A stretch of DNA of 64,000 bases from Dawidia soli (GTDB taxonomy: Bacteria > Bacteroidota > Bacteroidia > Cytophagales > Cyclobacteriaceae). The stretch spans positions 62,001 to 126,000 of the forward strand of contig NZ_JAHESC010000008.1 in the NCBI RefSeq assembly GCF_018598185.1, in the 5' to 3' direction. Positions 1 through 64,000 of this stretch are shown here, piece by piece. The position numbers and the translations under genes are program-made. The notes below the pieces were generated by a model that did no database searches, was not told the origin of the DNA, and saw only the letters and a list, made by a program, of their open reading frames with translations. Position 1 is the first letter of the stretch, and each line of letters starts with the position of its first letter.

Positions 1-930
1 CAATGTGGCCGCGGGGCCGGTGGTCTTCGTCCAGGCATAGGTTAACGCGCCGCCTTCGGGATCGCTGGCCGTACCCGTAATAACGATCTGGTTGGTCGGC
101 AACTGCAAGCTTTTGTCGGTGCCCGCATTTACAGCAGGCGGTGCGTTAGTGGCACCCGTTTTGGAATACGACAGCATCCAGGCATAGACGTCATACCCGG
201 CGCTGCCATCATACGTCCTGGTCCAGGAATCATGTCCCACTCCGGGATACATTGTCAGCTTGGCCTGAGGATTAGCCACCGGATTGGTGCATTTATTTAT
301 AGCGTTGACAGTATTGATAGAGCCGTATTTGTCAACGGTCTTGTCGGCGTCACCGTGAAAAGCCCACACCGGTACTTTGGCCAGCTGGCAGGGATCCTGC
401 GCGTTACCATTACCGGCAATGGCCACGAGCGCGGCGATCTTGTCGGGGTATTTCGCGGTATATTCCCACGCCACGATACCCCCCATGCTCAACCCCGTGA
501 GGTAAAAACGGTCGGTATCGATCCGATAAGTTTTCTTGATATACTCGACGAACTGGTCGATGGTGGGCACTCCCCACCAGTACAACGACTGCGGCGACAG
601 TATGACCATGGGGAAGTTGCGACCTTTCTTGATCTCCTTGCCAGGACCGTTTACGATGGCCTTATATAGCTCCGTCGTACCGTTACCGAGTTCGCCCTGA
701 CCATGCAAACAAAGCAACACGGGCCATTTCTTGGTGGCGTCCGTGTCATAGCCAATGGGTAAATACTCGTAATAGCCGTATGGCGCCGAAGTGGTGCCTT
801 TACGTTTTTCGACTTGAACGCCCTGCCCCCATACACATGTAGTTAGGGAGGTCAACAGGAAGAGGACGGCAATACCAGACACACGGGTATACCACCAGGT
901 AGGGACAGAATTCGTAGAGGGGCGAATCAT
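1..930 (-). CDS. Secreted alpha/beta-hydrolase (esterase/PHB-depolymerase-like) with PKD-type domain, 3' end outside the window
   Basis: The first 310 codons of a leftward gene that runs off the window. An ATG at 930 opens a hydrophobic stretch that could be a signal peptide (GIAVLFLLTSLTTCVWGQG). The hydrolase core follows: VLLCLHGQGELG (oxyanion-hole region), the nucleophile elbow GLSMGG near 478-495, HGDAD with the likely catalytic Asp, and GVGHDSW with the catalytic His. After YAWMLSYSK comes a linker, then an Ig/PKD-like segment (NAGTDKSLQLP, ASDPEGGALTYAWTKTTGP) cut by the window edge. The order hydrolase then PKD repeats is usual for secreted Bacteroidota enzymes that end in a sorting domain, but that end is not visible. 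Substrate cannot be assigned; feruloyl or other carbohydrate esterase is equally possible. Confidence 0.85.
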   Translation of the reverse strand, partial: MIRPSTNSVPTWWYTRVSGIAVLFLLTSLTTCVWGQGVQVEKRKGTTSAPYGYYEYLPIGYDTDATKKWPVLLCLHGQGELGNGTTELYKAIVNGPGKEIKKGRNFPMVILSPQSLYWWGVPTIDQFVEYIKKTYRIDTDRFYLTGLSMGGIVAWEYTAKYPDKIAALVAIAGNGNAQDPCQLAKVPVWAFHGDADKTVDKYGSINTVNAINKCTNPVANPQAKLTMYPGVGHDSWTRTYDGSAGYDVYAWMLSYSKTGATNAPPAVNAGTDKSLQLPTNQIVITGTASDPEGGALTYAWTKTTGPAATL

Positions 931-949
931 GTTTATTAAGTTGTGAATT

Positions 950-982
950 AAATCTCCAGAAAGAAAGCACTCCGGGAGATTT
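950..982. promoter_or_regulatory. Inverted repeat upstream of the esterase gene
   Basis: AAATCTCC at 950-957 is matched by its exact complement GGAGATTT at 975-982, with a 17-base spacer, about 20 bases upstream of the esterase start codon at 930. It could be an operator or a leader hairpin. No promoter box was recognised with confidence beside it. Confidence 0.3.
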
Positions 983-1213
983 AGCATGCATACGCTTTAG
1001 ACAAGCCGATGCCGGTCTTAAAGGTATTACTTTAATCTCCGTTGTACAATAAAATCCTACTATAATGTTTACTTAAAGCCTTGGGCGACTGGCTTTTAAT
1101 GGGTTGTTCGAGACGATATGCAAAGAGAAGTATATTTCAGCGTCGAAAGAACGCTCCATCGGTGAATGGTGCCTATCAATCGCCAAAAGTGCACTTATTG
1201 CACACAGGTATAG

Positions 1214-2224
1214 TTAACACCCGATCAGCATCCGGCTTCGTTTCCCGAATATTTTCTGCATTATCCAGATAAATACGGATGTTGTTACCATGACACCTAC
1301 AAACTGAATGGACCAGTACAAGACGATCTGCGGGATGTGAATGTGCAACACTTGTTCCTGCACGTAGCGCAGGCCGATGACAAAGTAGAAATGCAAAAAG
1401 AAGATCCCGAAGCTGATTTCCGCCAGGAAGGCCGTGACCTTCGGCACATAGGCGTCCCAGCGCCACAGCCAATAAATAAAGAACCAGCACAGCAGCATTT
1501 TCTGCACGTACATCATCTGGTCGTACAGCGGGATGTTAAACAGACTGACGACCACGACCACCACCGTCAGCGCCGTCAGCGGTCGCCACCAGCGCTTGGA
1601 GAACTCCAGCAACTCATTTTTGTAATGGCTGCAGAACATACCGAAGACGTACACCGACAGGAAGTGGATGAACATGCGGGGAATGTTTTCCAGTTCCTTG
1701 CGCGGCACCAGCAACGAAACAATGACCAGCAGGATCAGGATCCAATAGTACCGGGGCCGGCGGTCGATCGCCAGCAACAACGGTGCGCACAGGTAAAACA
1801 GCGTGATCATGGGCACGAACCACAGCGGCAGTAAATGCGCGCCCGTCATGAGCAGCCAGAAGCACCGGCGGGCGACAGACCAGTTGGCGTAGTCCGGTTC
1901 GATCTCCAGCAGGTATTCGGGCGTGCCGCTGTAAACGCGCAGCAACAGGATCGGCAGCGACACGATCAGGTACGGCAGCAACACATTGGTGACTTTCTTT
2001 TCCAGGTACGATCGGTATTCAAACCGCTTCGAAAGGTGCTGGAAAAGGTATCCCGCTATAAAAATGAAGAGAACAGTACCATTTTGAAATACAGAATTGA
2101 TAATTTGGTACCCGATCGATGACTTATCATGCCAGCCATACAAGATATGCCCACCCACCACGAAGATGATGGCAATACCACGGAAATTGTGAATGTAATT
2201 GAGATACGTTTTGGATTCAGCCAT
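1214..2224 (-). CDS. Acyltransferase 3 family membrane protein
   Basis: Integral-membrane O-acyltransferase of the Acyl_transf_3 (OafA/YrhL-like) family, which transfers acetyl or related groups from the cytoplasm to glycans or lipids at the membrane. The N-terminus NFRGIAIIFVVGGH carries the family's Arg and His at the end of the first membrane helix (about R15 and H26), followed by about ten hydrophobic helices to the C-terminus, over 336 aa. An in-frame ATG 30 bases further upstream exists, but MAESKTYLNYIHNFRG is a more natural family start. It is divergent from another acyltransferase at 2315, separated by about 90 bases. The acceptor cannot be read from sequence; nearby glycan genes suggest a surface polysaccharide. 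Confidence 0.85.
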   Translation of the reverse strand: MAESKTYLNYIHNFRGIAIIFVVGGHILYGWHDKSSIGYQIINSVFQNGTVLFIFIAGYLFQHLSKRFEYRSYLEKKVTNVLLPYLIVSLPILLLRVYSGTPEYLLEIEPDYANWSVARRCFWLLMTGAHLLPLWFVPMITLFYLCAPLLLAIDRRPRYYWILILLVIVSLLVPRKELENIPRMFIHFLSVYVFGMFCSHYKNELLEFSKRWWRPLTALTVVVVVVSLFNIPLYDQMMYVQKMLLCWFFIYWLWRWDAYVPKVTAFLAEISFGIFFLHFYFVIGLRYVQEQVLHIHIPQIVLYWSIQFVGVMVTTSVFIWIMQKIFGKRSRMLIGC

Positions 2225-2314
2225 ACTACATACTACAGTAAAAGACAATAACAAATAGACTCAGCAAAGTAAAAAATAATCCGATCTCACAACGACTTTA
2301 CCCTTAAAAAACAA

Positions 2315-3364
2315 ATGTTTTCTCTCGACGCCCTCTTTAACGTATCTGCTATCCGGAAAAGCCGGCTCACCTGGATTGACTTTGCCAAAGGGGCCGCCAT
2401 CATCATGGTCGTCTTCCGGCACATCGTCATCGGCATCGAACGCAGTGAAATTCCGATTCACGAAGCGTATCGAACGATTGCAGATATCACCTACAGCTTC
2501 CGGATGCCGCTGTTCTTCATCCTCTCCGGCTTCTTCCTCCGGTCCAGCCTGTTAAAGCGCACCCCCGGCGAGTTCGTCCAGAGCAAGCTCCGTACATTGT
2601 TATACCCCTATCTCATCTGGACGTTCATCCAGATCACCGTCCAGATCGTATTCTCCAACTATATCAATGCCGATCGTACCTGGCGCGACTATATCGCGGT
2701 CTTTATCAACCCCCGTTCGATCGACCAGTTCTGGTTTATCTACGCGCTCTTCAACCTGGCGCTGGTTTACCTCGCGCTGTTCCACGTCACGAAAGGGAAC
2801 AAGGTCGCCCTCTTCGTCATTGGCATTGTTTTTTATTATATCAATCGTTTCATCGATGTGCATGTCATCGATGATATACTGGAGAACTTTATCTATATCG
2901 TCATCGGCGATCTCACGTCGTCCTTCGTATTGAACAAAGAGAACCGCAGCACGATCCTCTCCTACGCGTGGCTGCTGGTATTCACGGCGTTGTTTATTGC
3001 CACGCAGTATCTGTACCTGAACTTTGAGGACCTCGAGCCGTTTGTGTACGCCGTCATCGCCCTGGTCGGCAGCGTGCTCACCATTATCCTGTCCTTTCAC
3101 CTGGCCAACGTCGACTGGCTGTTGTTTGTGCGGGTGGCGGGCTTTCACTCGCTCTACATATATCTCATGCACGTGCTGGTCAGCGCGCCGATCCGCATTG
3201 TGCTCTTCAAAGTGTTCCACGTGACGAATGGCGGACTCATCGCCATCATCAGTACAACGCTGGGCTGCCTGGTGCCCATGATCTTCTATAATCTCTGCCG
3301 ACGCTACAATATGACACTCCTGTTCTACCCGCCGGCGAAAGGAGGATTAAAAGAAGAGGGCTGA
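2315..3364 (+). CDS. Acyltransferase 3 family membrane protein
   Basis: Second Acyl_transf_3 protein, 349 aa. After a short cytoplasmic lead comes LTWIDFAKGAAIIMVVFRH with the family His at the end of the first helix, then SFRMPLFFILSGFF, a recurrent family motif, and about ten membrane segments. Predicted to O-acylate a glycan or lipid at the inner membrane. It diverges from the acyltransferase ending at 1214 and converges on the HAD phosphatase gene, with a hairpin covering both stop codons. It is not close enough to its divergent neighbour to look like a recent tandem duplicate. Confidence 0.85.
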   Translation: MFSLDALFNVSAIRKSRLTWIDFAKGAAIIMVVFRHIVIGIERSEIPIHEAYRTIADITYSFRMPLFFILSGFFLRSSLLKRTPGEFVQSKLRTLLYPYLIWTFIQITVQIVFSNYINADRTWRDYIAVFINPRSIDQFWFIYALFNLALVYLALFHVTKGNKVALFVIGIVFYYINRFIDVHVIDDILENFIYIVIGDLTSSFVLNKENRSTILSYAWLLVFTALFIATQYLYLNFEDLEPFVYAVIALVGSVLTIILSFHLANVDWLLFVRVAGFHSLYIYLMHVLVSAPIRIVLFKVFHVTNGGLIAIISTTLGCLVPMIFYNLCRRYNMTLLFYPPAKGGLKEEG

Positions 3365-3380
3365 TCAAACCGATCAGCCC
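3358..3380. terminator. Bidirectional hairpin over two convergent stop codons
   Basis: GGGCTGATC (3358-3366) and GATCAGCCC (3372-3380) form a perfect 9-bp stem with a 5-base loop. The stem contains the TGA of the acyltransferase (3362-3364) and the complement of the HAD gene's stop (3374-3376). There is no clear T-run on either side, so termination is inferred from position and symmetry. Confidence 0.55.
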
Positions 3381-3985
3381 CGGAAAGGCTTGTAAAAGGG
3401 ATGATGCGCCAGCGCCAGCATAGGCTTGTCGCCGCTGCTGTCGCCGTAGGCGTAGATGGTGTCGTACGCCGACAGATCCAACGTTTCGCGTATACGGCAA
3501 ACTTTCTCTTCACCGTGGCAATTCTTCGTGGCCAGCATGCCGGTGATCTTTTGGTCATCGCGTTGCAGGCGGGTGCCGATGATCTGGAGGTTGCGGGCTT
3601 TGCACCAGGGCCCCACCCAATCTTCGGCCGACGCCGTCACGACCACTACATGATGATTGTCTGCCTGGTGCCGGCGCAAGGTGGCCACGCCCTCCGGGCG
3701 CAGCAGCGTGGGAATAACCTGGTCGGCAAACGCCTCGGCTTTGCTTCGAAAGGTAGCCTCGTCTTCGCCGGCAAAGAAGTAACGCAGCACGCGCTCCTTC
3801 GCTTTCCAGTTCGGAATGAGTCCCAGCTTAAACGACACCAGCCACGGCGAGAGCAGCGCAAAGCCCGCATAGAAGCTGGCCGTACCGTGGTAGAATTTGA
3901 TAAACTCCAGGAAGGTATCCTTCGTGGTCAGCGTGCCATCCAGGTCGAACAGCACCAATACCTTTTCGCCGCTTGCAGTCGCCAT
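3374..3985 (-). CDS. HAD-IB family hydrolase (SerB-like phosphatase)
   Basis: A 203-aa HAD-superfamily phosphatase. Motif I is VLFDLDGTLT near residues 11-20 (nucleophile D14, acid/base D16). Motif II is VVTASAEDWV with the Thr/Ser. The motif III Lys lies before the final DD-type motif, which here reads YGDSSGDKPML. The cap (LEFIKFYHGT...) is typical of HAD-IB. It sits 5 bases downstream of the SDR gene and is presumably cotranscribed with it and the UbiA gene. In the mycobacterial decaprenylphosphoryl-arabinose pathway a phosphatase removes the 5-phosphate from the polyprenyl-phosphoribosyl-phosphate; this enzyme is a candidate for that step, by context only. Confidence 0.8.
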   Translation of the reverse strand: MATASGEKVLVLFDLDGTLTTKDTFLEFIKFYHGTASFYAGFALLSPWLVSFKLGLIPNWKAKERVLRYFFAGEDEATFRSKAEAFADQVIPTLLRPEGVATLRRHQADNHHVVVVTASAEDWVGPWCKARNLQIIGTRLQRDDQKITGMLATKNCHGEEKVCRIRETLDLSAYDTIYAYGDSSGDKPMLALAHHPFYKPFRG

Positions 3986-3990
3986 ACGGG

Positions 3991-4725
3991 TTACAGCTTG
4001 AGTTTTTTAAAGATGGCTTCGGGTATGAGCACGATAATGGTCATGATATACCGCCACAACGGCAGATAATACACTACGTTGCGTTTCTTGCCGATGGCCT
4101 TGTACACATACGCCGCCAGCTTGTCGGGCAAGGCCGTGAGCGCCGGCGGGGTGTTCAGCCCGGCCACCATTTTGGTTTTGATAAACCCGGGCTTGAGCGT
4201 CATCACGTGAACATTGTTTTTCACCAGGCGGTTTCGCAGCCCGGAAAGATACGCCGTAAAGCCCGCCTTGGCACTGCCGTATACATAGTTGCTTTGCCGC
4301 CCCCGATCGCCCGCCACCGAGCTTACGCCCACGATCACGCCGTGGCCCTTGCGTTGATAGTCTTCGGCCACGACGTTCAGTATGGATACCGCGCCTAGAT
4401 AGTTGGACTCGATGATCTTGCGGCTCTCGGCAAAATCCTGCTGGGCTTTCTCCTGGTCGCCCAGGTAGCCGAATACGCAGATCGTAACATCGGCGGCCTG
4501 CGGCAGCCCGGCATAAAATGCCGTGTGGGTATCATATGCGACAGCGTCAAACGACTGTACATACACCGACACGCCGGTATAGCGTATGCGCAGGTCGGCG
4601 GCGATGGTGTCCAGGTAGGGAATATCGCGTCCCGCCAGGGTAACGGCAGCGCCCCGCTGGGCAAATACTTTGGCCAGCGCCACACCCACGTCGGAGCCGG
4701 CGCCTAAGATCAATACACTTTTCAT
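3991..4725 (-). CDS. SDR family oxidoreductase, DprE2-like
   Basis: Short-chain dehydrogenase/reductase of 244 aa. Rossmann motif LGAGSDVG is at residues 8-14, the catalytic Ser is in VSSVAGDRGRQSN (about 135-136), and the catalytic pair is Y149-K153 in YVYGSAKAG. The segments VFGYLGDQEKAQ and SSVAGDRGRQSNYVYGSAKAG resemble DprE2, the NADH-dependent reductase that converts the 2-keto polyprenyl-phosphoryl pentose to the arabinose form. A hydrophobic C-terminus (about 225-240) suggests membrane association. It lies between a UbiA prenyltransferase and a HAD phosphatase, which supports the assignment. The partner flavin oxidase DprE1 is not in this window, so the exact substrate remains inference. 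Confidence 0.75.
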   Translation of the reverse strand: MKSVLILGAGSDVGVALAKVFAQRGAAVTLAGRDIPYLDTIAADLRIRYTGVSVYVQSFDAVAYDTHTAFYAGLPQAADVTICVFGYLGDQEKAQQDFAESRKIIESNYLGAVSILNVVAEDYQRKGHGVIVGVSSVAGDRGRQSNYVYGSAKAGFTAYLSGLRNRLVKNNVHVMTLKPGFIKTKMVAGLNTPPALTALPDKLAAYVYKAIGKKRNVVYYLPLWRYIMTIIVLIPEAIFKKLKL

Positions 4726-4741
4726 AGTAGTTCCCGGCCGC

Positions 4742-5638
4742 CTATAACGACAGACCGAATAGCGACATTAAGTTATGACGATAGATGATGGAAAAGAACG
4801 ATGCGATCCAGCCCAGCAGCGTGATCTGCAGGAACCGGTCGGTGTACAACACTTTGGTCGGCGAGCCGCTCTTGTTCTCCACGACGGTGATCTGCATATA
4901 ACGCATCAGGCCCGCAATCACAAAGATGGCGGTAGCATACAGATAATGCGTTTTTAAACGGCTGGTAACCTCGTCCGAGATCGTGTACATGATGTACGAC
5001 ACCAGGATCACCGACATCAGCATGGTAAGCCCCCCGTTGACAAACTCCATGTTATACTTGGCACTCGCCTTGCGCATGACCTTGCCCGATTCCTGCGCCA
5101 GCAAAATATCATCGCGGCGCTTGGCCAATGCCAGGAAGACCGCCAGCAGGAATACCATCAGCATCAACCATTCGGATATCCGCACCTGGGCGATCACGCC
5201 ACCGGCCACCGTCCGCAGCAGGAAGCCGCTGGCCACGATCAGAATGTCGAGGATGGAAATATGCTTCAACCCCAGGGAATACCCCAGGTTGAGCACGTAG
5301 TAGATAAGTGTCACATACAAAAACCGGATGTCGATGGAGTACGCCAGGAAAAAGCCCCCCGCCAGCGTGACGACCATGATGGCCAGCCCCGTGGTTTTGC
5401 TGATCTCGCCCGAGGCCAGCGGACGCTTTGATTTCGTCGGGTGCTGCCGGTCGGCCTCGATGTCGTTGTAGTCGTTCAGGATATAGATGGACGACGCTAC
5501 CAGGCTAAAGGCCAGAAAGCCATACCCCACGGATAGCAGCTGAGGGATGTTCAACAAGTCCCCCGCAAAGAAAAGTGGAAAGAACAAAAATGAATTCTTG
5601 ATCCATTGATGCGCTCGCACAAGACGCAGATATTTCAT
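4742..5638 (-). CDS. UbiA-family prenyltransferase, decaprenyl-phosphate phosphoribosyltransferase-like
   Basis: Integral-membrane UbiA superfamily protein, 298 aa, with about nine helices. The first Asp-rich motif is NDYNDIEADRQHP (N55, D56, D59, D63), followed by TKSKRPLASGEIS. The second cytoplasmic region contains SLGLKHISILDILIVASGF. The HPTKSKRPLASG block is characteristic of the branch that moves 5-phosphoribose from PRPP to polyprenyl phosphate (Rv3806c type), not the quinone or heme branches. It is the first gene of a leftward trio with the DprE2-like SDR (16-base gap) and the HAD phosphatase. The product would be a lipid-linked pentose donor used by GT-C transferases on the far side of the membrane. 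Confidence 0.78.
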   Translation of the reverse strand: MKYLRLVRAHQWIKNSFLFFPLFFAGDLLNIPQLLSVGYGFLAFSLVASSIYILNDYNDIEADRQHPTKSKRPLASGEISKTTGLAIMVVTLAGGFFLAYSIDIRFLYVTLIYYVLNLGYSLGLKHISILDILIVASGFLLRTVAGGVIAQVRISEWLMLMVFLLAVFLALAKRRDDILLAQESGKVMRKASAKYNMEFVNGGLTMLMSVILVSYIMYTISDEVTSRLKTHYLYATAIFVIAGLMRYMQITVVENKSGSPTKVLYTDRFLQITLLGWIASFFSIIYRHNLMSLFGLSL

Positions 5639-5766
5639 GATTAAAAGCCTCTACAGTTTTTTTCAACTCACAATATAAAATCAAAGATTAACACTTACTC
5701 GCACCTTGCCAGTTATTTTTTAGTTACTAATTTTAAAGCCTACGCTAAAGCAGATCACACCGCCAA

Positions 5767-7434
5767 ATGAACAACCTCCTGACCCCCTCGGATCGAAAAA
5801 TTTCGATTGCAGAGATCATTGTAATTGTGGGCTTTTCCCTGTTTCCCCTGTTCTTCCAGTACCCGTACCGCGTGAACATCTTCCTCTCCTGGGAAGGCGC
5901 TTATCGGTTGTACCTCGGACAGGTGCCTTACAAGGACTTCGGCCTGCCCATGGGGTTTGCCTACTGGGTTGTTCCCGCGGTCTTCTTTAAAATATTTGGC
6001 CCATACATGTTCTCACTTGTAAAAGCGCAGGTGTTCATCAACCTGGTGGCTGGCTTCGCTTTCCGGTCGCTGCTGAAACAATTCGACCTGCTGGGCGGCC
6101 CGCGTTTCCTCAGCGTACTACTGTTCTGCCTCTCCTACTCGTTCTTTAACTTCTGGCCGTGGTACAACCACTCCGTCTTTGTCTACGAGCTGGTGGGACT
6201 GCTTTTTGTCACCAAAAGCATCTTTACGGAAAACCGCCGCGCGGGTTATGCCTACGCGTTCCTCGGGGGCTTCTTTGTATTCGTGTCATTCTTTACCAAA
6301 CAAGACGGCGGTGCGCTCGCCCTGCTGTTGTCCCTGGCCATCCTCGGCTACCAGGCCATCGGCCAGCGTAAGTTCGCTCCCGTCGTGGTCTTTGTCATTG
6401 GCTTTGCCGTAACAGCCATGGCCCTTGTGCTGCCGTTCCTGTCGCATGGCATTGGCTACTGGTTCAACTACGGCCAACCCCCGCACTATTCACGCGTCAG
6501 CATGCACGACCTGCTCGACGAGATCCTCGGCGCGTCACAATGGGCCAAATTCTACCTGGTGCTGGTGCTTATTATCGGCTTTGTGAAGACCGACAGCTTC
6601 CGCAACATAAAGGGCTTCTTCCAGGACTCCAAGGCGTTTACATTTTTTCTACTGACGTGCGGCATCCTCGTGCAGGCACTGATCATCCAGGTGACAAGCT
6701 ACACGCCCCCCGACAATAACATCTATTTCCACAGCTTCGCGTTTGCGTATCTCATCACCTTTGTTCCGGCATCGTTCAACCTCAACCGCCTGGTGCCGCT
6801 GGGCCTGGCCGTGGTACTGCTTTTCTTCTGGTGGTCGGGCGTATACTATAAATATGTACAACGCATCGTAGACCGCGTCTTCCCGCGTACCGCCGAAGTG
6901 ACCGACCGCAATATCGTGTCGCGCAACAACTTCATGGTGAACACCGACAGCACCACGCTCGATGTCGACATGGCCGAGTGGAAATCCTCCGGTCTGAAAG
7001 CCTTCTCGGGTGTATATATGCCCGTACCGACGATCGAAGGCATTAACCGCCTGATGGAGATGCCCGAGATCAAAGGCAAGGAAAAACCCAAGGTACTCAA
7101 CATGACCGAGCTCACGCCGCTGGCGCACGAGATCGGCTATGAGCTCGAAACACCGCGCCCCCTCTGGTATCACCTGAATGTGGCGATGTTCGACAAAGAG
7201 GTGAGCTTGTTCTGCGACCTGATCAGCGAACAGTACTACGACGTCGTACTCTTCGAAGACGTAGCCATGCTCAACAACTTCTACCCCTACGCCGTCCAGG
7301 ATTGTCTGAAAGAGCACTACGAACGTGTCGATACCTTCCTGGCGCCCAGGAGACCTACCAATGCCACGATCGAAGTTTATGTACGGAGAAAAGCTTCTAC
7401 AGCAGCATCTGCACCAACGCAGACAACCCCATAA
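5767..7434 (+). CDS. GT-C type membrane glycosyltransferase (GT39/ArnT-like)
   Basis: A 555-aa protein with about ten membrane helices in the first 375 residues and a soluble C-terminal part. The first external loop reads FLSWEGAYRLYLGQVPYKDFGLP, with the acidic residue plus LGQVPYKDF pattern seen in the catalytic loop of ArnT/PMT-like enzymes that use polyprenyl-phosphate sugars. The usual Asp of the DE pair is not obvious here. It is divergent from the UbiA-SDR-HAD trio (128-base gap), so it could use that donor; this is context only. The start is the ATG at 5767, directly followed by MNNLLTPSDRK. Acceptor unknown. Confidence 0.7.
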   Translation: MNNLLTPSDRKISIAEIIVIVGFSLFPLFFQYPYRVNIFLSWEGAYRLYLGQVPYKDFGLPMGFAYWVVPAVFFKIFGPYMFSLVKAQVFINLVAGFAFRSLLKQFDLLGGPRFLSVLLFCLSYSFFNFWPWYNHSVFVYELVGLLFVTKSIFTENRRAGYAYAFLGGFFVFVSFFTKQDGGALALLLSLAILGYQAIGQRKFAPVVVFVIGFAVTAMALVLPFLSHGIGYWFNYGQPPHYSRVSMHDLLDEILGASQWAKFYLVLVLIIGFVKTDSFRNIKGFFQDSKAFTFFLLTCGILVQALIIQVTSYTPPDNNIYFHSFAFAYLITFVPASFNLNRLVPLGLAVVLLFFWWSGVYYKYVQRIVDRVFPRTAEVTDRNIVSRNNFMVNTDSTTLDVDMAEWKSSGLKAFSGVYMPVPTIEGINRLMEMPEIKGKEKPKVLNMTELTPLAHEIGYELETPRPLWYHLNVAMFDKEVSLFCDLISEQYYDVVLFEDVAMLNNFYPYAVQDCLKEHYERVDTFLAPRRPTNATIEVYVRRKASTAASAPTQTTP

Positions 7435-8002
7435 TGAGCAATATAATCCACATTAAATAAGTGTAATAACATACACATCAACGCGAAAAATCGGATGCTT
7501 TTAAATTGTCCATGAGGACATTGAATTGCTCTCATTCCGGTCCCCCCCTGGGGCACGACACAATAGCCCAGCCTGGAGCGCCAGCGCAGGGCTGGGTAAT
7601 ACGTAACACAGAATATTCAAGCCCTGAAGGGGCGTAACAATCACGCACAGGCTTTGCCTGGAATTTGTTGTTGCGCCCTTACAGGGCTTTGCCTTTCCCT
7701 ATACCTTTACCCCAGGCCTTCAGCCTGGGCTGATATGTTACGCCCTTACAGGGCTGCGTCTTTGCCTATACGCAAATCAGGTGCTTTTTTAATTGATCCC
7801 CGGTGGACATTGAATTGCTCTTCATTCCGGTCAGCCCTGAAAGGGCACGACACAATAGCCCAGCCTGGAGCGCCAGCGTAGGGCTGGGTAATACGTAACA
7901 CAGAATATTCAAGCCCTGAAGGGGCGTAACAATCACGCACGGGCTTTGCCTGGAATTGTTGTTGGGCGCTTAGAGAGCGCCGGTCTCTAACAGCCTCTAC
8001 AT
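7435..8002. repeat. Gene-free spacer filled with dispersed palindromic repeats
   Basis: No credible gene. About 158 bp occurs twice in nearly identical form: 7517-7673 and 7806-7964, each starting GACATTGAATTGCT and running through an AGCCCAGCCTGGAGCGCCAGCG block. That block contains a CCCAGCC/GGGCTGGG inverted repeat. Within and between the copies lie stem-loops of the form AGCCCTGAAGGGGCGTAACAA ... GCGCCCTTACAGGGCT (for example 7620-7688), plus a second ACGCCCTTACAGGGCTGCG unit near 7740. The same family recurs at 29525-29588. These behave like REP/MITE-type intergenic elements; no transposase is present. Confidence 0.75.
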
Positions 8003-9112
8003 TTATTCATCTCTGTCCTTACACAGATTGTACTTTCCCGCCAACGGAAAATGATCGGAATACGGCACATCCTGTCGCGTCGTAAAGTCGACGACATCCA
8101 CTCCGGGAGAATAAAACTGATTATCAATCCGCAAGAACTGTAGGGTATTACCATTATATGAGAACCCAAAGCCCCGCCCCTTTTCTTCAAACGCATTCTT
8201 CAATTTCTTACGCAGCGAGTGATACGTATACGAATAAGGCAGCTCGTTAAAATCGCCCGCACAGATCACCGGGTAAGACGATGTATCGATAACCGCCAAT
8301 ACCTCTTCCACCTGTTTACTGCGCTCAAACACCCCATCCTTTAATTTATGCAGGATCACCTTCACCCGCTGCTTTTGTGCATCGGGGTTATCCGTGTAGA
8401 GGGGATTGTGTTTTTTCATCCGCATAGATTCCAGGTGTACATTGATCACGCGTACGGTATCGGGACCGATCTTAAGATCCGTATAGATCACGCGGTTAAA
8501 CCCATTGTCGCTTACCAGCACATTTCCCTTGTTGACAATGGGAAAACGCGATACCGTGAGCAGGCCCACAGCGTCGCCGTTGGGGCCGGCATCTTTGGAA
8601 AAGAAATAGTAATAGCCTTTTTTCTTAATGGCTTCGATCGTCTTGAAATAGGGATTGCGGGTGTGGTCAAAAAACTCCTGGTAACACTGCACGTCGTAGT
8701 CGTTTTCGAGAATCCACCGGCGCATCTTGAACGTAACGCTGTCCTTGTCGTCCCTGGCGCCGAAGATATGCATGTTCGCATGCTCCGGCTTTTTCAGGCC
8801 GCCGACGTTGTAGCTCAGCAACGAAAAGGCCGCCGCCGTGTCTTCCGAGCACGTCGTCTCCGACCGGTACAGGCGCTTGATGCCATAGGTCTCCGTTACA
8901 AACTGCAGGTTGAACACCAACGGCAGCAAATAGAAGATCGCCGAAACACGGCGCAGGACGGCATACAGCAGGAACAGCACAATATTGATGGCGAATACTA
9001 CCGGGATCGCAAAGGTACAGAGCCACAGGTTGAACTTCTCCGTGGGCGGGATCTTTACGCTGTAGTAGATAAACGCAAAAATGATAGCGACAACGAAATT
9101 GATATACTTCAC
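8003..9112 (-). CDS. Membrane-anchored endonuclease/exonuclease/phosphatase (EEP) family protein
   Basis: A 369-aa protein with two or three N-terminal membrane helices (to about residue 70) and an EEP-fold catalytic domain. Family motifs in order: FSLLSYNVGG (metal-binding Asn), CYQEFFD (catalytic Glu), VRVINVHLES, VICAGDFNELP (Asp/Asn pair), and VPYSDHFPLAG (Asp-His at the end). The fold covers DNases, sphingomyelinases and inositol-phosphate phosphatases. The membrane anchor and surface-glycan neighbours argue for a phosphodiesterase acting at the envelope, but the substrate cannot be assigned. Its start is 3 bases from the stop of the upstream acyltransferase, so the two are probably cotranscribed. 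Confidence 0.8.
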   Translation of the reverse strand: MKYINFVVAIIFAFIYYSVKIPPTEKFNLWLCTFAIPVVFAINIVLFLLYAVLRRVSAIFYLLPLVFNLQFVTETYGIKRLYRSETTCSEDTAAAFSLLSYNVGGLKKPEHANMHIFGARDDKDSVTFKMRRWILENDYDVQCYQEFFDHTRNPYFKTIEAIKKKGYYYFFSKDAGPNGDAVGLLTVSRFPIVNKGNVLVSDNGFNRVIYTDLKIGPDTVRVINVHLESMRMKKHNPLYTDNPDAQKQRVKVILHKLKDGVFERSKQVEEVLAVIDTSSYPVICAGDFNELPYSYTYHSLRKKLKNAFEEKGRGFGFSYNGNTLQFLRIDNQFYSPGVDVVDFTTRQDVPYSDHFPLAGKYNLCKDRDE

Positions 9113-9115
9113 GAC

Positions 9116-10291
9116 CTACGATTTTAAAAGGCGATAACGCTGCATGATCTTTTCTTTAAGCTGCCTGGGCCAGTCTTTGTTCATGCAGGGCTTTTCGATG
9201 GCCAGGAAGAACACGACACTCACGGCAAACAACAGCAATAGAAATACGGGAAGTTGCACCAGAAGGTTTACGATATAGTGATTTGTGACGGGGAATTTCC
9301 CGGCTAATTTTCCAAAGCCCTCGGCCATGGGCAAGTGAATGAGGTAGATTGTATAACACATGCCGCCGATCGCTACGATCCAACGGTTGCGGAAGGCTCG
9401 AATGACATGCACGGACCGGAACGCTCCGTAGAACAGGAAAAATAAAATGACGGGATACGCCAGGCGACTGGCCAGATCGTGGTCGGTAAACACAAAGAGC
9501 CCGACGATACACAACACGGAGACGACGTCCAGAAACAGTTGGGGACTTCTTCCCGCTTTCCAATCGAGCAGGTAGATGTCGGCCAGCACAAAGCCAACCA
9601 TGAAGTAATGCAGGTGTCCCAAAATAAAGAACGACCAGGGATAATCCCACCATCCGAAAAATTGCTGGATACACACCAGCAGGATGATCGCTGCCATAAG
9701 CGTGCACCGGCGGATCCACCGGTCGCGTATGCGGAAGAACGCCATGGCCAGGAAGGGGGCCATGATATAAAATTGTACTTCTACTTCGAGCGTCCAGGCA
9801 ACCGGGTTGATCTTGGACCAGCGCAGATACGCAAGGTTGTGCGTGTATGTCAGGCTGTGAAGATAGCGTGGGAACAGATCCGACCACGGCACGTGCTGGA
9901 GGAGCAGCACGATGAAAAAGATGGTCATGGCGATGATGTATGGCGGCTCGAGGCGTGTCAGGCGGCGCACGAAGTAGTCACCCAGGCGCACTTTCTTCGT
10001 GCCCAGCAGATTGTGCGAAGCAAAAGGCAGCGACAGAATAAACCCGCTGATGACGAAGAACACGTAGATGCCGACGTACCCACGCGACATCCAGAAGAAG
10101 AACGGGTCCTGACTGAGCGGTGGATCGAACGCCACCGTGGCATGCCTCTCCACACGCTGGCTGACATGATTTATCACGACGGGCAAAATGGCCAGGAACC
10201 GGAAGCCGTCGATCTCGGAAATGAACTTACCACCGGAAGTGACACGCGACAAACGGTCAGGAAGGGTGCGCCAGAAAGAAAACATGTGCAA
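9116..10291 (-). CDS. Acyltransferase 3 family membrane protein (OafA-like)
   Basis: Third Acyl_transf_3 enzyme of the window, 391 aa and close to the OafA/NodX form. IDGFRFLAILPVVINHV carries the family R and H in helix 1. Next come YVGIYVFFVISGFIL, then RRLTRLEPPYIIAM (the conserved R-x-R-x-x-P region), then NPVAWTLEVEVQFYIMAP (the W-x-L-x-x-E-x-x-F-Y motif). Predicted to transfer acetyl or succinyl groups to a surface glycan. Translation may start at Met1 or at Met3 (10285). It is followed after 3 bases by the EEP gene and is divergent from a GT-C glycosyltransferase. Confidence 0.88.
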   Translation of the reverse strand: MHMFSFWRTLPDRLSRVTSGGKFISEIDGFRFLAILPVVINHVSQRVERHATVAFDPPLSQDPFFFWMSRGYVGIYVFFVISGFILSLPFASHNLLGTKKVRLGDYFVRRLTRLEPPYIIAMTIFFIVLLLQHVPWSDLFPRYLHSLTYTHNLAYLRWSKINPVAWTLEVEVQFYIMAPFLAMAFFRIRDRWIRRCTLMAAIILLVCIQQFFGWWDYPWSFFILGHLHYFMVGFVLADIYLLDWKAGRSPQLFLDVVSVLCIVGLFVFTDHDLASRLAYPVILFFLFYGAFRSVHVIRAFRNRWIVAIGGMCYTIYLIHLPMAEGFGKLAGKFPVTNHYIVNLLVQLPVFLLLLFAVSVVFFLAIEKPCMNKDWPRQLKEKIMQRYRLLKS

Positions 10292-10395
10292 GATTAAATT
10301 GATGCCAAACTAAAAACCAAGACAAAATCAATTACGCAAGATAGTAGTATAATTTTAACGAGTAAAACCAATAGATTTACCTTTTAATTATTTGA

Positions 10396-11931
10396 ATGAA
10401 AAAAAACGTCCTCGTCTGGCTGTCGTTCCTGCTGGTCACCCTGTTGCTTCGTGCCTATTCGTTCTTTTATTCCGTAATCGATTGGGACGAGACCCTCTAT
10501 TTGCTGATCGCTGACGCCTGGAGCCATGGCTCCATCCCGTACGTGGAGATCTGGGATCAGAAGCCACCCGGCGTGTACCTGTGTTTTCTCCTGGGCAAAT
10601 TCTTCGGCGCCGGCGACCTGCTGCTCGGCATTCGCGTACTCTCCGTACTGGCGGTTACCTTTTCCGCCTACTTCCTCTACCGCATCTGTCAACGGCTGGC
10701 CCCCGCCAGTGGCGCGTTTGCGTACGCACCCGGCCTGCTGTACATTGTCTTCACGCTGGTCAATCAAGGGCTGGCCGCCAACACCGAGATCTTTTTCATC
10801 CCCTTTGTGATCGCCGGCGTGTGGTGCATGGTCTCCTGCGTCGACACCGCCCGGGGCACCTGGCATGTACGTCCGTGGCGGCTTATCATCGGCGGCGGCG
10901 TGCTGGGCTTTGCTTTTCAGATCAAATACCTCGTGGCGTTCGACCTGCTGGCCATCGCCCTTGGCATCGCGCTCTTTCAATTTCTGACAACCACACCCGC
11001 AACGGCAATACGCAATACGTTGCGCATCGGCGTCCTCATCCTTCTTGGCTTTGTACTGCCCAACGCCGCGATACTCTACTACTTTCATGCGCAAGGACAT
11101 TTACAGGACCTGATTACCGCCACCCTCAGCGCAAACGTTCAACACCGCACACACGGCGACGTCTCCATCGTAAAGACTGCCGGCAAGTTCTACCTGCAAT
11201 TCCGCGACCAGTTCGTGCTGTGGGGCTCCGCTGTCGCGGCGCTCTTTTGGATCGCGCGGGGTACACGTTCCAACGCACAAAAGTGGACGGTGCTTGCCCT
11301 GTGGGCCTGGCTGCTGTTGGATCTCATCAGCATTTCCCTCACCAAAAAATTCTACGCGCACTATTTTCTGCAAGCGCTGCCTCCCCTGTGCATCCTCTTC
11401 TTTGTCGTGTGGGCGCCGCTTTATAACAACCTGCAAAAAGCAACGCGCAGGGCCGCCGTGGCCTGCCTGACGCTGTTCGTCCTGCTGACAACGGTATTGC
11501 CAGTCGTCGAAGAGACTGTGATGACGCTCTACTTCCGTAAAGTAGCCGGAAACCCCTACTGGAACGACGCTTCCGCCGAGATCGCCGCCCTCGTAAAACA
11601 AGACCTGCAACCCGGAGACTACATCTTCGTGGCGGGCGCACAACCCGTGATCTATTACCTGACCGGTGCGCGGATCCCGACGCGGTTCCCCTATCCGCCG
11701 TTCTTCCTGGACGATCACTTCCGCCATGTATCCGGCATCGATCCGGCAACGGAGATTCGCAGCATACTGGATAAAAAGCCGCGGTATATCATCAGCCGCA
11801 AGCTCACCGATAACACGTTTTACAACCTGCTGGAGCCGTACCTGACGCGGGAATACGAAGAGGTAAAAACAATCGACGGCAGAACTGTCTTTCGCAGGAA
11901 AGACAATGCTGCCGTCGCCGGTAATGAATAA
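10396..11931 (+). CDS. GT39/ArnT-like membrane glycosyltransferase
   Basis: A 511-aa polytopic protein with a soluble C-terminal domain. The first periplasmic loop reads SVIDWDETLYLLIADAW with the D-E pair expected for the catalytic loop of GT39/GT83 enzymes, followed by IPYVEIWDQKPPGVY, the K-P-P-G-x-Y pattern of this family. About eleven helices follow to residue 370. The last 140 residues (DYIFVAGAQPVIYYLTGARIP) form the usual periplasmic domain. Predicted to transfer a sugar from a polyprenyl-phosphate carrier to a lipid or glycan. It converges on the TolC-like gene that ends the exopolysaccharide train. Confidence 0.8.
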   Translation: MKKNVLVWLSFLLVTLLLRAYSFFYSVIDWDETLYLLIADAWSHGSIPYVEIWDQKPPGVYLCFLLGKFFGAGDLLLGIRVLSVLAVTFSAYFLYRICQRLAPASGAFAYAPGLLYIVFTLVNQGLAANTEIFFIPFVIAGVWCMVSCVDTARGTWHVRPWRLIIGGGVLGFAFQIKYLVAFDLLAIALGIALFQFLTTTPATAIRNTLRIGVLILLGFVLPNAAILYYFHAQGHLQDLITATLSANVQHRTHGDVSIVKTAGKFYLQFRDQFVLWGSAVAALFWIARGTRSNAQKWTVLALWAWLLLDLISISLTKKFYAHYFLQALPPLCILFFVVWAPLYNNLQKATRRAAVACLTLFVLLTTVLPVVEETVMTLYFRKVAGNPYWNDASAEIAALVKQDLQPGDYIFVAGAQPVIYYLTGARIPTRFPYPPFFLDDHFRHVSGIDPATEIRSILDKKPRYIISRKLTDNTFYNLLEPYLTREYEEVKTIDGRTVFRRKDNAAVAGNE

Positions 11932-11946
11932 GAACCGGAAGCCCGC

Positions 11947-12669
11947 TTAGTTCAGGGCATCTTCCAGGCGCATGCCCAGGTATTCTTCCAACTTGTACTT
12001 CACTTGCTTGTAGTCGTTCTCGGCCGTGATCTCACGGATCTTTTTGATACCCCGATAATCCTGTGAAGCGTTGTATTTCTCCAGCGTAATCTCGCCATTC
12101 TTGAATTTCTGCTCGTCGATGCGGAAGGCACCGTCTGCATCGTCGCTGGTGGATTTCTCGATCTTATAAATTTCCAGCATGGTGTTGTATTGCGCATACA
12201 ACCCCAGAATGGTCGAGCGGATCATCAGCTTCTGCTTGTTGATATCAAGCTCCTTGATGCGGTACGCCTCTTTGGCTTTGCGCTTGTTGTTGGGAATGCT
12301 GATAAACTTACCGATCGGCATCGTGGCCCCCACGTTATACTTGGGGAAGAAGTTACCGCCGGGGGGCGCTTTATCGGGCTCGATGGTAAACTCGTTTAAG
12401 TTGCCTTGCAGGAAGATTTGATCGAACCAAGCCCAGCGCGTAATGTTCACGTCGGCCTTGGCCATCTTCAGCTCATGCCACAGCGCTTCGTTGTCCGGAT
12501 AGTTGCGCCAGGCGATCTGCACCAGCCGCTCTTCTGCGTTCAGACTCGCGCTCGACCCCGGAACGATGATCTTATTGTAATCCACGGTGCTTTGTGGTTG
12601 TCCCTGCGCGAAGCACGCAGCACCGGTCTGCGCTATAATTATCCCTGCGAGTAATAATCGTTTTACCAT
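11947..12669 (-). CDS. Half-size TolC-like outer-membrane protein
   Basis: A 240-aa protein with a cleavable signal peptide (LLLAGIIIAQTGAACFAQG). The rest is helical and resembles one TolC/OEP repeat: AEERLVQIAWRNYPDNEAL, then a short GNLNEF...YNVGATMPIG segment that could be the beta-hairpin pair, then a long helix (LDINKQKLMIRSTILGLYAQYNTML) and a terminal KYKLEEYLGM. Typical TolC proteins have two repeats and about 420-490 aa, so this is half length. As last gene of the exopolysaccharide train, 17 bases after the Wzy-like gene, it may serve the outer-membrane step. No Wza-type exporter is present in the window. Confidence 0.65.
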   Translation of the reverse strand: MVKRLLLAGIIIAQTGAACFAQGQPQSTVDYNKIIVPGSSASLNAEERLVQIAWRNYPDNEALWHELKMAKADVNITRWAWFDQIFLQGNLNEFTIEPDKAPPGGNFFPKYNVGATMPIGKFISIPNNKRKAKEAYRIKELDINKQKLMIRSTILGLYAQYNTMLEIYKIEKSTSDDADGAFRIDEQKFKNGEITLEKYNASQDYRGIKKIREITAENDYKQVKYKLEEYLGMRLEDALN

Positions 12670-12686
12670 ACTATAAACATTTTAAT

Positions 12687-14165
12687 TTAACTGCTAAAAT
12701 AGGAAGAAGATTGATCTGACCGATCAAATTCAATAAGTTTAATCAGGATCACGTAGGTGCAATTGTAGATCATTCCGTTGGGAAGCTGCCCCGTCGCCAC
12801 CTGCGCAAAGTGCGCCACCGTGATCGAGAAGAAACTGCAGATATAGGCCGCGTACAGGATCTTCACTTCCGGATCCTTGCACCGATAAAAGAAATGCACC
12901 CCCGTGAACAAGATCACAAACTTGACGGACAGGTTCAGCAGCAGCCCCAGCCAGCCCATCTCCACGGCCACTTCCAGGTAGCCGCTGTCCGGCGGGAAGC
13001 CGGCCAGCTCGTGGTTCGGCGCGTGCTCGCGGCCGTGCTCGCCGCTGGTGCCGATCCCACCCCCGATGGGGTGCGTCCAGATATAGGGCTGGATCCGGCT
13101 CCGGTTCTTGTCACGCACCTGCATCGACGAGTCTTCGCTCGGAAAGAACGCCGACCGGATACGGATGATCTGCGGCGTATAGATCGGTCCAAAAAGAATA
13201 AAGATAAACACTGCCATGGCGCCCATCGCCAGCATGAGCGTGCGCCGGTTGTTGATCGTCATCAGCACATACAACGCGATGCCCGCAGGCACCTGTGCAT
13301 ACGCTGTACGGGTTCCCGAAAAGGCCATGGCCAATAACATCAGCACCGCCGAGATCGCCATGTAAATGCGGATCTTCGTTTTGAACGGCCCCATCATCAT
13401 GACCAGGCAGAAGATCGCAGCGTAGGCCATAAAGATCCCCTGCGCGCTCACGTTCCCCAGGATCGAGAACTTCCGGAACTTGCCCTGGATGAAGTTCAAC
13501 GCAAACAGCGTCGGCGAGCTGGTCACCCATTTCAAATCCCACGGCGGCAGGCCGGCCACTTCCTGGTATATCCCGTAAGCCGCCGCAAAGGCGGCAAGTC
13601 CCACCCATAGCCAGGTGAAGCTACGAACGAACTGCAACGAATTAAATGCGTAAAAGCTGATGTAATAGGTGGCAATAAAACTGATGATCCCCCGGAACGC
13701 CAGCTGCCAGCCGCTCATCGATGTCATGTTGGGGTTAACCGCCTGCAACAGCAGGTATGCGATCCACAACACCACCATCACGGTGATCTTGTTCTTATAC
13801 CAGCCCGGCTTCATTTCGTCGTGCAGGAATGAGCGCACCAGCACCCCCACGGCAGACGTGATCAGGAGCACCTCCACCACCAGCCCGACCGGCAGCTCGT
13901 AGTTGTAGACAATGCGCTTGATAAAGAATATAAAGTACGACAGGCCCAGGGCCGTGAGCAACCCGAAGCGCGGAAACGTAAATGCAAAGAACACAAACGG
14001 CAGCCCGACAAACACAGCGGCAAATGCCCAACTGAGCTTATAGTCCAGATGGCCCATGAGCCAGGCAACGGCACAGGAGATCAGGGCCGCGCCGATCAGC
14101 GGCCGCAGGTGGCTGCTTCCGGCGTCTTTCTTTTTGGGAACGGTGGCTGACTTCTTAAGCAACAT
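12687..14165 (-). CDS. O-antigen ligase/Wzy-like polysaccharide polymerase
   Basis: A 492-aa protein with about twelve membrane helices and a large periplasmic loop between about residues 335 and 410 (SRIQPYIWTHPIGGGIGTSGEHGREHAPNHELAG). The H-P-I-G-G-G-I-G segment and the later PDSGYLEVAVEMGWLGLLL are the hallmarks of the O-antigen ligase (Wzy_C) family, which joins or transfers lipid-linked oligosaccharide units on the periplasmic side. It lies between a glycosyltransferase with a 45-aa membrane peptide upstream and a TolC-like gene downstream. With the Wzx flippase and Wzc-like protein upstream, the polymerase role is more likely than the ligase role. Confidence 0.82.
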   Translation of the reverse strand: MLLKKSATVPKKKDAGSSHLRPLIGAALISCAVAWLMGHLDYKLSWAFAAVFVGLPFVFFAFTFPRFGLLTALGLSYFIFFIKRIVYNYELPVGLVVEVLLITSAVGVLVRSFLHDEMKPGWYKNKITVMVVLWIAYLLLQAVNPNMTSMSGWQLAFRGIISFIATYYISFYAFNSLQFVRSFTWLWVGLAAFAAAYGIYQEVAGLPPWDLKWVTSSPTLFALNFIQGKFRKFSILGNVSAQGIFMAYAAIFCLVMMMGPFKTKIRIYMAISAVLMLLAMAFSGTRTAYAQVPAGIALYVLMTINNRRTLMLAMGAMAVFIFILFGPIYTPQIIRIRSAFFPSEDSSMQVRDKNRSRIQPYIWTHPIGGGIGTSGEHGREHAPNHELAGFPPDSGYLEVAVEMGWLGLLLNLSVKFVILFTGVHFFYRCKDPEVKILYAAYICSFFSITVAHFAQVATGQLPNGMIYNCTYVILIKLIEFDRSDQSSSYFSS

Positions 14166-14168
14166 ATG

Positions 14169-14306
14169 TTAAAGGAACAGCATCTTTACAAACATGGCCA
14201 GATAGACCGTCGCGATAAACGCAATCACCAGCGACGCGTGCAACTTGGTGTTGTTCGACAGCTCCGTCTTTTTGTCGTTGGGGTTATTGGGTATACTATT
14301 TTGCAT
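14169..14306 (-). CDS. Small single-pass membrane protein, 45 aa, between glycosyltransferase and Wzy genes
   Basis: An ATG at 14306 opens a 45-residue frame: MQNSIPNNPNDKKTELSNNT (polar, Asn-rich), then KLHASLVIAFIATVYLAMFV and KMLFL, ending in TAA. It has one hydrophobic helix of about 20 residues flanked by Lys, with the N-terminus probably cytoplasmic. Its start overlaps the last 11 bases of the glycosyltransferase gene, and its stop is 3 bases from the start of the polymerase gene, so the three are tightly coupled. The packing and the clean membrane segment argue for a real gene. No family was recognised. It could be an assembly or regulatory subunit of the polymerase. Confidence 0.65.
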   Translation of the reverse strand: MQNSIPNNPNDKKTELSNNTKLHASLVIAFIATVYLAMFVKMLFL

Positions 14307-15507
14307 AGACAGCTTCGGGTATAGCCAGATCGATGGCACGATATAATTCCGCTACGTTGTTTTCCCAGGTATGCCCGAGCGCAAAGGCCCGGCGGGCCTG
14401 TTGCCGCGCAGCATTGTTTTCTGTCAGGGCACGTTCGACCTGGCCGATGTAAGCTTCCTTGTCTGCACACAGATATGAATGCTCCGCAAAGAGCTCCATG
14501 GCCTCCGTGGCCGTGGCCACCACCGGCTTGCCCAACGCGAGGTACTCGTCCACCTTGCGCGGGTAGTTGCCGACCGTATTCAGGTTGAGCGCCTGTGGAT
14601 TGATGCAGACGTCAAAGCTGTTGATATACGCCGGCACCTGCTCAAACGCCTTGGCGCCCAGGAAATGAACGTTGGCCAGACCGTGCAGATCACTGCGACG
14701 GAAGGCGTCGTCTTCCGGACCCACGAGCACTACCTGCCAGTCGGGACGGCTCACCGCCAGGTGGCGAATCGTGGCAATGTCCAGCCGGAACTCCAGCAAC
14801 GCTCCCGCATAGCCAATAATGGGCCGCTTGATCGGACTGATGTCGTCGGGGATGGCGTAACCTGCCTCCGGCGAGAACGCCGAAAGATCACAGCCCTGCC
14901 CGATGAAGTAGGAATGTTTATTGTATTTACGGGCATAGTTGGCCAGGTACGTGGAATTCGCCACGACCAGGTCCGCTCGCTTCATCAGCGCCGGTTCCGT
15001 ACGTTCGCCATGCCGCTTGAAGTAGTCTTGTGCCAGCAGGAAGTCGCGTATATAGTAGATCGATACCGCCGGCCTCAACACTTCCTGAATATGAGGGCCC
15101 CGCAGAAAATCATTGTCGTTAAAAAGGTAGAAATCCTTGAATCCCACTTCCTGAATAGCCTTCTGGATCGAACGCGCCAGGCGTTGATTGTTGATCTTCG
15201 TCCAGGCGTCGAACAACGCCTGCGGACGCACCCAGTTGACCGAGTCCAGCACAACGGGGGGCGTATATACCCAGAAGTTCGGCGAGACCTGTTCCATCAC
15301 CGGCAGCTCGCCGCGCATCACGCGGCGACGGTTGACCACCTCCGGCGACTTGTCACCACGCCACAGGGAGTAGCGGTCCGCCGCACGGTTTATATAGAGC
15401 ACCCGGTTGTGACGGGCCACCTCCATGGCAATGTTCTTGCAATTGCTGCCGATCGGGGTGTCCCACGACTGCATACCAAAAAAAACGAAGTCTTTGCCGG
15501 TTATCAT
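14296..15507 (-). CDS. GT-B glycosyltransferase (GT4-like)
   Basis: A 403-aa cytoplasmic enzyme with two Rossmann-like halves. The N-terminal half includes FFGMQSWDTPIGSNCKNIA, suited to a hydrophobic acceptor. The C-terminal donor half includes RPIIGYAGALLEFRLD, WQVVLVGPEDD and the loop VGNYPRKVDEYLALGKPVVAT. The K-x-x-E-Y-x-A-x-G-x-P-V-V-A motif is the nucleotide-sugar binding signature of GT4-type enzymes. It presumably adds a sugar to the growing lipid-linked repeat unit. Its ATG touches the stop of the Wzx gene with no spacer. Confidence 0.8.
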   Translation of the reverse strand: MITGKDFVFFGMQSWDTPIGSNCKNIAMEVARHNRVLYINRAADRYSLWRGDKSPEVVNRRRVMRGELPVMEQVSPNFWVYTPPVVLDSVNWVRPQALFDAWTKINNQRLARSIQKAIQEVGFKDFYLFNDNDFLRGPHIQEVLRPAVSIYYIRDFLLAQDYFKRHGERTEPALMKRADLVVANSTYLANYARKYNKHSYFIGQGCDLSAFSPEAGYAIPDDISPIKRPIIGYAGALLEFRLDIATIRHLAVSRPDWQVVLVGPEDDAFRRSDLHGLANVHFLGAKAFEQVPAYINSFDVCINPQALNLNTVGNYPRKVDEYLALGKPVVATATEAMELFAEHSYLCADKEAYIGQVERALTENNAARQQARRAFALGHTWENNVAELYRAIDLAIPEAVYAK

Positions 15508-16863
15508 TTAGAGCGTCTTGCTAATGCGTTTTGAATTGATCCGTTCAGACACCAGGGTTATGCTATACCGGAAATAGTATCCTACATACCGCAGGATCTC
15601 CGACAGCTGTACGCCCAGCATCCGGCGCATGATCACCAGCGTTGCCACAAAGCCGATAAAGTAGCTGGCAAATGTGCCATACGCCGCACCAATCACACCG
15701 AACTGCAAAATACACCAGTAGTTAAGTCCAATGTTTACGATGGCGATGGCCAACGTAAATAAAAAACTAAACCGCGGCATGCCCATCGAGTCCCAGATCG
15801 TGCCCGACTGTCGTGTGAACGGCACCAGCACCGAATACAGAATCGTTACTTGCAGGATTTCGATCGAATTATAATATCCTTCTCCCGCAATGAAGAGTAC
15901 GATTAACTTCGGAAACAAAAAGATGCCGATCACAAACGGGATCAGGAACAGCAAAATGACCGCCACCGATTTTTCGTACAGCAGGCGTAAGCCGTTCCGG
16001 TCGTTTTGACTGGCGATGCGGGCACTCTGTGGAAACACCACCTGCGCCGCCGACGTGGTCGGTACATCAACCAGCATCGTTATACGCACCGCGGGATTAT
16101 AATCGGCCACCGCGCTCGTCGAGATGATGCCGCCCAGCAAGATCTGGTCTACGCTGCTAAAGATCTTGCCGCTGATGTTGGTACCAAACACGTACTTGCC
16201 AAAGTGAAACAGCTTCCAGATCCACTCCGATCGATAGCGATAGTCGAGTGTCAGGTAGTTGCGTGTAAAGAAATACGACGCGAAAGTAGCGACGGCCAGG
16301 GAGACGATCTGACCCGCAATGAGGTATGCCAGGGTAATCTCCCACCCTGCCAGCCAGGCCACCGCCACCCCGACAAAGAACAATCCCTGCCGTATAAAGG
16401 TGGAAACAAAAATACCTTGAAATCGAAAGTTGGCCTGCTGCAAAAATTCGAACTGTGAGTACGGCGCCAACAGGACTGAAATCACCATATAGCCATAAAA
16501 CAGCGGTATGATCTTGTCCGTCTTGAACATCATCGCCGACAGGTCTGCCAAAAAGTATACTACGATCAGGCTGAGCAGCGTAATGATGATATTGAGGTAT
16601 ACCGATGCCGCGGTGATAGACGGATGGTCGGTGCGGTCGTGAGACGCGATGTATTTGATCAGCGCGTTTTGAATCAGACCGTTACGGGCCACCTCAAAAA
16701 GCGTCGTAATCGAGAGGAAGAGCGACCAGGTACCAAACTCATCTTTGGGCAGCATCCGCGTCAGGATCATGAAACTGCCCACGCCAAAGAGAAGCATGGA
16801 CGAACGCTGCATGATCGTATACGCTCCCGACTTGAGCCAATATCCTTTACCCTGTGTGGACAT
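15508..16863 (-). CDS. Wzx-type polysaccharide flippase
   Basis: A 451-aa MOP-superfamily protein with about 12-14 membrane helices. The start GAYTIMQRSSMLLFGVGSFMILTRMLPKDEFG fits the polysaccharide synthesis/flippase family, including the early cytoplasmic L-P-K-D-E-F-G loop. The middle segment IFSSVDQILLGGIIS is a typical mid-protein helix pair. It should move lipid-linked repeat units across the inner membrane for polymerisation by the Wzy-like protein. The gene lies between the FkbM methyltransferase (22-base gap) and the glycosyltransferase (adjacent). Confidence 0.85.
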   Translation of the reverse strand: MSTQGKGYWLKSGAYTIMQRSSMLLFGVGSFMILTRMLPKDEFGTWSLFLSITTLFEVARNGLIQNALIKYIASHDRTDHPSITAASVYLNIIITLLSLIVVYFLADLSAMMFKTDKIIPLFYGYMVISVLLAPYSQFEFLQQANFRFQGIFVSTFIRQGLFFVGVAVAWLAGWEITLAYLIAGQIVSLAVATFASYFFTRNYLTLDYRYRSEWIWKLFHFGKYVFGTNISGKIFSSVDQILLGGIISTSAVADYNPAVRITMLVDVPTTSAAQVVFPQSARIASQNDRNGLRLLYEKSVAVILLFLIPFVIGIFLFPKLIVLFIAGEGYYNSIEILQVTILYSVLVPFTRQSGTIWDSMGMPRFSFLFTLAIAIVNIGLNYWCILQFGVIGAAYGTFASYFIGFVATLVIMRRMLGVQLSEILRYVGYYFRYSITLVSERINSKRISKTL

Positions 16864-16884
16864 GCCGTGTGTGGGGATTCATGA

Positions 16885-17652
16885 TTAACGTACCTTCGAC
16901 AAGATCAGGTTCTCCCCTTTCTCCTGGATCGAGAAATTCTGGCCTTCGATAGCCTTGTAAAAAACCTCGGAGGTTCCAGCCTTGATCCGGTCGTGCAGCT
17001 CAACGATCATCACGCTCACGTTCGGTAACCAATGTTGGTAGTTGGTGGTGAAAACTTCCTTCTCCGCGCCCTCGATATCCATCTTCAGAATATCGATACT
17101 GCTCTTGCCGGTGTCGTTCAGCAACGTACCGATAGACGTTGCCTTGAAGGCACCCGGGTCGTTCGGACCACAAGATTCTACGGTAAAGCCCCATGAGCCC
17201 AGGCCCTGGTCTACTACGCGCAGATGCGTATCTTCATTCCACACCGCTGATTTAACCGCCTTGATATTGGGATAACCCGCCGTGTTTTTGCAAAGCAACT
17301 GATAATTCTGCGACTCCGGCTCTACCGCCACGATCGTAGCCTCGGGATATCTATTGGCAAAGTACAGCGACGCATAGCCCACGTTGGCGCCGGCATCGAC
17401 GATCAGCCGCGGCGATACATTCTTGACGTTGATATCGTAATCGTCGAGCAAAAAGATCTGCTCGAAAGCCTGCACGTCTGAGGTGCCTTTGCGGATATAC
17501 AATGTATTCTTGCCGTACTTGAAGGTGGCCTGCCCCTTCCCCATTTTCAGGGAAAGCACCAGCCGCATGGCGGTAAAGAAGCCAAACTTTTCAATGTACT
17601 GTAATACGCGTTTAAATTTTGATTGCCGGAGAATCGATTCGCGCGAATCCAT
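16885..17652 (-). CDS. FkbM family methyltransferase
   Basis: A 255-aa SAM-dependent methyltransferase. Motif I is LIVDAGANVGYASLYFANRYP (about residues 83-103). The acidic post-I residue lies in ATIVAVEPES, and motif IV appears as IDILKMDIEGAEKEVF, the conserved K-M-D-I-E-G-A-E of FkbM proteins. Family members O-methylate sugars in polysaccharides and natural products. Located between the Wzc-like gene and the flippase, it probably methylates a sugar of the exported polysaccharide. Confidence 0.88.
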   Translation of the reverse strand: MDSRESILRQSKFKRVLQYIEKFGFFTAMRLVLSLKMGKGQATFKYGKNTLYIRKGTSDVQAFEQIFLLDDYDINVKNVSPRLIVDAGANVGYASLYFANRYPEATIVAVEPESQNYQLLCKNTAGYPNIKAVKSAVWNEDTHLRVVDQGLGSWGFTVESCGPNDPGAFKATSIGTLLNDTGKSSIDILKMDIEGAEKEVFTTNYQHWLPNVSVMIVELHDRIKAGTSEVFYKAIEGQNFSIQEKGENLILSKVR

Positions 17653-17666
17653 GGAATTGATAGGGG

Positions 17667-19889
17667 TTACAGGTCGAGGTCTTTTACTTCTACGCGGTTA
17701 AGAACAGCGCCAACGATCTTGCCGTTGAACTGATTCAGATAACCAATGGATTCTTTATCCAGCTGTTTTACCACCGATTCAGCAGAGAATACGGCAACAA
17801 CTTTATCAGCGTAACCGATCAGCTCTTTTGTATCGGGGAAATCATTCATCGCAGCACCTTCCAGGAAGATGTAGTCGTACACCGTCTTCAGCTCGGTCAG
17901 CATGCCCAGGAAGTCACGACCCGAAAGGATTTCCGACGGTGAATCGTTGTCCACCCGGCTGCCGATCACGTGTATATTTTTGTATTTCGTGTGCGAGATA
18001 AAATCGCGCTCTTTGCTGAAGTCATCTTCCGGCTCGTGGCTCAGCAACTGGTTCGCTTCTCCTTCCGACACCACGCCGTTGGCACCTTTCAGCTTTTTGA
18101 ATTTCGATTTCACCAGCAACTTGGTCAGTGCCGTGTTCTTGAAGTTCGTATCGATGATCAATACTTTTTTCTGAATGAGGCTCATCGAAAACGCCAGGCC
18201 GAGAATGGTAAAGGTCTTTCCCTCCCCCTGCTTCATACTGGTCACCAGGATCACCTTGGCGTTCTGACGCTCGATCTCAAACCGCAGCTTCCGGATCAGC
18301 TGTTTGAAGGTAAGCAGGTTGTTATCCGTAATGTTTTTATCGAACAGGAAGGCAAAGTCCGTATTGCCCTTGATCACGTTCAGGGTACCCGCCAGACTCA
18401 TGTTGACCGATTTCTGGAAATAGAACGGCGACTTCACGCGCGTATCCACAAACTCCAGGAAGATGATCGTAAAGGCGCAGAGGAAGAAGCTCGCCACACC
18501 CGCCAGCAGCGTCACGACGATCGTCTTGGAAGGCTCATGTTCGGCCGGCGGCAGACCGCGCAGGATCACACGCAGCGGGTTACCGGCATTGGCCGTATTC
18601 TGGGCCAGGTTATATTTCTCCTGCGCTTCGCGATACTCTTGTGTGGCCACATCGATCTCGCGTTGAATATCGGCCAGGATCGCCTCCTTGCTGGTCAGGC
18701 CCGATACATTGTACCGAAGCGCATTCAGCTTCGAGCTGATCGAAGCGAGGCTCGCTTCCGACACTTCCAGGGATGTTTCGTATTCGGCCTTCTTGTCGAT
18801 CAGATCACGCACCTTGGTGGCCGGACTCACGCCGGGCTCCGTCGTCGCAGCGCTTGAATTGGCGCTCATCTCGCTGTACTGCCGACGCGCCGCCGTGAGC
18901 GAATCGAGCAACGCCTTGTTCGAAGACCCGCTGGCAATATAACGCGAGTTCATCTCGCTGATGGCGTTGCGCAGACGCACGATCTTTTGGTTATCGCTGC
19001 CCCGGTTTTCCACCGTACCCGCACCACTCAGCTGGTTGATCTGCCGGTCGAGCCGGCGGATCGAAAGACGATACTGGTTGATCTCTGACTCGACCTCCGT
19101 ACGACGCTTTTCCAGGTCGCTGATCTGGTCGATGTTGGTCGCGCTTTGCAGCTCGATGTTCAATACGTTGTTCGCCTCTTTGTACTGACGCATCTTCTCG
19201 CCCAGGATGTCGAGCGTCTCTTTTTTCTGCGTCACCAGGTCTTTGAAGAAGTCGACCGACTCGGTCGAGCGCTCGTCCTTGGCAATACGGTTGTAGCGCA
19301 GGAATTCGTCCGCCAGCGTGTTCACGGCAAACGCCGACAGCTTCGGATTTTCCGATAGGTAGTCGATGGAAACAAAGTCGGTAAAGTTCACCCGCTTTAC
19401 GGCCAGGCTTTTCCGGAGGGACTTGGTATCATAGCCAAATTCCTTCAGCAAGCCTGCCACACGGCGCTCGTCGGCATCGCTCGCGTTGAGCAGCGTCATG
19501 GAGTCTGCCTTGTTCTGCAGGATCCTTTCGGCGATCTCCAGGAATGCTTTGTTGCGAAGCGTTTCGGGGTTCTTGGGACTGCGGAATGGCTCCCGGTCCT
19601 GCAAGTCGTGCAGCATGAGCCGGTACGACAACAATCCAATGGCTTGCGGCGAATTGATCGATTCGATCAGGTTATTAAACTTCACATCCGCTTCGTACAA
19701 GCTGAAGCGTTCGTCGCTTACCCGAACCTGTTCATTGACGGTAAATCCCGTCGCCAGGTTCAGGGTGGACCTGAACTCGCGGGGTGCTGTAAACTTGTAG
19801 TAAAAGGCGATGGAGGCAGCTACTGTCGGTACCAGTATCAAAATCCATTTTCTCCGCATCAGAAGCCTCCAAATGACCAGAACATCCAT
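17667..19889 (-). CDS. Wzc-like polysaccharide co-polymerase with degenerate ATPase domain
   Basis: A 740-aa protein with Wzc architecture. A first membrane helix (about 14-31, ILILVPTVAASIAFYYKF) is followed by a Wzz/GNVR periplasmic region with coiled coil to about 440. A second helix (about 455-480) follows, then a cytoplasmic ATPase domain. Walker A is intact (SMKQGEGKT, about 551-559). Walker A-prime reads LIIDTNFKN where kinases have L-I-D-x-D-x-R, and the Walker B region reads YIFLEGAAM where I-I-D-x-P-P is expected. The C-terminus VEVKDLDL has no tyrosine cluster. Chain-length control is likely; tyrosine autokinase activity is doubtful. It heads the polysaccharide genes, 38 bases after the OmpA-PD40 gene. 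Confidence 0.82.
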   Translation of the reverse strand: MDVLVIWRLLMRRKWILILVPTVAASIAFYYKFTAPREFRSTLNLATGFTVNEQVRVSDERFSLYEADVKFNNLIESINSPQAIGLLSYRLMLHDLQDREPFRSPKNPETLRNKAFLEIAERILQNKADSMTLLNASDADERRVAGLLKEFGYDTKSLRKSLAVKRVNFTDFVSIDYLSENPKLSAFAVNTLADEFLRYNRIAKDERSTESVDFFKDLVTQKKETLDILGEKMRQYKEANNVLNIELQSATNIDQISDLEKRRTEVESEINQYRLSIRRLDRQINQLSGAGTVENRGSDNQKIVRLRNAISEMNSRYIASGSSNKALLDSLTAARRQYSEMSANSSAATTEPGVSPATKVRDLIDKKAEYETSLEVSEASLASISSKLNALRYNVSGLTSKEAILADIQREIDVATQEYREAQEKYNLAQNTANAGNPLRVILRGLPPAEHEPSKTIVVTLLAGVASFFLCAFTIIFLEFVDTRVKSPFYFQKSVNMSLAGTLNVIKGNTDFAFLFDKNITDNNLLTFKQLIRKLRFEIERQNAKVILVTSMKQGEGKTFTILGLAFSMSLIQKKVLIIDTNFKNTALTKLLVKSKFKKLKGANGVVSEGEANQLLSHEPEDDFSKERDFISHTKYKNIHVIGSRVDNDSPSEILSGRDFLGMLTELKTVYDYIFLEGAAMNDFPDTKELIGYADKVVAVFSAESVVKQLDKESIGYLNQFNGKIVGAVLNRVEVKDLDL

Positions 19890-19927
19890 AGTAAAATCCT
19901 TATAAAAGTACCAATTTAAGAAATGAG

Positions 19928-21238
19928 CTATCTTTTGTAAAATAAAATTTCGACCAACCCGGTTTGACCAGCATGTCTGTCTGCGTTTCCTTGCGAAACA
20001 ATGGTGTGATACTCCAATCCGTTACTGATGAAAAAGTCACGTATCGACGTTGCACGCATCCGCGCGAGCTCCAGACTGTATCCTTCCGATCCAGTCCCGT
20101 CTGAATATCCTACCAGCCGCAGGGCAACATCCTTCCGGGCTGCCACCTTATTGGCGATAAAAAACAGTAATTCGCGCGATTTGTCTTCCACATGAAAAGA
20201 CCCTGGGGCAAACTTAATCTTTGTATCAAGTTTCAGGCCCAACAATGCCTGAATTTCAGCGCTCGTCAGGTAAACCTCTTTGGACTTTGCTGAATCCGTC
20301 TTCGATGCAGATTGGTAAGCGTTTTCGGTGGCAGTTTGTTGCCCCGGCACCACACTTTTTTGTTTATTAACGGAGGATCGGTAGATATCGCTGAATTTTC
20401 CATCGCGGTTACTGGCAAAAAACGCCACACTATCGCCATATAGGGAAAAATACGCATCAAATCCTTTCGAGTTTACCGGCTCGCCCAGGTTCTTTGGCAC
20501 CGACCAGATCTCCCAGTTGTCGTACATCCGGTCGCTGTAGAACACGTCGGCGTCTCCTTTGCCCGAATGTCCGTCGCTGGAAAAGTACAGCCGCTTTTTG
20601 TCGGCCGATAAGAACGGCGAGATCTCAAAACCACTCGTATTGATCGTAGGTCCCATATTTTTTAATTTGGACCACTGCCCGTTCGCGTTTTTTGTGCTTA
20701 CGTACAGGTCCTCCTGCCCGCGGCTGTCGGTGCCCTTCATGGAAAAGATGATGACATCAAAGTCGGGTGATACATACGGACTGAAAAAACCCTGCGAATC
20801 GATCCCCTCGATGGGTATCAGCTCCGGGGTGGTCCAACCCGACGACAGGAGCTTAGAAAAATAAATGCCATTGACCTTTTTGGTCGACGAGGTGTTCAGC
20901 AGGTACAGCACGTCGCCCTTGGCGGATATACCCACCACCGCCTGGCTGCCGCGGTTGTTGAAATTCACCTTGTCGTTGTCGCTCTTCTGCCAACCGCGCT
21001 TCGCCGCATCAAACGTACTGACCCACACATCCGTGCCGGAGTATTTGCCGCCATTGTTCGACGGGTGCATAAAGCGCGAAAAATACAATGTCTTACCATC
21101 GGGTGCCAGCAACGGCATCGATTCCTCGAACTCGGAATTTACCGTTGCCGGTAGCTTTTGAACGGTCTGGAAGTTCAGGTCCTGGCCAAAGGCGCGCACG
21201 GACAAACAAGCGATCAGGAAAACCGTGGATCTTACCAT
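19928..21238 (-). CDS. OmpA family protein with PD40 propeller repeats
   Basis: A 436-aa protein with a signal peptide (VFLIACLSVRAFGQ). A beta-propeller of PD40/WD40-like repeats follows to about residue 290 (APDGKTLYFSRF, SPYVSPDFDVIIFSMKG, SADKKRLYFSSDGHSGKG). An OmpA C-terminal peptidoglycan-binding domain covers about 325-436 (LRLVGYSDGTGSEGYSLELARMRA, where D and R match the diaminopimelate-binding motif). The PD40-OmpA combination is also found in PorE of the type IX secretion system, which ties outer-membrane components to peptidoglycan. The gene overlaps the end of the PorP/SprF gene by 7 bases, so the pair is translationally coupled. Its carboxypeptidase-regulatory domain, if any, is not recognisable. 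Confidence 0.8.
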   Translation of the reverse strand: MVRSTVFLIACLSVRAFGQDLNFQTVQKLPATVNSEFEESMPLLAPDGKTLYFSRFMHPSNNGGKYSGTDVWVSTFDAAKRGWQKSDNDKVNFNNRGSQAVVGISAKGDVLYLLNTSSTKKVNGIYFSKLLSSGWTTPELIPIEGIDSQGFFSPYVSPDFDVIIFSMKGTDSRGQEDLYVSTKNANGQWSKLKNMGPTINTSGFEISPFLSADKKRLYFSSDGHSGKGDADVFYSDRMYDNWEIWSVPKNLGEPVNSKGFDAYFSLYGDSVAFFASNRDGKFSDIYRSSVNKQKSVVPGQQTATENAYQSASKTDSAKSKEVYLTSAEIQALLGLKLDTKIKFAPGSFHVEDKSRELLFFIANKVAARKDVALRLVGYSDGTGSEGYSLELARMRATSIRDFFISNGLEYHTIVSQGNADRHAGQTGLVEILFYKR

Positions 21239-22239
21239 GTATACTGACGCTGGCCTTTAAAATTGTTAATACGCAGGGACAGCACAATATCGTGGCTGCC
21301 GTCATTAAATTGTTTGAATTCGCCTACCGACATTTCATACGAATAACCGGCTCCTATCACCGGTGTAAAATCGAATCCTACCTGCAACACAGCCGCCTTG
21401 ATATCGCGGTATGTCAGCCCCACCCACGCGCGCTCGCGAATATCCGCCTTCACACTGTAGTCGATCAAAAAAGAGTTATCCATCTGCATGATCGCCAGCA
21501 CACTCGGCTTCAATACAAAATCCGCGCCCCCCGGCAAGGCGAGACCGAACTGGCCCGTGGCGCGATAATACGATGACGAAAAATTCACATCCGATGTCTT
21601 TAGCACATGCGTGACAATCGGCAGATACGAAACGCCGACATAAAAGTTTTGTCCATACAGCAACAGGCCACCCCGCACACCCAGATTCGTCTGTTTGGAA
21701 GAACCGGCCATCAGGTGCTCATAGAAGGGATCGACGTCGGGCTCCTTGCCCAGGTAGATGCCGTCGGTATCCAGGTTGATCTGCTCGACCATGCCGGTTA
21801 CACCGGCCGACAACCGCACCTTTTTGGAAAGCGGATAATGCATGGCATATGTCAGGCCGCCGCCCAGGCGCTCCACCAGGCCCACCTTCTCGTTGAACAC
21901 GTTCACTCCGCCACCGATGATCATGCGTTTGCCCGCCGGCGCAAATCCCGGACGCGATACTGCCTTGGCATTGCTGGGGCGCAGCGTGTTCGTCGATATA
22001 TCCAACGGCTGCTTGAGCCGGAAATTGGCCAGCAGGTTCACAAACTTCGGCGCATTCTTGCCGTAGCTCGTCATTTGCTGACGATAGCCCAATTTCACCT
22101 CCGTAAAATCCTCCACCCCGCTGAACGCAGGGTTGTACACCGGGGCGAACTGGAACATCTGCCCGCTGTTGGGAATATATTGTCCCCGGACAGACCATAC
22201 CAACACAAAAATAAATATACCTGTAAACGTTGATCTCAT
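21232..22239 (-). CDS. PorP/SprF family type IX secretion membrane protein
   Basis: A 335-aa outer-membrane barrel protein with signal peptide (FTGIFIFVLVWSVRGQ). The opening FQFAPVYNPAFSGVEDFTEVKLGYRQQ is the family signature (N-P-A-x-x-G), and GVTGMVEQINLD and GYSYEMSVGEFKQFNDGSHDIVLSLR follow in the usual positions. Members help secrete or anchor proteins with a type B sorting domain such as the neighbouring giant adhesin, as with SprF and SprB. The gene starts 5 bases after the adhesin and overlaps the OmpA-PD40 gene, so the three form a tight unit. Confidence 0.88.
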   Translation of the reverse strand: MRSTFTGIFIFVLVWSVRGQYIPNSGQMFQFAPVYNPAFSGVEDFTEVKLGYRQQMTSYGKNAPKFVNLLANFRLKQPLDISTNTLRPSNAKAVSRPGFAPAGKRMIIGGGVNVFNEKVGLVERLGGGLTYAMHYPLSKKVRLSAGVTGMVEQINLDTDGIYLGKEPDVDPFYEHLMAGSSKQTNLGVRGGLLLYGQNFYVGVSYLPIVTHVLKTSDVNFSSSYYRATGQFGLALPGGADFVLKPSVLAIMQMDNSFLIDYSVKADIRERAWVGLTYRDIKAAVLQVGFDFTPVIGAGYSYEMSVGEFKQFNDGSHDIVLSLRINNFKGQRQYTW

Positions 22240-22244
22240 GCGAA

Positions 22245-25200
22245 TTATTTCAGGATGGTGACAATGCCTTTGTACCGTTTGTTGCCGTACTGGAGATCGA
22301 TCGTATAGAAATACGAATCGGGCGGCAATGCTTCACCTTTGACGGTGCCGTCCCATGATGACGAGAACCCGTTTGTCTCGAATACCAGGCGGCCGCGCTT
22401 GTCGTACACGCGGGTCTTGGCCTGCTCGTATTGCGCGGGGTTGCTGCTGTCGGCGTCTACGATCTTCCATACATCGTTGCTGCCATCGCCGTTGGGCGTA
22501 AAGGCCGTCGGAATGTCGATGTCCTGGAAGGTGTAAACCAATTTGATCGCGCGCTCCTGTGTCTCGCTGGAGAGGTTGCCGTCGTTGACCGTGATGTATA
22601 CATTCTTTGTCACGTCTTCAATTTCCTCGAAGTTGACATACGCGTACTGAATGCTGCGGATCGCGTCAATATACTCCTGGATCGAAGCTTCGCCCGTCAG
22701 CAACAGCGTACCCGCCTGCTGATTGTAGTTACCCGTGATCTTGTCGGTGTTCGTGAACATCAGCCGGTCTTTTTCCAGGTTGAAGGTCTGCAGCCGGAAG
22801 CCGATCTCCGCGCTGGCCAACGTCGTATTATCCGGGTCGGTAATGGTAAAGGTCCTGGTGATCTGCTGCGGAGCATCCCCGGCGATCTCGTGTTCCAGCG
22901 GTTCTGTTTCCAGGTCTGAGATGACCGGAGCATCGTTCACCGGCGTAACGGTCAGCTCCACCCGGGCGCTGTCGAGGCTGAAGCTCATGCCATCGCTGGC
23001 CTTCCAATACAGCGTATCCTGTCCTACAAAGTCCTGCGCCGGGCGGTATACAACCCCGGGGAGAGCAGAAGCCTGCACGCGGGTAGCCGGCGTGATGGCC
23101 GTACCGTTCAATAACAGATTGCCATGCTTCGGCATCACCGGGAACTGCACTTCCGCCAGCACGTCGCCTTGATCCGGGTCGGAGAAAGCACCGGCAAACA
23201 CGGCCTCCTCAAATGCTTTGGGTTGATCTTCTTCCAGCGTCACCGCCACCGGCTGTACGGCTGGCCGGAGGTTCACCCGTAACGTAAACTCCTGTGTGGC
23301 CAGCACCTTGCTGCCCTGTTTGATCTGGAGTATCACCGTACTGCTGGCCGGCGCGTCGGCGCCCGGCGTGCCGCTCAGACGGGCTATGTTCTTGCCCTTC
23401 GAGGCAAGGGTGGCCCAGGCCGGCTTTTGCGCCGCCGCGATCGTCAGTGTCGGGTCCACGTCGGTAATGGTAATGTCGTAGATGTACGGCGCCTGGCGAA
23501 CCGCCACCGTGACCGGCGTAGAGGTGAAGTTCACCTCCACAACGTTGACTGTAAAGGTCTGCGTGTACGAGTTTTGGTTCGGAGCCACGCTCGAACCGTT
23601 GTCGACCACGTTCACCGTGATGACCGCCGAGCCCGTGGCCTCCGGCTCGACTGTATACTTCAGCGTAGCCTGCTTGCCCGTGCCGTTGTAGGTAACGGTC
23701 GGCGACGAAATGAGGCTTGTATTACCCGAAGAGGCAATCCACGTCAGCTGTTGCGTGTCTTCCCCCGCGCCTTTGGTGACACCGCTAATGGTGATCGTCT
23801 GCGCACCCGAGTTTTCCAATACAAACTGGTCGGGGATCTGGTCAAAGCCCGGCGGGTCGTTGATGCCATCCACGGTAACCGTAATCGTCGCGGTGGCGGA
23901 AGTCGCGCCCAGATTGTCGTTCACCCGGTAATTGGCCGTGGCCGAGCCACTGAAGTTTTGTGCCGGTGTAAAGGTGACAGACCCGTTGGCACTCGCCGCA
24001 AACGTACCGCCCGTGTTCGTAAAGGTGTTTTGAATCCCGGCCTGCGAGGTGTTCAGGTCCACCGTAGCCGGGTCGATCGTACCGTCTACGTCCGTGTCGT
24101 TGGCAATGACACTGAAGGTTATCGCCGTATTTTCGCTCGTGCTCGCCACGTCGTCCTTCGCCACCGGCGCATCGTTTTGTGGCTCGATCGTTACTGTGAT
24201 CGTGGCGACGTTCGACACCACACTTTGATTGTCGCTCACCGTATAGGTCGCGACAGCGGTGCCGGTATAATTATCCGTAGGCTTAAAGCTCACCACGCCG
24301 GTGCCGTTGACCGTAAAGGTACCGCCGGGACCCGCCGTCGTAAAGGTATTCTGAATGCCCGCAGTCGACGGGTTGAGGTCGACCGAACCGGTGTTCAAAC
24401 CGTCGTCGTCCTCGTCGTTGTCGAGCACCCGGATCGTGGCGGTAACATCCTCTTTTGTGGTCGCCGCATCGTCTTTGGCTACCGGCGCATCGTTCACCGA
24501 ATTGACGGTGACGGTGATCGCCACCGCGTTGGACTCGGCCCCCTCGTTGTCGCTCACACGATAGTTCACGGTGGCCTTGCCGCTAAAGCCCGCCGACGGC
24601 GTAAAGGTCACAACCCCTGCGCTGTTGGCAGCAAAGGTACCGCCCGTGACAGTGGCCGTGTTTTGAATGCCGGCCGACGCCGTATTCAAATCCACCTTCG
24701 TGAGATCGAGTGTACCATCGACATCCTTGTCATTGGCCAGGATCGTGATCGGAACAGCCGTGTTCTCCGGCGTGGTCGCGGCATCGGCCGCCGCCACCGG
24801 CTTGTCGTTGACAGACGTAACCGTCACCGTGATCTTCGCGACATTGGAAGTAGCGCCGACGTTGTCGTCTACTGTATAGTCGATTGCCACCACACCAAAG
24901 AAATCTTGGGTGGGCGTAAACCGCACCGTACCGGACGTCGGAATGGTAAAGGTACCGTTGTCGGTTGTCAATGTATTCTGGATGCCCGGCGTGCTCGTAT
25001 CCAGGTCGACGGTGGCGGCATTGATCGTACCGTCGGGGTCGCGGTCGTTTTGCACGACATTGAGCGATACCGGTGTGTCCTCGGCCGTCGTGACGGCGTC
25101 ATGGGTAGCAACCGGTACACTGTTCACCGAGTTCACGTTGATGCTGATCGTCGCCGCGTTGGATGTCGCACCCCCGTTGTCACGTACCGTGTAGGTTGTC

Positions 25201-27374
25201 GTCGCAATACCGTTGTAGTTTTCGTTCGGGTCGAACGTCACCACGCCGGCGCCGCTCACAGTAAACGTACCCGCGGTGGTCGTGATGGAAGTTTGGATCC
25301 CCGTCTGGGACGTGTTCAGGTCGACCGTAGCGGCGTTTATGGTTCCGTCTATATCCGTATCGTTTTCCAGCACATTGATGGTAACCGTTTCATTCTCTTC
25401 GGCAACCGCCAGGTCGTTGTTGGCCAAGGGCGGATCGTTCACAGCATTGACCGTGATCGTGATCGTCGCCGCGTTGGAGACACCGCCCTCATTGTCCGAC
25501 ACCGTATAACGTCCCGTCACCGTACCAAAGAAATTCCGGGTCGGTACATACCGGATCGTACCACCGCTCACCGTGCTGATCGTGCCACCGGCGACATCTA
25601 CCGTATTTTGAATGCCGGTCGCTGCAGGATCGAGGTCGATCGTAGCAGCTTGCAGGGTACCGTCTACATCGCGGTCGTTGGACAGGATGTTAAAGGTCGC
25701 TTCCTGATCCTCGTCTGTGGAGAAAGCATCGTTCGCCGCCACCGGCACATCGTTCACATTGGATACCGAAATGGAGATCGTGGCGACATTCGAAGTTTCG
25801 CCGTCATTGTCCTCCACCGTGTAGGTGATGGAAGCGGTACCCGTAAAATCTTTCACCGGCGTGAACGTCACCACACCACTGCCGTCGACACTCCAGGTAC
25901 CCTGGTCGGTGTTGTTTGTTTTCTGGATGCCGGCCATCCCGGTATTCAGGTCCACGGAATTGGCGTTGATCGAACCGTCGGCATCGGTATCGTTCTGAAC
26001 AATGTTGATGGTCACGGCGGTTTCCTCGGCTGTAGAACCGTTGTCGCCACGGGCCTCCGGCGCGTCGTTCACACCGTTCACCGTAAAGGTGATCGTCGCG
26101 ATGTTAGACACCGCGCCGCCGTTGTCGCTGATGCGGTACGTAATAGAAGCCTGACCTTCCAAACCCTGCACGGGCGTGAACGAAACAATGCCGTTGCCGT
26201 TCACCGACCAGTTTCCCTGATCTGTTGTATGGGTGCTCTCGATGACCGCCGTAGCGGTATTCAAGTCGACAGAGCCTTTATTAAGCGTTCCGTCGGAGTC
26301 CGAATCGTTGGTGGTAACGTCTACCGTTCCCGTTGTCTCTTCATTGGTACTGGCCACGTCGTCGCCTGCTACCGGCGCATCGTTAACGTTGTTCACCGTA
26401 ATGGTGATCGTGGCCTGATTGGACGTGGCGCCACCCGCGTCCCGCACGGTATACGCCAGGGTGGCCGGGCCGACAAAATCGGCCACAGGCGTGAAAGACA
26501 CCACACCGCTGTTGTCGACGCTCCACGCTCCCGCGTCCGTCGTCGCGCTGTTATCGATCGCATCGGTCGACACATTCAGGTCCACCGTGCTGGCGTCTAC
26601 CGGTCCTTCGCTGTCCGTATCGTTCTGCACCACGTTGATCGTCACGTTGGTCTCCTCGTTCGTCTGGCCGGCGTCGTCGTTCGCAATAGGCGCATCGTTC
26701 ACCGGGTTTACGGTGATCGAGATCGTAGCGACATTCGAAAGCGCATCTTCCGTGTCCCGCACGGTATAGGTAAGGGATGCCGGACCGGAATAACCGTCGT
26801 TGGGCTCAAAGGTCAGCTCACCCTGGCCGTTCACCCTCCACTCGCCGGCGTCCGTATTATTATCGTTCTGACGGCCCGGCCGGTTGGGATCGAGGTCGAC
26901 CGACCCCGGGTCGATGCCGATAGCGTCGTCTGTATCGTTTGCCAGAATGAGGATCGTTACTTCGCCGTTTTCATCCACGACCCCGCTGTCGTCGTTTGCC
27001 ACGGGGGCGCTATTGACGACCTCGATCGTGATGGTCCCCGGCAGCAGAAAACCGGAGATGCTGTAGTTCAGGGTTGCGGTGCCGGCAAAACCCGCCGACG
27101 GTGTAAACGTCAGCTCGCCCGTGTCGGTGACGGAATAGTCACCGTCGTTGTTGGAGACCGTTTTTTGCGCACCCGGAGAAAATATACTGGGATCGAGATC
27201 GATGGAGGCCGGATCGGCATTGCTATTGGCTTCGATATCGTTTGTGGCGATATTGAACGTAACCGCCACACCCACAGGCGTGGAGGCGTTGTCACCGGGC
27301 GCGACCAGCTGGCCGAATGCGGCCGTGGTGACGAGGGTGAGCAATAAAGGTAATGTTTGTGGCAAAAAACGCAT
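22245..27374 (-). CDS. Giant tandem-repeat adhesin with T9SS type B sorting domain
   Basis: About 1709 aa from the ATG at 27374, whose signal peptide is MRFLPQTLPLLLTLVTTAAFGQ; an upstream in-frame ATG at 27395 is possible. Eleven consecutive Ig-like units of about 95-100 residues cover residues about 30-1090. Each opens N-D-A-P-V-A-x-D-D, contains N-D-x-D-x-D-G-x-I (calcium-binding style) and closes A-T-I-T-V-T-V. They match the tandem-95 type. Two further cadherin/Ig-like blocks follow, then the C-terminal domain IDIPTAFTPNGDGSNDVWKI ... DSYFYTIDLQYGNKRYKG, the type B gliding-associated CTD. Expected to be surface-exposed or released, and secreted through T9SS with the adjacent PorP/SprF. 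Ligand unknown. Confidence 0.9.
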   Translation of the reverse strand: MRFLPQTLPLLLTLVTTAAFGQLVAPGDNASTPVGVAVTFNIATNDIEANSNADPASIDLDPSIFSPGAQKTVSNNDGDYSVTDTGELTFTPSAGFAGTATLNYSISGFLLPGTITIEVVNSAPVANDDSGVVDENGEVTILILANDTDDAIGIDPGSVDLDPNRPGRQNDNNTDAGEWRVNGQGELTFEPNDGYSGPASLTYTVRDTEDALSNVATISITVNPVNDAPIANDDAGQTNEETNVTINVVQNDTDSEGPVDASTVDLNVSTDAIDNSATTDAGAWSVDNSGVVSFTPVADFVGPATLAYTVRDAGGATSNQATITITVNNVNDAPVAGDDVASTNEETTGTVDVTTNDSDSDGTLNKGSVDLNTATAVIESTHTTDQGNWSVNGNGIVSFTPVQGLEGQASITYRISDNGGAVSNIATITFTVNGVNDAPEARGDNGSTAEETAVTINIVQNDTDADGSINANSVDLNTGMAGIQKTNNTDQGTWSVDGSGVVTFTPVKDFTGTASITYTVEDNDGETSNVATISISVSNVNDVPVAANDAFSTDEDQEATFNILSNDRDVDGTLQAATIDLDPAATGIQNTVDVAGGTISTVSGGTIRYVPTRNFFGTVTGRYTVSDNEGGVSNAATITITVNAVNDPPLANNDLAVAEENETVTINVLENDTDIDGTINAATVDLNTSQTGIQTSITTTAGTFTVSGAGVVTFDPNENYNGIATTTYTVRDNGGATSNAATISINVNSVNSVPVATHDAVTTAEDTPVSLNVVQNDRDPDGTINAATVDLDTSTPGIQNTLTTDNGTFTIPTSGTVRFTPTQDFFGVVAIDYTVDDNVGATSNVAKITVTVTSVNDKPVAAADAATTPENTAVPITILANDKDVDGTLDLTKVDLNTASAGIQNTATVTGGTFAANSAGVVTFTPSAGFSGKATVNYRVSDNEGAESNAVAITVTVNSVNDAPVAKDDAATTKEDVTATIRVLDNDEDDDGLNTGSVDLNPSTAGIQNTFTTAGPGGTFTVNGTGVVSFKPTDNYTGTAVATYTVSDNQSVVSNVATITVTIEPQNDAPVAKDDVASTSENTAITFSVIANDTDVDGTIDPATVDLNTSQAGIQNTFTNTGGTFAASANGSVTFTPAQNFSGSATANYRVNDNLGATSATATITVTVDGINDPPGFDQIPDQFVLENSGAQTITISGVTKGAGEDTQQLTWIASSGNTSLISSPTVTYNGTGKQATLKYTVEPEATGSAVITVNVVDNGSSVAPNQNSYTQTFTVNVVEVNFTSTPVTVAVRQAPYIYDITITDVDPTLTIAAAQKPAWATLASKGKNIARLSGTPGADAPASSTVILQIKQGSKVLATQEFTLRVNLRPAVQPVAVTLEEDQPKAFEEAVFAGAFSDPDQGDVLAEVQFPVMPKHGNLLLNGTAITPATRVQASALPGVVYRPAQDFVGQDTLYWKASDGMSFSLDSARVELTVTPVNDAPVISDLETEPLEHEIAGDAPQQITRTFTITDPDNTTLASAEIGFRLQTFNLEKDRLMFTNTDKITGNYNQQAGTLLLTGEASIQEYIDAIRSIQYAYVNFEEIEDVTKNVYITVNDGNLSSETQERAIKLVYTFQDIDIPTAFTPNGDGSNDVWKIVDADSSNPAQYEQAKTRVYDKRGRLVFETNGFSSSWDGTVKGEALPPDSYFYTIDLQYGNKRYKGIVTILK

Positions 27375-27477
27375 ATTCCAACTAAAGACCGACAAAAATA
27401 ATAAATATATCGGTACTCTATTCCGCCAAAATTCTATTTGTAACTCTTAGATTCGTGGTTTAATTGCTTCAAAAACA

Positions 27478-28656
27478 ATGATTCGTACTTTTCTCGCGGC
27501 CTTCTGGCTTGGTATCTTGATCGTTGGCTATACGTATGTAGGATATGGCATGATTATTTATATTTTGAGCAAGCTCAAGCGTCGTTCCTCACCCCTAACT
27601 ATACAGACTGATAGCGAGTTACCGGTCATTACGCTGCTCGTCGCAGCCTACAACGAAGAGGCGTTCATCCTCGATAAGATCCACAACACTCTCGCCCTGG
27701 ATTATCCCAAAGACAAGCTGAAACTCTTTTTTGTCACCGACGGCTCAAACGACCGCACCCCTGAAATAATCCGGAATTTTCCGGAGATTGAAGTGTTCCA
27801 CTCCGCCGAGCGCCGCGGTAAGATCCATGCCGTAAACCGGGTTATGAAGCATGTTTCAACACCCATCGTCGTATTTTGCGATGCCAACACGGCCCTGAAC
27901 CGGGAGGCGCTCAGGCTCATCGTACGCCACTACCAGGACCCGACCATCGGCGGCGTGGCCGGTGAAAAACGGATCCTTTCGAAAGACAAAGACAATGCCT
28001 CCGGATCAGGCGAAGGACTTTACTGGAAATACGAGTCGTTCCTGAAAAAGAAAGACGCCGAGGTCTACTCCATCGTCGGCGCCGCCGGCGAGCTGTTCTC
28101 CATTCGTACGGAGCTCTTTGAAGAACCGGCCGAGAACATGCTCATCGAAGACTTTTACCTGTCGCTGCGCATTGCCGCCAAAGGCTATCGCTTCGCCTAC
28201 GAGCCCGACGCCTTTGCCAGCGAAACAGCCTCCGCATCCGTCGAAGAAGAATGGAAACGCAAAGTGCGGATCTCCGCCGGCGGCTTTCAGGCGATGTACA
28301 AACTCTCCTACCTGCTGAACCCCTTCCGGTACGGCATCCTTACCTTTCAATATGTATCACACCGCGTCTTGCGCTGGACGCTGGCACCGCTGTTCCTGCC
28401 ATTGATCCTGGTCAGCAGCATATACCTGGCCCTACAAGGCTTTGGCTTCTACCAGATGATGCTGGTCGCCCAGGTGGGATTCTATCTGCTGGCCGCCCTG
28501 GGATATGCCTTGCGCGACCGGAAGATCGGCATTAAGGGCTTTTTTGTACCCTATTATTTTGTGGTCATGAACCTGTCGGTTTATGCGGGCCTGGTACGCC
28601 TGCTGCGGGGCCGGCAGTCGGTTGTGTGGGAAAAGGCCAAACGCGCGGAAGCATAA
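27478..28656 (+). CDS. Family 2 membrane glycosyltransferase
   Basis: A 392-aa GT2 enzyme: one N-terminal helix (about 5-30), a catalytic GT-A domain, then three C-terminal helices. Motifs: VITLLVAAYNEEAFI (nucleotide binding), FVTDGSNDRT, FCDANTALN in the D-x-D position, and EDFYLSLRIAAKGYRF with the acidic pair. It ends with EEWKRKVRISAGGFQAM, corresponding to the R/Q-x-x-R-W region of processive synthases. The architecture fits hyaluronan/poly-GlcNAc-synthase-like enzymes or membrane-bound single-sugar transferases. It is divergent from the adhesin operon. Confidence 0.82.
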   Translation: MIRTFLAAFWLGILIVGYTYVGYGMIIYILSKLKRRSSPLTIQTDSELPVITLLVAAYNEEAFILDKIHNTLALDYPKDKLKLFFVTDGSNDRTPEIIRNFPEIEVFHSAERRGKIHAVNRVMKHVSTPIVVFCDANTALNREALRLIVRHYQDPTIGGVAGEKRILSKDKDNASGSGEGLYWKYESFLKKKDAEVYSIVGAAGELFSIRTELFEEPAENMLIEDFYLSLRIAAKGYRFAYEPDAFASETASASVEEEWKRKVRISAGGFQAMYKLSYLLNPFRYGILTFQYVSHRVLRWTLAPLFLPLILVSSIYLALQGFGFYQMMLVAQVGFYLLAALGYALRDRKIGIKGFFVPYYFVVMNLSVYAGLVRLLRGRQSVVWEKAKRAEA

Positions 28657-28670
28657 GCACAGCTTTCCAT

Positions 28671-28700
28671 TTTGAGGAATGCACAATCTCGTTATTTTTG
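28671..28700 (+). promoter_or_regulatory. Bacteroidota-type promoter for yebC
   Basis: TTTG at 28671-28674 and TATTTTTG at 28693-28700 are separated by 18 bases. They match the -33 (TTTG) and -7 (TAnnTTTG) elements of the primary sigma factor in this phylum. Predicted transcription start is near 28707, giving a leader of about 17 bases before the ATG at 28724. Confidence 0.6.
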
Positions 28701-28723
28701 TACCCCTTAAATCGTAGAATCCT

Positions 28724-29431
28724 ATGGGACGTATATTTGAAAAACGTAAGCATAAGATGTTTGCCCGCTTTGACAAAATGGCCAAAGCGTTTACCCGTAT
28801 CGGCAAAGACATCGCCATTGCCGTGAAGCAGGGAGGCCCGCTTCCCGAGAACAATCCCAAGCTCCGCATGGCGATCCAGAACGCCAAAGGCGTGAACATG
28901 CCGAAAGACAAAGTAGAAGCGGCCATCAAACGCGCCTCTTCGAAAGAAGAAAAAGATTTCCAGGAAGTAACCTACGAAGGATACGCACCACACGGTGTAC
29001 CGATCATGGTGGAATGCGCCACCGACAACCCCACCCGCACCGTGGCCAACGTTCGCCTGCACTTCTCCAAAGGCCATGGCAGCATGGGGAACTCCGGTTC
29101 CGTGGGCTTTATGTTCGAGCGCAAAGGCGTTTTTAAATTCGACCCCGCCAAGATCAACATCGACGAGCTTGAGCTCGACCTGATCGACGCCGGTGCCGAC
29201 GACATCGACCAGCAGGAGGACGAGGTCACCATCTACACCAAGTTCACCGAGTTCGGGCACATGGCCAAGTTCCTGGAGTCTAAACACCTCGAAGCCAAAA
29301 GCTCCGAGCTGCACTATATCCCCACCACTACAAAAGAACTGAGCGAAGAAGAAACAGACGAAGTGCTGAAGCTGGTAGAGACCCTCGAAGCCGACGACGA
29401 CGTACAGAGCGTATACCACAACCTGGCGTAG
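28724..29431 (+). CDS. yebC: YebC/PmpR family protein
   Basis: A 235-aa YebC family member, slightly short but complete: MGRIFEKRKHKMFARFDKMAKAF, GGPLPENNPKLRMAIQNAKGVNMP, EVTYEGYAPHGVPIMVECATDNPTRTVANVR, then NSGSVGFMFERKGVF. The family was long called a transcription regulator; more recent work assigns members a role in helping ribosomes through proline-rich stretches. The N-terminal sequence differs from the canonical M-A-G-H-S-K start, as is common in the Bacteroidota branch. It is monocistronic, with its own promoter and a hairpin after the stop. Confidence 0.92.
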   Translation: MGRIFEKRKHKMFARFDKMAKAFTRIGKDIAIAVKQGGPLPENNPKLRMAIQNAKGVNMPKDKVEAAIKRASSKEEKDFQEVTYEGYAPHGVPIMVECATDNPTRTVANVRLHFSKGHGSMGNSGSVGFMFERKGVFKFDPAKINIDELELDLIDAGADDIDQQEDEVTIYTKFTEFGHMAKFLESKHLEAKSSELHYIPTTTKELSEEETDEVLKLVETLEADDDVQSVYHNLA

Positions 29432-29468
29432 TGATTTTGCCGGCCCGGGGCATTGTCATAAAAACAAG

Positions 29469-29495
29469 CGTCGGACTAAAATCACCGACGATTTT
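29469..29495 (+). terminator. Probable terminator after yebC
   Basis: CGTCGG (29469-29474) and CCGACG (29485-29490) form a 6-bp GC stem with a 10-base loop, directly followed by ATTTTA. It lies 38 bases after the yebC stop. Confidence 0.45.
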
Positions 29496-29524
29496 AACGG
29501 TGGACATTTACATAAGTCCAAACC

Positions 29525-29588
29525 AGCCCTGTAAGGGCGCAACAATCCGAGGCAGATCCGTGCGCAGCTTGTTACGCCCTTTCAGGCT
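29525..29588. repeat. Dispersed palindromic repeat, same family as at 7620-7688
   Basis: AGCCCTGTAAGGGCGCAACAA at 29525-29545 faces TTGTTACGCCCTTTCAGGCT at 29569-29588, a long near-perfect stem. Both arms match the arms of the stem-loops in the 7435-8002 spacer (AGCCCTGAAGGGGCGTAACAA). It sits between convergent yebC and the LtaS-like gene. Confidence 0.7.
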
Positions 29589-29631
29589 CCGCACTCAACT
29601 GACGTTATAGACCCGGGCCAATGTGTCGTCC

Positions 29632-31575
29632 CTACTTCACGACCAGGTTATTATCCACCATGCGGTTATTATACTGCTGAATGATCGCCCGCATCTTCTT
29701 CTCCATACCCTGCACCACATCCGGATATTGTTTGACAATATTTTCCCGCAGCATCCGGTCCGTCTTGTAGTTATACAACGCTAACGCCCGGCGCCCATCG
29801 AATTCCATAAGGTAATCACCCTGATAAAGCTGGTACACATCGTCTTTGTAATTCCACGCGATCTCATCCGTTGAATGAAATACGTCGCGACCAAAAGCGA
29901 TGTAATCATGCGGATAGCCCAGGTAGCCCAACACCGTCGGCATGATGTCCGACTGTTGCACCAGCCCCGGCTCCAGGCCCGTCAGGCTGTTGTCCGGGCG
30001 GTAAAAAAAGATGGGAATGGAAAACAACCCCCGGGCCGTACGGCTGTCGTCGAACATGATATTGGACGACGTGTGGTCGGCCGTGATCACAAACAGCGTA
30101 TTCTTGAACCAGGGATATTTCGACACCGTATGGAAATACTGGCGCAATGCTTCATCCGTATACTGGATACACTTCAGGATCGGCTCGCGGCCGCCGGTAA
30201 AGCGCGCTTTATAGTCGTCGGGAACATTAAAGGGATGGTGCGACGACACCGAGAAGAACGCCGAGAAGAAAGGCTCCGGAAAATCGCGCTGCGTATGCGC
30301 CATGAATTGTAAAAATTTATCATCCCAGATGCCCCACCAGCCGTCAAAATCGGCATCGTTGCCATATTCGGTCATGCCGTAATAATGCTCGATGCCCGCT
30401 ATGTTCATAAAGGCCTGGAAACCCATGGACCCATTGGGCGCACCGTGAAAGAAGGAATTGTGATACCCTTCGTCGCGCAGGATCGTACCGAGGCTATTGA
30501 TCCTGTTGCCCGAGAATGGCGACAACACATACGGCACGCCCATCGAAGGTACGCTGGCGATCACCGAAGGCAACGCATCGATCGACTTACGCCCGCTGGC
30601 CAGCGAATAGGTATACGACCGGCTATGCTGCAGCAACGAATCCAGAAAGGGTGTATATCCTTGATAGGTACCGTTCTCCCGATCGTGATTAAAGAAGCCG
30701 ACAAACTCCTTGGAGAAGCTCTCCAGCACCAGCACCACCACGTTCAGCTTCCGCATGGCGCCCGAGTCGGCCCCGTGGCGCACCGGCGAGAACACGGAGT
30801 CGAGCGCAGCCTCGTCGGCAAAGTAATGTACCTTCTTGATCTTGGTCTTGCCCACCGTGCGGTATAAAGCAAAGGGCGTATTCAGCACGAGCGGCACGTC
30901 TTTCGGGTCGCGCACATACTTGCCGGCATCGTTGAGCGTGATCGGGCGCGTGCTATGCTGAAAGCCTCCGCGAATGCCCCCTACCGTGAGATACGCCACC
31001 CCCACCATGGCCGCCAGACCGGAACTATAGAACAGCCACTTGTTCCGTATCAACGGCCCCTGCACACGCGTCTTGTTGTACAACCACACCATGAGGACGA
31101 TCAGCCCGATCCACCACACCGTGGCATGCCAGTAGTCTATCAGGAAGCGGCCCAACAGCCCGCCCATGTTCTGCTCGTGCTCAAATTGCTGGAATACATC
31201 GGCCGTGGTACGCCGCCCGGTAAACTTGAAATAGATGAAGTCCGACACGTTGGCCACCAGGGCCACTCCGTTAAAGACAAAGAAGATCCATTTCACCACC
31301 GCCTGGTAGCCCGCCCGGAAGCGGATCTCCAACGGCACGATCATCAGCACCAGCACCAGCATGTTGGTGTACAGCACGGCCGTCAGGTCAAACCGAAGGC
31401 CCCCGAGCATGATCGCAAAAAAGTTGGCCGCCGTCATATCCGCAAAGTAGTCGCGGTTGTAGAGGTAAAACCCTACCCGGCAAAGCGAAAACAGCAACAT
31501 GGCCAACGACAACCGTAAAAACAGCACCCACCAGATGTTTGTGCGGACCAGGAGTTCTCTTACTTTCAAGTTCAT
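29632..31575 (-). CDS. LtaS-like membrane phosphotransferase/sulfatase-superfamily protein
   Basis: A 647-aa protein from the ATG at 31575; 27 further in-frame codons upstream are low-complexity and unlikely. Five N-terminal membrane helices (to about residue 185) precede an extracytoplasmic alkaline-phosphatase/sulfatase-superfamily domain. NVVVLVLESFSKEF holds the metal-binding Glu. LASGRKSIDALPSVIAS holds the nucleophile position (LtaS has Thr, here Ser/Lys-Ser context). FVITADHTSSN holds the Asp-His metal pair. The family includes lipoteichoic-acid synthases and the phosphoethanolamine or phosphoglycerol transferases (OpgB/MdoB-like) of Gram-negatives. Phosphoglycerol or phosphoethanolamine transfer to a surface glycan is more plausible here than lipoteichoic acid. 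Confidence 0.8.
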   Translation of the reverse strand: MNLKVRELLVRTNIWWVLFLRLSLAMLLFSLCRVGFYLYNRDYFADMTAANFFAIMLGGLRFDLTAVLYTNMLVLVLMIVPLEIRFRAGYQAVVKWIFFVFNGVALVANVSDFIYFKFTGRRTTADVFQQFEHEQNMGGLLGRFLIDYWHATVWWIGLIVLMVWLYNKTRVQGPLIRNKWLFYSSGLAAMVGVAYLTVGGIRGGFQHSTRPITLNDAGKYVRDPKDVPLVLNTPFALYRTVGKTKIKKVHYFADEAALDSVFSPVRHGADSGAMRKLNVVVLVLESFSKEFVGFFNHDRENGTYQGYTPFLDSLLQHSRSYTYSLASGRKSIDALPSVIASVPSMGVPYVLSPFSGNRINSLGTILRDEGYHNSFFHGAPNGSMGFQAFMNIAGIEHYYGMTEYGNDADFDGWWGIWDDKFLQFMAHTQRDFPEPFFSAFFSVSSHHPFNVPDDYKARFTGGREPILKCIQYTDEALRQYFHTVSKYPWFKNTLFVITADHTSSNIMFDDSRTARGLFSIPIFFYRPDNSLTGLEPGLVQQSDIMPTVLGYLGYPHDYIAFGRDVFHSTDEIAWNYKDDVYQLYQGDYLMEFDGRRALALYNYKTDRMLRENIVKQYPDVVQGMEKKMRAIIQQYNNRMVDNNLVVK

Positions 31576-31646
31576 GCGCGATGGGCAAAAAAGCCCCTGC
31601 GATTTAGGCATTTTTTGGGAAATCTGCCGAGGCCAACCCGAGCATA

Positions 31647-31701
31647 CCCGTATCATACCCCTATCAAAGCCCTATCATACCCGTATCAACACCGTATCAA
31701 C
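31647..31701. repeat. Array of five units with an exact 11-bp period (CCCGTATCATA type)
   Basis: The core TATCA begins at 31651, 31662, 31673, 31684 and 31695, exactly 11 bases apart, each preceded by CC or CCC. Flanking bases vary between units. The array lies between the divergent LtaS-like gene (start 31575) and the gene at 31827, upstream of the predicted promoter of the latter. Confidence 0.75.
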
Positions 31702-31792
31702 GCCCCACTTACCTGCTTCATAAGCCCACCTGGCCAGCCCCGGCCCTACCCTCCCGGACTATGGCACTTTCCCATAAATGTTTAGCTTTGCA

Positions 31793-31800
31793 GCCTCTAT
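31793..31800 (+). promoter_or_regulatory. Promoter -7 element TAGCTTTG
   Basis: TAGCTTTG fits the phylum's TAnnTTTG box, with a T-rich CTTTCCC about 21 bases upstream in place of a clear TTTG. Transcription would begin near 31807, which decides the downstream start at 31827 over the in-frame ATG at 31761. Confidence 0.45.
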
Positions 31801-31826
31801 ATTGCACCGTCTCGAAGACAGCGCCA

Positions 31827-32714
31827 ATGACCCGACTTTACCTTCTCGTTTTCTGCCTGTCTTCCCCCCTTTGCGCGCTTCTCGCACAAGATAAGAGCGT
31901 TTCCATCGGCCTCTTTACCGGCATTACCGCCACCCACACCTGGGATACCGGCATCGACCGCGACGCCCGCTACAGCGCCTTGCACAACCTGCGCTTCGCC
32001 CCGATCTCCATCAACTACTCCGTTGATTACGAAGGCTTTGGATTCTTTATCAACCCCGGCCTGGTCAACATCGGCCAGCACTTCCAGGTAGTCAACACCT
32101 CCGGCGGACACGTCGGCATGCGCAACGTGCATCAGCAATACGCCAACATCCCCCTGGCCATACGCCTGCATTTGATCGACCTCGACTTTTTCCGCCTGAG
32201 CCTGGTGGGCGGCGGCAGCATGGCCTTCCTGCTCGACGCCGACGAAACGATCCGCCACGACGCCGCGCGCTTGCGATTCCCATCCCAGGTATACCCGCTC
32301 CTCCCCGCCGGCTATTCCGTGGAATATGATGGCGTCGCCACCCCCGAAGTGGACGACTACACCCTGCTGCAAAAGCGCGACTTCCGCTCGTACCAGGTCT
32401 TTGCGCTCGTGGGCTTCCGCGCCGACTGGGACGTATCCGACGCCTGGCGCGTCACCGCGGACGTTCGCGTGCACTACGGCATCCTGGATCCCCGTGCCCC
32501 CGCCTACCTGGACAAGCTCAACCGCTACGAGGCGCTGTACGACCTGCCGGGACGCCGACACGATACCTATGCGCTGGTAGGCATGGGCATCTCGCGTTAT
32601 TTCTCCATCACGAAACACGCCGGCAACGGCCGCAAACAGACCAAGGGCACACCCAAACGAAAAACGGGCAAATATCCCTGGCCGGGACCACGCAAGAAGA
32701 AGCCGCGCGGATAG
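31827..32714 (+). CDS. Secreted protein of unknown function, possible outer-membrane barrel, with lysine-rich tail
   Basis: 295 aa from the ATG at 31827, opening with a clear signal peptide (MTRLYLLVFCLSSPLCALLA). The body has amphipathic alternation suited to a beta-barrel (KSVSIGLFTGITATHTW, SINYSVDYEGFGFFINPGLV, SLVGGGSMAFLLD, YQVFALVGFRADWDVSD). It ends in a strongly basic tail: GNGRKQTKGTPKRKTGK followed by RKKKPRG. Barrel proteins usually end in an aromatic residue, so either the barrel ends earlier (near ALVGMGISRYFSI) with an extension, or this is a periplasmic protein. No family recognised. ACMSD follows 38 bases downstream. Confidence 0.7.
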   Translation: MTRLYLLVFCLSSPLCALLAQDKSVSIGLFTGITATHTWDTGIDRDARYSALHNLRFAPISINYSVDYEGFGFFINPGLVNIGQHFQVVNTSGGHVGMRNVHQQYANIPLAIRLHLIDLDFFRLSLVGGGSMAFLLDADETIRHDAARLRFPSQVYPLLPAGYSVEYDGVATPEVDDYTLLQKRDFRSYQVFALVGFRADWDVSDAWRVTADVRVHYGILDPRAPAYLDKLNRYEALYDLPGRRHDTYALVGMGISRYFSITKHAGNGRKQTKGTPKRKTGKYPWPGPRKKKPRG

Positions 32715-32752
32715 CGCCGGTTCCGTATCTTTATCCGGTTGCTTTCCCTGCT

Positions 32753-33760
32753 ATGCTGAAAATCGATTCGCACACCCATATCCTACCGGACACGCTGCCC
32801 CGCTGGACAGACAAGTTCGGCTATGGAGACTTTATTCACCTGGAGCACCACCGTCCCGGCTTTGCGCGCATGATGCGCGGCAACCGCTTCTTTCGCGAGA
32901 TCGGCGAGAACTGCTGGAACCCACACCTGCGCATCGACGAATACGCGCGCTTCGGCACTCAGGTACAGGTGGTCTGCACCATCCCGGTCATGTTCGCCTA
33001 TTGGGCCAAACCGCAGGACGGCCTCGACATCGCACGTTTCCTGAATGACCACATCGCCGGATTAATACAGGCCCATCCCAAAAACTATCTGGGCCTGGGC
33101 ACCATCCCTATGCAGGACACGGCGCTGGCCATCGGCGAGCTGGAGCGCTGTCAGCAGCTGGGGTTGCTGGGCGTACAAATCGGCTCGAATATAAACGACC
33201 TGAACCTCAGCGAGGATCGCTTCTTTCCCATCTTCGAGGCATGCCAGCGGCTCAACCTGGCCGTGCTGATCCATCCCTGGGAAATGATGGGTGAAAAAAG
33301 CATGCAGCGGTATTGGCTGCCGTGGCTGGTGGGCATGCCGGCGGAGACATCGCGGGCGGTATGCTCGCTGATCTTTGGCGGGATATTTGAAAGACTCCCC
33401 CGGCTGCGGGTGAACTTCGCCCACGCGGGCGGGTCGTTCCTGACGACGATCGGCCGCATCCAGCACGGGTTTGATTGCCGGCCCGACCTGGTGGCGATCG
33501 ACAACGCCGTGCCGCCGCGCGACTACCTGGGGCGTTTCTGGGTAGACAGCGTCACGCACGACCCGCTGCTGCTGGAATACGTGCTCAGGCTGCAGGGCTC
33601 ACAGCGCATCACCCTGGGATCGGACTATCCCTTTCCGCTGGGCGACCTGGAGATCGGCACCTTTATTGAAAAAATGAATTTGGATACGAGCGTGAAAGAA
33701 GACATCTTTCACCGGGCCACGCTCGCGTGGCTGGACATACGAAAAGAACGGTTTGATTAA
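32753..33760 (+). CDS. 2-amino-3-carboxymuconate-6-semialdehyde decarboxylase
   Basis: A 335-aa amidohydrolase-2 family enzyme with the ACMSD signature throughout: KIDSHTHILP (zinc ligands H7 and H9), VLIHPWEMMGEKSMQRYWLP, LVGMPAETSRAVCSLIFGGIFERLP, VNFAHAGGSFLTTIGRIQHG, DSVTHDP and LGSDYPFPLGD with the catalytic Asp. It decarboxylates the ring-opened intermediate of the kynurenine/3-hydroxyanthranilate route. This diverts it from quinolinate and NAD synthesis toward 2-aminomuconate catabolism. The other kynurenine genes are not in this window. The next gene begins at the base after its stop. Confidence 0.93.
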   Translation: MLKIDSHTHILPDTLPRWTDKFGYGDFIHLEHHRPGFARMMRGNRFFREIGENCWNPHLRIDEYARFGTQVQVVCTIPVMFAYWAKPQDGLDIARFLNDHIAGLIQAHPKNYLGLGTIPMQDTALAIGELERCQQLGLLGVQIGSNINDLNLSEDRFFPIFEACQRLNLAVLIHPWEMMGEKSMQRYWLPWLVGMPAETSRAVCSLIFGGIFERLPRLRVNFAHAGGSFLTTIGRIQHGFDCRPDLVAIDNAVPPRDYLGRFWVDSVTHDPLLLEYVLRLQGSQRITLGSDYPFPLGDLEIGTFIEKMNLDTSVKEDIFHRATLAWLDIRKERFD

Positions 33761-34414
33761 ATGACGGCATACTTCCACAAGCACCCGGTCACCACGCTGG
33801 CCACCTTCCTGTTATTACTCCTGGCAACGGCCGGTACAACACATGCGCAAAGCACCGACAGAATAAAGCAACAGGAATACATCCAGCAACAGGAACAAGC
33901 AAAAAAAGCCATGCTCATGCGCGAGCTCGACTCGGGGGTGTATTTCATGGACAACGGTCAGTACGCCGCCGCGGATAAAAAATTCCGGTACGTGCTGGAA
34001 AACCTCAGGAGCGTTCCTTCCGACCTGACCTACTACTTTGGCAAGAACTCTTTTCACCTGGCCCAATACAAACAAAGCATCGACTGGCTGAACAAATACA
34101 TTCAGCTGAAAGGCACCAACGGCCAGTACTCATCGGATGCGATCCAATGGAAAAAACAAGCGGAAGCAGAGTACCTCAAGGAAAAATCAAAAGCATCGGC
34201 CAAAGTAGCCGAAGTGCTCTCAGCCGACTACGACATCGACTGCGGCCCCACGGGCAAGGTGATCTGCCCGGTCTGTAAAGGCGACCATGTCACGATCAAA
34301 AAAGGTCCCTTCGGCGACGAGTACAAAACCTGCCAGTATTGCAACGAGCAGGGCATCCTGACCTGCGAAGAATACAACCTCCTGGTCCGCGGGCAGCTCA
34401 AACCCAGGAACTGA
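33761..34414 (+). CDS. Exported protein with TPR-like helices and C-terminal zinc ribbon, function unknown
   Basis: A 217-aa protein with signal peptide (ATFLLLLLATAGTTHAQ). A Gln/Lys-rich helix follows, then TPR-like helical repeats (about 45-125: GVYFMDNGQYAAADKKFRYVL, YYFGKNSFHLAQYKQSIDWLNKYI). The C-terminus has a four-cysteine module, CPVCKGDHVTIKKG and CQYCNEQGILTC. The C-x-x-C-x-G spacing recalls the DnaJ-type zinc ribbon. Adjacent to ACMSD with no spacer, so cotranscribed, but no functional link is evident. A zinc ribbon outside the cytoplasm would be unusual. Confidence 0.7.
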   Translation: MTAYFHKHPVTTLATFLLLLLATAGTTHAQSTDRIKQQEYIQQQEQAKKAMLMRELDSGVYFMDNGQYAAADKKFRYVLENLRSVPSDLTYYFGKNSFHLAQYKQSIDWLNKYIQLKGTNGQYSSDAIQWKKQAEAEYLKEKSKASAKVAEVLSADYDIDCGPTGKVICPVCKGDHVTIKKGPFGDEYKTCQYCNEQGILTCEEYNLLVRGQLKPRN

Positions 34415-34428
34415 CCCGCTGTCGCGAG

Positions 34429-34460
34429 ACGCTATGGCGGGCTCACCTGCCATAGCGTTT
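34429..34460. terminator. Bidirectional terminator hairpin
   Basis: ACGCTATGGC (34429-34438) and GCCATAGCGT (34449-34458) form a perfect 10-bp stem with a 10-base loop, followed by TT. It lies between the convergent genes ending at 34414 and 34489. Confidence 0.7.
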
Positions 34461-34488
34461 AAATCGGTCACCAGAATCCGTAAGCATA

Positions 34489-35421
34489 TTACTTCCAGCT
34501 GACCTTCGTCCAGGGGCTTTTCGGATGCTGCAAGAGAACACCGTGCTGCTCTATCCGTTCGTCGAGGGCGTCACCTTCGCCGCTCCACATCGCAAACCCT
34601 GTCACGTAGCCCTCGGATAGTGCTTTCCAGGAATCATAGGTGCTGTACAGCTTTTGCGCAAACTCCTGGATCTTCTGCAACGCTTCGTCGCGTGTCAGAT
34701 ACTCGACGTCGAAGCCAAACCGGCACAGGTTGATGGCGCGGGTGAGATCCCAGGCGGTGACATCAGGAGTTTTTGCGGCGGCAAAAATTCCGTGACTGAG
34801 CAGGCCGGGATACCCTTCCAGGATGTGGGTAGCATAGGTCATGAGGCGCTCAGGCTCGATGTTGGTATCGACCAGGGCCTGCAGCGCAAGACCTTTGATA
34901 CCGGCGCGCCATTCGGCTTTCGGCAGCGTACTGAGCTTGGCCCAGATGATATCGAAATATGCCTTGTGGCCATTCTTGTCCAGCCAGTCGAGCGTTCCCA
35001 GCAAGTCTTCGCGGGAGCCGATGTTCCAGGCATTTTCCAGGCCTTCAAGAATATCTTCTACAGGGCAATAGGTAGAGAGCGTGTTGAGGTATTGAGTGTT
35101 TCCATAGGCAATGTTTGCCCCGCAGAGCACGGCCTTGAGTTCGGCAGGCGTAAGATCAGAATCTTCTTTTACCTCAGGACTTTCGTCGAACATATTCAAC
35201 ATGTCGCCGGCCGGGGCCTGACCGGCCGCCATACCCATCAGATTCTGCAGGAACGGGTTGCTGCCCATGGCCTGATTGAGCTGGTCCTGAATGTTTTGCT
35301 GCATGCCCATGGCATTGTTCATATAGGAAAGCATCTGGTTCGGGTCGATGCCCATCGCAGCCCATTGTTTTTTCATTTCTTCCATCATCGGATTGATCGG
35401 TTCTTCTTTTTCTTCAGCCAT
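34489..35421 (-). CDS. DUF1266 domain protein
   Basis: 310 aa from the ATG at 35421 (MAEEKEEPINPMMEEMKKQW); the longer upstream frame would overlap the previous gene. The N-terminal part is Met/Gln/Asn-rich (LSYMNNAMGMQQNIQDQLNQ). The C-terminal half has the DUF1266 pattern, including AWDLTRAINLCRFGFDVEYLTRDEA, then QKLYSTYDSWKALSEGYVTGFAMWSG. Members are YbeU/YbeR-like proteins of unknown role. It follows the 153-aa gene by 17 bases in a leftward run that begins with DUF3137 and LemA. Confidence 0.75.
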   Translation of the reverse strand: MAEEKEEPINPMMEEMKKQWAAMGIDPNQMLSYMNNAMGMQQNIQDQLNQAMGSNPFLQNLMGMAAGQAPAGDMLNMFDESPEVKEDSDLTPAELKAVLCGANIAYGNTQYLNTLSTYCPVEDILEGLENAWNIGSREDLLGTLDWLDKNGHKAYFDIIWAKLSTLPKAEWRAGIKGLALQALVDTNIEPERLMTYATHILEGYPGLLSHGIFAAAKTPDVTAWDLTRAINLCRFGFDVEYLTRDEALQKIQEFAQKLYSTYDSWKALSEGYVTGFAMWSGEGDALDERIEQHGVLLQHPKSPWTKVSWK

Positions 35422-35438
35422 GGTATTGTTGGTTTTTA

Positions 35439-35900
35439 TCAAGCGGGCTGATTTTGCTTCTGGCCCTTCCAGAGCGTGCTGATGCCCACGTTGAGTTTTT
35501 CCTCTTTTACAGGGTAGCTGGTGCACAGCACATCCATTACGTCTGCATAAAAATCATTGCCGTTGCCGTAAATGATCCTGATCAGGAGGACGCCGATCAG
35601 GCCCGTTTGCCGGGACAGCGCCGTGAGCCACGGGCTGACGGAAGATTCATCGAATTTGAAAGTGGTTATACCGTCCTTGTGCACGGGTGTTATCAGGGTG
35701 CGGTGGTAGGCATTCTTCGCGATGAACACGCTGTTTTCACGCACGCCGGTGAGGGTTCTCTGCAGCCTGCTCTTTCCTTTGAGCTCAAGCTTCACCTCAT
35801 ACTTCGCGCCCAGTTTTTCCTCATAGTGTTTGTGCAGATCTTCAGCCTGAACAGTAGCTGCTACTGTGTAGGCGGTAACATTCCAATCAAGAAGTCCCAT
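35439..35900 (-). CDS. Hypothetical protein in LemA/DUF3137 operon
   Basis: A 153-aa protein without a recognised domain. It opens MGLLDWNVTAYTVAATVQAE, is followed by a basic strand-rich region (KYEVKLELKGKSRLQRTLTGV), and contains a hydrophobic segment LIGVLLIRIIYG near residue 105 that may be buried or membrane-associated. It lies between LemA (31-base gap) and DUF1266 (17-base gap) in the same direction, so it is likely part of the same operon. No function is offered. Confidence 0.7.
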   Translation of the reverse strand: MGLLDWNVTAYTVAATVQAEDLHKHYEEKLGAKYEVKLELKGKSRLQRTLTGVRENSVFIAKNAYHRTLITPVHKDGITTFKFDESSVSPWLTALSRQTGLIGVLLIRIIYGNGNDFYADVMDVLCTSYPVKEEKLNVGISTLWKGQKQNQPA

Positions 35901-35931
35901 ATCTATTATGTTTATAAATGTTTACGATTGA

Positions 35932-36498
35932 TTACGATTTCTGAAAGAGGTCTTGTACGGCGACGCTTTGCCGTTGTACCTCGCTGGCATATTGCCATTG
36001 ATGGGGCTTGAAGCCAAATATCCTGGCAATGATGTTCAACGGAAACAGCACGGTGCTCGTGTTGTAGTCCGTGATTGATGCGCTCAGGAAGCGTCTTCCT
36101 GCGGCGATCTGTTCCTCGCATTCCTGAAAGCTGTATTGCAGTTTGGCGAACTGGCTTCCTGCCTTCAGTTCCGGGTAGTTCTCCACCTGGATCATAATCT
36201 GTCGCAGGATAGAGCTGCCTTCTTCGGGTCTTACGTACGGATTGTTGGCTTGTGTGGCGGCAGGGTGCCTCAGTACGGTGATCTTCTCCAGGGTCTCACG
36301 TTCAAATACCATATATTGTTTGACAGAGGCGATTAGGTTCGGCAGCAGATCCGCGCGTTGGATGAAGAGCGCGTCAAGGGACGAAATGGCGTTCTCGATC
36401 TGGTTGCGCTTTTTCGAAAGTCTATTGAACAGGCTTATTCCATAGACCATCAACGCCACGGGCGTTCCGATGAAGGCGATGTAGGGTATGTAGTGCAT
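35932..36498 (-). CDS. lemA: LemA family protein
   Basis: A 188-aa LemA protein: an N-terminal membrane helix (about 6-24) with the N-terminus outside, then the long-helix domain SKKRNQIENAISSLDALFIQRADLLPNLIASVKQYM. It closes with FPLNIIARIFGFKPHQWQY, the family end motif. The family's role is not settled. LemA is often next to a DUF3137 gene, as here (5-base gap to the upstream DUF3137 gene). Confidence 0.9.
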   Translation of the reverse strand: MHYIPYIAFIGTPVALMVYGISLFNRLSKKRNQIENAISSLDALFIQRADLLPNLIASVKQYMVFERETLEKITVLRHPAATQANNPYVRPEEGSSILRQIMIQVENYPELKAGSQFAKLQYSFQECEEQIAAGRRFLSASITDYNTSTVLFPLNIIARIFGFKPHQWQYASEVQRQSVAVQDLFQKS

Positions 36499-36503
36499 GC
36501 CGG

Positions 36504-38105
36504 TTATTTTTTCCAGAGGGCCTGGTTGAGTTTCAGTGTGTCGATCATCGCCAGCTGCTCGGTGAGCTCCTGGTAGATACGGTCGAGCAATGCGAGGTCG
36601 ATCTTTGTAAACATCATTCCGTAGGCGGCGTTGCCCACTTCCGTGGCGTTTTCCGAGTTGGTGGCCATGACGATGTTATTTTGATTGATGGCCATGTAGA
36701 GCTTTCCTTTGTTCCGCTTATTGATGGCTTTGAGGCGTTCCATCATGACCGGGGTGAGTACATACCGGGCCACTACCTGGTCGTCACAGTATACGTTGAA
36801 CTGTTCCTGAAAATCGGGGTCCTCCAGGAGGATCTTATTTCCTTCGGTGTTGAGGTAGCTTGTGGTCGTGCTGTCGTTGATGGCACCGAATACACCTTTC
36901 CGTGGATGAATGTATATCGGTGTCGGAAAGGTTTTGTGAAAGCGGGCCACAAAGTAATTGCCGGAAAAGACGCAGTCGTCGGGATCTCTCTCGCTGGTGA
37001 AATTGGGTCTGTAGGTGACGGTGAGGTTACAGGATTGGAACGGCACACCATTGTGCATGCCGATGATCTGGTCACCGCCGGTGATGCTGTAGTTCTCTTC
37101 TGTGAACAATCCGGCGTGCAGCCACTCGCGCAGTCCGATGTGTGCTTTCTCGATATACTCGAAGCCGGGGTTGATGTAGTGCACCAGGCGTGAGAAAACC
37201 GACTTCTTGAATGCGGTGAAGTTGGTGTTGCCGTTGGAAATTTTTCGTTTATAGAAGAAGTAGTATCCGACACCCACCACGCTGGAGAAACCAACAAAGG
37301 TCATCATCAGTTTAAATATGTCGGCAGGGTCCGTCATAGCCGAGCCGCCGCTTACAAAAAACCAGACCATAGTTCCCACGAAGGCCAATGCGATGAATAC
37401 CTGTACAACGAATATGTTCTGCACGGAGCCCCTGCCCTGCTCCATGTCCTTCAGCTGTCCTGAGAATTCGGCCTCGGCGTACCGGTGGAAATCGGTCAGT
37501 GAAGGCAACGGTTGCGCCGGGGGTTGTTTTTTTACCGGTGCATCTTCTGTTTCTGCCGGAGCTGCATCCCCATACAGCTGATCCATGATCGACTCGTAAT
37601 GGCCGAGGTCAGCCTGACTGAGGACCCGCTTGATCTCCGGGGCGAGTTCTTCAACCACCGGCAGCTCGTAGCCCCTATCGTTCAGGGAGATGTGCAAGTA
37701 GTGCACAGGATTAAGCCGGATTTTTATCCAGTGCAGGGGGATGGTGGTGAGGTACGCTTTGTTTTCCGAAACGATGGTGCAAGCTGTGTTTTGCTGGAGC
37801 ATGTCGAAGACCTTGTGGGTATTCTTCTCGCGCTGGAAGACGTCGAAAAGTTTCTTCGCGGGGTAGATCAATGACAACAGCAGTCCCACCGGGATGGCCC
37901 ACTTGTAATAGACACCGAAGTCGCTGGATGCCACACCGGCAATGGCCTGCTGGTTATACAGGATCAGGTTCGGAAGGGCATAAATCCAGAGAAGCGCCAG
38001 TACAATGGTTGCGAGTATGGCGACGAGGATGATATTGCGCAATACGATTCTCTTTTCGCGGGCGCATTGGTGTAGGATGACCTGTTTTACTTCCTGGCGT
38101 GTCAT
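36504..38105 (-). CDS. DUF3137 membrane protein
   Basis: A 533-aa protein of the DUF3137 (Galanin-like) family. Two N-terminal helices (about 24-46 and 65-85) and a central pair (about 245-267 and 280-300) frame a cytoplasmic linker rich in Pro (KKQPPAQPLP). The C-terminal soluble domain after residue 310 contains the family-typical INPGFEYIEKAHIG and FHKTFPTPIYIHPRKG. It is first of a four-gene operon with LemA. Upstream lies a 21-bp-phased repeat and, immediately beyond, a LytTR response regulator, a possible local control. Confidence 0.82.
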   Translation of the reverse strand: MTRQEVKQVILHQCAREKRIVLRNIILVAILATIVLALLWIYALPNLILYNQQAIAGVASSDFGVYYKWAIPVGLLLSLIYPAKKLFDVFQREKNTHKVFDMLQQNTACTIVSENKAYLTTIPLHWIKIRLNPVHYLHISLNDRGYELPVVEELAPEIKRVLSQADLGHYESIMDQLYGDAAPAETEDAPVKKQPPAQPLPSLTDFHRYAEAEFSGQLKDMEQGRGSVQNIFVVQVFIALAFVGTMVWFFVSGGSAMTDPADIFKLMMTFVGFSSVVGVGYYFFYKRKISNGNTNFTAFKKSVFSRLVHYINPGFEYIEKAHIGLREWLHAGLFTEENYSITGGDQIIGMHNGVPFQSCNLTVTYRPNFTSERDPDDCVFSGNYFVARFHKTFPTPIYIHPRKGVFGAINDSTTTSYLNTEGNKILLEDPDFQEQFNVYCDDQVVARYVLTPVMMERLKAINKRNKGKLYMAINQNNIVMATNSENATEVGNAAYGMMFTKIDLALLDRIYQELTEQLAMIDTLKLNQALWKK

Positions 38106-38197
38106 GTCCGATGGTTTTGTTCTCTTACGGCGTTTTTTGTACTTCTGCTGAATTGTGAAGTAAAGGTAGGTGACCGAATGAGGCCAAATGCGGGAGA

Positions 38198-38250
38198 TTG
38201 ATATCCGCAGGGGGTGGGTTGATATTCGCGGGTTACCGGGGGATATGCGC
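38198..38250. promoter_or_regulatory. Three direct repeats at exact 21-bp spacing upstream of the DUF3137-LemA operon
   Basis: TTGATATCCGC (38198-38208), TTGATATTCGC (38219-38229) and GGGATATGCGC (38240-38250) share the core GATATNCGC and lie 21 bases apart on the same face of the helix. They are about 95-145 bases upstream of the ATG at 38105. LytTR-domain regulators bind paired direct repeats with about this period, and such a regulator is encoded next door. Confidence 0.55.
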
Positions 38251-38312
38251 TGAGGGAGGGCGTCGTTTGTCGCCTCCCTTCTAACATGTCTGCTATTTTC
38301 TGGTTTCCGTGT

Positions 38313-39059
38313 CTATGCCAGTCTTTCGATGTAGTCTATAACGATGGATTTTTTACGATCGGAAACGGGGATTTTGTGGGTGTTGGTAAGGAGGAGCTCG
38401 CCTTCTTTGTAATAGCGGCTGATGTAATTGACGTTTACCATATAGGATTGGTGGCAGCGGATGAAGGTGTCTTCGGGGAGCAGGGCCTCGTACTCTTTCA
38501 GAACTTTGGACATAATGATCTTGCTGCCGTCCTTCAGGTGGAAGGTGGTGTAACCTTTGTCGCTTTGGCAATAGACAATGTCTTCCATGGCCACTATCTG
38601 GATGAAGTCGAAGTTTTTAAGGACGATCCTTCGCGGCGGGTCTTTTTTCTGGTAGTGGCTATCGGCTATTTCGAGTTGTTGTTTTGTTAAACGATACGCC
38701 TCTGTCTTCTTATGGCACCTGTCTATGGTTTCGTTGAAGGCGGCGGTATCTACGGGCTTCAGCAAATAGGCGAATGCTCCCAGGTTAAGGGCATCGATCG
38801 CGTATTGGTTGTAGGCGGTAATAAAGATAATGTGGGCGTCTGTTTTTATGTTGTTGAAGAGCGTGAAGCAGGTACCGTCTTTCAGCTCGATGTCGGCCAG
38901 GATGAGGTCCGGTTGCAGCTGCTGGATCTCTTTTTGTGCTGTGGCTATATCGGCAGCATGGCCCACTACCTGCAGGTAGGGTATATTGCCCGCCAGCGAG
39001 AGGATGTATTCACGGATATTTACTTCGTCTTCGAGGATATAAACTTTCATTACATTCAT
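38313..39059 (-). CDS. LytTR family response regulator
   Basis: About 248 aa. The receiver domain opens MKVYILEDEVNIREYI; the phosphoacceptor is in LILADIELKDGTCF, the Thr in FITAYNQYAIDAL, and the Lys in AYLLKPVDTAAF. The C-terminal LytTR DNA-binding domain covers about 155-245 (FDFIQIVAMEDIVYCQSDKGYTTFHL, IRCHQSYMVNVNYI, KIPVSDRKK). Met at 39059 or 39050 are equally likely starts; the longer frame would overlap the kinase stop at 39067. It partners the LytS-type kinase directly upstream. Possible target sites lie just downstream, ahead of the DUF3137 operon. Confidence 0.88.
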   Translation of the reverse strand: MNVMKVYILEDEVNIREYILSLAGNIPYLQVVGHAADIATAQKEIQQLQPDLILADIELKDGTCFTLFNNIKTDAHIIFITAYNQYAIDALNLGAFAYLLKPVDTAAFNETIDRCHKKTEAYRLTKQQLEIADSHYQKKDPPRRIVLKNFDFIQIVAMEDIVYCQSDKGYTTFHLKDGSKIIMSKVLKEYEALLPEDTFIRCHQSYMVNVNYISRYYKEGELLLTNTHKIPVSDRKKSIVIDYIERLA

Positions 39060-39066
39060 GGGGTTA

Positions 39067-40977
39067 TCAGGCGGCAAGCACGGGGATGTATATGTTTACT
39101 TCGGTCCCTTTTCCAAATGCCGCATTGGTATGTGTTTCAAACCAGGCTTTCCGGCTGCCGTTGTTAAACAGGATATCGAGCCGCTCCTGTGTGATGATCC
39201 GCGACAGCGATGTCTTCCCGGAAAGTGCCGTCGGCTGTTCTTCGATGCCCACGCCGTTGTCGCCGATGTCGATGTGCAATCGCTGCACGTCCAGGCGGAT
39301 GGTAATCTGCAGCTGGCCTTTATAACTGATATTCTTGAAGCCGTGCTCGATGGCGTTCTCCACAAAGGGTTGGAGGAGCATGGGTGGGATCATGATCGCT
39401 TCGGTGTCGAGGTCCTGAACGTCGATGCGGTAGTCGAACATATTGGCAAAGCGCATCTGTTGCAGCTCGATGTAGTTCTTCAGGGAGGTGATCTCGTCCT
39501 CCAGGGAGATCATCTCGTGGCGGTTCAGCTCCAGGATATTACGCATCAACCGTGAGAACGACACGAGGTAGGCGTTGGCCTCCTGTTTTTTTCCACCGCC
39601 GATAAGTCCCTGCAAGTTAGCGATGGCATTGTATATGAAGTGGGGATTCAGCTGCATCTGCCGGGTTTTCTGTTCCAGTGCCATACGTTTGTTTTCCAGT
39701 GAAAGCTTTTCATTCCTTTCGGTCAGGAGGCGGCGGCGATAAAGATTGTACATAAACAATAGCACGATGAGGATCAGCAGGCCGGTGGCGGCAAAGATCC
39801 ACCGTTGCTGGGTGATGATCTTTTCGTTCAGGGCATTGGTGGTTTGCAGGGAGGCTATCGCATGGTCCTTCTTTTCCGTTTCGTAGCGCGTGTGGATCTG
39901 TTCTATTTTCGTAGCCTGGATGGCTTCCGTGTTGCGGGCATATATCTGAAATACGGAGTCGAGGGCGATGTGCGCATTACGGCAATCTCCCATACTCCAG
40001 TACGTTTCATTGAGCCCGCCGTAAATTTCCGTGAGGTCGGCGGTAGGAACGTTTTCTTCCGCCCACCGTATGGCTTCCCTGAAATAGTGAATCGCCGAAT
40101 CGGGCTGATGATTATCCAGTACGATTTTGGCCATGTTGTTGAACGCGACAATATCGAGAAGGCCTTTTCGTTTCAAATACTGAAAATATTTTCGATAGCC
40201 ATTGACGGCTTCGGCGTAGTGGCCCGTGAGCGCTTGCAACTGCGATTCGCCCTCGTAGGTACGCATAAGTGTGAGGCTGTCATTGATCAGCAAGGCCAGC
40301 TTACGGCAGCTGTCGAGGTGCACGCGCATAGCCTTGGTATCCGTGTCTCTCACTGCGAGTATAAACAGGATCGCGTGATAACGCTGTCTGACCGTAATCT
40401 GATCTTTGAACGGATGGTTCTTGTAGTAAAGGTGCGTGTATGCTGCGGCCTTTTCACTGTTCTGGTTCCTGTAGTAGAATCTGGCGAGAAGGTCGTACAA
40501 TTTGTAGGTGAATGGACTCTTGGTTTTTTCCGCTTTCGCAATCACGTGCATGATGGCGGCCATGAGCGCGGAATCGGCAATATCGGCTTCGTTTGTCGAG
40601 CTGGCCAGAATGGCATATTCTTTTAGAATGGAGAGCCCGGAACGTTCATCCGGCTTCATGTTCCGGTAGTAGATCAATGCGCTGTCGGACTTATTCTTGA
40701 GTTGTAGAAGATAGCCATGAAGGTAGTTGTAGCAGGGATTGCCAGGGTATTCCGTCGAGTCGAACTCTTCCAGCATCAGGCTGATCTGTTCTATACGCTT
40801 TGGCGCGGGCAATGTGTCCATCGCCAGGAAAGCCTGTATGTAGTCGTATTCTGAAACAACGTAATTCTTTACAGGTGGATTTTTCTCGTCGCGCTTATTG
40901 CAGGAAAAAAGGCTGGCTATCAGTAGACATGCGATAGCCAGGGGGGCCGGGTTTGCTCTCGCGACGAGTTTGTTCAT
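39067..40977 (-). CDS. LytS-type sensor histidine kinase with TPR sensor region and lipoprotein signal
   Basis: A 636-aa kinase. The N-terminus has a lipoprotein-like signal (PLAIACLLIASLFSCN). A helical TPR-like sensor region spans about 40-350. One membrane helix follows (IFAATGLLILIVLLFMYNLY, about 365-385), then a coiled coil. The phosphorylated His is in MQLNPHFIYNAIANLQGL (about residue 446) and the HATPase has PFVENAIEHGF and DIGDNGVGIE. The TPR-TM-HisKA layout is common in this phylum and the signal sensed is unknown. The response regulator follows 7 bases later. Confidence 0.9.
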   Translation of the reverse strand: MNKLVARANPAPLAIACLLIASLFSCNKRDEKNPPVKNYVVSEYDYIQAFLAMDTLPAPKRIEQISLMLEEFDSTEYPGNPCYNYLHGYLLQLKNKSDSALIYYRNMKPDERSGLSILKEYAILASSTNEADIADSALMAAIMHVIAKAEKTKSPFTYKLYDLLARFYYRNQNSEKAAAYTHLYYKNHPFKDQITVRQRYHAILFILAVRDTDTKAMRVHLDSCRKLALLINDSLTLMRTYEGESQLQALTGHYAEAVNGYRKYFQYLKRKGLLDIVAFNNMAKIVLDNHQPDSAIHYFREAIRWAEENVPTADLTEIYGGLNETYWSMGDCRNAHIALDSVFQIYARNTEAIQATKIEQIHTRYETEKKDHAIASLQTTNALNEKIITQQRWIFAATGLLILIVLLFMYNLYRRRLLTERNEKLSLENKRMALEQKTRQMQLNPHFIYNAIANLQGLIGGGKKQEANAYLVSFSRLMRNILELNRHEMISLEDEITSLKNYIELQQMRFANMFDYRIDVQDLDTEAIMIPPMLLQPFVENAIEHGFKNISYKGQLQITIRLDVQRLHIDIGDNGVGIEEQPTALSGKTSLSRIITQERLDILFNNGSRKAWFETHTNAAFGKGTEVNIYIPVLAA

Positions 40978-41402
40978 TCAGAAAATCATTCAAACACGTC
41001 AATATACGATATCCGGTCTATACGAAGTTATCAGTTCCCGTCGAATGCCGATGAACCCGCGCAAGCGCAAGAACATCCGCTCGTTAAAAAGTCTTTCGGG
41101 TCTAATGCAAAGTGCTCTCTATCAGGAGGATTATAGGTAACCAGGAATACTTGCTTTATCTGAGACCTCTTCGGTACATCTTGCACCATTATCGAGGTTT
41201 CAGGTTACCCTTCTTTTAAATAATATTCTACCACCGGCCATCCCAGGGCGTAGTCTAAGCCAGCATGTTTCCACCGCCGGTCAGAAAAAAGAATCTGATC
41301 AGTAGGGCGGGGTTAAAATTTATTTTAAACATCAGAAATCTTAAACGAGCCCCGACATTCTCTTAATTTGTCAGTTTATAACTACTCACTGACACGAGCC
41401 TC
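40978..41402. other. Spacer between kinase and ankyrin-like gene
   Basis: 425 bases without a gene that I can support. A short sequence at about 41163-41180 (GACCTCTTCGGTACATCT) recurs with one mismatch at 42301-42318. No promoter box or hairpin is convincing. The last 60 bases are AT-rich and probably carry the promoter of the gene at 41403. Confidence 0.5.
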
Positions 41403-41825
41403 ATGGCAACTTTCACATTTACGGGAGACTGGGTGCCTCATATAGAAATTCCCGCCTTGAATGAATTCAAACTGACCTACAACGTGACCACGCCGGTGCC
41501 GGGGCCATCCACGCCCCGAACGATCGATCCGCCGGTGGGGTTCAGCGGGATGACCTTTCTGGCATATGCCTGCAAGTGCGGAAACGAAGAGCTCATTCGC
41601 TACATCCTGTCCAGGAAGCCTCCTTCCCTCAAAGGCTGTATGTATTACCTTCCGGATAACAGAGAAATGATTCAGCTGCTGCTCGACGCCGGGGCTGATA
41701 TCAACGATTGCGACCGGCACCATAGGACAGTCGTAGCCGGCAAAGTAGACACCTTGCGGGAACTGTACGCCAAGGGTGCTGCTCCCGGGCTGATTGACGA
41801 GATGACATACTTAAACAGTATATGA
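41403..41825 (+). CDS. Ankyrin-repeat-like protein, small
   Basis: A 140-aa protein. GMTFLAYACKCGNEELIRYIL and REMIQLLLDAGADINDCDRH are ankyrin repeats (L-L-x-A-G-A-D-I-N). Repeats are few and the N-terminal 45 residues are not repetitive. The protein is shorter than typical ankyrin genes. A 42-codon frame overlaps its stop (ATGA, 41822-41950), which may be a remnant of a longer or second ankyrin gene. Function unknown; likely cytoplasmic, as no signal peptide is seen. Confidence 0.6.
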   Translation: MATFTFTGDWVPHIEIPALNEFKLTYNVTTPVPGPSTPRTIDPPVGFSGMTFLAYACKCGNEELIRYILSRKPPSLKGCMYYLPDNREMIQLLLDAGADINDCDRHHRTVVAGKVDTLRELYAKGAAPGLIDEMTYLNSI

Positions 41826-42351
41826 TCCGAAATGGCTTGGTGATTCTATACCAAATTAAACAGCATTCGTATACAGCAGACTCAAATAATCAGCGATTCC
41901 TGGAATTTCACTTTCTCGACTTCGATGATGGAGATACTGCAACAACATGACACAACTGACTGCTGCGGACCGGATGGGCCCTCCGTCACTTAGCGCCGCT
42001 AAAACGCCGATCTGACGGTATTTCTCATTGAGAAAAAGAAAACCTGGGGCGCCATACTGACAAAATCATCGCGACGAATGCCCGTTTCTGACCAAATACG
42101 AAGGTTTTGCGTCGGAATATTCGGGTTAAACCAACATTAATATTGGCGTTCGTTGCTACCTTTGCAGGGTTGGTTCTTTGAAATAGCATGATTTTGATAA
42201 AGTGGGATATGGTCTTAATTGTATGGCGTTCTTTTTTCTGGTCTGACCAAAATTTACATGACGTTAAACAGTGCAGTTTTAGCTGAAAAGAGACACCTAA
42301 GACCTCTTAGGTACATCTCAGACCAGTATTTACTGACCTGCAATTAATCAC
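41826..42351. other. Spacer upstream of trhO
   Basis: 526 bases. It holds a doubtful 42-aa reading frame (41822-41950), a candidate -7 element TACCTTTG at 42158-42165, and a perfect palindrome at 42295-42312. The end of the spacer (42301-42318) repeats a sequence from the spacer at 41163-41180. If the -7 element is used, trhO has a leader of about 180 bases. Confidence 0.5.
42295..42312. promoter_or_regulatory. 18-bp palindrome upstream of trhO
   Basis: ACCTAAGACCTCTTAGGT has 8-base arms around a central CC and lies 40 bases before the trhO start codon. It could be a dimeric regulator site or a small hairpin in the leader. Confidence 0.4.
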
Positions 42352-43383
42352 ATGGCATTGTACAATCGCGTTGATGGCCGTCTTCTCAAGGAGAAGATGC
42401 TCGCCACCCCGGAGAAACGGGTAACGATCTCCTTCTACAAATATCACCACCTGTCCGACCCCGTTGCCTTCCGCGACCAGCTCTACCGCGACCTGGAAGC
42501 CCTCGGCGTATTGGGCCGGATCTATGTAGCATCCGAGGGGATCAATGCCCAGATCAGCGTGCCCGAGCAACAATTCGAGGCCTTCCGCAACCACCTGTAC
42601 GCCATCGACTGGATGAACGGGCTGCGACTCAACGTCGCCGTCGAAGACAACGGCAAGTCGTTCTTCAAGCTCAAGATCCTGGTGCGCAAAAAGATCGTAG
42701 CCGACGGCCTCGACGACAGCACCTTTGACGTGACCAACACCGGCACCCACGTAGACGCCGAAGGCTTTCACAAGCTGGCCGACGATCCGAACACCATCAT
42801 CATCGACATGCGCAACCACTACGAAAGCGAAGTAGGCCACTTCCAGGGCGCCATCCTTCCCAACGTAGACACCTTCCGCGAAGAGCTGCAAATCGCCGAA
42901 GACCTGATGCGCGACCAGAAGGATAAAAATCTCCTGATGTACTGCACCGGCGGCATCCGCTGCGAAAAAGCCAGCGCCTGGATGAAACACATCGGATTCA
43001 AAAATGTATTCCAGCTCAACGGCGGCATCATCAAATACGCGCAGGAGATCAAAGAGAAAGGGCTCGGGAGCAAGTTCATCGGTAAGAACTTCGTCTTTGA
43101 CGAGCGCCTGGGCGAGCGCATCACCAACGACATCATCGCCGTCTGCCACCAATGCGGCAAACCCTGCGACGATCACACCAACTGTAAGAACGACGGTTGT
43201 CATTTGCTTTTCATTCAGTGCGAGGATTGCAAGCAACAATACAACAACTGCTGCTCTGCTGAGTGTAAAGACACCATAGCCCTGCCCGAAGACGTTCAAA
43301 AAGAGCTCCGCCGCGGCATCAACAAAGGCCGGCAGGTGTTCAAAAAGGGCCGCTCCGAGAACATTCGCCACAACACCAGGTAA
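42352..43383 (+). CDS. trhO: tRNA uridine-34 hydroxylase, rhodanese family
   Basis: A 343-aa YceA/TrhO protein, which hydroxylates U34 of certain tRNAs to 5-hydroxyuridine. An N-terminal acylphosphatase-like region (ISFYKYHHLSDP, RIYVASEGINAQIS) precedes a rhodanese domain with the catalytic Cys in MYCTGGIRCEKASAW (C198, and C204 of the family pair). The C-terminal cysteine-rich module is C-H-Q-C-G, then CEDCKQQYNNCCSAEC. All family landmarks are present and no truncation is seen. Confidence 0.94.
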   Translation: MALYNRVDGRLLKEKMLATPEKRVTISFYKYHHLSDPVAFRDQLYRDLEALGVLGRIYVASEGINAQISVPEQQFEAFRNHLYAIDWMNGLRLNVAVEDNGKSFFKLKILVRKKIVADGLDDSTFDVTNTGTHVDAEGFHKLADDPNTIIIDMRNHYESEVGHFQGAILPNVDTFREELQIAEDLMRDQKDKNLLMYCTGGIRCEKASAWMKHIGFKNVFQLNGGIIKYAQEIKEKGLGSKFIGKNFVFDERLGERITNDIIAVCHQCGKPCDDHTNCKNDGCHLLFIQCEDCKQQYNNCCSAECKDTIALPEDVQKELRRGINKGRQVFKKGRSENIRHNTR

Positions 43384-43486
43384 AGGCAAAACGGTAAAAG
43401 CTGCCCGCGGTCTTACGACAGGCCACAGAGCCGTTTTGTTTGGATATGAGTGTATATAGAAATGGTTTTTTTATAGTCCTTTAGGG

Positions 43487-43541
43487 CTATTTCAATTCTA
43501 TTTAAATGCTATTTTAATTCTATGTCAATACTATTATATAC
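43487..43541. repeat. Array of five units with an exact 11-bp period (CTATTTCAATT type)
   Basis: CTAT starts at 43487, 43498, 43509, 43520 and 43531, exactly 11 bases apart: CTATTTCAATT, CTATTTAAATG, CTATTTTAATT, CTATGTCAATA, CTATTATATAC. Units 1 and 3, and 2 and 4, are the most alike. It lies in the AT-rich spacer between trhO and the MogA gene. Confidence 0.8.
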
Positions 43542-43633
43542 CCGGAGTAACCCGCCCTTTGCGACCAGCCGCACCCGGATTTTCGAGGTTTTTTAAGGTT
43601 TTTCCTTTATGTTGCCCCGTCAAACCGCCCGAC

Positions 43634-44164
43634 ATGACCATCCGGATAGGCATTATCAATGTTTCAGACCGCGCCAGCCAGGGAATCTATGAAGACATCC
43701 CCGGCAAGGCCATCGCCCAGACTTTACAAGAATATCTCACCAGTCCCTGGGAACAGGAATATGCCGTCATTCCCGACGAACAACCCCTGATCGAGCAGAC
43801 CATGATCGACATGGCCGACAACCGCCGCTGCTGCCTGATCATCACCTCGGGTGGCACAGGCCCCGCCAGGCGCGATGTTACGCCGGAAGCCACCGAAGCC
43901 GTTTGCCAGAAGATGCTGCCGGGCTTCGGAGAGTTGATGCGGGCCAAAAGTCTTACATACGTACCCACAGCCATTCTTTCGCGCCAGACCGCCGGTATCA
44001 GGAACCGGACTTTAATCGTAAATTTACCCGGGAAACCAAAGGCCATCCGGCAATGCCTGGATGCCGTCTTTCCAGCGATACCATATTGCATTGACCTGCT
44101 GGAAGGGCCGTTTATCGAATGTAACAGTGCTATTATGCCGGTTTTCCGGCCTCAATCTAGTTAA
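43634..44164 (+). CDS. mog: MogA/MoaB-family molybdopterin adenylyltransferase
   Basis: 176 aa from the ATG at 43634 (MTIRIGIINVSDRASQGIYED, the family start); an upstream in-frame ATG at 43559 is not needed. Substrate-binding motifs are LIITSGGTGPARRDVTPEAT and RNRTLIVNLPGKPKA. The enzyme adenylylates molybdopterin before molybdenum insertion. It is slightly shorter than the E. coli protein. No other molybdenum-cofactor gene is nearby. The M23 peptidase gene follows after 24 bases. Confidence 0.9.
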   Translation: MTIRIGIINVSDRASQGIYEDIPGKAIAQTLQEYLTSPWEQEYAVIPDEQPLIEQTMIDMADNRRCCLIITSGGTGPARRDVTPEATEAVCQKMLPGFGELMRAKSLTYVPTAILSRQTAGIRNRTLIVNLPGKPKAIRQCLDAVFPAIPYCIDLLEGPFIECNSAIMPVFRPQSS

Positions 44165-44188
44165 TTTGCAGACCTACTTGTAGTTACC

Positions 44189-45169
44189 ATGGCCAGAATC
44201 AAGTATTACTACGACACAGAAACCTGTAAGTACGAACGTGTAAAAACCAAGACCAGCGATGTGGTCATGAACGCGCTGGGTATCCTTTCCCTGACCATGA
44301 TCATGGCCGTAGGCCTCATGATCCTGTTCGCCAACTATTTCGAATCTCCCAAAGAGCTCATTCTCAAAAACGAGATCAAGGAGCTGGAATATTACTACGA
44401 CAAGCTCAGCAAGGACGTTGAGAACATGAACAACATCCTGGGGGGCATCGAGCACCGTGACGACAACATTTACCGCGTGGTGCTGGGTGCCGAGCCTATC
44501 GACAAATCCATCCGCGACGCGGGCGTAGGCGGCGTGGACCGCTACAAAGACATTCGCGAAAAAAGCATCGACCACGAAGAGATCGTGCTGAACCTCAACG
44601 AAAAGGTCGACCTGCTGCGCCGCAAGATCTACATCGAATCCAAGTCTCAGGACGAAGTGGTGAAGATGGCGGAAAAGAAAGAGAAGCTCTACGCGGCCAT
44701 TCCGGCCATACAGCCTATCTCCAACAAACAACTGGTGGCCCTGGCCTCCGGTTTCGGCTGGCGTACACACCCCATCTACAAAGTGAAAAAACTACACACC
44801 GGCATTGACTTCGCCGCCTCTATCGGTACGCCGATCTACGCCACCGCCGACGGCACCGTGGCCGAGGTCAGCGTCAAGTTCAGCGGCTATGGCAAAATGG
44901 TGGAAGTCAACCACGGCTTCGGCTACCGCACGCGCTACGCGCACATGCACGAGTTTGCCGTCCGCTCGGGACAAAACATAAAACGCGGCGACCTCATCGG
45001 CTACGTCGGCAACACGGGCTTGTCCACCGCCCCCCACCTGCACTACGAAGTGCTGATCAACGGCGACCAGGTAGACCCCGTCCACTATTTTTACAACGAC
45101 CTCACGGCCGCGGAATACGAAAAGGTCCTGGAACTGGCTTCTATCGAGAACCAGTCACTGGGTATGTAG
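44189..45169 (+). CDS. M23 family metallopeptidase, membrane-anchored
   Basis: A 326-aa protein with the N-terminal segment YYYDTETCKYERVK, common in Bacteroidota M23 proteins. One membrane helix (about 30-50) is followed by a coiled-coil region to about 185 and the LytM/M23 domain. Zinc ligands are H and D in HTGIDFAA and H in TAPHLHYEVL, and GFGWRTHPIY precedes them. It should cut peptidoglycan cross-links or act as an amidase regulator. A hairpin follows the stop. Confidence 0.9.
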   Translation: MARIKYYYDTETCKYERVKTKTSDVVMNALGILSLTMIMAVGLMILFANYFESPKELILKNEIKELEYYYDKLSKDVENMNNILGGIEHRDDNIYRVVLGAEPIDKSIRDAGVGGVDRYKDIREKSIDHEEIVLNLNEKVDLLRRKIYIESKSQDEVVKMAEKKEKLYAAIPAIQPISNKQLVALASGFGWRTHPIYKVKKLHTGIDFAASIGTPIYATADGTVAEVSVKFSGYGKMVEVNHGFGYRTRYAHMHEFAVRSGQNIKRGDLIGYVGNTGLSTAPHLHYEVLINGDQVDPVHYFYNDLTAAEYEKVLELASIENQSLGM

Positions 45170-45206
45170 GCCGAACGGCTAAAAGCAATATCACGATCAG
45201 TCATCT

Positions 45207-45229
45207 GAGGGCGCCTGTTGGGCGTCCTC
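45207..45229 (+). terminator. Terminator after the M23 gene
   Basis: GAGGGCGCC and GGGCGTCCTC form a GC-rich stem with one mismatch, a TGTT loop and a following TTTCG. It lies 38 bases after the M23 stop codon. Confidence 0.6.
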
Positions 45230-45350
45230 TTTCGTTAGCCTGCGTCCTGGAGTTATTCTCCGGTCAGCTCCGTCCACAAGCGCGAGCCGCAAGCCCCCGA
45301 AGCTGGTAATAAGTAGATTTAATCTCCACCAGATCAGGAACTCGCCGGCT

Positions 45351-45405
45351 TAAGTCTGGGATAACTCTAGCGTAAGTCTAGGGTGTCCCCCTGGTATCCC
45401 CCACT
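45351..45405. repeat. Array of five units with an exact 11-bp period (TAAGTCTAGGG type)
   Basis: Successive 11-base units are TAAGTCTGGGA, TAACTCTAGCG, TAAGTCTAGGG, TGTCCCCCTGG and TATCCCCCACT; the first three are close, the last two degenerate. It lies between the convergent M23 and lipoprotein genes, with terminator hairpins on both sides. Confidence 0.65.
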
Positions 45406-45456
45406 CGCAGGCAATTTCAGAGCCTCCATTACCATTGTCCATGGTGCTAAACGCAA

Positions 45457-45480
45457 CGAGGGCGCCCTGGGGCGCCCTCG
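45457..45480. terminator. Perfect hairpin after the lipoprotein gene
   Basis: CGAGGGCGCC, loop CTGG, GGCGCCCTCG: a perfect 10-bp GC-rich stem 24 bases downstream of the lipoprotein stop. Neither side has a long T-run. With the hairpin at 45207 it brackets a spacer of 335 bases (45170-45504) that contains the 11-bp array and no gene. Confidence 0.6.
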
Positions 45481-45504
45481 TCCGATATTTCTATAAGTCG
45501 TCGT

Positions 45505-46653
45505 TTATTTCACAAAGCGTACGTACTTGCCGCCCTCCTTGATCATCACAACTGTCTCAAACCCGGCGCTGCCTGTATAGACGGCGAAGGTCACAGCATA
45601 CTTTTGTCCCTCTGCGGCATTCGGGAAGAGGCTCTGCAACAGAAAATCCAGCCCGGCAGTGATTTCCGTGTCATCCCAGTAGTTGGCGCTGCTGGAACGG
45701 CGATCGAAGTTGCCGAAGGAGTTTGCGTTGTCAGCGTCGGAGTTTCCGAGGCCTTTATTGGCGGCAATCGCCTTGTAGTCGGCGGCAGCCAATCGATAGG
45801 CAATAGTGTTATCCGGAATCCAGGTTGCACCGTCGTACTCAAATGACAGGGTGGCCGGCATGACGTCCTGTTGTGCTGCCCACTGCGTGCCTGTATACGT
45901 CAGCATGACAATTTCGTCCACGGTAACGCGGGCGCCCCCAACGGTATAGGTAAATGCATACGCGGCAAAGCGAACTTCATCCTTGTTGGCAAACAGAAAG
46001 CGCTGGTTGAACAGTATGGCAATGCGGTCGATCGCTGTCGTACGGTTGTCGAAGTTGTCGAACGACTGGCCCATAAAGCGATAGTCGGCCCGAGTAATCA
46101 CATACGGCAAAAGCCAGGCATCGTTGTATCGAAGCACTTTGCTGACAGAGTCCTTTTGAGCCGGATCGCCGTTCGCGGCTTTAACAGGAAAGGAGTATTT
46201 CAGGTTTAGCAAATCGAAATTCTCCACGGCCGGCCACACATACGTTGCCGCCTTAAAAACATCGGACTGGTTTTGTAAAGTAAGCGTCGGCTCGGTGATG
46301 GCATTGTAATCCGCTTCTGTCAATGTATACGGCCGAATGCTGTCGACGCGAATCGGTGAATACAGCTTGTAGGTCACCTGCACCTTTGATCCTTTTTGCA
46401 GCTTCGGATACTTCGCCGCCAGCATGTGCGGTATAAATTCCTTGGCCTGACCTACCGAAGTGAAATTTTTATTTTTAGCAATGTCCGCACCACCATCTAC
46501 TTTGGCAACCGCATTATAGTCGGCGTCCACCAGGGTATAGTCATAGTTCTCTCCCCGCGCATCGAGCTCGTCATAAATGTCTTCATACGGGTCGCAGGCG
46601 AAGACTACCAGCAGCGAGGCTATGCCCGCCATATAGTTTAAATAATTCTTCAT
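45505..46653 (-). CDS. Surface lipoprotein with internal repeats, partner of TonB receptor
   Basis: A 382-aa lipoprotein: signal MAGIASLLVVFACDPYED with the lipobox Cys, and an acidic segment after it (DPYEDIYDELD), as in surface-exported lipoproteins of this phylum. The motif Y-x-[LI]-x-x-A-D-Y appears four times (YTLVDADYNAV, YTLTEADYNAI, YVITRADYRFM, YRLAAADYKAI), the last two followed by an F-D-N-F-D-x-R-like sequence. This suggests four homologous small domains. It follows the TonB receptor by 18 bases and is presumably its substrate-binding partner. The ligand is unknown. Confidence 0.75.
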   Translation of the reverse strand: MKNYLNYMAGIASLLVVFACDPYEDIYDELDARGENYDYTLVDADYNAVAKVDGGADIAKNKNFTSVGQAKEFIPHMLAAKYPKLQKGSKVQVTYKLYSPIRVDSIRPYTLTEADYNAITEPTLTLQNQSDVFKAATYVWPAVENFDLLNLKYSFPVKAANGDPAQKDSVSKVLRYNDAWLLPYVITRADYRFMGQSFDNFDNRTTAIDRIAILFNQRFLFANKDEVRFAAYAFTYTVGGARVTVDEIVMLTYTGTQWAAQQDVMPATLSFEYDGATWIPDNTIAYRLAAADYKAIAANKGLGNSDADNANSFGNFDRRSSSANYWDDTEITAGLDFLLQSLFPNAAEGQKYAVTFAVYTGSAGFETVVMIKEGGKYVRFVK

Positions 46654-46671
46654 GTCAACAGTGTTTTCAGG

Positions 46672-49260
46672 TTAGAAACTAATTTTCAGGCCCAGGCTCC
46701 AAGTACGACCAAAGCCGTAATACACAAATGACGACTGCCAGTCGCTGTCAACGCCGTCGCTTGCGTTCTTGATGTTGTCGGTATCAAACAGATTGTACAC
46801 GTTGCCCGACAGCGTACCGTTGATGCCCTCTGAAATGATGAATTTGTACGAAGCATTCAAATCTACCAGACCGAAGTCCGGCATCTTCCAGGGATCTTTG
46901 CCGCTGTATTTTTCATCGTTGCGGCTCAACGGGTCATAGTACGCGTAGTTATTGGCGAAATAGGTATAATCGAATGCCAGATGGAAGTCGTCAAAAAGCT
47001 CGTAGCGGGCACCCAAGGCAGCCGTAGTCTGCGCCGAACCGCCCACGTGGGTATCTTTAATAAAGAGGTTTACCGTGCGAACCTGTGTTTGCGTGTCGTC
47101 GAATACCGGCACATCCGTCAGGTTATTCTGCCAGGTCCAGTCTCCGACCGACAACATCCCGTTCAGAGTCAGGTTGCTGGTAGGGATCGCCTTCAGATCG
47201 ATCTCTACACCCTGGTGTAATGCATTCACCCCCGTGATGTTCGCCGTCAGCGGCGGGTTGCCCGGTGTTGCCGAAGCTACGTTCTGCGCAAAAAACTTAT
47301 CCCTCCAGCGGGTATGATACACGTTGACATTCGCGGTCAGGATGCCGCTGCGATAGCCGTATCCTACTTCAAAGCTGGTAATCTTTTCGGGCGCCGCATC
47401 TTTGTTCACATCGTTTCTGAAGTTCCGGAATACCGCGTCGACAAAAGGAGCACGTTCAAAATAACCGATGTTGGCAAACACGTTGTGGTTGTCTGTCACG
47501 TTATAGTTGGCTCCACCTTTTGCACCCCAGCCAAAGAAGTTGTAGTACGGGGTCTCCTGGTTGGGGTCTGAGTCGAGGTAGTTGAAATAATCGATGCGTT
47601 TATAGCTGGTGTTAGAACCTTGCAGCGTAAGGAAGGTCGTAAGTTTATCCACCGTGTATTCAGCTTGCACGAAGGCGCCTTCCCAGATCACTACGTTATC
47701 GTTGTTATAGAGGATCTTATCTCCTTCTTCGGCCCGGGCACCCGGGTTATTGACGTTGGTTGCATCGGGATAATACTGGCCGCCCAGCAGGTCTGTCAAC
47801 TCGGTAAAGTGTTCACCGTAGTAATAGCGGAAATCGATCCCTCCCAGGATGCTCAAGTTAGAGCCTACTTGCTTGTTCAGCGTAGACAGTAAACCATACC
47901 ATGTATGGTCGTTACGCGAAGCACGCAGAATGGCAGCAGAACCTGCCGTGCCCCGGGCTTCGTTCACGTCCATGATCGCGTCAAAGTCGATCGCGCCGTC
48001 GGTGCGCAACCCGCCACTGGCAGCGTCCGTGCTGAACACGTTGGGTGTACCCGACACTGTCGTCACACCACCACCCCCACCAGTACCGAACGATGCATAC
48101 GCCACCGTCGACAGTTCCGTATTTTCGTTGATGGTCCAGTAGTGGTTCAACGAGAACAACGGTTTGGTGTAGAAATTGTCTTCCGCCCACGTAACCTTGC
48201 CATTCTTATAGCCCCAATCCGGGTTGTAGCGAATACCGCGTTTGTTATCCCGGATTGTCTCGATCGTCGAGCGGTTCTGACGCTGACCGTGACGCTGCTG
48301 GGCGCCCAGTGCCGTGAAAGTAATCTCGTGCTGGGTGTTGAACTTCTTCGCAAGCGCCAGATAATATTCGTAACCGCTGAACTGTGTGCCGTCGGCATAA
48401 CCATCACCCTTCGTCTGCCCCAGTGACAATGACAGCGCAAAGCCCTTTTCGGACAGGCCGGTATTCAGTGCCAGCGTTTGTTTCTGATAGTTGTTGTTAC
48501 CAGTACCTAAGAAAACACTTCCCCCGCGCTGCGCGGCAGAAGCTTTTGAGATCACGTTGATCGTACCCCCCACAGATGGGATCGCCACTTTCGAAGCCCC
48601 CAGACCGCGTTGCACCTGTACAGTACCGGCGGCATTAGCCAGACCTACCCAGTTCGACCAGTATACCGTGCCGTTCTCCATATCATTTACCGGTATACCG
48701 TTGATCAGTACACCCACATTGGTGCTTTCAAAACCGCGAATGGTAATTTGCGAGTCGCCGTAACCACCGCCGGCTTTGTTTACATATACACCGGGTGTAG
48801 TTTGCAGAATCTCGGGAAACTCCTGGTTGCCCAGTTTGGTCTCGATCGCTTCCGCTCGTACCGTGGATAATGCTACCGGGGTTTTCCGGTCGATACCGAT
48901 CGAGGCCACGATACTGATTTCGTCCAAGCCAATGGCTTCGCTGGCCAACCGGATTTGTCCGGCATTGACTGCCTTATCCGCTGTAACCGTTACGGCTACT
49001 TCTTTGGAAGTATACCCTATAAACGAAATTGTGATAGTTGCCGGCCCGGCTGGAACACCTTCAAGTGTGAATTTGCCATCGGCATCGGTCGTAACACCCG
49101 TTGTTGTGCCTTTCAGCAGAACGCTGGCACCGACAACGGTTTCGTCCGTCTCATTGTCTACGACAGCGCCGCGAACGGAGCCCGTTTGTGCGAGTGATAC
49201 TATCGCTGTTACAAGCATCAAGCCGATGCTCAAACAGGCGAAACGTAAAATTTTCACCAT
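46672..49260 (-). CDS. TonB-dependent outer-membrane receptor
   Basis: An 862-aa receptor. Signal peptide MLVTAIVSLAQT, then a carboxypeptidase-regulatory-like domain (about 25-115: GSVRGAVVDNETDETVVGASVLLKGTTTG) and a plug domain (NQEFPEILQTTPGVYVNKAGGG, INGIPVNDMENGTVYWSNW). A 22-strand barrel ends in WSLGLKISF with the terminal Phe. This is the form that imports oligomers or siderophores together with a lipoprotein. There is no SusC-length signature and no SusD neighbour, so a non-SusCD substrate is more likely. It is transcribed with the lipoprotein from a predicted promoter at about 49430. Confidence 0.92.
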   Translation of the reverse strand: MVKILRFACLSIGLMLVTAIVSLAQTGSVRGAVVDNETDETVVGASVLLKGTTTGVTTDADGKFTLEGVPAGPATITISFIGYTSKEVAVTVTADKAVNAGQIRLASEAIGLDEISIVASIGIDRKTPVALSTVRAEAIETKLGNQEFPEILQTTPGVYVNKAGGGYGDSQITIRGFESTNVGVLINGIPVNDMENGTVYWSNWVGLANAAGTVQVQRGLGASKVAIPSVGGTINVISKASAAQRGGSVFLGTGNNNYQKQTLALNTGLSEKGFALSLSLGQTKGDGYADGTQFSGYEYYLALAKKFNTQHEITFTALGAQQRHGQRQNRSTIETIRDNKRGIRYNPDWGYKNGKVTWAEDNFYTKPLFSLNHYWTINENTELSTVAYASFGTGGGGGVTTVSGTPNVFSTDAASGGLRTDGAIDFDAIMDVNEARGTAGSAAILRASRNDHTWYGLLSTLNKQVGSNLSILGGIDFRYYYGEHFTELTDLLGGQYYPDATNVNNPGARAEEGDKILYNNDNVVIWEGAFVQAEYTVDKLTTFLTLQGSNTSYKRIDYFNYLDSDPNQETPYYNFFGWGAKGGANYNVTDNHNVFANIGYFERAPFVDAVFRNFRNDVNKDAAPEKITSFEVGYGYRSGILTANVNVYHTRWRDKFFAQNVASATPGNPPLTANITGVNALHQGVEIDLKAIPTSNLTLNGMLSVGDWTWQNNLTDVPVFDDTQTQVRTVNLFIKDTHVGGSAQTTAALGARYELFDDFHLAFDYTYFANNYAYYDPLSRNDEKYSGKDPWKMPDFGLVDLNASYKFIISEGINGTLSGNVYNLFDTDNIKNASDGVDSDWQSSFVYYGFGRTWSLGLKISF

Positions 49261-49372
49261 AGCTTTTGTTTTAGGTTGAGTGTAAGTTAGTGGTGTAAAA
49301 ATACCCGACCTCTTAGAGATTAACTTTACTCGGCGTTTAAATCTTTCAATGATTTATTGACATTAAGATAAC

Positions 49373-49397
49373 ATACCGATCGCTGCTTAATCGGTAT
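49373..49397. promoter_or_regulatory. Inverted repeat in the leader of the TonB receptor gene
   Basis: ATACCGAT (49373-49380) and ATCGGTAT (49390-49397) are perfect inverted 8-mers separated by 9 bases. On the minus strand they lie just downstream of the predicted promoter, so could be a repressor site blocking transcription or a leader hairpin. Confidence 0.45.
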
Positions 49398-49421
49398 AAT
49401 GCAGTGTTTGACGGGCCTCAA

Positions 49422-49456
49422 CAAAGATAAATAGTCGTTCTTACACGTAAACAAAA
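49422..49456 (-). promoter_or_regulatory. Promoter of the TonB receptor operon
   Basis: On the minus strand TTTTG (49456-49452) and TATCTTTG (49429-49422) are 22 bases apart and match the phylum's -33 and -7 boxes. Transcription would begin near 49415, giving a 155-base leader. The spacer 49261-49606 (346 bases) holds no gene. Confidence 0.4.
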
Positions 49457-49606
49457 CATTCTATGGCAATGCTTGCGCTATGACTTACATCGTTTGCGAA
49501 ATATACTGTCGCGACAATATGAACCCGATTAAATAATTTAACAACAGCTAAAAATTAAAAAGCGGCGTAAAAAAAGATGTAGTAGCAATTCCACACCCCG
49601 GCTCCG

Positions 49607-50368
49607 TCAAAGCACAAGAAAAGAAGGATTCAGCAGCGAGGGTTTGTTATATACCAGCTCGTGTTCCTGCCCTGCCTGCAGAATGCGCAGGCCCGTTTCG
49701 TGTAAGATCGCATGCGGGGCCGCGGTATCCCACTCCATCGTGGGTGCATAGCGGGGATATACATCCGCCGCGCCTTCCGCCAACAACATAAATTTCAAAC
49801 TACTGCCTTTCGACAACAACGACGGTGCTTCCAGCGCATCGACAAAATCTTTTGTTTCCGCATTCATATACGAGCGCGACGCCACCACGCGCAGGCGCGG
49901 CTGATCCAGGGTGACCGGCGTACGACGCGCCAGGGCCTCTGCCTTCCCCTCGCGCGCGCGGAACGCACCGTGCCCCTCCACAGCGTAATATACATCGCCG
50001 GTAACGGGCACCGCCACCACGCCCAGTACCGGGCGCTGCTGATGAATAATGGCGATATTTACCGTGAATTCGCCGTTGCGTTTGAGAAATTCTTTTGTGC
50101 CGTCCAGGGGGTCGACCATCCAGAAGTATGGCAGGTCCTTGCGGGTATCGTAGGGCATCTCCTTTCCTTCTTCGCTCAGCACAAAAAGCCCCGTGGGCGC
50201 CAGGTGCCCGGCAATGACCGCGTGCGCCAGCTTGTCGGCACGGGTCACGGGCGACTGGTCGCCTTTGGCTTCTGCCTGAAAATCGCCGGAGGTATATACT
50301 TCCAGGATCACCTGGCAGGCCTCGCGGGCGGCGTTCAGCGCGATGGGTAGTAGCGCGGGCAGATCCAT
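49607..50368 (-). CDS. cysQ: 3'(2'),5'-bisphosphate nucleotidase
   Basis: 253 aa from the ATG at 50368, which overlaps the cysN stop (TGATG). Inositol-monophosphatase superfamily with the CysQ set: VLSEEGKEM (metal-binding Glu), WMVDPLDGTKEFLKRNGEFTVNIA (metal ligands D-P-L-D-G-T), and TMEWDTAAPHAIL. It hydrolyses 3'-phosphoadenosine 5'-phosphate, the by-product of PAPS use. A longer upstream frame in the same phase runs through cysN and is not real. It is the last gene of the sulfate-activation operon. Confidence 0.92.
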   Translation of the reverse strand: MDLPALLPIALNAAREACQVILEVYTSGDFQAEAKGDQSPVTRADKLAHAVIAGHLAPTGLFVLSEEGKEMPYDTRKDLPYFWMVDPLDGTKEFLKRNGEFTVNIAIIHQQRPVLGVVAVPVTGDVYYAVEGHGAFRAREGKAEALARRTPVTLDQPRLRVVASRSYMNAETKDFVDALEAPSLLSKGSSLKFMLLAEGAADVYPRYAPTMEWDTAAPHAILHETGLRILQAGQEHELVYNKPSLLNPSFLVL

Positions 50369-51624
50369 CAAACGATCATGCCCGCCGCGACGGTCTCGTT
50401 GGTGCTTTCGTCTACCAATATCACACTGCCCGTAATGCGGTTCTTGCGATAGCTGTCGATCAGCAGCGGCTGCGCCGTGCGGATCCTTACGCGGGCAATG
50501 TCGTTCATCGTCAGCTGGTCGATGTTTTCCAGGCGGTGCAGCGAGTTGATGTCCAGCTTGTATTGGATCTCTTTCAGCACACCGCGCACTTCGCGTGACG
50601 TGTGGCGTACATAGAGCTTGGTATTGAGGTTGACGGGGCGCTGGTTCATCCAGCACAGCATCAGGTCGATGTCTTGCTCGGCCTGCGGCTGGTTGTTGGG
50701 CTTGGCAATAACATCGCCGCGACTGATGTCGATCTCGTCTTCCAGCGTCAGCGTGACCGACATCGGCGCGAAGGCCTCCTCCAGCAGCTCACTACCAAAG
50801 TGGATCGCCTTTACCTTCGACTGAAATCCCGAAGGCAATACCGTCACATCATCTCCCGGGCGGAAAATACCACCCGCCACGCGGCCCGCATAGCCGCGAA
50901 AGTCATGATGCTCTTTCGACTGCGGACGCACCACGTATTGCACGGGGAAGCGGCTGTCGATATGGTTATGATCGCTTTCAATATGCACGGTCTCCAGCAT
51001 GTGCAGCAGCGTCGCGCCCTGGTACCAGCTCATGGCCTCCGAGCGGTTTACGACGTTGTCGCCCGCCAGCGCGCTGATCGGTACAAATTGGATATCCGAT
51101 ACTTCGAGCTTCGAGGAGAACGCTTTATACTCGTCGACGATGCGCTCGTACACAGACTGGTCGTATTCCACGAGGTCCATTTTATTCACGCAGACGATGA
51201 TGTGCGGGATCTTCAGCAACGAAGCGATGAACGAGTGGCGGAACGTCTGCTCGACCAATCCTTTGCGCGCATCGATAAGGATCAACGCCAGGTTGGCGGT
51301 CGAGGCCCCGGTCACCATGTTGCGGGTATATTGAATATGGCCCGGTGTATCGGCAATGATGAATTTACGCTTGGGCGTGGCAAAATAACGATAGGCCACG
51401 TCGATGGTGATGCCCTGCTCACGCTCGGATTTTAAGCCGTCGGTCAGCAGCGACAGGTCCACATAATCGAACCCTTTCTTGGCACTCGAGGCTTCCACGG
51501 CGGCAAGCTGGTCTTCAAAGATTGACTTGCTGTCGTACAACAGGCGGCCGATCAGGGTGCTCTTTCCGTCGTCTACACTGCCGGCTGTTGTAAAACGTAG
51601 AAGCTGGTTGTTGATATTGCTCAT
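50368..51624 (-). CDS. cysN: Sulfate adenylyltransferase subunit 1 (GTPase)
   Basis: A 418-aa translation-factor-like GTPase. G1 is AGSVDDGKST (residues 14-23), G2 near DVAYRYF, G3 DTPGHIQYTRNM and G4 CVNKMDLV; EF-Tu domain 2 and 3-like parts follow. With CysD it makes adenylyl sulfate (APS) from ATP and sulfate, driven by GTP hydrolysis. It is 418 aa, with no fused APS kinase, consistent with the separate cysC gene. It follows cysD by 18 bases and overlaps cysQ by one base. Confidence 0.95.
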   Translation of the reverse strand: MSNINNQLLRFTTAGSVDDGKSTLIGRLLYDSKSIFEDQLAAVEASSAKKGFDYVDLSLLTDGLKSEREQGITIDVAYRYFATPKRKFIIADTPGHIQYTRNMVTGASTANLALILIDARKGLVEQTFRHSFIASLLKIPHIIVCVNKMDLVEYDQSVYERIVDEYKAFSSKLEVSDIQFVPISALAGDNVVNRSEAMSWYQGATLLHMLETVHIESDHNHIDSRFPVQYVVRPQSKEHHDFRGYAGRVAGGIFRPGDDVTVLPSGFQSKVKAIHFGSELLEEAFAPMSVTLTLEDEIDISRGDVIAKPNNQPQAEQDIDLMLCWMNQRPVNLNTKLYVRHTSREVRGVLKEIQYKLDINSLHRLENIDQLTMNDIARVRIRTAQPLLIDSYRKNRITGSVILVDESTNETVAAGMIV

Positions 51625-51642
51625 GGTGGTGGTCGTCTTGGT

Positions 51643-52551
51643 TTAGAAGTAGCCTGATTTTTTCCGGTCTTCCATGGCGGTCTCCGAGCGCTTGTCGTCC
51701 GCGCGCGTGCCCCGCTCCGTCTTCCGCGAAGAGGCTACCTCTTCGATGATCTTTTCAATGGTGTCGGCAAACGATTCTACCGCGCCCGTGATCGGCATGT
51801 CGCCGCAGGTACGGAAACGCACGATGCGCTTCGTGGGGATCTCGCCGGCCTTCAACTGCAGCCAGGGTGACGTCGACAACAAGGCGCCGTCGCGTTCGAT
51901 CACCTCGCGCTCGTGCGACAGGTAGAGCGTCGGGATCGGGATGTTCTCGCTATAGATGTATTGCCACACATCCATCTCCGTCCAGTTCGAGATGGGGAAC
52001 ACCCGGAAGTGCTCGCCGATGTGTTTGCGGCCGTTAAACAAGTTCCAGAGCTCCGGGCGCTGGTTCTTCGGGTCCCACTGGCCGAACTCGTCGCGGTGTG
52101 AAAAGAACCGCTCCTTGGCGCGTGCCTTCTCTTCGTCGCGCCGCGCGCCGCCCATGGCGGCATCGAACTTATGTTGTTCGATCGTGTCCAGCAGTGTGAC
52201 GGTCTGCAGGGCGTTTCGGCTGGCGTTGACACCCGTCTCTTCGCGCACACGGCCTTTGTCGATGCTCTCCTGTACCGAGCCTACGATCAGCTTTACGCCG
52301 AGCTCGTTCACGAGCCAGTCGCGATACTCCATCGTCTCCGGAAAATTATGACCGGTGTCGATGTGTACCAGGGGAAACGGGATCCGCGCCGGCGCGAACG
52401 CCTTGCGCGAGAGATACGCCAGGACAATAGAATCCTTGCCGCCCGAAAACAGCAGTGCGGGTTTTTCGAACTGCGCGACAACTTCACGGATCACGAAGAT
52501 CGCTTCGGCTTCCAGTTCTTTTAAGTGACTCAGGTAATATGGATTACTCAT
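51643..52551 (-). CDS. cysD: Sulfate adenylyltransferase subunit 2
   Basis: A 302-aa PP-loop ATP pyrophosphatase family subunit. The PP-loop is LLFSGGKDSIVLAYL (residues 36-41, SGGKDS). The family also shows VHIDTGHNFPETM and the C-terminal VRFRTCGDMPITGAVES, followed by the RKSGYF end. It performs the adenylyl transfer to sulfate. It lies 36 bases downstream of cysC and 18 bases upstream of cysN. Confidence 0.95.
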   Translation of the reverse strand: MSNPYYLSHLKELEAEAIFVIREVVAQFEKPALLFSGGKDSIVLAYLSRKAFAPARIPFPLVHIDTGHNFPETMEYRDWLVNELGVKLIVGSVQESIDKGRVREETGVNASRNALQTVTLLDTIEQHKFDAAMGGARRDEEKARAKERFFSHRDEFGQWDPKNQRPELWNLFNGRKHIGEHFRVFPISNWTEMDVWQYIYSENIPIPTLYLSHEREVIERDGALLSTSPWLQLKAGEIPTKRIVRFRTCGDMPITGAVESFADTIEKIIEEVASSRKTERGTRADDKRSETAMEDRKKSGYF

Positions 52552-52587
52552 GTTCTAAAGTTCAGGTCAATTCACACATATAACATT

Positions 52588-53190
52588 TTACACGGCTGCT
52601 TTCAGGCTGATCCGGCTGCGGAGGAACGAAAGCAACGTTTCCATCGATTCTTCCACGCTTTGCAAATGCGTGGGAATATGTACATCAGGCTGTACGGGTG
52701 GCTCATACGGCGAGTCGATTCCTGTAAAGTTCTTTACCTCGCCGGCACGTGCCTTTTTATACAGCCCCTTCACGTCGCGCTGCTCGCATACTTCCAGCGG
52801 CGCATCGACAAACACTTCAACAAAATTCTCCGCCCCTACGATCGCCCGCACCTGCTCGCGGTCTGCCGCAAACGGCGAGATGAAAGCCGACAATACGATC
52901 ATGCCCGCATCGACAAACAGCCGCGACACCTCACCGATGCGACGGATGTTCTCCACGCGGCCTTCGTCGGTGAACGAAAGGTCCTTGTTCAGACCGTTGC
53001 GAATGTTGTCGCCGTCCAGCAGGTATGTCTTGAAGCCCTGCAGGTGCAGGTGGGCTTCCAGCTGTACCGCCAGGGTGGATTTACCCGAGCCTGAAAGACC
53101 GGTAAACCACAGGACAACCGCGCGCTGTTGCAGCAATGCCTCACGCTGCGCCTGGCTGACCTTAGTTTGTATGGGATAAATATGATTCAC
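52588..53190 (-). CDS. cysC: Adenylyl-sulfate kinase
   Basis: A 200-aa APS kinase. The P-loop is FTGLSGSGKST (29-39), followed by YLLDGDNIRNGLNKDLSFTDEGR and the lid segment VFVDAPLEVCEQRDVKGLYKKA. It phosphorylates APS to PAPS, the sulfate donor for sulfotransferases. It is first in a leftward operon with cysD, cysN and cysQ. About 117 bases of leader precede it and include a tiny Cys-rich frame and hairpin. No PAPS/APS reductase or sulfotransferase is in the window. Confidence 0.95.
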   Translation of the reverse strand: MNHIYPIQTKVSQAQREALLQQRAVVLWFTGLSGSGKSTLAVQLEAHLHLQGFKTYLLDGDNIRNGLNKDLSFTDEGRVENIRRIGEVSRLFVDAGMIVLSAFISPFAADREQVRAIVGAENFVEVFVDAPLEVCEQRDVKGLYKKARAGEVKNFTGIDSPYEPPVQPDVHIPTHLQSVEESMETLLSFLRSRISLKAAV

Positions 53191-53232
53191 GATGATACAG
53201 AAAGTTGGTGGTGGATAAATACAGTGCAGAGG

Positions 53233-53248
53233 TGAGCCGGGAGGCTCA
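53233..53248 (-). promoter_or_regulatory. Leader hairpin starting at the stop codon of the Cys-rich leader peptide
   Basis: On the minus strand TGAGCC (53248-53243), loop TCCC, GGCTCA (53238-53233) form a perfect 6-bp stem whose first three bases are the TGA of the leader reading frame. A ribosome stalled on the Cys codons or at the stop would prevent or allow this structure to form. No T-run follows, so control of translation or of Rho action fits better than intrinsic termination. Confidence 0.6.
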
Positions 53249-53287
53249 ACACAAGTAGCAACAACAATGAATATGCGCCTTCTTCAT
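53246..53287 (-). CDS. Cys-rich leader peptide of the sulfate-activation operon, 13 aa
   Basis: ATG at 53287, TGA at 53246-53248, encoding MKKAHIHCCCYLC: four of thirteen residues are Cys, three of them consecutive. It lies between the predicted promoter at 53314-53343 and the cysC start at 53190, and its stop merges with a hairpin. Three adjacent Cys codons are very unlikely by chance and fit a sensor of charged tRNA-Cys. A ribosome pausing there would report cysteine shortage to the cysC-D-N-Q genes. The logic matches amino-acid attenuators and the Cys-rich leaders known upstream of sulfur genes in Actinobacteria. The assignment is from position and composition, not homology. Confidence 0.7.
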   Translation of the reverse strand: MKKAHIHCCCYLC

Positions 53288-53313
53288 AAAAACCACTAAA
53301 CTGGTAGATATTA

Positions 53314-53343
53314 CAAAGGTAAAACGAATGCAGCAGTGTGCAA
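53314..53343 (-). promoter_or_regulatory. Promoter of the leader-cysC-cysD-cysN-cysQ operon
   Basis: On the minus strand TTG (53343-53341) and TACCTTTG (53321-53314) are 19 bases apart, matching the -33/-7 elements of this phylum. Transcription would start near 53307, about 20 bases upstream of the leader ATG at 53287. Confidence 0.55.
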
Positions 53344-53364
53344 GGAAAAAATTGGAAAGGTTAA

Positions 53365-53407
53365 GGGAAATTCGATCGTACAAACACTCGGTAGTACCGA
53401 ATTTCCC
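53365..53407 (-). terminator. Hairpin after kdsA
   Basis: GGGAAATTCG (53365-53374) and CGAATTTCCC (53398-53407) form a perfect 10-bp inverted repeat with a 23-base loop. On the minus strand it follows the kdsA stop directly and precedes the cys promoter, so it would separate the two transcription units. Confidence 0.5.
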
Positions 53408-53427
53408 CTTTTTATCGATTGCGGAGC

Positions 53428-54261
53428 TTAGTGGTGCAGCGTGTGCAGCTCCCAGTAACGTTTGAGCATCCGCAGAAAGTCCTCCATCTGGTGCAGGGGG
53501 ATCATGTTGGGGCCATCGCTCAAGGCCTTTTCAGGGTTCGGGTGTGTTTCGATAAAGAAACCATCCACGCCGGCAGCGGCCGCAGCACGGGCCAGGAACG
53601 GCGCAAACTCGCGCTGACCGCCCGACGAGCCTCCTTTGCCGCCCGGCTGCTGCACCGAGTGGGTCACGTCAAAGATCACCGGTGTATACTGCCGCATGAT
53701 GGGCAGCGAGCGCATGTCCACCACCAGGGTGTGATAGCCAAAGCTGGCGCCACGCTCGGTCAGGAACACGTTATTGTTACCCTCGCCGCGCACTTTGTCT
53801 ACGGCGTATTTCATGTCTTCGGGCGCCATGAACTGGCCCTTCTTGATCTTGACCGCTTTGCCGGTACGGGCCGCGGCTTTCAGCAGGTCGGTCTGCCGGC
53901 ACAGGAAGGCCGGGATCTGCAGCACGTCTGCTACCTCGGCAGCCTCCGCGCACTGGTACGACTCGTGCACGTCGGTGACGATCGGCACCTGCAGGTCTTT
54001 CTTCACGCGGCGCAGGATATCCAACCCACCCTCTACACTCGGCCCGCGGTACGAACCCGACGAGGTGCGGTTGGCTTTGTCGAACGACGACTTGAAGACA
54101 TAAGAAATATCGAGCTTCTCACACAGGGCCTTTACCTGCGAGCCGGTCTCCATGCAAATGTCATAGCTCTCGGCCGCGCAGGGGCCTCCAAACAGCACCA
54201 TGCGTTCACCCCCGAGGGTGATGCGGTCGGCGATCTGTACGGTATCTTTAAACTTATCCAT
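53428..54261 (-). CDS. kdsA: 3-deoxy-8-phosphooctulonate (KDO-8-P) synthase
   Basis: A 277-aa KdsA. GGPCAAES carries Cys28 at the position that defines the metal-dependent class (E. coli-type enzymes have Asn there). Further hallmarks are [50 protein letters not shown] and [18 protein letters not shown]. It condenses phosphoenolpyruvate and arabinose-5-phosphate to make KDO-8-phosphate for lipopolysaccharide core or capsule. It follows kdsC by 23 bases. Confidence 0.95.
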
Positions 54262-54284
54262 AATTTGTTTTTTCTTCGTTGGTC

Positions 54285-54824
54285 CTAAACATCCAAAATC
54301 TGGTCGAACTCACCACGTGCCGCCAGCACGAGGTCGCCTACTTCGCGCAGCACGCCACGACCGCCCTTGGCAAAGGTCACCAGGTGTACGCGTTCTTTGA
54401 TATAGTCGAAGGTATCGCACGGGCAAACCGCCAGGCCGGCACGCGACAGGGTGGCCAGGTCGTTGATATCGTCGCCGATGAAGGCTACTTCCTTCAGCTT
54501 CAGCTTATAGTGCTTGGCGAGCTTCTCGAACGTCGAAGCTTTGTCCATGATACCCTGGTGGCAGAAGTCCACTTTGAGCTCGGCGCAGCGTTTGGCCGTC
54601 GCGCCCGACTCGCGGCCCGAGATTGCCCCGGTAAGGATACCCGCACGCTTCAGGTGGGAAATGATCTGTCCGTCCTTGACGTTGAAGTTCTTGATCTCGC
54701 GGCCGTTCTCGTCGTAAATGATCTTACTGTCGGTCAGCACGCCGTCCACATCAAAGAAGATCGCCTTGATCAGGCCCGCCCGACGGACCTGCTCCTTGGT
54801 GTATTTGGATAAAATCTGTTTCAA
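54285..54824 (-). CDS. kdsC: KDO-8-phosphate phosphatase (HAD-III)
   Basis: A 179-aa HAD phosphatase of the short, capless, tetrameric KdsC type. The nucleophile pair is D25/D27 in [10 protein letters not shown], followed by [17 protein letters not shown], the Ser/Thr motif AISGRESGA and [20 protein letters not shown]. It removes the phosphate from KDO-8-phosphate, directly after the KdsA step. The adjacent kdsA gene makes the assignment secure. Confidence 0.93.
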
Positions 54825-54959
54825 ACGATTTAGCTAAATTTTTTCGTGGAAAATCCATCCGAAAATTAGGAAAAGCTTTCTATTTTGAACGGAAAAAGTT
54901 TGAGCCGGCCCCGCTCACGGCTTTAAACACGATATTATTATTTCCGGAACCGCCCCGAC

Positions 54960-57404
54960 ATGCGCTTATTTAAGTTCTTCGTCTCCTTTGCCATGACCCT
55001 GGCCCTCGTGTATTTCCTGGACAACCGCTGGGTGATCGGCAAGGCTCCCCTCCCACCGCTGGGCAAGCTGCTCGACCCGTTCCACGGCTTTTGGCAAAAT
55101 ATCGAACCCCGGGGCTATAAGCCTCCCGCGGAGCTGCAGATACCCGGCCTGCAAGACAAGGTCACGCTGGTGTTCGACAGCCTGGCCGTACCGCACATCT
55201 TTGCCTCGAACGATGCCGACCTATACCTGGCGCAAGGCTATATCACCGCCATGCACCGCCTCTGGCAGATGGAGATCCAGACACATGCCGCCGCGGGGCG
55301 CGTCGCCGAGATCGCAGGCCCTGCCGGACTCGAGAACGACCGCTATATGCGCCGCCTGGGCATGGCCTACGGCGCGCAGCATGCGCTCGAATCGATGATG
55401 AAGAACGACACAACGCGGATGATGATCGAAAAATATGCCGAGGGTATCAACGCTTATATCCAGTCGCTCCACTACGGCGACCTGGCGTTCGAATACAAAC
55501 TCCTGGACTACCGGCCCGAGCCGTGGACGCCCCTCAAGTCGGCGTTGCTGCTCAAGAACATGGCCTACAGCCTGTGTATGCGCGACAAGGACATGGAAAT
55601 GACCAACGCCCTGCGGCTCTTCGGCCCCGAGGTGGTCGACCTGCTTTACCCCGACCAGGAAGGTGTCGGCGAACCCATCGTCGACCAGCCCGGCAGTTGG
55701 AAGTTTGCCGGCGTATTGTCAGACTCGGTACCGATGGCCCTGCCGCCCGAGCTGATCCAGGTAAAAAAGAAACCCGGCGCCGACCCGACCACGGGCAGCA
55801 ACAACTGGGCGGTGCACGGCAGCAAGACCGCCACCGGCACGCCCATGCTTTGCAACGACCCGCACCTCAACCTGTCGCTGCCGTCGCTGTGGTACGTCGT
55901 CCAGCTCCACGGTCCCGGCGCCAACTGCATGGGCGCATCCCTGCCCGGTACCCCGGGCATCATCATCGGCTTTACCGACTCCGTGGCATGGGGCGTGACC
56001 AATGCGCAACGCGACCTCATCGACTGGTTCCGCATTACCTATAAAGACAGCAGCCGCCGGCAATACCGGCTCGACGAGCGCTGGGCCGACACCCGGCCCG
56101 TTGTCGAAACGATCGCGGTACGCGGCGAAGATGCCGTATCCGACACCGTCTATTATACCCACTGGGGACCGATCACATACGACCACACGTTCCGCAGCAA
56201 CAACAACCACGTCGACTATGCCTTCCGTTGGATCGCCCACGATCCGTCGCTCGAGTTGCTGACCTTTTACAAGCTGAACCGCGCGCGCAGCTTTGACGAC
56301 TATAAAGAAGCGCTGAACACCTACCAGGCGCCCGCGCAGAACTTTGTCTTTGCCTCCGTGCAGGGCGATGTCGCCATGCGCATCCAGGGTAAGTTCCCGG
56401 CACGCCGCAAGAATGAAGGCCGCTTTGTGCTCGACGGCAGCATCCGCACCAACGGCTGGCAGGCGTTTATACCGGTGGAGCAGAACATCACCTATCGCAA
56501 TCCGCCGCGCGGCTTCGTCAGCTCCGCCAACCAATACCCGGTAGACAATACCTATCCGTATTATATCACCGCATCTTCCTGGGAAGCGTATCGCAACCGC
56601 CGCATCAACAGCGTCCTGGGCCAGGACACCAGCCTTACCGTGGCGGACATGATGGCCCTGCAAACCGACAACTACAACCTGAAGGCGGCCGAAAGCTTAC
56701 CGGCGTGGTTGAAACAGCTCGACTCGGCCCGCCTCTCTCCTGCCGAGATGACGGCCTTCGACATCCTGAAAGCCTGGAACTATACCAACACCGCCGACGC
56801 CGAAGGAGCCGCCTACTACGAAGCCTGGTGGGACAGCCTGTACCCCGGGTTGATCTGGGACGAGCTGCTCAAAGGCGACACCTTGCTGGACGTTCCTTCC
56901 ACATATACAACCCTCCGGCTGATGCGCGAAAAGCCCGACCTGGCATTCTTCGACATCCAACGGACACCGCAGAAAGAGACCGTCGCCGACATTGTACGCC
57001 TGGCCTTCAGCAAGAGTGTGCAGACAGTCGAGCAATGGAAAAAAGACCACGCCGGCAGCACAAAGGTGCCGTGGGGCGCCTATAAAGACAGTCGCATCAA
57101 CCACCTGCTGCGCCTGGAGCCGCTCAGCGCAGCAGTGAATGCCGGTGGTAATCACGACATCGTCAACGCGTTTTCAAAGACGCATGGACCGTCGTGGAGA
57201 ATGGTCGTAAGCCTGGAGAAGACCGGTGTCAAAGCCTGGGGATTATACCCCGGTGGACAGTCGGGCAACCCGGGCAGTCCGCACTACGCAGACATGATCG
57301 ACCCGTGGGTGAACGGAAAGTATCCCGCGCTGCATTTTCTACAAACTGCCGGCCAGGCGGCCGACAGGTTTTCCTCTATTGTGCTAACACCCTCTGAAGA
57401 ATGA
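54960..57404 (+). CDS. Penicillin acylase family protein (Ntn hydrolase)
   Basis: An 814-aa protein with an N-terminal hydrophobic segment (FFVSFAMTLALVYFLDN) that acts as signal or anchor. The alpha-chain region has PHIFASNDADLYLAQGYITAMHRLWQME. Autocleavage should occur before Ser280 in TTGSNNWAVHGSKTATG, leaving Ser as the new N-terminus of the beta chain, and NDPHLNLSLPSLWY follows. The family hydrolyses amides such as acyl-homoserine lactones, beta-lactam side chains and N-acyl amino acids. The substrate here is unknown. The next gene overlaps its stop by 4 bases (ATGA). Confidence 0.9.
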   Translation: MRLFKFFVSFAMTLALVYFLDNRWVIGKAPLPPLGKLLDPFHGFWQNIEPRGYKPPAELQIPGLQDKVTLVFDSLAVPHIFASNDADLYLAQGYITAMHRLWQMEIQTHAAAGRVAEIAGPAGLENDRYMRRLGMAYGAQHALESMMKNDTTRMMIEKYAEGINAYIQSLHYGDLAFEYKLLDYRPEPWTPLKSALLLKNMAYSLCMRDKDMEMTNALRLFGPEVVDLLYPDQEGVGEPIVDQPGSWKFAGVLSDSVPMALPPELIQVKKKPGADPTTGSNNWAVHGSKTATGTPMLCNDPHLNLSLPSLWYVVQLHGPGANCMGASLPGTPGIIIGFTDSVAWGVTNAQRDLIDWFRITYKDSSRRQYRLDERWADTRPVVETIAVRGEDAVSDTVYYTHWGPITYDHTFRSNNNHVDYAFRWIAHDPSLELLTFYKLNRARSFDDYKEALNTYQAPAQNFVFASVQGDVAMRIQGKFPARRKNEGRFVLDGSIRTNGWQAFIPVEQNITYRNPPRGFVSSANQYPVDNTYPYYITASSWEAYRNRRINSVLGQDTSLTVADMMALQTDNYNLKAAESLPAWLKQLDSARLSPAEMTAFDILKAWNYTNTADAEGAAYYEAWWDSLYPGLIWDELLKGDTLLDVPSTYTTLRLMREKPDLAFFDIQRTPQKETVADIVRLAFSKSVQTVEQWKKDHAGSTKVPWGAYKDSRINHLLRLEPLSAAVNAGGNHDIVNAFSKTHGPSWRMVVSLEKTGVKAWGLYPGGQSGNPGSPHYADMIDPWVNGKYPALHFLQTAGQAADRFSSIVLTPSEE

Positions 57405-57757
57405 AATTCCTGCTGCAACTGATCGTGATCTTTGTTTTGGCCTACGTACTCGAGCTCTTCTTTCCGTGGTACGTCATCGTGGTGGCCGCCTTCTTTGCCG
57501 GGTACGTTGTGCGTTCGGGGGCTAATTTTCTTGCGGGGTTCCTGGCCATCGCGTCGCTGTGGGCGCTCAAGGCATGGATGATCGACTCCCAAGCCTCGAC
57601 CGACCTGAGCACGCGCGTAGCGCGCATCTTCACGCTGCAAGACAACACGTTGCTGTTTGTCATGACCGCGGTGGTCGGTGGACTTGTAGGAGGTTTTGCA
57701 GCCTTGTCGGGGGCGTTGTTGAAACCGGCCAAGAAGAAATGGTACGAGAAAAGATAA
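57401..57757 (+). CDS. Small membrane protein of unknown function
   Basis: A 118-aa protein with about three hydrophobic helices (residues about 3-30, 35-55 and 82-105) and a Lys-rich end (LKPAKKKWYEKR) in the cytoplasm. Start codon overlaps the penicillin acylase stop (ATGA), so translation is coupled. No known family was recognised. A role in supporting the upstream enzyme is possible but not shown. Confidence 0.7.
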   Translation: MKFLLQLIVIFVLAYVLELFFPWYVIVVAAFFAGYVVRSGANFLAGFLAIASLWALKAWMIDSQASTDLSTRVARIFTLQDNTLLFVMTAVVGGLVGGFAALSGALLKPAKKKWYEKR

Positions 57758-57798
57758 ACTATTTTGCCCCGGCTTGGCGATAGTTTACGGGCAACTTC

Positions 57799-57806
57799 TA
57801 TATTTG
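57799..57806 (+). promoter_or_regulatory. Promoter -7 element TATATTTG upstream of tRNA-Ser
   Basis: TATATTTG matches TAnnTTTG exactly and has TTG at 57774-57776, 22 bases upstream. It lies about 110 bases before tRNA-Ser. In the leader, CCTGCCTACCGGCAGACAGG (57870-57889) contains the inverted repeat CTGCC/GGCAG around TACC. Confidence 0.4.
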
Positions 57807-57918
57807 CACTTCCTTTTTGAAAAAGCCCGTTTTTGAGGCCAAAAGGCAAGCCCGCTAAGGGATGCCACACCTGCCTACCGGCAGACAGGCCCGCAAGCGC
57901 AAAGAGGACACATAACAC

Positions 57919-58009
<91 letters not shown>

Positions 58010-58042
58010 CGTGGTTGGGATAACGATTAAGCCAGCGCCGCC

Positions 58043-58393
58043 ATGTTTGATTTTGAGAAATTAGAGGTCTACCAGATCGCCAAAACGCTGGTGACGGATT
58101 CACTGAAGATCGTTTTCTCAAGCGAGAAGATGGATCCCTACATCAAGGACCAGTGGCGAAAAGCCTGCATGGACATCCTTCTCAACCTGGCCGAAGGCAC
58201 CGGCCGCATGACAACGGCCGACAAAAAGCATTACATTACCATTGCGCGCAGCGCCGTGTTTGAATGCGTGGCCATTCTGCAAGTGCTGGGCGAGCTGGGC
58301 ATGATCCCCCTGGCGCAAGCGCAAGACCTGTACGAGCGGTACGAGAAAGTATCGAAGATGCTGCTCGGCATGTACAGAAGCCACACGGAATAA
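58043..58393 (+). CDS. Four-helix bundle protein (23S rRNA-intervening-sequence family)
   Basis: A 116-aa helical protein: FDFEKLEVYQIAKTLVTDSL, then DQWRKACMDILLNLAEGTGRM (conserved N-x-A-E-G) and FECVAILQVLGELGM. The family was named for products of intervening sequences in 23S rRNA genes but is now seen widely as short free-standing genes. It lies between tRNA-Ser and tRNA-Arg in the same direction. Function unknown. Confidence 0.85.
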   Translation: MFDFEKLEVYQIAKTLVTDSLKIVFSSEKMDPYIKDQWRKACMDILLNLAEGTGRMTTADKKHYITIARSAVFECVAILQVLGELGMIPLAQAQDLYERYEKVSKMLLGMYRSHTE

Positions 58394-58406
58394 CAAAACA
58401 TATCCA

Positions 58407-58480
58407 GGCCCGATAGCTCAACTGGATAGAGCATCAGCCTTCTAAGCTGACGGTTCGGGGTTCGAGTCCCTGTCGGGTCA
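58407..58480 (+). tRNA. tRNA-Arg (anticodon UCU)
   Basis: 74 bases. Acceptor GGCCCGA pairs with TCGGGTC, with discriminator A at 58480. The anticodon stem TCAGC/GCTGA encloses CTTCTAA, giving UCU for AGA/AGG. The T-arm is CGGGGTTCGAGTCCCTG. The 3' CCA is not encoded. It is directly followed by a strong terminator and then by AT-rich DNA holding the Septu-like genes. Confidence 0.95.
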
Positions 58481-58483
58481 CTG

Positions 58484-58517
58484 AAAGCCTTCCAATCGAC
58501 GATTGAAAGGCTTTTTT
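58484..58517 (+). terminator. Rho-independent terminator after tRNA-Arg
   Basis: Arms 58484-58498 and 58500-58514 pair at 14 of 15 positions (AAAGCCTT with AAGGCTTT at the base) and run into a six-base T tract. This is the best terminator in the window. Confidence 0.85.
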
Positions 58518-58672
58518 GCGTTGTTTCCGGCGATTCAAACCGTCGATCCAACATGCGAACAAGTCATGGGAAAACAAAACCGTTATTTTTGTTATTCTAA
58601 AAAGAGCATCTTCCATACATTGCACACTGAGCATAACATAGTCAACTTAAGAAGCCAAACCGATTCGAGGTC

Positions 58673-59956
58673 ATGTATATAAAAGAAGTTGAGATTAAAA
58701 ATATACGTTCCATTAAAGACTTCAAGATGGAGTTTCCACAATATGCAGGCTGGCATGTTTTGATTGGAGACAACGGCGCCGGAAAATCAAGCATCATAAG
58801 ATCAATTGCATTAGCGCTGGTCGGTCCGGAGGAAGCTCTTGGACTACGAGCTGATTGGCGCGACTGGCTTAATCATCAGGAAGCTGAGGGACGAATATCG
58901 CTTTCGTTAGCGAACGGAGAAGAAGATAAGCAGAGTGGTAGGAGCGCGCAATTAAGGAATTTTTATATACCGAACGAAATATCTTTTCACCGAATCAACG
59001 ATCAGGTTACGTTTTCAAGTAATAAAGGTAAGGGAAGCCCGAATCCAATGCGGTATAATTGGGGATACGGAGCTGGATGGTTTTCCGTCGCATACGGCCC
59101 CTATCGTCGTTTTGCCGGGGGAAATCCGGAATGGACAAAAGTATTTTATTCGCAGCCGAAGTTGGGCGCTCATTTATCCGCGTTTGGAGAAGATATCGCC
59201 TTGACCGAAGCCACCGAATGGCTGGTAAAACTCAACTACCAAATCCTGGAAGGAAAGGAACCCAGTGATTTACTGGACAATATTAAACGACTCATTAACT
59301 CGGTTGATTTTCTTCCCCATAAGGCTGAGATAGAAAGCATCAGCTCAGATGGTGTTACTTTTAAAGACGGTAACGGCTCGCTTATCAATGTCAATCAGTT
59401 AAGCGACGGATATCGTTCCGTCTTAAGCTTAACCTTTGAACTTATCAGGCAACTTGTCAGGGTATACGGATCCGATGCTGTTTTTAAAGATATTAAAGAC
59501 GGAGACTTACAAGACATGAGAATAAACCTTCCCGGTGTTGTGCTCATCGATGAGGTTGATGCCCACCTGCACCCTACCTGGCAGACAAGAATCGGGCAAT
59601 GGTTCACTAAATATTTTCCCAACATCCAGTTCATCGTTACAACGCATAGCCCGCTAATTTGTCGCGCCAGTGATAAGGGTACGATCTGGCGACTTGCCGC
59701 ACCTGGAAACGAAGAGGCCCCAAAAGAAGTCACCGGCGACGACCGGAATCGGCTGATTTACGGCAACGTGCTGGACGCATATGGGACTGAAATTTTTGGC
59801 TCGGATGTAAGCATCAGCTTGGAAGCCGTGGAAAAAAAAGAAGAACTCGTCACATTGAGTAAAAAGAAAACGGCAGGCGTCATTACATCCGATGAAGAAG
59901 GTAAATTAAACGAACTTCGAAAAACGTTTTCTACAGATGATCCAGTTGACCTCTAA
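58673..59956 (+). CDS. Septu-like AAA/ABC-type ATPase (PtuA-like)
   Basis: A 427-aa ATPase of the OLD/RecF-like ABC type: YIKEVEIKNIRSIKDFKMEF, Walker A IGDNGAGKSS (31-40), signature LSDGYRSVLSLTFEL, Walker B VVLIDEVDAHLHPTWQ, and H-loop FIVTTHSPLI. There is no TOPRIM domain at the end, unlike OLD nucleases. The partner HNH nuclease overlaps its last 20 bases. ATPase plus HNH nuclease in this order is the Septu anti-phage layout (PtuA/PtuB). Codon use is AT-rich, with 18 G/C in the 60 bases at 58681-58740 against a clearly GC-richer neighbourhood, which suggests transfer. A TATTTTTG box at 58584-58591 may be its promoter. Confidence 0.8.
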   Translation: MYIKEVEIKNIRSIKDFKMEFPQYAGWHVLIGDNGAGKSSIIRSIALALVGPEEALGLRADWRDWLNHQEAEGRISLSLANGEEDKQSGRSAQLRNFYIPNEISFHRINDQVTFSSNKGKGSPNPMRYNWGYGAGWFSVAYGPYRRFAGGNPEWTKVFYSQPKLGAHLSAFGEDIALTEATEWLVKLNYQILEGKEPSDLLDNIKRLINSVDFLPHKAEIESISSDGVTFKDGNGSLINVNQLSDGYRSVLSLTFELIRQLVRVYGSDAVFKDIKDGDLQDMRINLPGVVLIDEVDAHLHPTWQTRIGQWFTKYFPNIQFIVTTHSPLICRASDKGTIWRLAAPGNEEAPKEVTGDDRNRLIYGNVLDAYGTEIFGSDVSISLEAVEKKEELVTLSKKKTAGVITSDEEGKLNELRKTFSTDDPVDL

Positions 59957-60827
59957 AAACATCTCCCTCTCGTCTCTTGCGCATTTGTCTGCCGTTACCC
60001 AAACAATTATGCAGGGCGCATCTTTTGAAGACCAAGTCCAAAAAGCAAAATCCAAATGGAACAACAAAGGATCAGGCCTCGGACAAGGCGCATTTGCGGA
60101 CATAAAAAAGACACTCCTTGAAATGTGCGTGGGCGTTGAAATCTGCGCCTACTGTGAGCAAAATGAAGCTACCGATATCGAACATATTTTCCCCAAAAGG
60201 CTTTATCCTGAAAAAGCCTTCTCCTGGGAGAATTATATTTTCGCCTGTAGTAAATGTAATACGCACCACAAATCCGACAAATTCAAGATCTTTGATCCCA
60301 AAAACTCAGTTATCGAAACAGATATAACACCTAAAAGAGGAACATTTACAAAACCCCCGACAGAAGACTCACTATTCATTAATCAGCGTATAGAAGATCC
60401 AATGGACTTCTTCGAACTCGATCTGGTCAATCAGCAGTTCATCTTCACAGAAAAACACCCTCCAGGAACAAGAAACTATCTTAAAGCCAAGTTCACGAAA
60501 GAAGTACTGGGCCTAAACACAAGGGCTACGCTTATTGAGAGCAGAAAAAAAGCTGTAATGTTTTACATCTCTCGTCTGGAGAAATTTGTGAAGGCCAGCG
60601 CAACGACAACGCACGAAGAACTAAGTAATTCAATTAACGACGATTGGAAAAGTGTCGACCATGCAAAGGACTTTGTTCAGGAAAAGACCAGAATATTGTC
60701 ATCCATTAAGAAAGACATTCTTGAGTATTCCCATCCCACCGTCTGGAAAGAACTAATTAGGCAAAGAGCTAATCTACCAAAAACGAACAATCTCTTACTT
60801 CAAGCCCCCGAGGCGTTGACCTGGTAG
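59937..60827 (+). CDS. HNH endonuclease, PtuB-like
   Basis: A 296-aa HNH nuclease of the retron/Septu-associated type. The zinc and catalytic pattern is C70-A-Y-C73, D80-I-E-H83 followed by IFPK, W97-E98-N99, and C104-x-x-C107-N108. The helical C-terminal half (after 150) has no recognised motif and may contact the ATPase. It overlaps the ATPase gene by 20 bases, so the two are translationally coupled. In Septu the ATPase controls the nuclease that degrades invading or host nucleic acid; here this role is inferred from layout. Confidence 0.8.
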   Translation: MIQLTSKNISLSSLAHLSAVTQTIMQGASFEDQVQKAKSKWNNKGSGLGQGAFADIKKTLLEMCVGVEICAYCEQNEATDIEHIFPKRLYPEKAFSWENYIFACSKCNTHHKSDKFKIFDPKNSVIETDITPKRGTFTKPPTEDSLFINQRIEDPMDFFELDLVNQQFIFTEKHPPGTRNYLKAKFTKEVLGLNTRATLIESRKKAVMFYISRLEKFVKASATTTHEELSNSINDDWKSVDHAKDFVQEKTRILSSIKKDILEYSHPTVWKELIRQRANLPKTNNLLLQAPEALTW

Positions 60828-61080
60828 ACTACCTTCACACCTCACTTTCGAAACTCCTCAAAACGCAAGCAGAACCTTCACGCCACGCGTTGCCGGACAG
60901 GCTTTAGGGAGATAAGCAAGACGACTGCGTCGAGCGCTGCCCGCTTTATGCCCGAATTCACAGCCGGGCCCGTCACCCTCACAATGCCATTACCCACCGG
61001 CGACGGCTTCCTGTAAATTCGTGCAGGTTGAGCTCACATCAAATCAGATCATTACCATTAACTTACGACTGAAGAATATG

Positions 61081-62502
61081 TCTCCGTATAACCTGCCTCT
61101 CACGTTTCTATTTCTATCGCACGGTATCGTTGGCTGGGCGCAACAGCGCAACCACCCGGCCCCGAGTGTCGTTGCTATCTCCGACAACGGGCGCCTCACA
61201 GGCAAAGCCGCCACCGAAGAATGGAATAATCATTCTGTATATCAGACAGTCGCTGGATTCGTGACAATACTCCCGGGCTAGCGGGGCGTCAACGCTTGAT
61301 TATTACGGCTATCATATACCCGACTCTCTGAAATCGCCGGAAAAGCATTTTCTGGAGCGGGGCGTCGCCCGGCAGGTTTACCTGAAAGTCGGCCAGGAGT
61401 TTTGTGTGGAAACCAAAAATGCGGGTGGCAAAGCAGAGCGGGTGCTGAGTGCCAGAAGGGTCCGGCGTGTGCCAAACATTTTGGTCGGATATCGCCCGAA
61501 CGGAGCTTCCAGCAAACTGGTATTTGCCAACAACGCCGACACTACCCAAAGGCTGCAACTGCGGCCCGACGACATCGTGTTCGTAGAAGCCAAAGCAACA
61601 AGCGACTTTCGTGAATCCGATATTGAATTTTCGCTCATAAATTTAGAGACGAAGCAAATCGAACATCATAGCGAAAACTTCGATACGGCCGATCTCGCGC
61701 TGAAAGCCGGGACCGAATATCAGCTTCGTTTCAGCTATCTCCTTCAGCCTGAAAGTGTGGCGGTTTACTACATCCGGGTGAACCCCAGATGGTATAGCAG
61801 ACCGATCACGTATGTGGTTCTTGGGATAATCCTGGTCGGCGCCGCGTTCTGGTTCGTGACGGGTGGACTGAAACAAAAAATCAGGTCCTTTCAGAAAAAA
61901 CATCAAAAGCTGGAAGATGCCGCTATCCGGCTACAGGCTATGCTCAATCCGCACTTCACCTTCAACGCGCTAAGCTCTATTCAGGGACTGATGAATACCG
62001 GTCGCGTGGAAGAAGCGAACCACTACCTCCAGGAGTTCAGCGGGCTGTTACGAAAGACGCTAACCACCAACCAACGCGTCTTCAATACGCTGGACCGGGA
62101 GCTTGACATGATGGGCATGTATCTGCGATTGGAGGCCCTGCGATTCAACTTCTCGTGGCATCTGCACGTTGCCGAGGGGCTCGACACCGCTACGATCGAA
62201 ATCCCCACCCTTATCCTGCAACCCCTTATCGAAAATTCGATCAAGCACGGCATTTCCCGTCTCGCCGATAAGGGCGAATTGTACATCTTGTGCAAACCCG
62301 GCGCCGAAACGAATAGCCTCGTCATTACAATCAAAGACAACGGCACCTGCAGCACAACGAATCGGGATATGGATTATCTTTAACGGAAGAACGGCTGCGT
62401 GCAATCAACAAACTGAAAAAAGAGCAACGCATCGAGCTCACATTCAGCAAACACGAGGGTACCGAAGCAATCTTAACGTTTCACCACTGGCTTAATACAT
62501 AA
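61081..62502 (+). pseudogene. Frameshifted LytS-type histidine kinase
   Basis: A kinase gene interrupted at least twice. The first frame starts at 61081 (MSPYNLPLTFLFLSHGIVGW) and stops near 61280. The second begins upstream of a GTG at 61406, and its open part resumes at QYSRASGASTLDYYGYHI just after a stop at 61262. It holds a sensor region, a membrane helix (ITYVVLGIILVGAAFWFV) and the kinase His in MLNPHFTFNALSSIQGL, with QPLIENSIKHGISRL. It stops at 62383, but the natural end is in another frame: GLSLTEERLRAINKLKKEQ to TAA at 62500-62502, which needs at least two indels at about 62345-62370. The same frame shifts affect the next gene. Confidence 0.7.
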
Positions 62503-63256
62503 ATGATACGCGCGATATTGGTAGACGACGAACCGATCAACATCCGGAACCTGGAAGCTTTTACTCGCACAATACTGCTCGGCAATAGAGCTTGCAGGCA
62601 CCGCAGTGACCGCCGATGAGGCCCGGGAAAAGATCATCCGTTTGAATCCGGATGTCGTTTTCCTGGATATCCCGATGCCTGGCAAAAACGGGTTCGATCC
62701 GCTGAAGTCACTGCACGAACCGAGCTTTGAAGTTGTCTTTGTAACGGCGTACGACGCGTATGGCGTCATGGCGGTAAAATTCTCAGCCCTCGATTATCTT
62801 CTCAAGCCGATCGACATCAACGAATTAAAAGCCACCGTCGTGAAGCTGGAGCGATCCCTGGCAATGAAAAAACAAAATATCCGGCTTGCTAATCTGCTCC
62901 ATACGCTCGAAAGCCGTCATGCCGGCGGCAACACCAAAATAGCGCTGCCCACCCAAAAAGAAACATACTTAGTACCGGTAAAGGACATCGTGCGATGTGA
63001 GTCTTCGAATAACTACACCACATTCTTTCTCACCGATGGCAGTGATCGCTTAATTTCCCGCCCCTTGTACGAGTACGAAGAGCTCCTGACGCCATACGAT
63101 TTTATTCGCTGCCATCAGTCGCACCTGGTCAATACGCTGCATGTAACCAGCATCTTAAATGAAGACTCCGGATACCTTATCATGAACCATGGCGCGCAGC
63201 GCGTGCCGATATCGAAACAAAAAAAAAGCTATGTTAAATCCCGTCTGACATTATAA
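62503..63256 (+). pseudogene. Frameshifted LytTR response regulator
   Basis: The ATG at 62503 opens a receiver domain (MIRAILVDDEPINIRNLEAF) that hits a stop at 62618-62620 unless one base is shifted near 62575-62585. In the continuing frame IELAGTAVTADEAREKI follows and an intact remainder: FLDIPMPGKNGF with the phosphoacceptor Asp, FVTAYDAYGVMAV, LLKPIDINELK and a complete LytTR DNA-binding domain ending KKSYVKSRLTL. Upstream lies the decayed kinase gene, so the pair has decayed together. An intact paralogous pair lies at 38313-40977. Confidence 0.7.
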
Positions 63257-63362
63257 CTGCATCTGCAATGACCGTTCGCATTTGATTTAGCCGAGACTAT
63301 TAAATTGGGGAGAAATGACGCTTTAACCGAACTACACCGTCAGCGCGCCCGCGTTATCGATA

Positions 63363-64000
63363 TTACATGTCCGGAAACTTAACAACAAAAGTCGTCATAG
63401 CGCCGACCGAATGAACCGACAAGGCACCGCCGTGTAATTTTATAATCTCGTTTGCCAACGACAAACCAATGCCGTTCCCACGGATCGCTTTACTATTGGA
63501 CCCGCGAAAAAACGGTGCCAATATCCTGTCAAGATCTTCAGGAGAAATGACACCTTTATTTTCAAACGCTATACTCAGGCTTTCCGTTGATCGCCCCAGC
63601 CGTACAGCAACCCGACGGTCGGGCGAATACTTGCAGGCATTGTCCATGAGGTTCAGAAATACCACTTTTAACAACGCCCCATCGCCGTTTACCGATAACT
63701 CTTCCTCCTGCAGATTGATATCGAAGTCGATGACAATGTCATAACCTGTATTGGCCTTGTCCAGATCCATTTTCGCGTCCCACAAAGCCTGATCTACACG
63801 CGTCGCGGTGAAGCCGCGGTTCGACTGCCGCGCCGTGGCCTGTGCCAGTAATAGCAACTGGCTGGACAAAGCGCTGAGACGCTTCGAGCTCGCCAGCACG
63901 GATGTCAGTATCTCGTAATTCTTGTCGTCTTCACCGGTTTGCATCAGCGCCGTCTCTATCTCTGCTGAGATGACCGCGATCGGCGTTCGCAGCTCGTGCG
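63363..64000 (-). CDS. Sensor histidine kinase C-terminal half, 5' end outside the window
   Basis: The C-terminal 212 codons of a leftward sensor kinase; the frame continues past the right edge. It enters at the H-box (HELRTPIAVISAEIETAL), followed by the dimerisation helix, then the HATPase domain with N-box FLNLMDNACKYSPD, ENKGVISPED and the G2 loop GNGIGLSLANEIIKLHGG, ending TTFVVKFPDM. It is an EnvZ/OmpR-type classic kinase, unlike the LytS kinases elsewhere in the window. Its response regulator would be expected further upstream, beyond the window. Confidence 0.9.
   Translation of the reverse strand, partial: HELRTPIAVISAEIETALMQTGEDDKNYEILTSVLASSKRLSALSSQLLLLAQATARQSNRGFTATRVDQALWDAKMDLDKANTGYDIVIDFDINLQEEELSVNGDGALLKVVFLNLMDNACKYSPDRRVAVRLGRSTESLSIAFENKGVISPEDLDRILAPFFRGSNSKAIRGNGIGLSLANEIIKLHGGALSVHSVGAMTTFVVKFPDM

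Follow-up and report, generated by a model that had tools for sequence, protein, structure and literature searches.

Putative Cysteine-Sensing Leader Peptide Upstream of cysC-cysD-cysN-cysQ in Dawidia soli and Related Polycysteine Leaders in Bacteroidia

Based on sequence comparison, we suggest that a frame of 13 codons located upstream of the sulfate-activation operon cysC-cysD-cysN-cysQ in Dawidia soli (G000) is probably the gene of a cysteine-sensing leader peptide, which would control the operon without an intrinsic terminator. Control by Cys-tRNA is supported because leaders ending in Cys precede cysC in six of the seven genomes of the genus, and Cys leaders are found on operons of sulfite reductase (sir) and of SAM riboswitches (S boxes) in the same genome and in its relatives.

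Organization of the cysC Locus

The operon is located in the window, i.e., the whole stretch of 64,000 nucleotides that was analysed. The features relevant to its control are as follows.

53314-53343, minus strand: promoter, composed of TTG (53343-53341), 19 nt and TACCTTTG (53321-53314)
53293-53307, minus strand: palindrome-like CTACCAGTTTAGTGG between promoter and leader start, a possible operator
53287-53246, minus strand: leader frame MKKAHIHCCCYLC, 13 codons, stop codon TGA at 53248-53246
53266-53258 and 53251-53249, minus strand: Cys codons of the leader, TGT TGT TGC and TGT, respectively
53233-53248, minus strand: hairpin TGAGCC-TCCC-GGCTCA starting at the leader stop codon, not conserved
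53191-53245, minus strand: spacer of 55 nt from leader stop to cysC with 22 C and 6 G, a candidate Rho entry site
52588-53190, minus strand: cysC (APS kinase), GTG start, Pfam APS_kinase
51643-52551, minus strand: cysD, Pfam PAPS_reduct
50368-51624, minus strand: cysN, Pfam GTP_EFTU
49607-50656, minus strand: cysQ-like frame, Pfam Inositol_P at residues 102-342

The leader reads ATG AAG AAG GCG CAT ATT CAT TGT TGT TGC TAC TTG TGT TGA. Its four Cys codons, three of them adjacent, are those described in the initial annotation, and the Pfam domains support all four genes of the operon named there. The hairpin had been placed 42 bases before a cysC ATG; 42 nt do separate the hairpin end from the start codon, but this codon is GTG (53190), and the leader stop lies 55 nt from it. 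The listed GTG start of the cysQ-like frame is probably too far upstream, because it makes the frame run into cysN, and the domain match begins only at residue 102.

The upstream neighbour, kdsA as judged by eye, ends at 53428, and 237 nt of intergenic sequence precede cysC. Between these two genes there is an inverted repeat (53365-53407; 17 nt, 82% complementary), which is probably the terminator of the kdsA-like gene. In locus L031, one of its pairs is altered on both sides (by eye).

The region had also been credited with a good promoter. No sigma-70-type sites were found upstream of cysC (0 matches), but TTG-19 nt-TACCTTTG, which we take to be the Bacteroidota promoter type, is present. 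Its TACCTTTG box was invariant in five of the five genus sequences aligned (G003, nearly identical to G005, was omitted). Since the leader ATG stands 26 nt past TACCTTTG, the leader of Dawidia soli is probably not leaderless.

Conservation of the Leader Among Relatives

The closest named relative is Parachryseolinea silvisoli (Cytophagales), with a CysC identity of 94%. A leader ending in Cys was found at the same position before cysC in six of the seven genus genomes, Dawidia soli included. The peptides are MKKAHIHCCCYLC (G000), MKKVHLHYCCCYLC (G002), MYRSDSDNTIFYTHQAAFQEIARSSEHHCCACKQTCCW (G001), MYRSDSGNTFFYAHLTACQIIDCSFEHNCSACKHSCCGQ (G004) and MDRSHSGNKCFEAH(HT/RL)GVYRIDGSVRCRLHSCKLLCCW (G003 and G005). 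They vary in length from 13 to 39 codons and are otherwise divergent; what stays constant is the ATG behind the promoter, the terminal Cys codons and the gap to cysC. The last clustered Cys is 0-2 codons before the stop in 6/6 leaders, the gap from leader stop to cysC is 50-57 nt in all six genomes, and cysC itself starts with a non-ATG codon (GTG or TTG) in each of them. The leaders of G000 and G002 differ by synonymous changes (TGC/TGT, TAC/TAT), by substitutions outside the Cys block and by whole codons. It should be noted that the six leaders represent few lineages (a pair of sister species and a second group of four) and cannot be counted as independent. Four Cys among 13 codons before a sulfate-activation operon, with Cys-ending counterparts giving six genomes in all, constitute the sequence signature expected of a leader peptide.

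In the seventh genome, G006, the promoter and TTAGTGG are retained and the leader frame is absent. Other relatives with at least 70% CysC identity (L007, L008/L034, L009/L037, L032, L035, L036, L038, L039 and L040) have no such leader either. The cysC leader may therefore be young or often lost in this group. A survey of 110 loci, which included some genomes twice and required CC or three Cys, gave no convincing Cys leader before cysC outside the genus, nor before an SLC13-like gene found ahead of cysC in several relatives; its gap rule missed the genus loci L003, L006 and L033, which were recovered by other inspection. In Pontibacter pamirensis (L052, 1961-2068, plus strand), a CCC frame (MRSSCERLNRCCCFV..) was observed 57 nt before a cysQ-like gene. 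No Cys leaders were found before cysH in the three of seven genus genomes where this gene was placed (G000, G002 and G006). The comparison with relatives that the initial annotation had proposed bore out the Cys-ending frame within the genus, but the hairpin was confined to two sister species and no convincing leader at cysC was found outside the genus at the loci surveyed.

Possible Mechanism at cysC

We suggest the following course of events. When Cys-tRNA is scarce, the ribosome would stall on the Cys codons abutting the leader stop, and expression of the operon would go up. When cysteine is plentiful, the ribosome would finish the leader and leave, and expression would go down. Translation of the frame, stalling, the direction of the response and the participation of Rho are all inferred.

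The next step that we favour, tentatively and at somewhat less than even chances, is the shielding of a Rho site. The stalled ribosome would cover the start of the unstructured, C-rich and G-poor spacer of 55 nt and exclude Rho in a tna-like manner, and after its departure the spacer would be open to Rho. The C/G counts of the spacer in the six leader-bearing genomes are 22/6, 20/6, 16/4, 17/6, 14/5 and 12/5. An excess of C over G of at least 8 was observed in five of them; among 104 upstream regions used as controls, 5.8% showed such an excess. A protein with a Rho RNA-binding domain is encoded as well.

A close rival, which we consider less probable than Rho shielding, is translational control, where the stalled or terminating leader ribosome would alter access to the GTG/TTG start of cysC through coupling, re-initiation or unfolding. 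The constant gap of 50-57 nt and the non-ATG start of cysC in all six genomes agree with it, and the mycobacterial case is termed translation attenuation in the accessible part of PMC13236596 and described likewise in that of PMC9031893. However, no conserved structure was found from leader to cysC in the six species (z between -1.44 and 0.84 for the whole segment and between -1.07 and 2.22 when folding started at the stop), and the pairing of the leader Cys codons with downstream bases or the cysC start region showed no excess over shuffles (z from -0.90 to 1.31).

It is also conceivable, though rather improbable, that a repressor bound at CTAC-N7-GTGG beside the promoter controls the operon and that the frame is a by-product. 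All six genomes with a leader retain this element, and part of CTACCAGTTTAGTGG (TTAGTGG or TAGTGG) also persists in G006 and G021, where the leader is absent. Similar CTAC..GTAG sites are located before the sir leaders of the genus (L172-L175, L177 and L178), and before 10 of 54 sir leaders in all. Three Rrf2-family genes were found above the cut-off; that their products act at the CTAC-N7-GTGG site is only an idea. Against a repressor as the sole control, it leaves the Cys ends of six divergent leaders unexplained, and the operator-like pattern gave fewer matches than its reversed control in all seven genus genomes searched and therefore defines no regulon. A promoter-side operator alone could do the cysteine sensing, and the repressor and leader controls may act together. 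In addition, L205, L210, L212, L215 and L218 share CTACTAATTCC...CTATA near the promoter upstream of the sir leader (by eye), a possible operator.

The initial annotation had favoured classical attenuation through the hairpin at the stop codon. This perfect 6-bp stem (53248-53233), four of whose six pairs are G-C, does open with the leader stop, and five of the pairs persist in G002. Nevertheless, its role as a working part is very improbable: the stem is absent in the four other leader-bearing genomes (G001, G003, G004 and G005), neither an intrinsic terminator nor a T-run was found between leader and cysC in G000, and the fold from leader to cysC does not beat shuffles (z -0.14 in G000). On these grounds the hairpin was ruled out as a switch; the locus has neither a terminator nor an antiterminator opposing one. 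Of the proposed Cys-tRNA-dependent attenuation, control by Cys-tRNA is backed by the comparison, but its classical hairpin form at cysC is not borne out. At the gathering score, no Rfam family was found over the leader in the window, in L001 and L003, nor in eight sir loci (ten loci). RF00162 (S box) had no match in the window, so none precedes the cysC leader.

Finally, a chance frame without function would be very short, as this one is, and the frame has no counterpart at cysC outside the genus, but when the 237-nt intergenic region was shuffled 5000 times with its dinucleotides preserved, only 4 shuffles contained an ATG frame of 8-60 codons that had CCC and a minimum of four Cys, and the common position, ATG and Cys end in six genomes make this the least credible reading.

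Leaders of Sulfite Reductase Genes

In many Cytophagales, the sulfite reductase gene (PF01077) is preceded by a Cys leader, along with a strong hairpin that carries a T-run. At the sir locus of Dawidia soli (L172), MTSKAPFYATQSHETSSMKMCWCKRFLREAGAWKRDGL is followed by GAGCCTTTCCTGCAACCTGGGAAGGCTC with TTTTATTT and then by the gene. Bacteroidia loci were selected by a rule requiring a frame 8-60 codons long in which a stretch of five codons holds two Cys, followed before the gene by a hairpin of -9 kcal/mol or lower with a T-run. The rule was passed by 54 of 110 loci and failed by 56, the passes being divided between an order-level search (23/36) and a class-wide draw (31/74), in which 76 of 295 genomes matched and which itself supplied 30 loci. 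Two of the 54 automatic calls are doubtful: in L258, the frame and the end of the gene before it overlap; in L265, the leader contains masked bases. L180 has a Cys leader with a weak hairpin (-7.2) and fails the rule. Ten loci (L188, L204, L208, L211, L213, L220, L224, L230, L257 and L265) carry two units of Cys leader and terminator in tandem.

ATG begins 53 of the 54 chosen frames, and Cys accounts for 257 of their 1737 residues. Runs of three identical residues before the terminator were formed by Cys in 32 of 110 loci, by Leu in 11, by Thr and Val in 5 each, and by others in 0-2; the Leu and Val runs fit other reading frames of the Cys codons.

As a control, 56 other genes of the same loci were considered: 9 had a terminator, 5 passed when a Cys pair was required and 1 when CCC was required. 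Regardless of a terminator, six control genes are preceded by a CCC frame, five of them being of sulfur or methionine type (by eye); the sixth, in L255, is formyltransferase-like and has no evident link to sulfur. Three of the five sulfur- or methionine-type genes directly precede sir (L226 by 63, L237 by 23 and L249 by 2 nt) and are therefore probably heads of sir operons, so that the control set lies partly inside the studied set. In L226, the polyCys frame (..CMCCCCCCTY) before a homoserine dehydrogenase-like gene has a hairpin without a T-run directly at its stop, as in the window (by eye).

The segment from the last clustered Cys codon to the terminator was then paired with the 5′ arm of the terminator and compared with shuffles. 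The mean z for the 54 loci was -2.75, with p ≤ 0.05 in 36 loci (37 with new shuffles), and 17-18 loci missed p 0.05. The segment before the Cys codons gave z 0.16 (1/54), and the own segment with the arm of another locus gave -0.61 (10/54). As judged from this predicted pairing against its controls, the sir leader tail fits its own terminator in the way known from trp-type attenuation.

Leaders Behind SAM Riboswitches

S boxes are present in 52 of 59 relatives, and Rfam finds RF00162 in the sir-region loci L249, L258, L272 and L275. The 52 S boxes examined comprise 30 search loci, 14 taken from G021 and the genus, and 8 within sir regions; in this non-random sample, the S box is followed in 31 cases by a frame that opens with ATG and contains CCC or two CC pairs. 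The first ATG of these leaders is 7-15 nt past the aptamer in 24/31 and 3-26 nt before the aptamer end in 7/31.

When the next gene was classified by short motifs, a polyCys leader preceded 15 of 17 metY-like genes, 6 of 10 PLP genes of AIRTQ type, none of 11 metH, neither of 2 PVDELTG-type genes and 10 of 12 others (metY-like vs. metH, Fisher p = 3.6e-6). In Dawidia soli, polyCys leaders follow the S boxes of L312 (metY-like, ..IICCMCNNACCCMCRC) and L313 (..DRCCC), but not that of L314 (metH). Pairing of the Cys codons with downstream sequence in 26 S-box leaders had a mean z of -0.25 (p ≤ 0.05 in 3/26). C-richness behind these leaders is weak, with means of 14.8 C and 10.3 G and an excess of at least 8 in 6/31. 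A conserved stretch near GTGACAGGYATGRTTACGGCTACG was seen by eye after the leader stop before metY-like genes (L312, L315, L320, L322, L323, L325 and L326).

Two Architectures of Cys Leaders

It is likely that the cysC leader of Dawidia soli belongs to a Bacteroidia-wide set of putative Cys-tRNA-sensing leaders with two architectures, A and B, in which the mechanism would be evident from where the Cys run lies with respect to the stop. In architecture A, the Cys cluster is followed by about ten more codons, an antiterminator and an intrinsic terminator before sulfite reductase genes, in some cases in tandem. In architecture B, which lacks a terminator, the run of Cys abuts the stop, and the leader either directly follows a SAM riboswitch or, as at cysC, stands on its own. 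The number of codons after the last clustered Cys has a median of 10 in sir leaders (n = 54; 0-2 in seven of them), and it is 0-2 in 25 of the 26 S-box leaders examined out of 31, where a terminator within 120 nt was found once in 26.

In architecture A, a ribosome stalled on Cys would leave the antiterminator free. In architecture B, it would sit on the stop codon and the bases following, which would fit either Rho-site shielding or control exerted directly on translation. Behind a SAM riboswitch, architecture B may allow one transcript to read both SAM and Cys-tRNA, before metY-like and other genes and before none of the 11 metH genes in the sample.

If this is true, Bacteroidota would have a cysteine sensor that is concrete and open to testing, and the same sensor would operate both with a terminator and without one. 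An S box with a polyCys leader behind it would then be a natural switch with two inputs, methionine and cysteine. A Cys run at the stop without a terminator, and about ten codons earlier with one, is a direct prediction of mechanism.

Comparison with Known Systems

Cys leaders on mycobacterial cys operons were reportedly described by Canestrari in 2020, a work known to us through the papers citing it. These are PMC13236596, PMC9094748 and PMC9031893, each available in part. That Cys-rich leaders were already known in Actinobacteria, as the initial annotation stated, agrees with the available sections of PMC1262725 (Seliverstov, 2005), which report runs of Cys close to the stop ahead of cys operons in Mycobacterium, note the lack of terminators and suggest Rho. 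As far as these partial sources go, the cysC leader of Dawidia soli resembles the mycobacterial polycysteine attenuators in being a short frame before sulfur genes with a Cys run near the stop and no terminator hairpin. It differs in phylum, and the mycobacterial ORFs are leaderless, whereas the ATG in G000 lies 26 nt after the promoter box. By inference from this analogy, the leader in the window would work like the mycobacterial ones in another phylum.

The sir leaders of Dawidia soli and its relatives resemble attenuators of the trp/his type in having Cys codons, an antiterminator and an intrinsic terminator, whereas the cysC leader lacks both of the latter. In the tnaC-tnaAB operon, a ribosome held at the leader end shields a Rho site beside the stop, and TnaC senses free Trp via the nascent chain. 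Shielding of a Rho site next to the leader stop is also the model that we favour at cysC; however, empty Cys-tRNA would be sensed there, and the Rho step is a candidate. The Rho-dependent control of tna is mentioned in the accessible text of PMC1262725. In the wider set, many polyCys leaders directly follow a SAM-I riboswitch (RF00162), but the one at cysC does not.

According to the available part of PMC8632094, the uORFC-8-2 motif precedes cysS in Rhodobacterales. It too is a uORF that carries tandem Cys codons and belongs to a gene related to cysteine, but it has an intrinsic terminator, its gene is cysS and it occurs in alpha-proteobacteria. In the accessible portion of PMC2965389 (2010), leader-peptide systems are said to have been shown only in Proteobacteria and Actinobacteria, and Firmicutes are added. 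For Bacteroidota, partial texts mention leader-peptide attenuation before amino-acid operons of Flavobacterium psychrophilum, with Cys not named there (PMC9723704), and leader-like short frames in Bacteroides thetaiotaomicron (PMC7366714). Among open-licence PMC papers, Table S7 of PMC9723704 excluded, we found no Cys leader described for Bacteroidota.

Other Features of the Window

An Acido-Lenti-1 RNA match was found at 7711-7755 (plus strand) with 38.4 bits against a gathering score of 37. The window also contains a Septu-like defence pair on the plus strand, PtuA (58673-59956; PDLC00269, E 8e-153) and PtuB (59937-60827; PDLC00340, E 2e-80), which is located downstream of two tRNA genes (57919-58007 and 58407-58480, plus strand).
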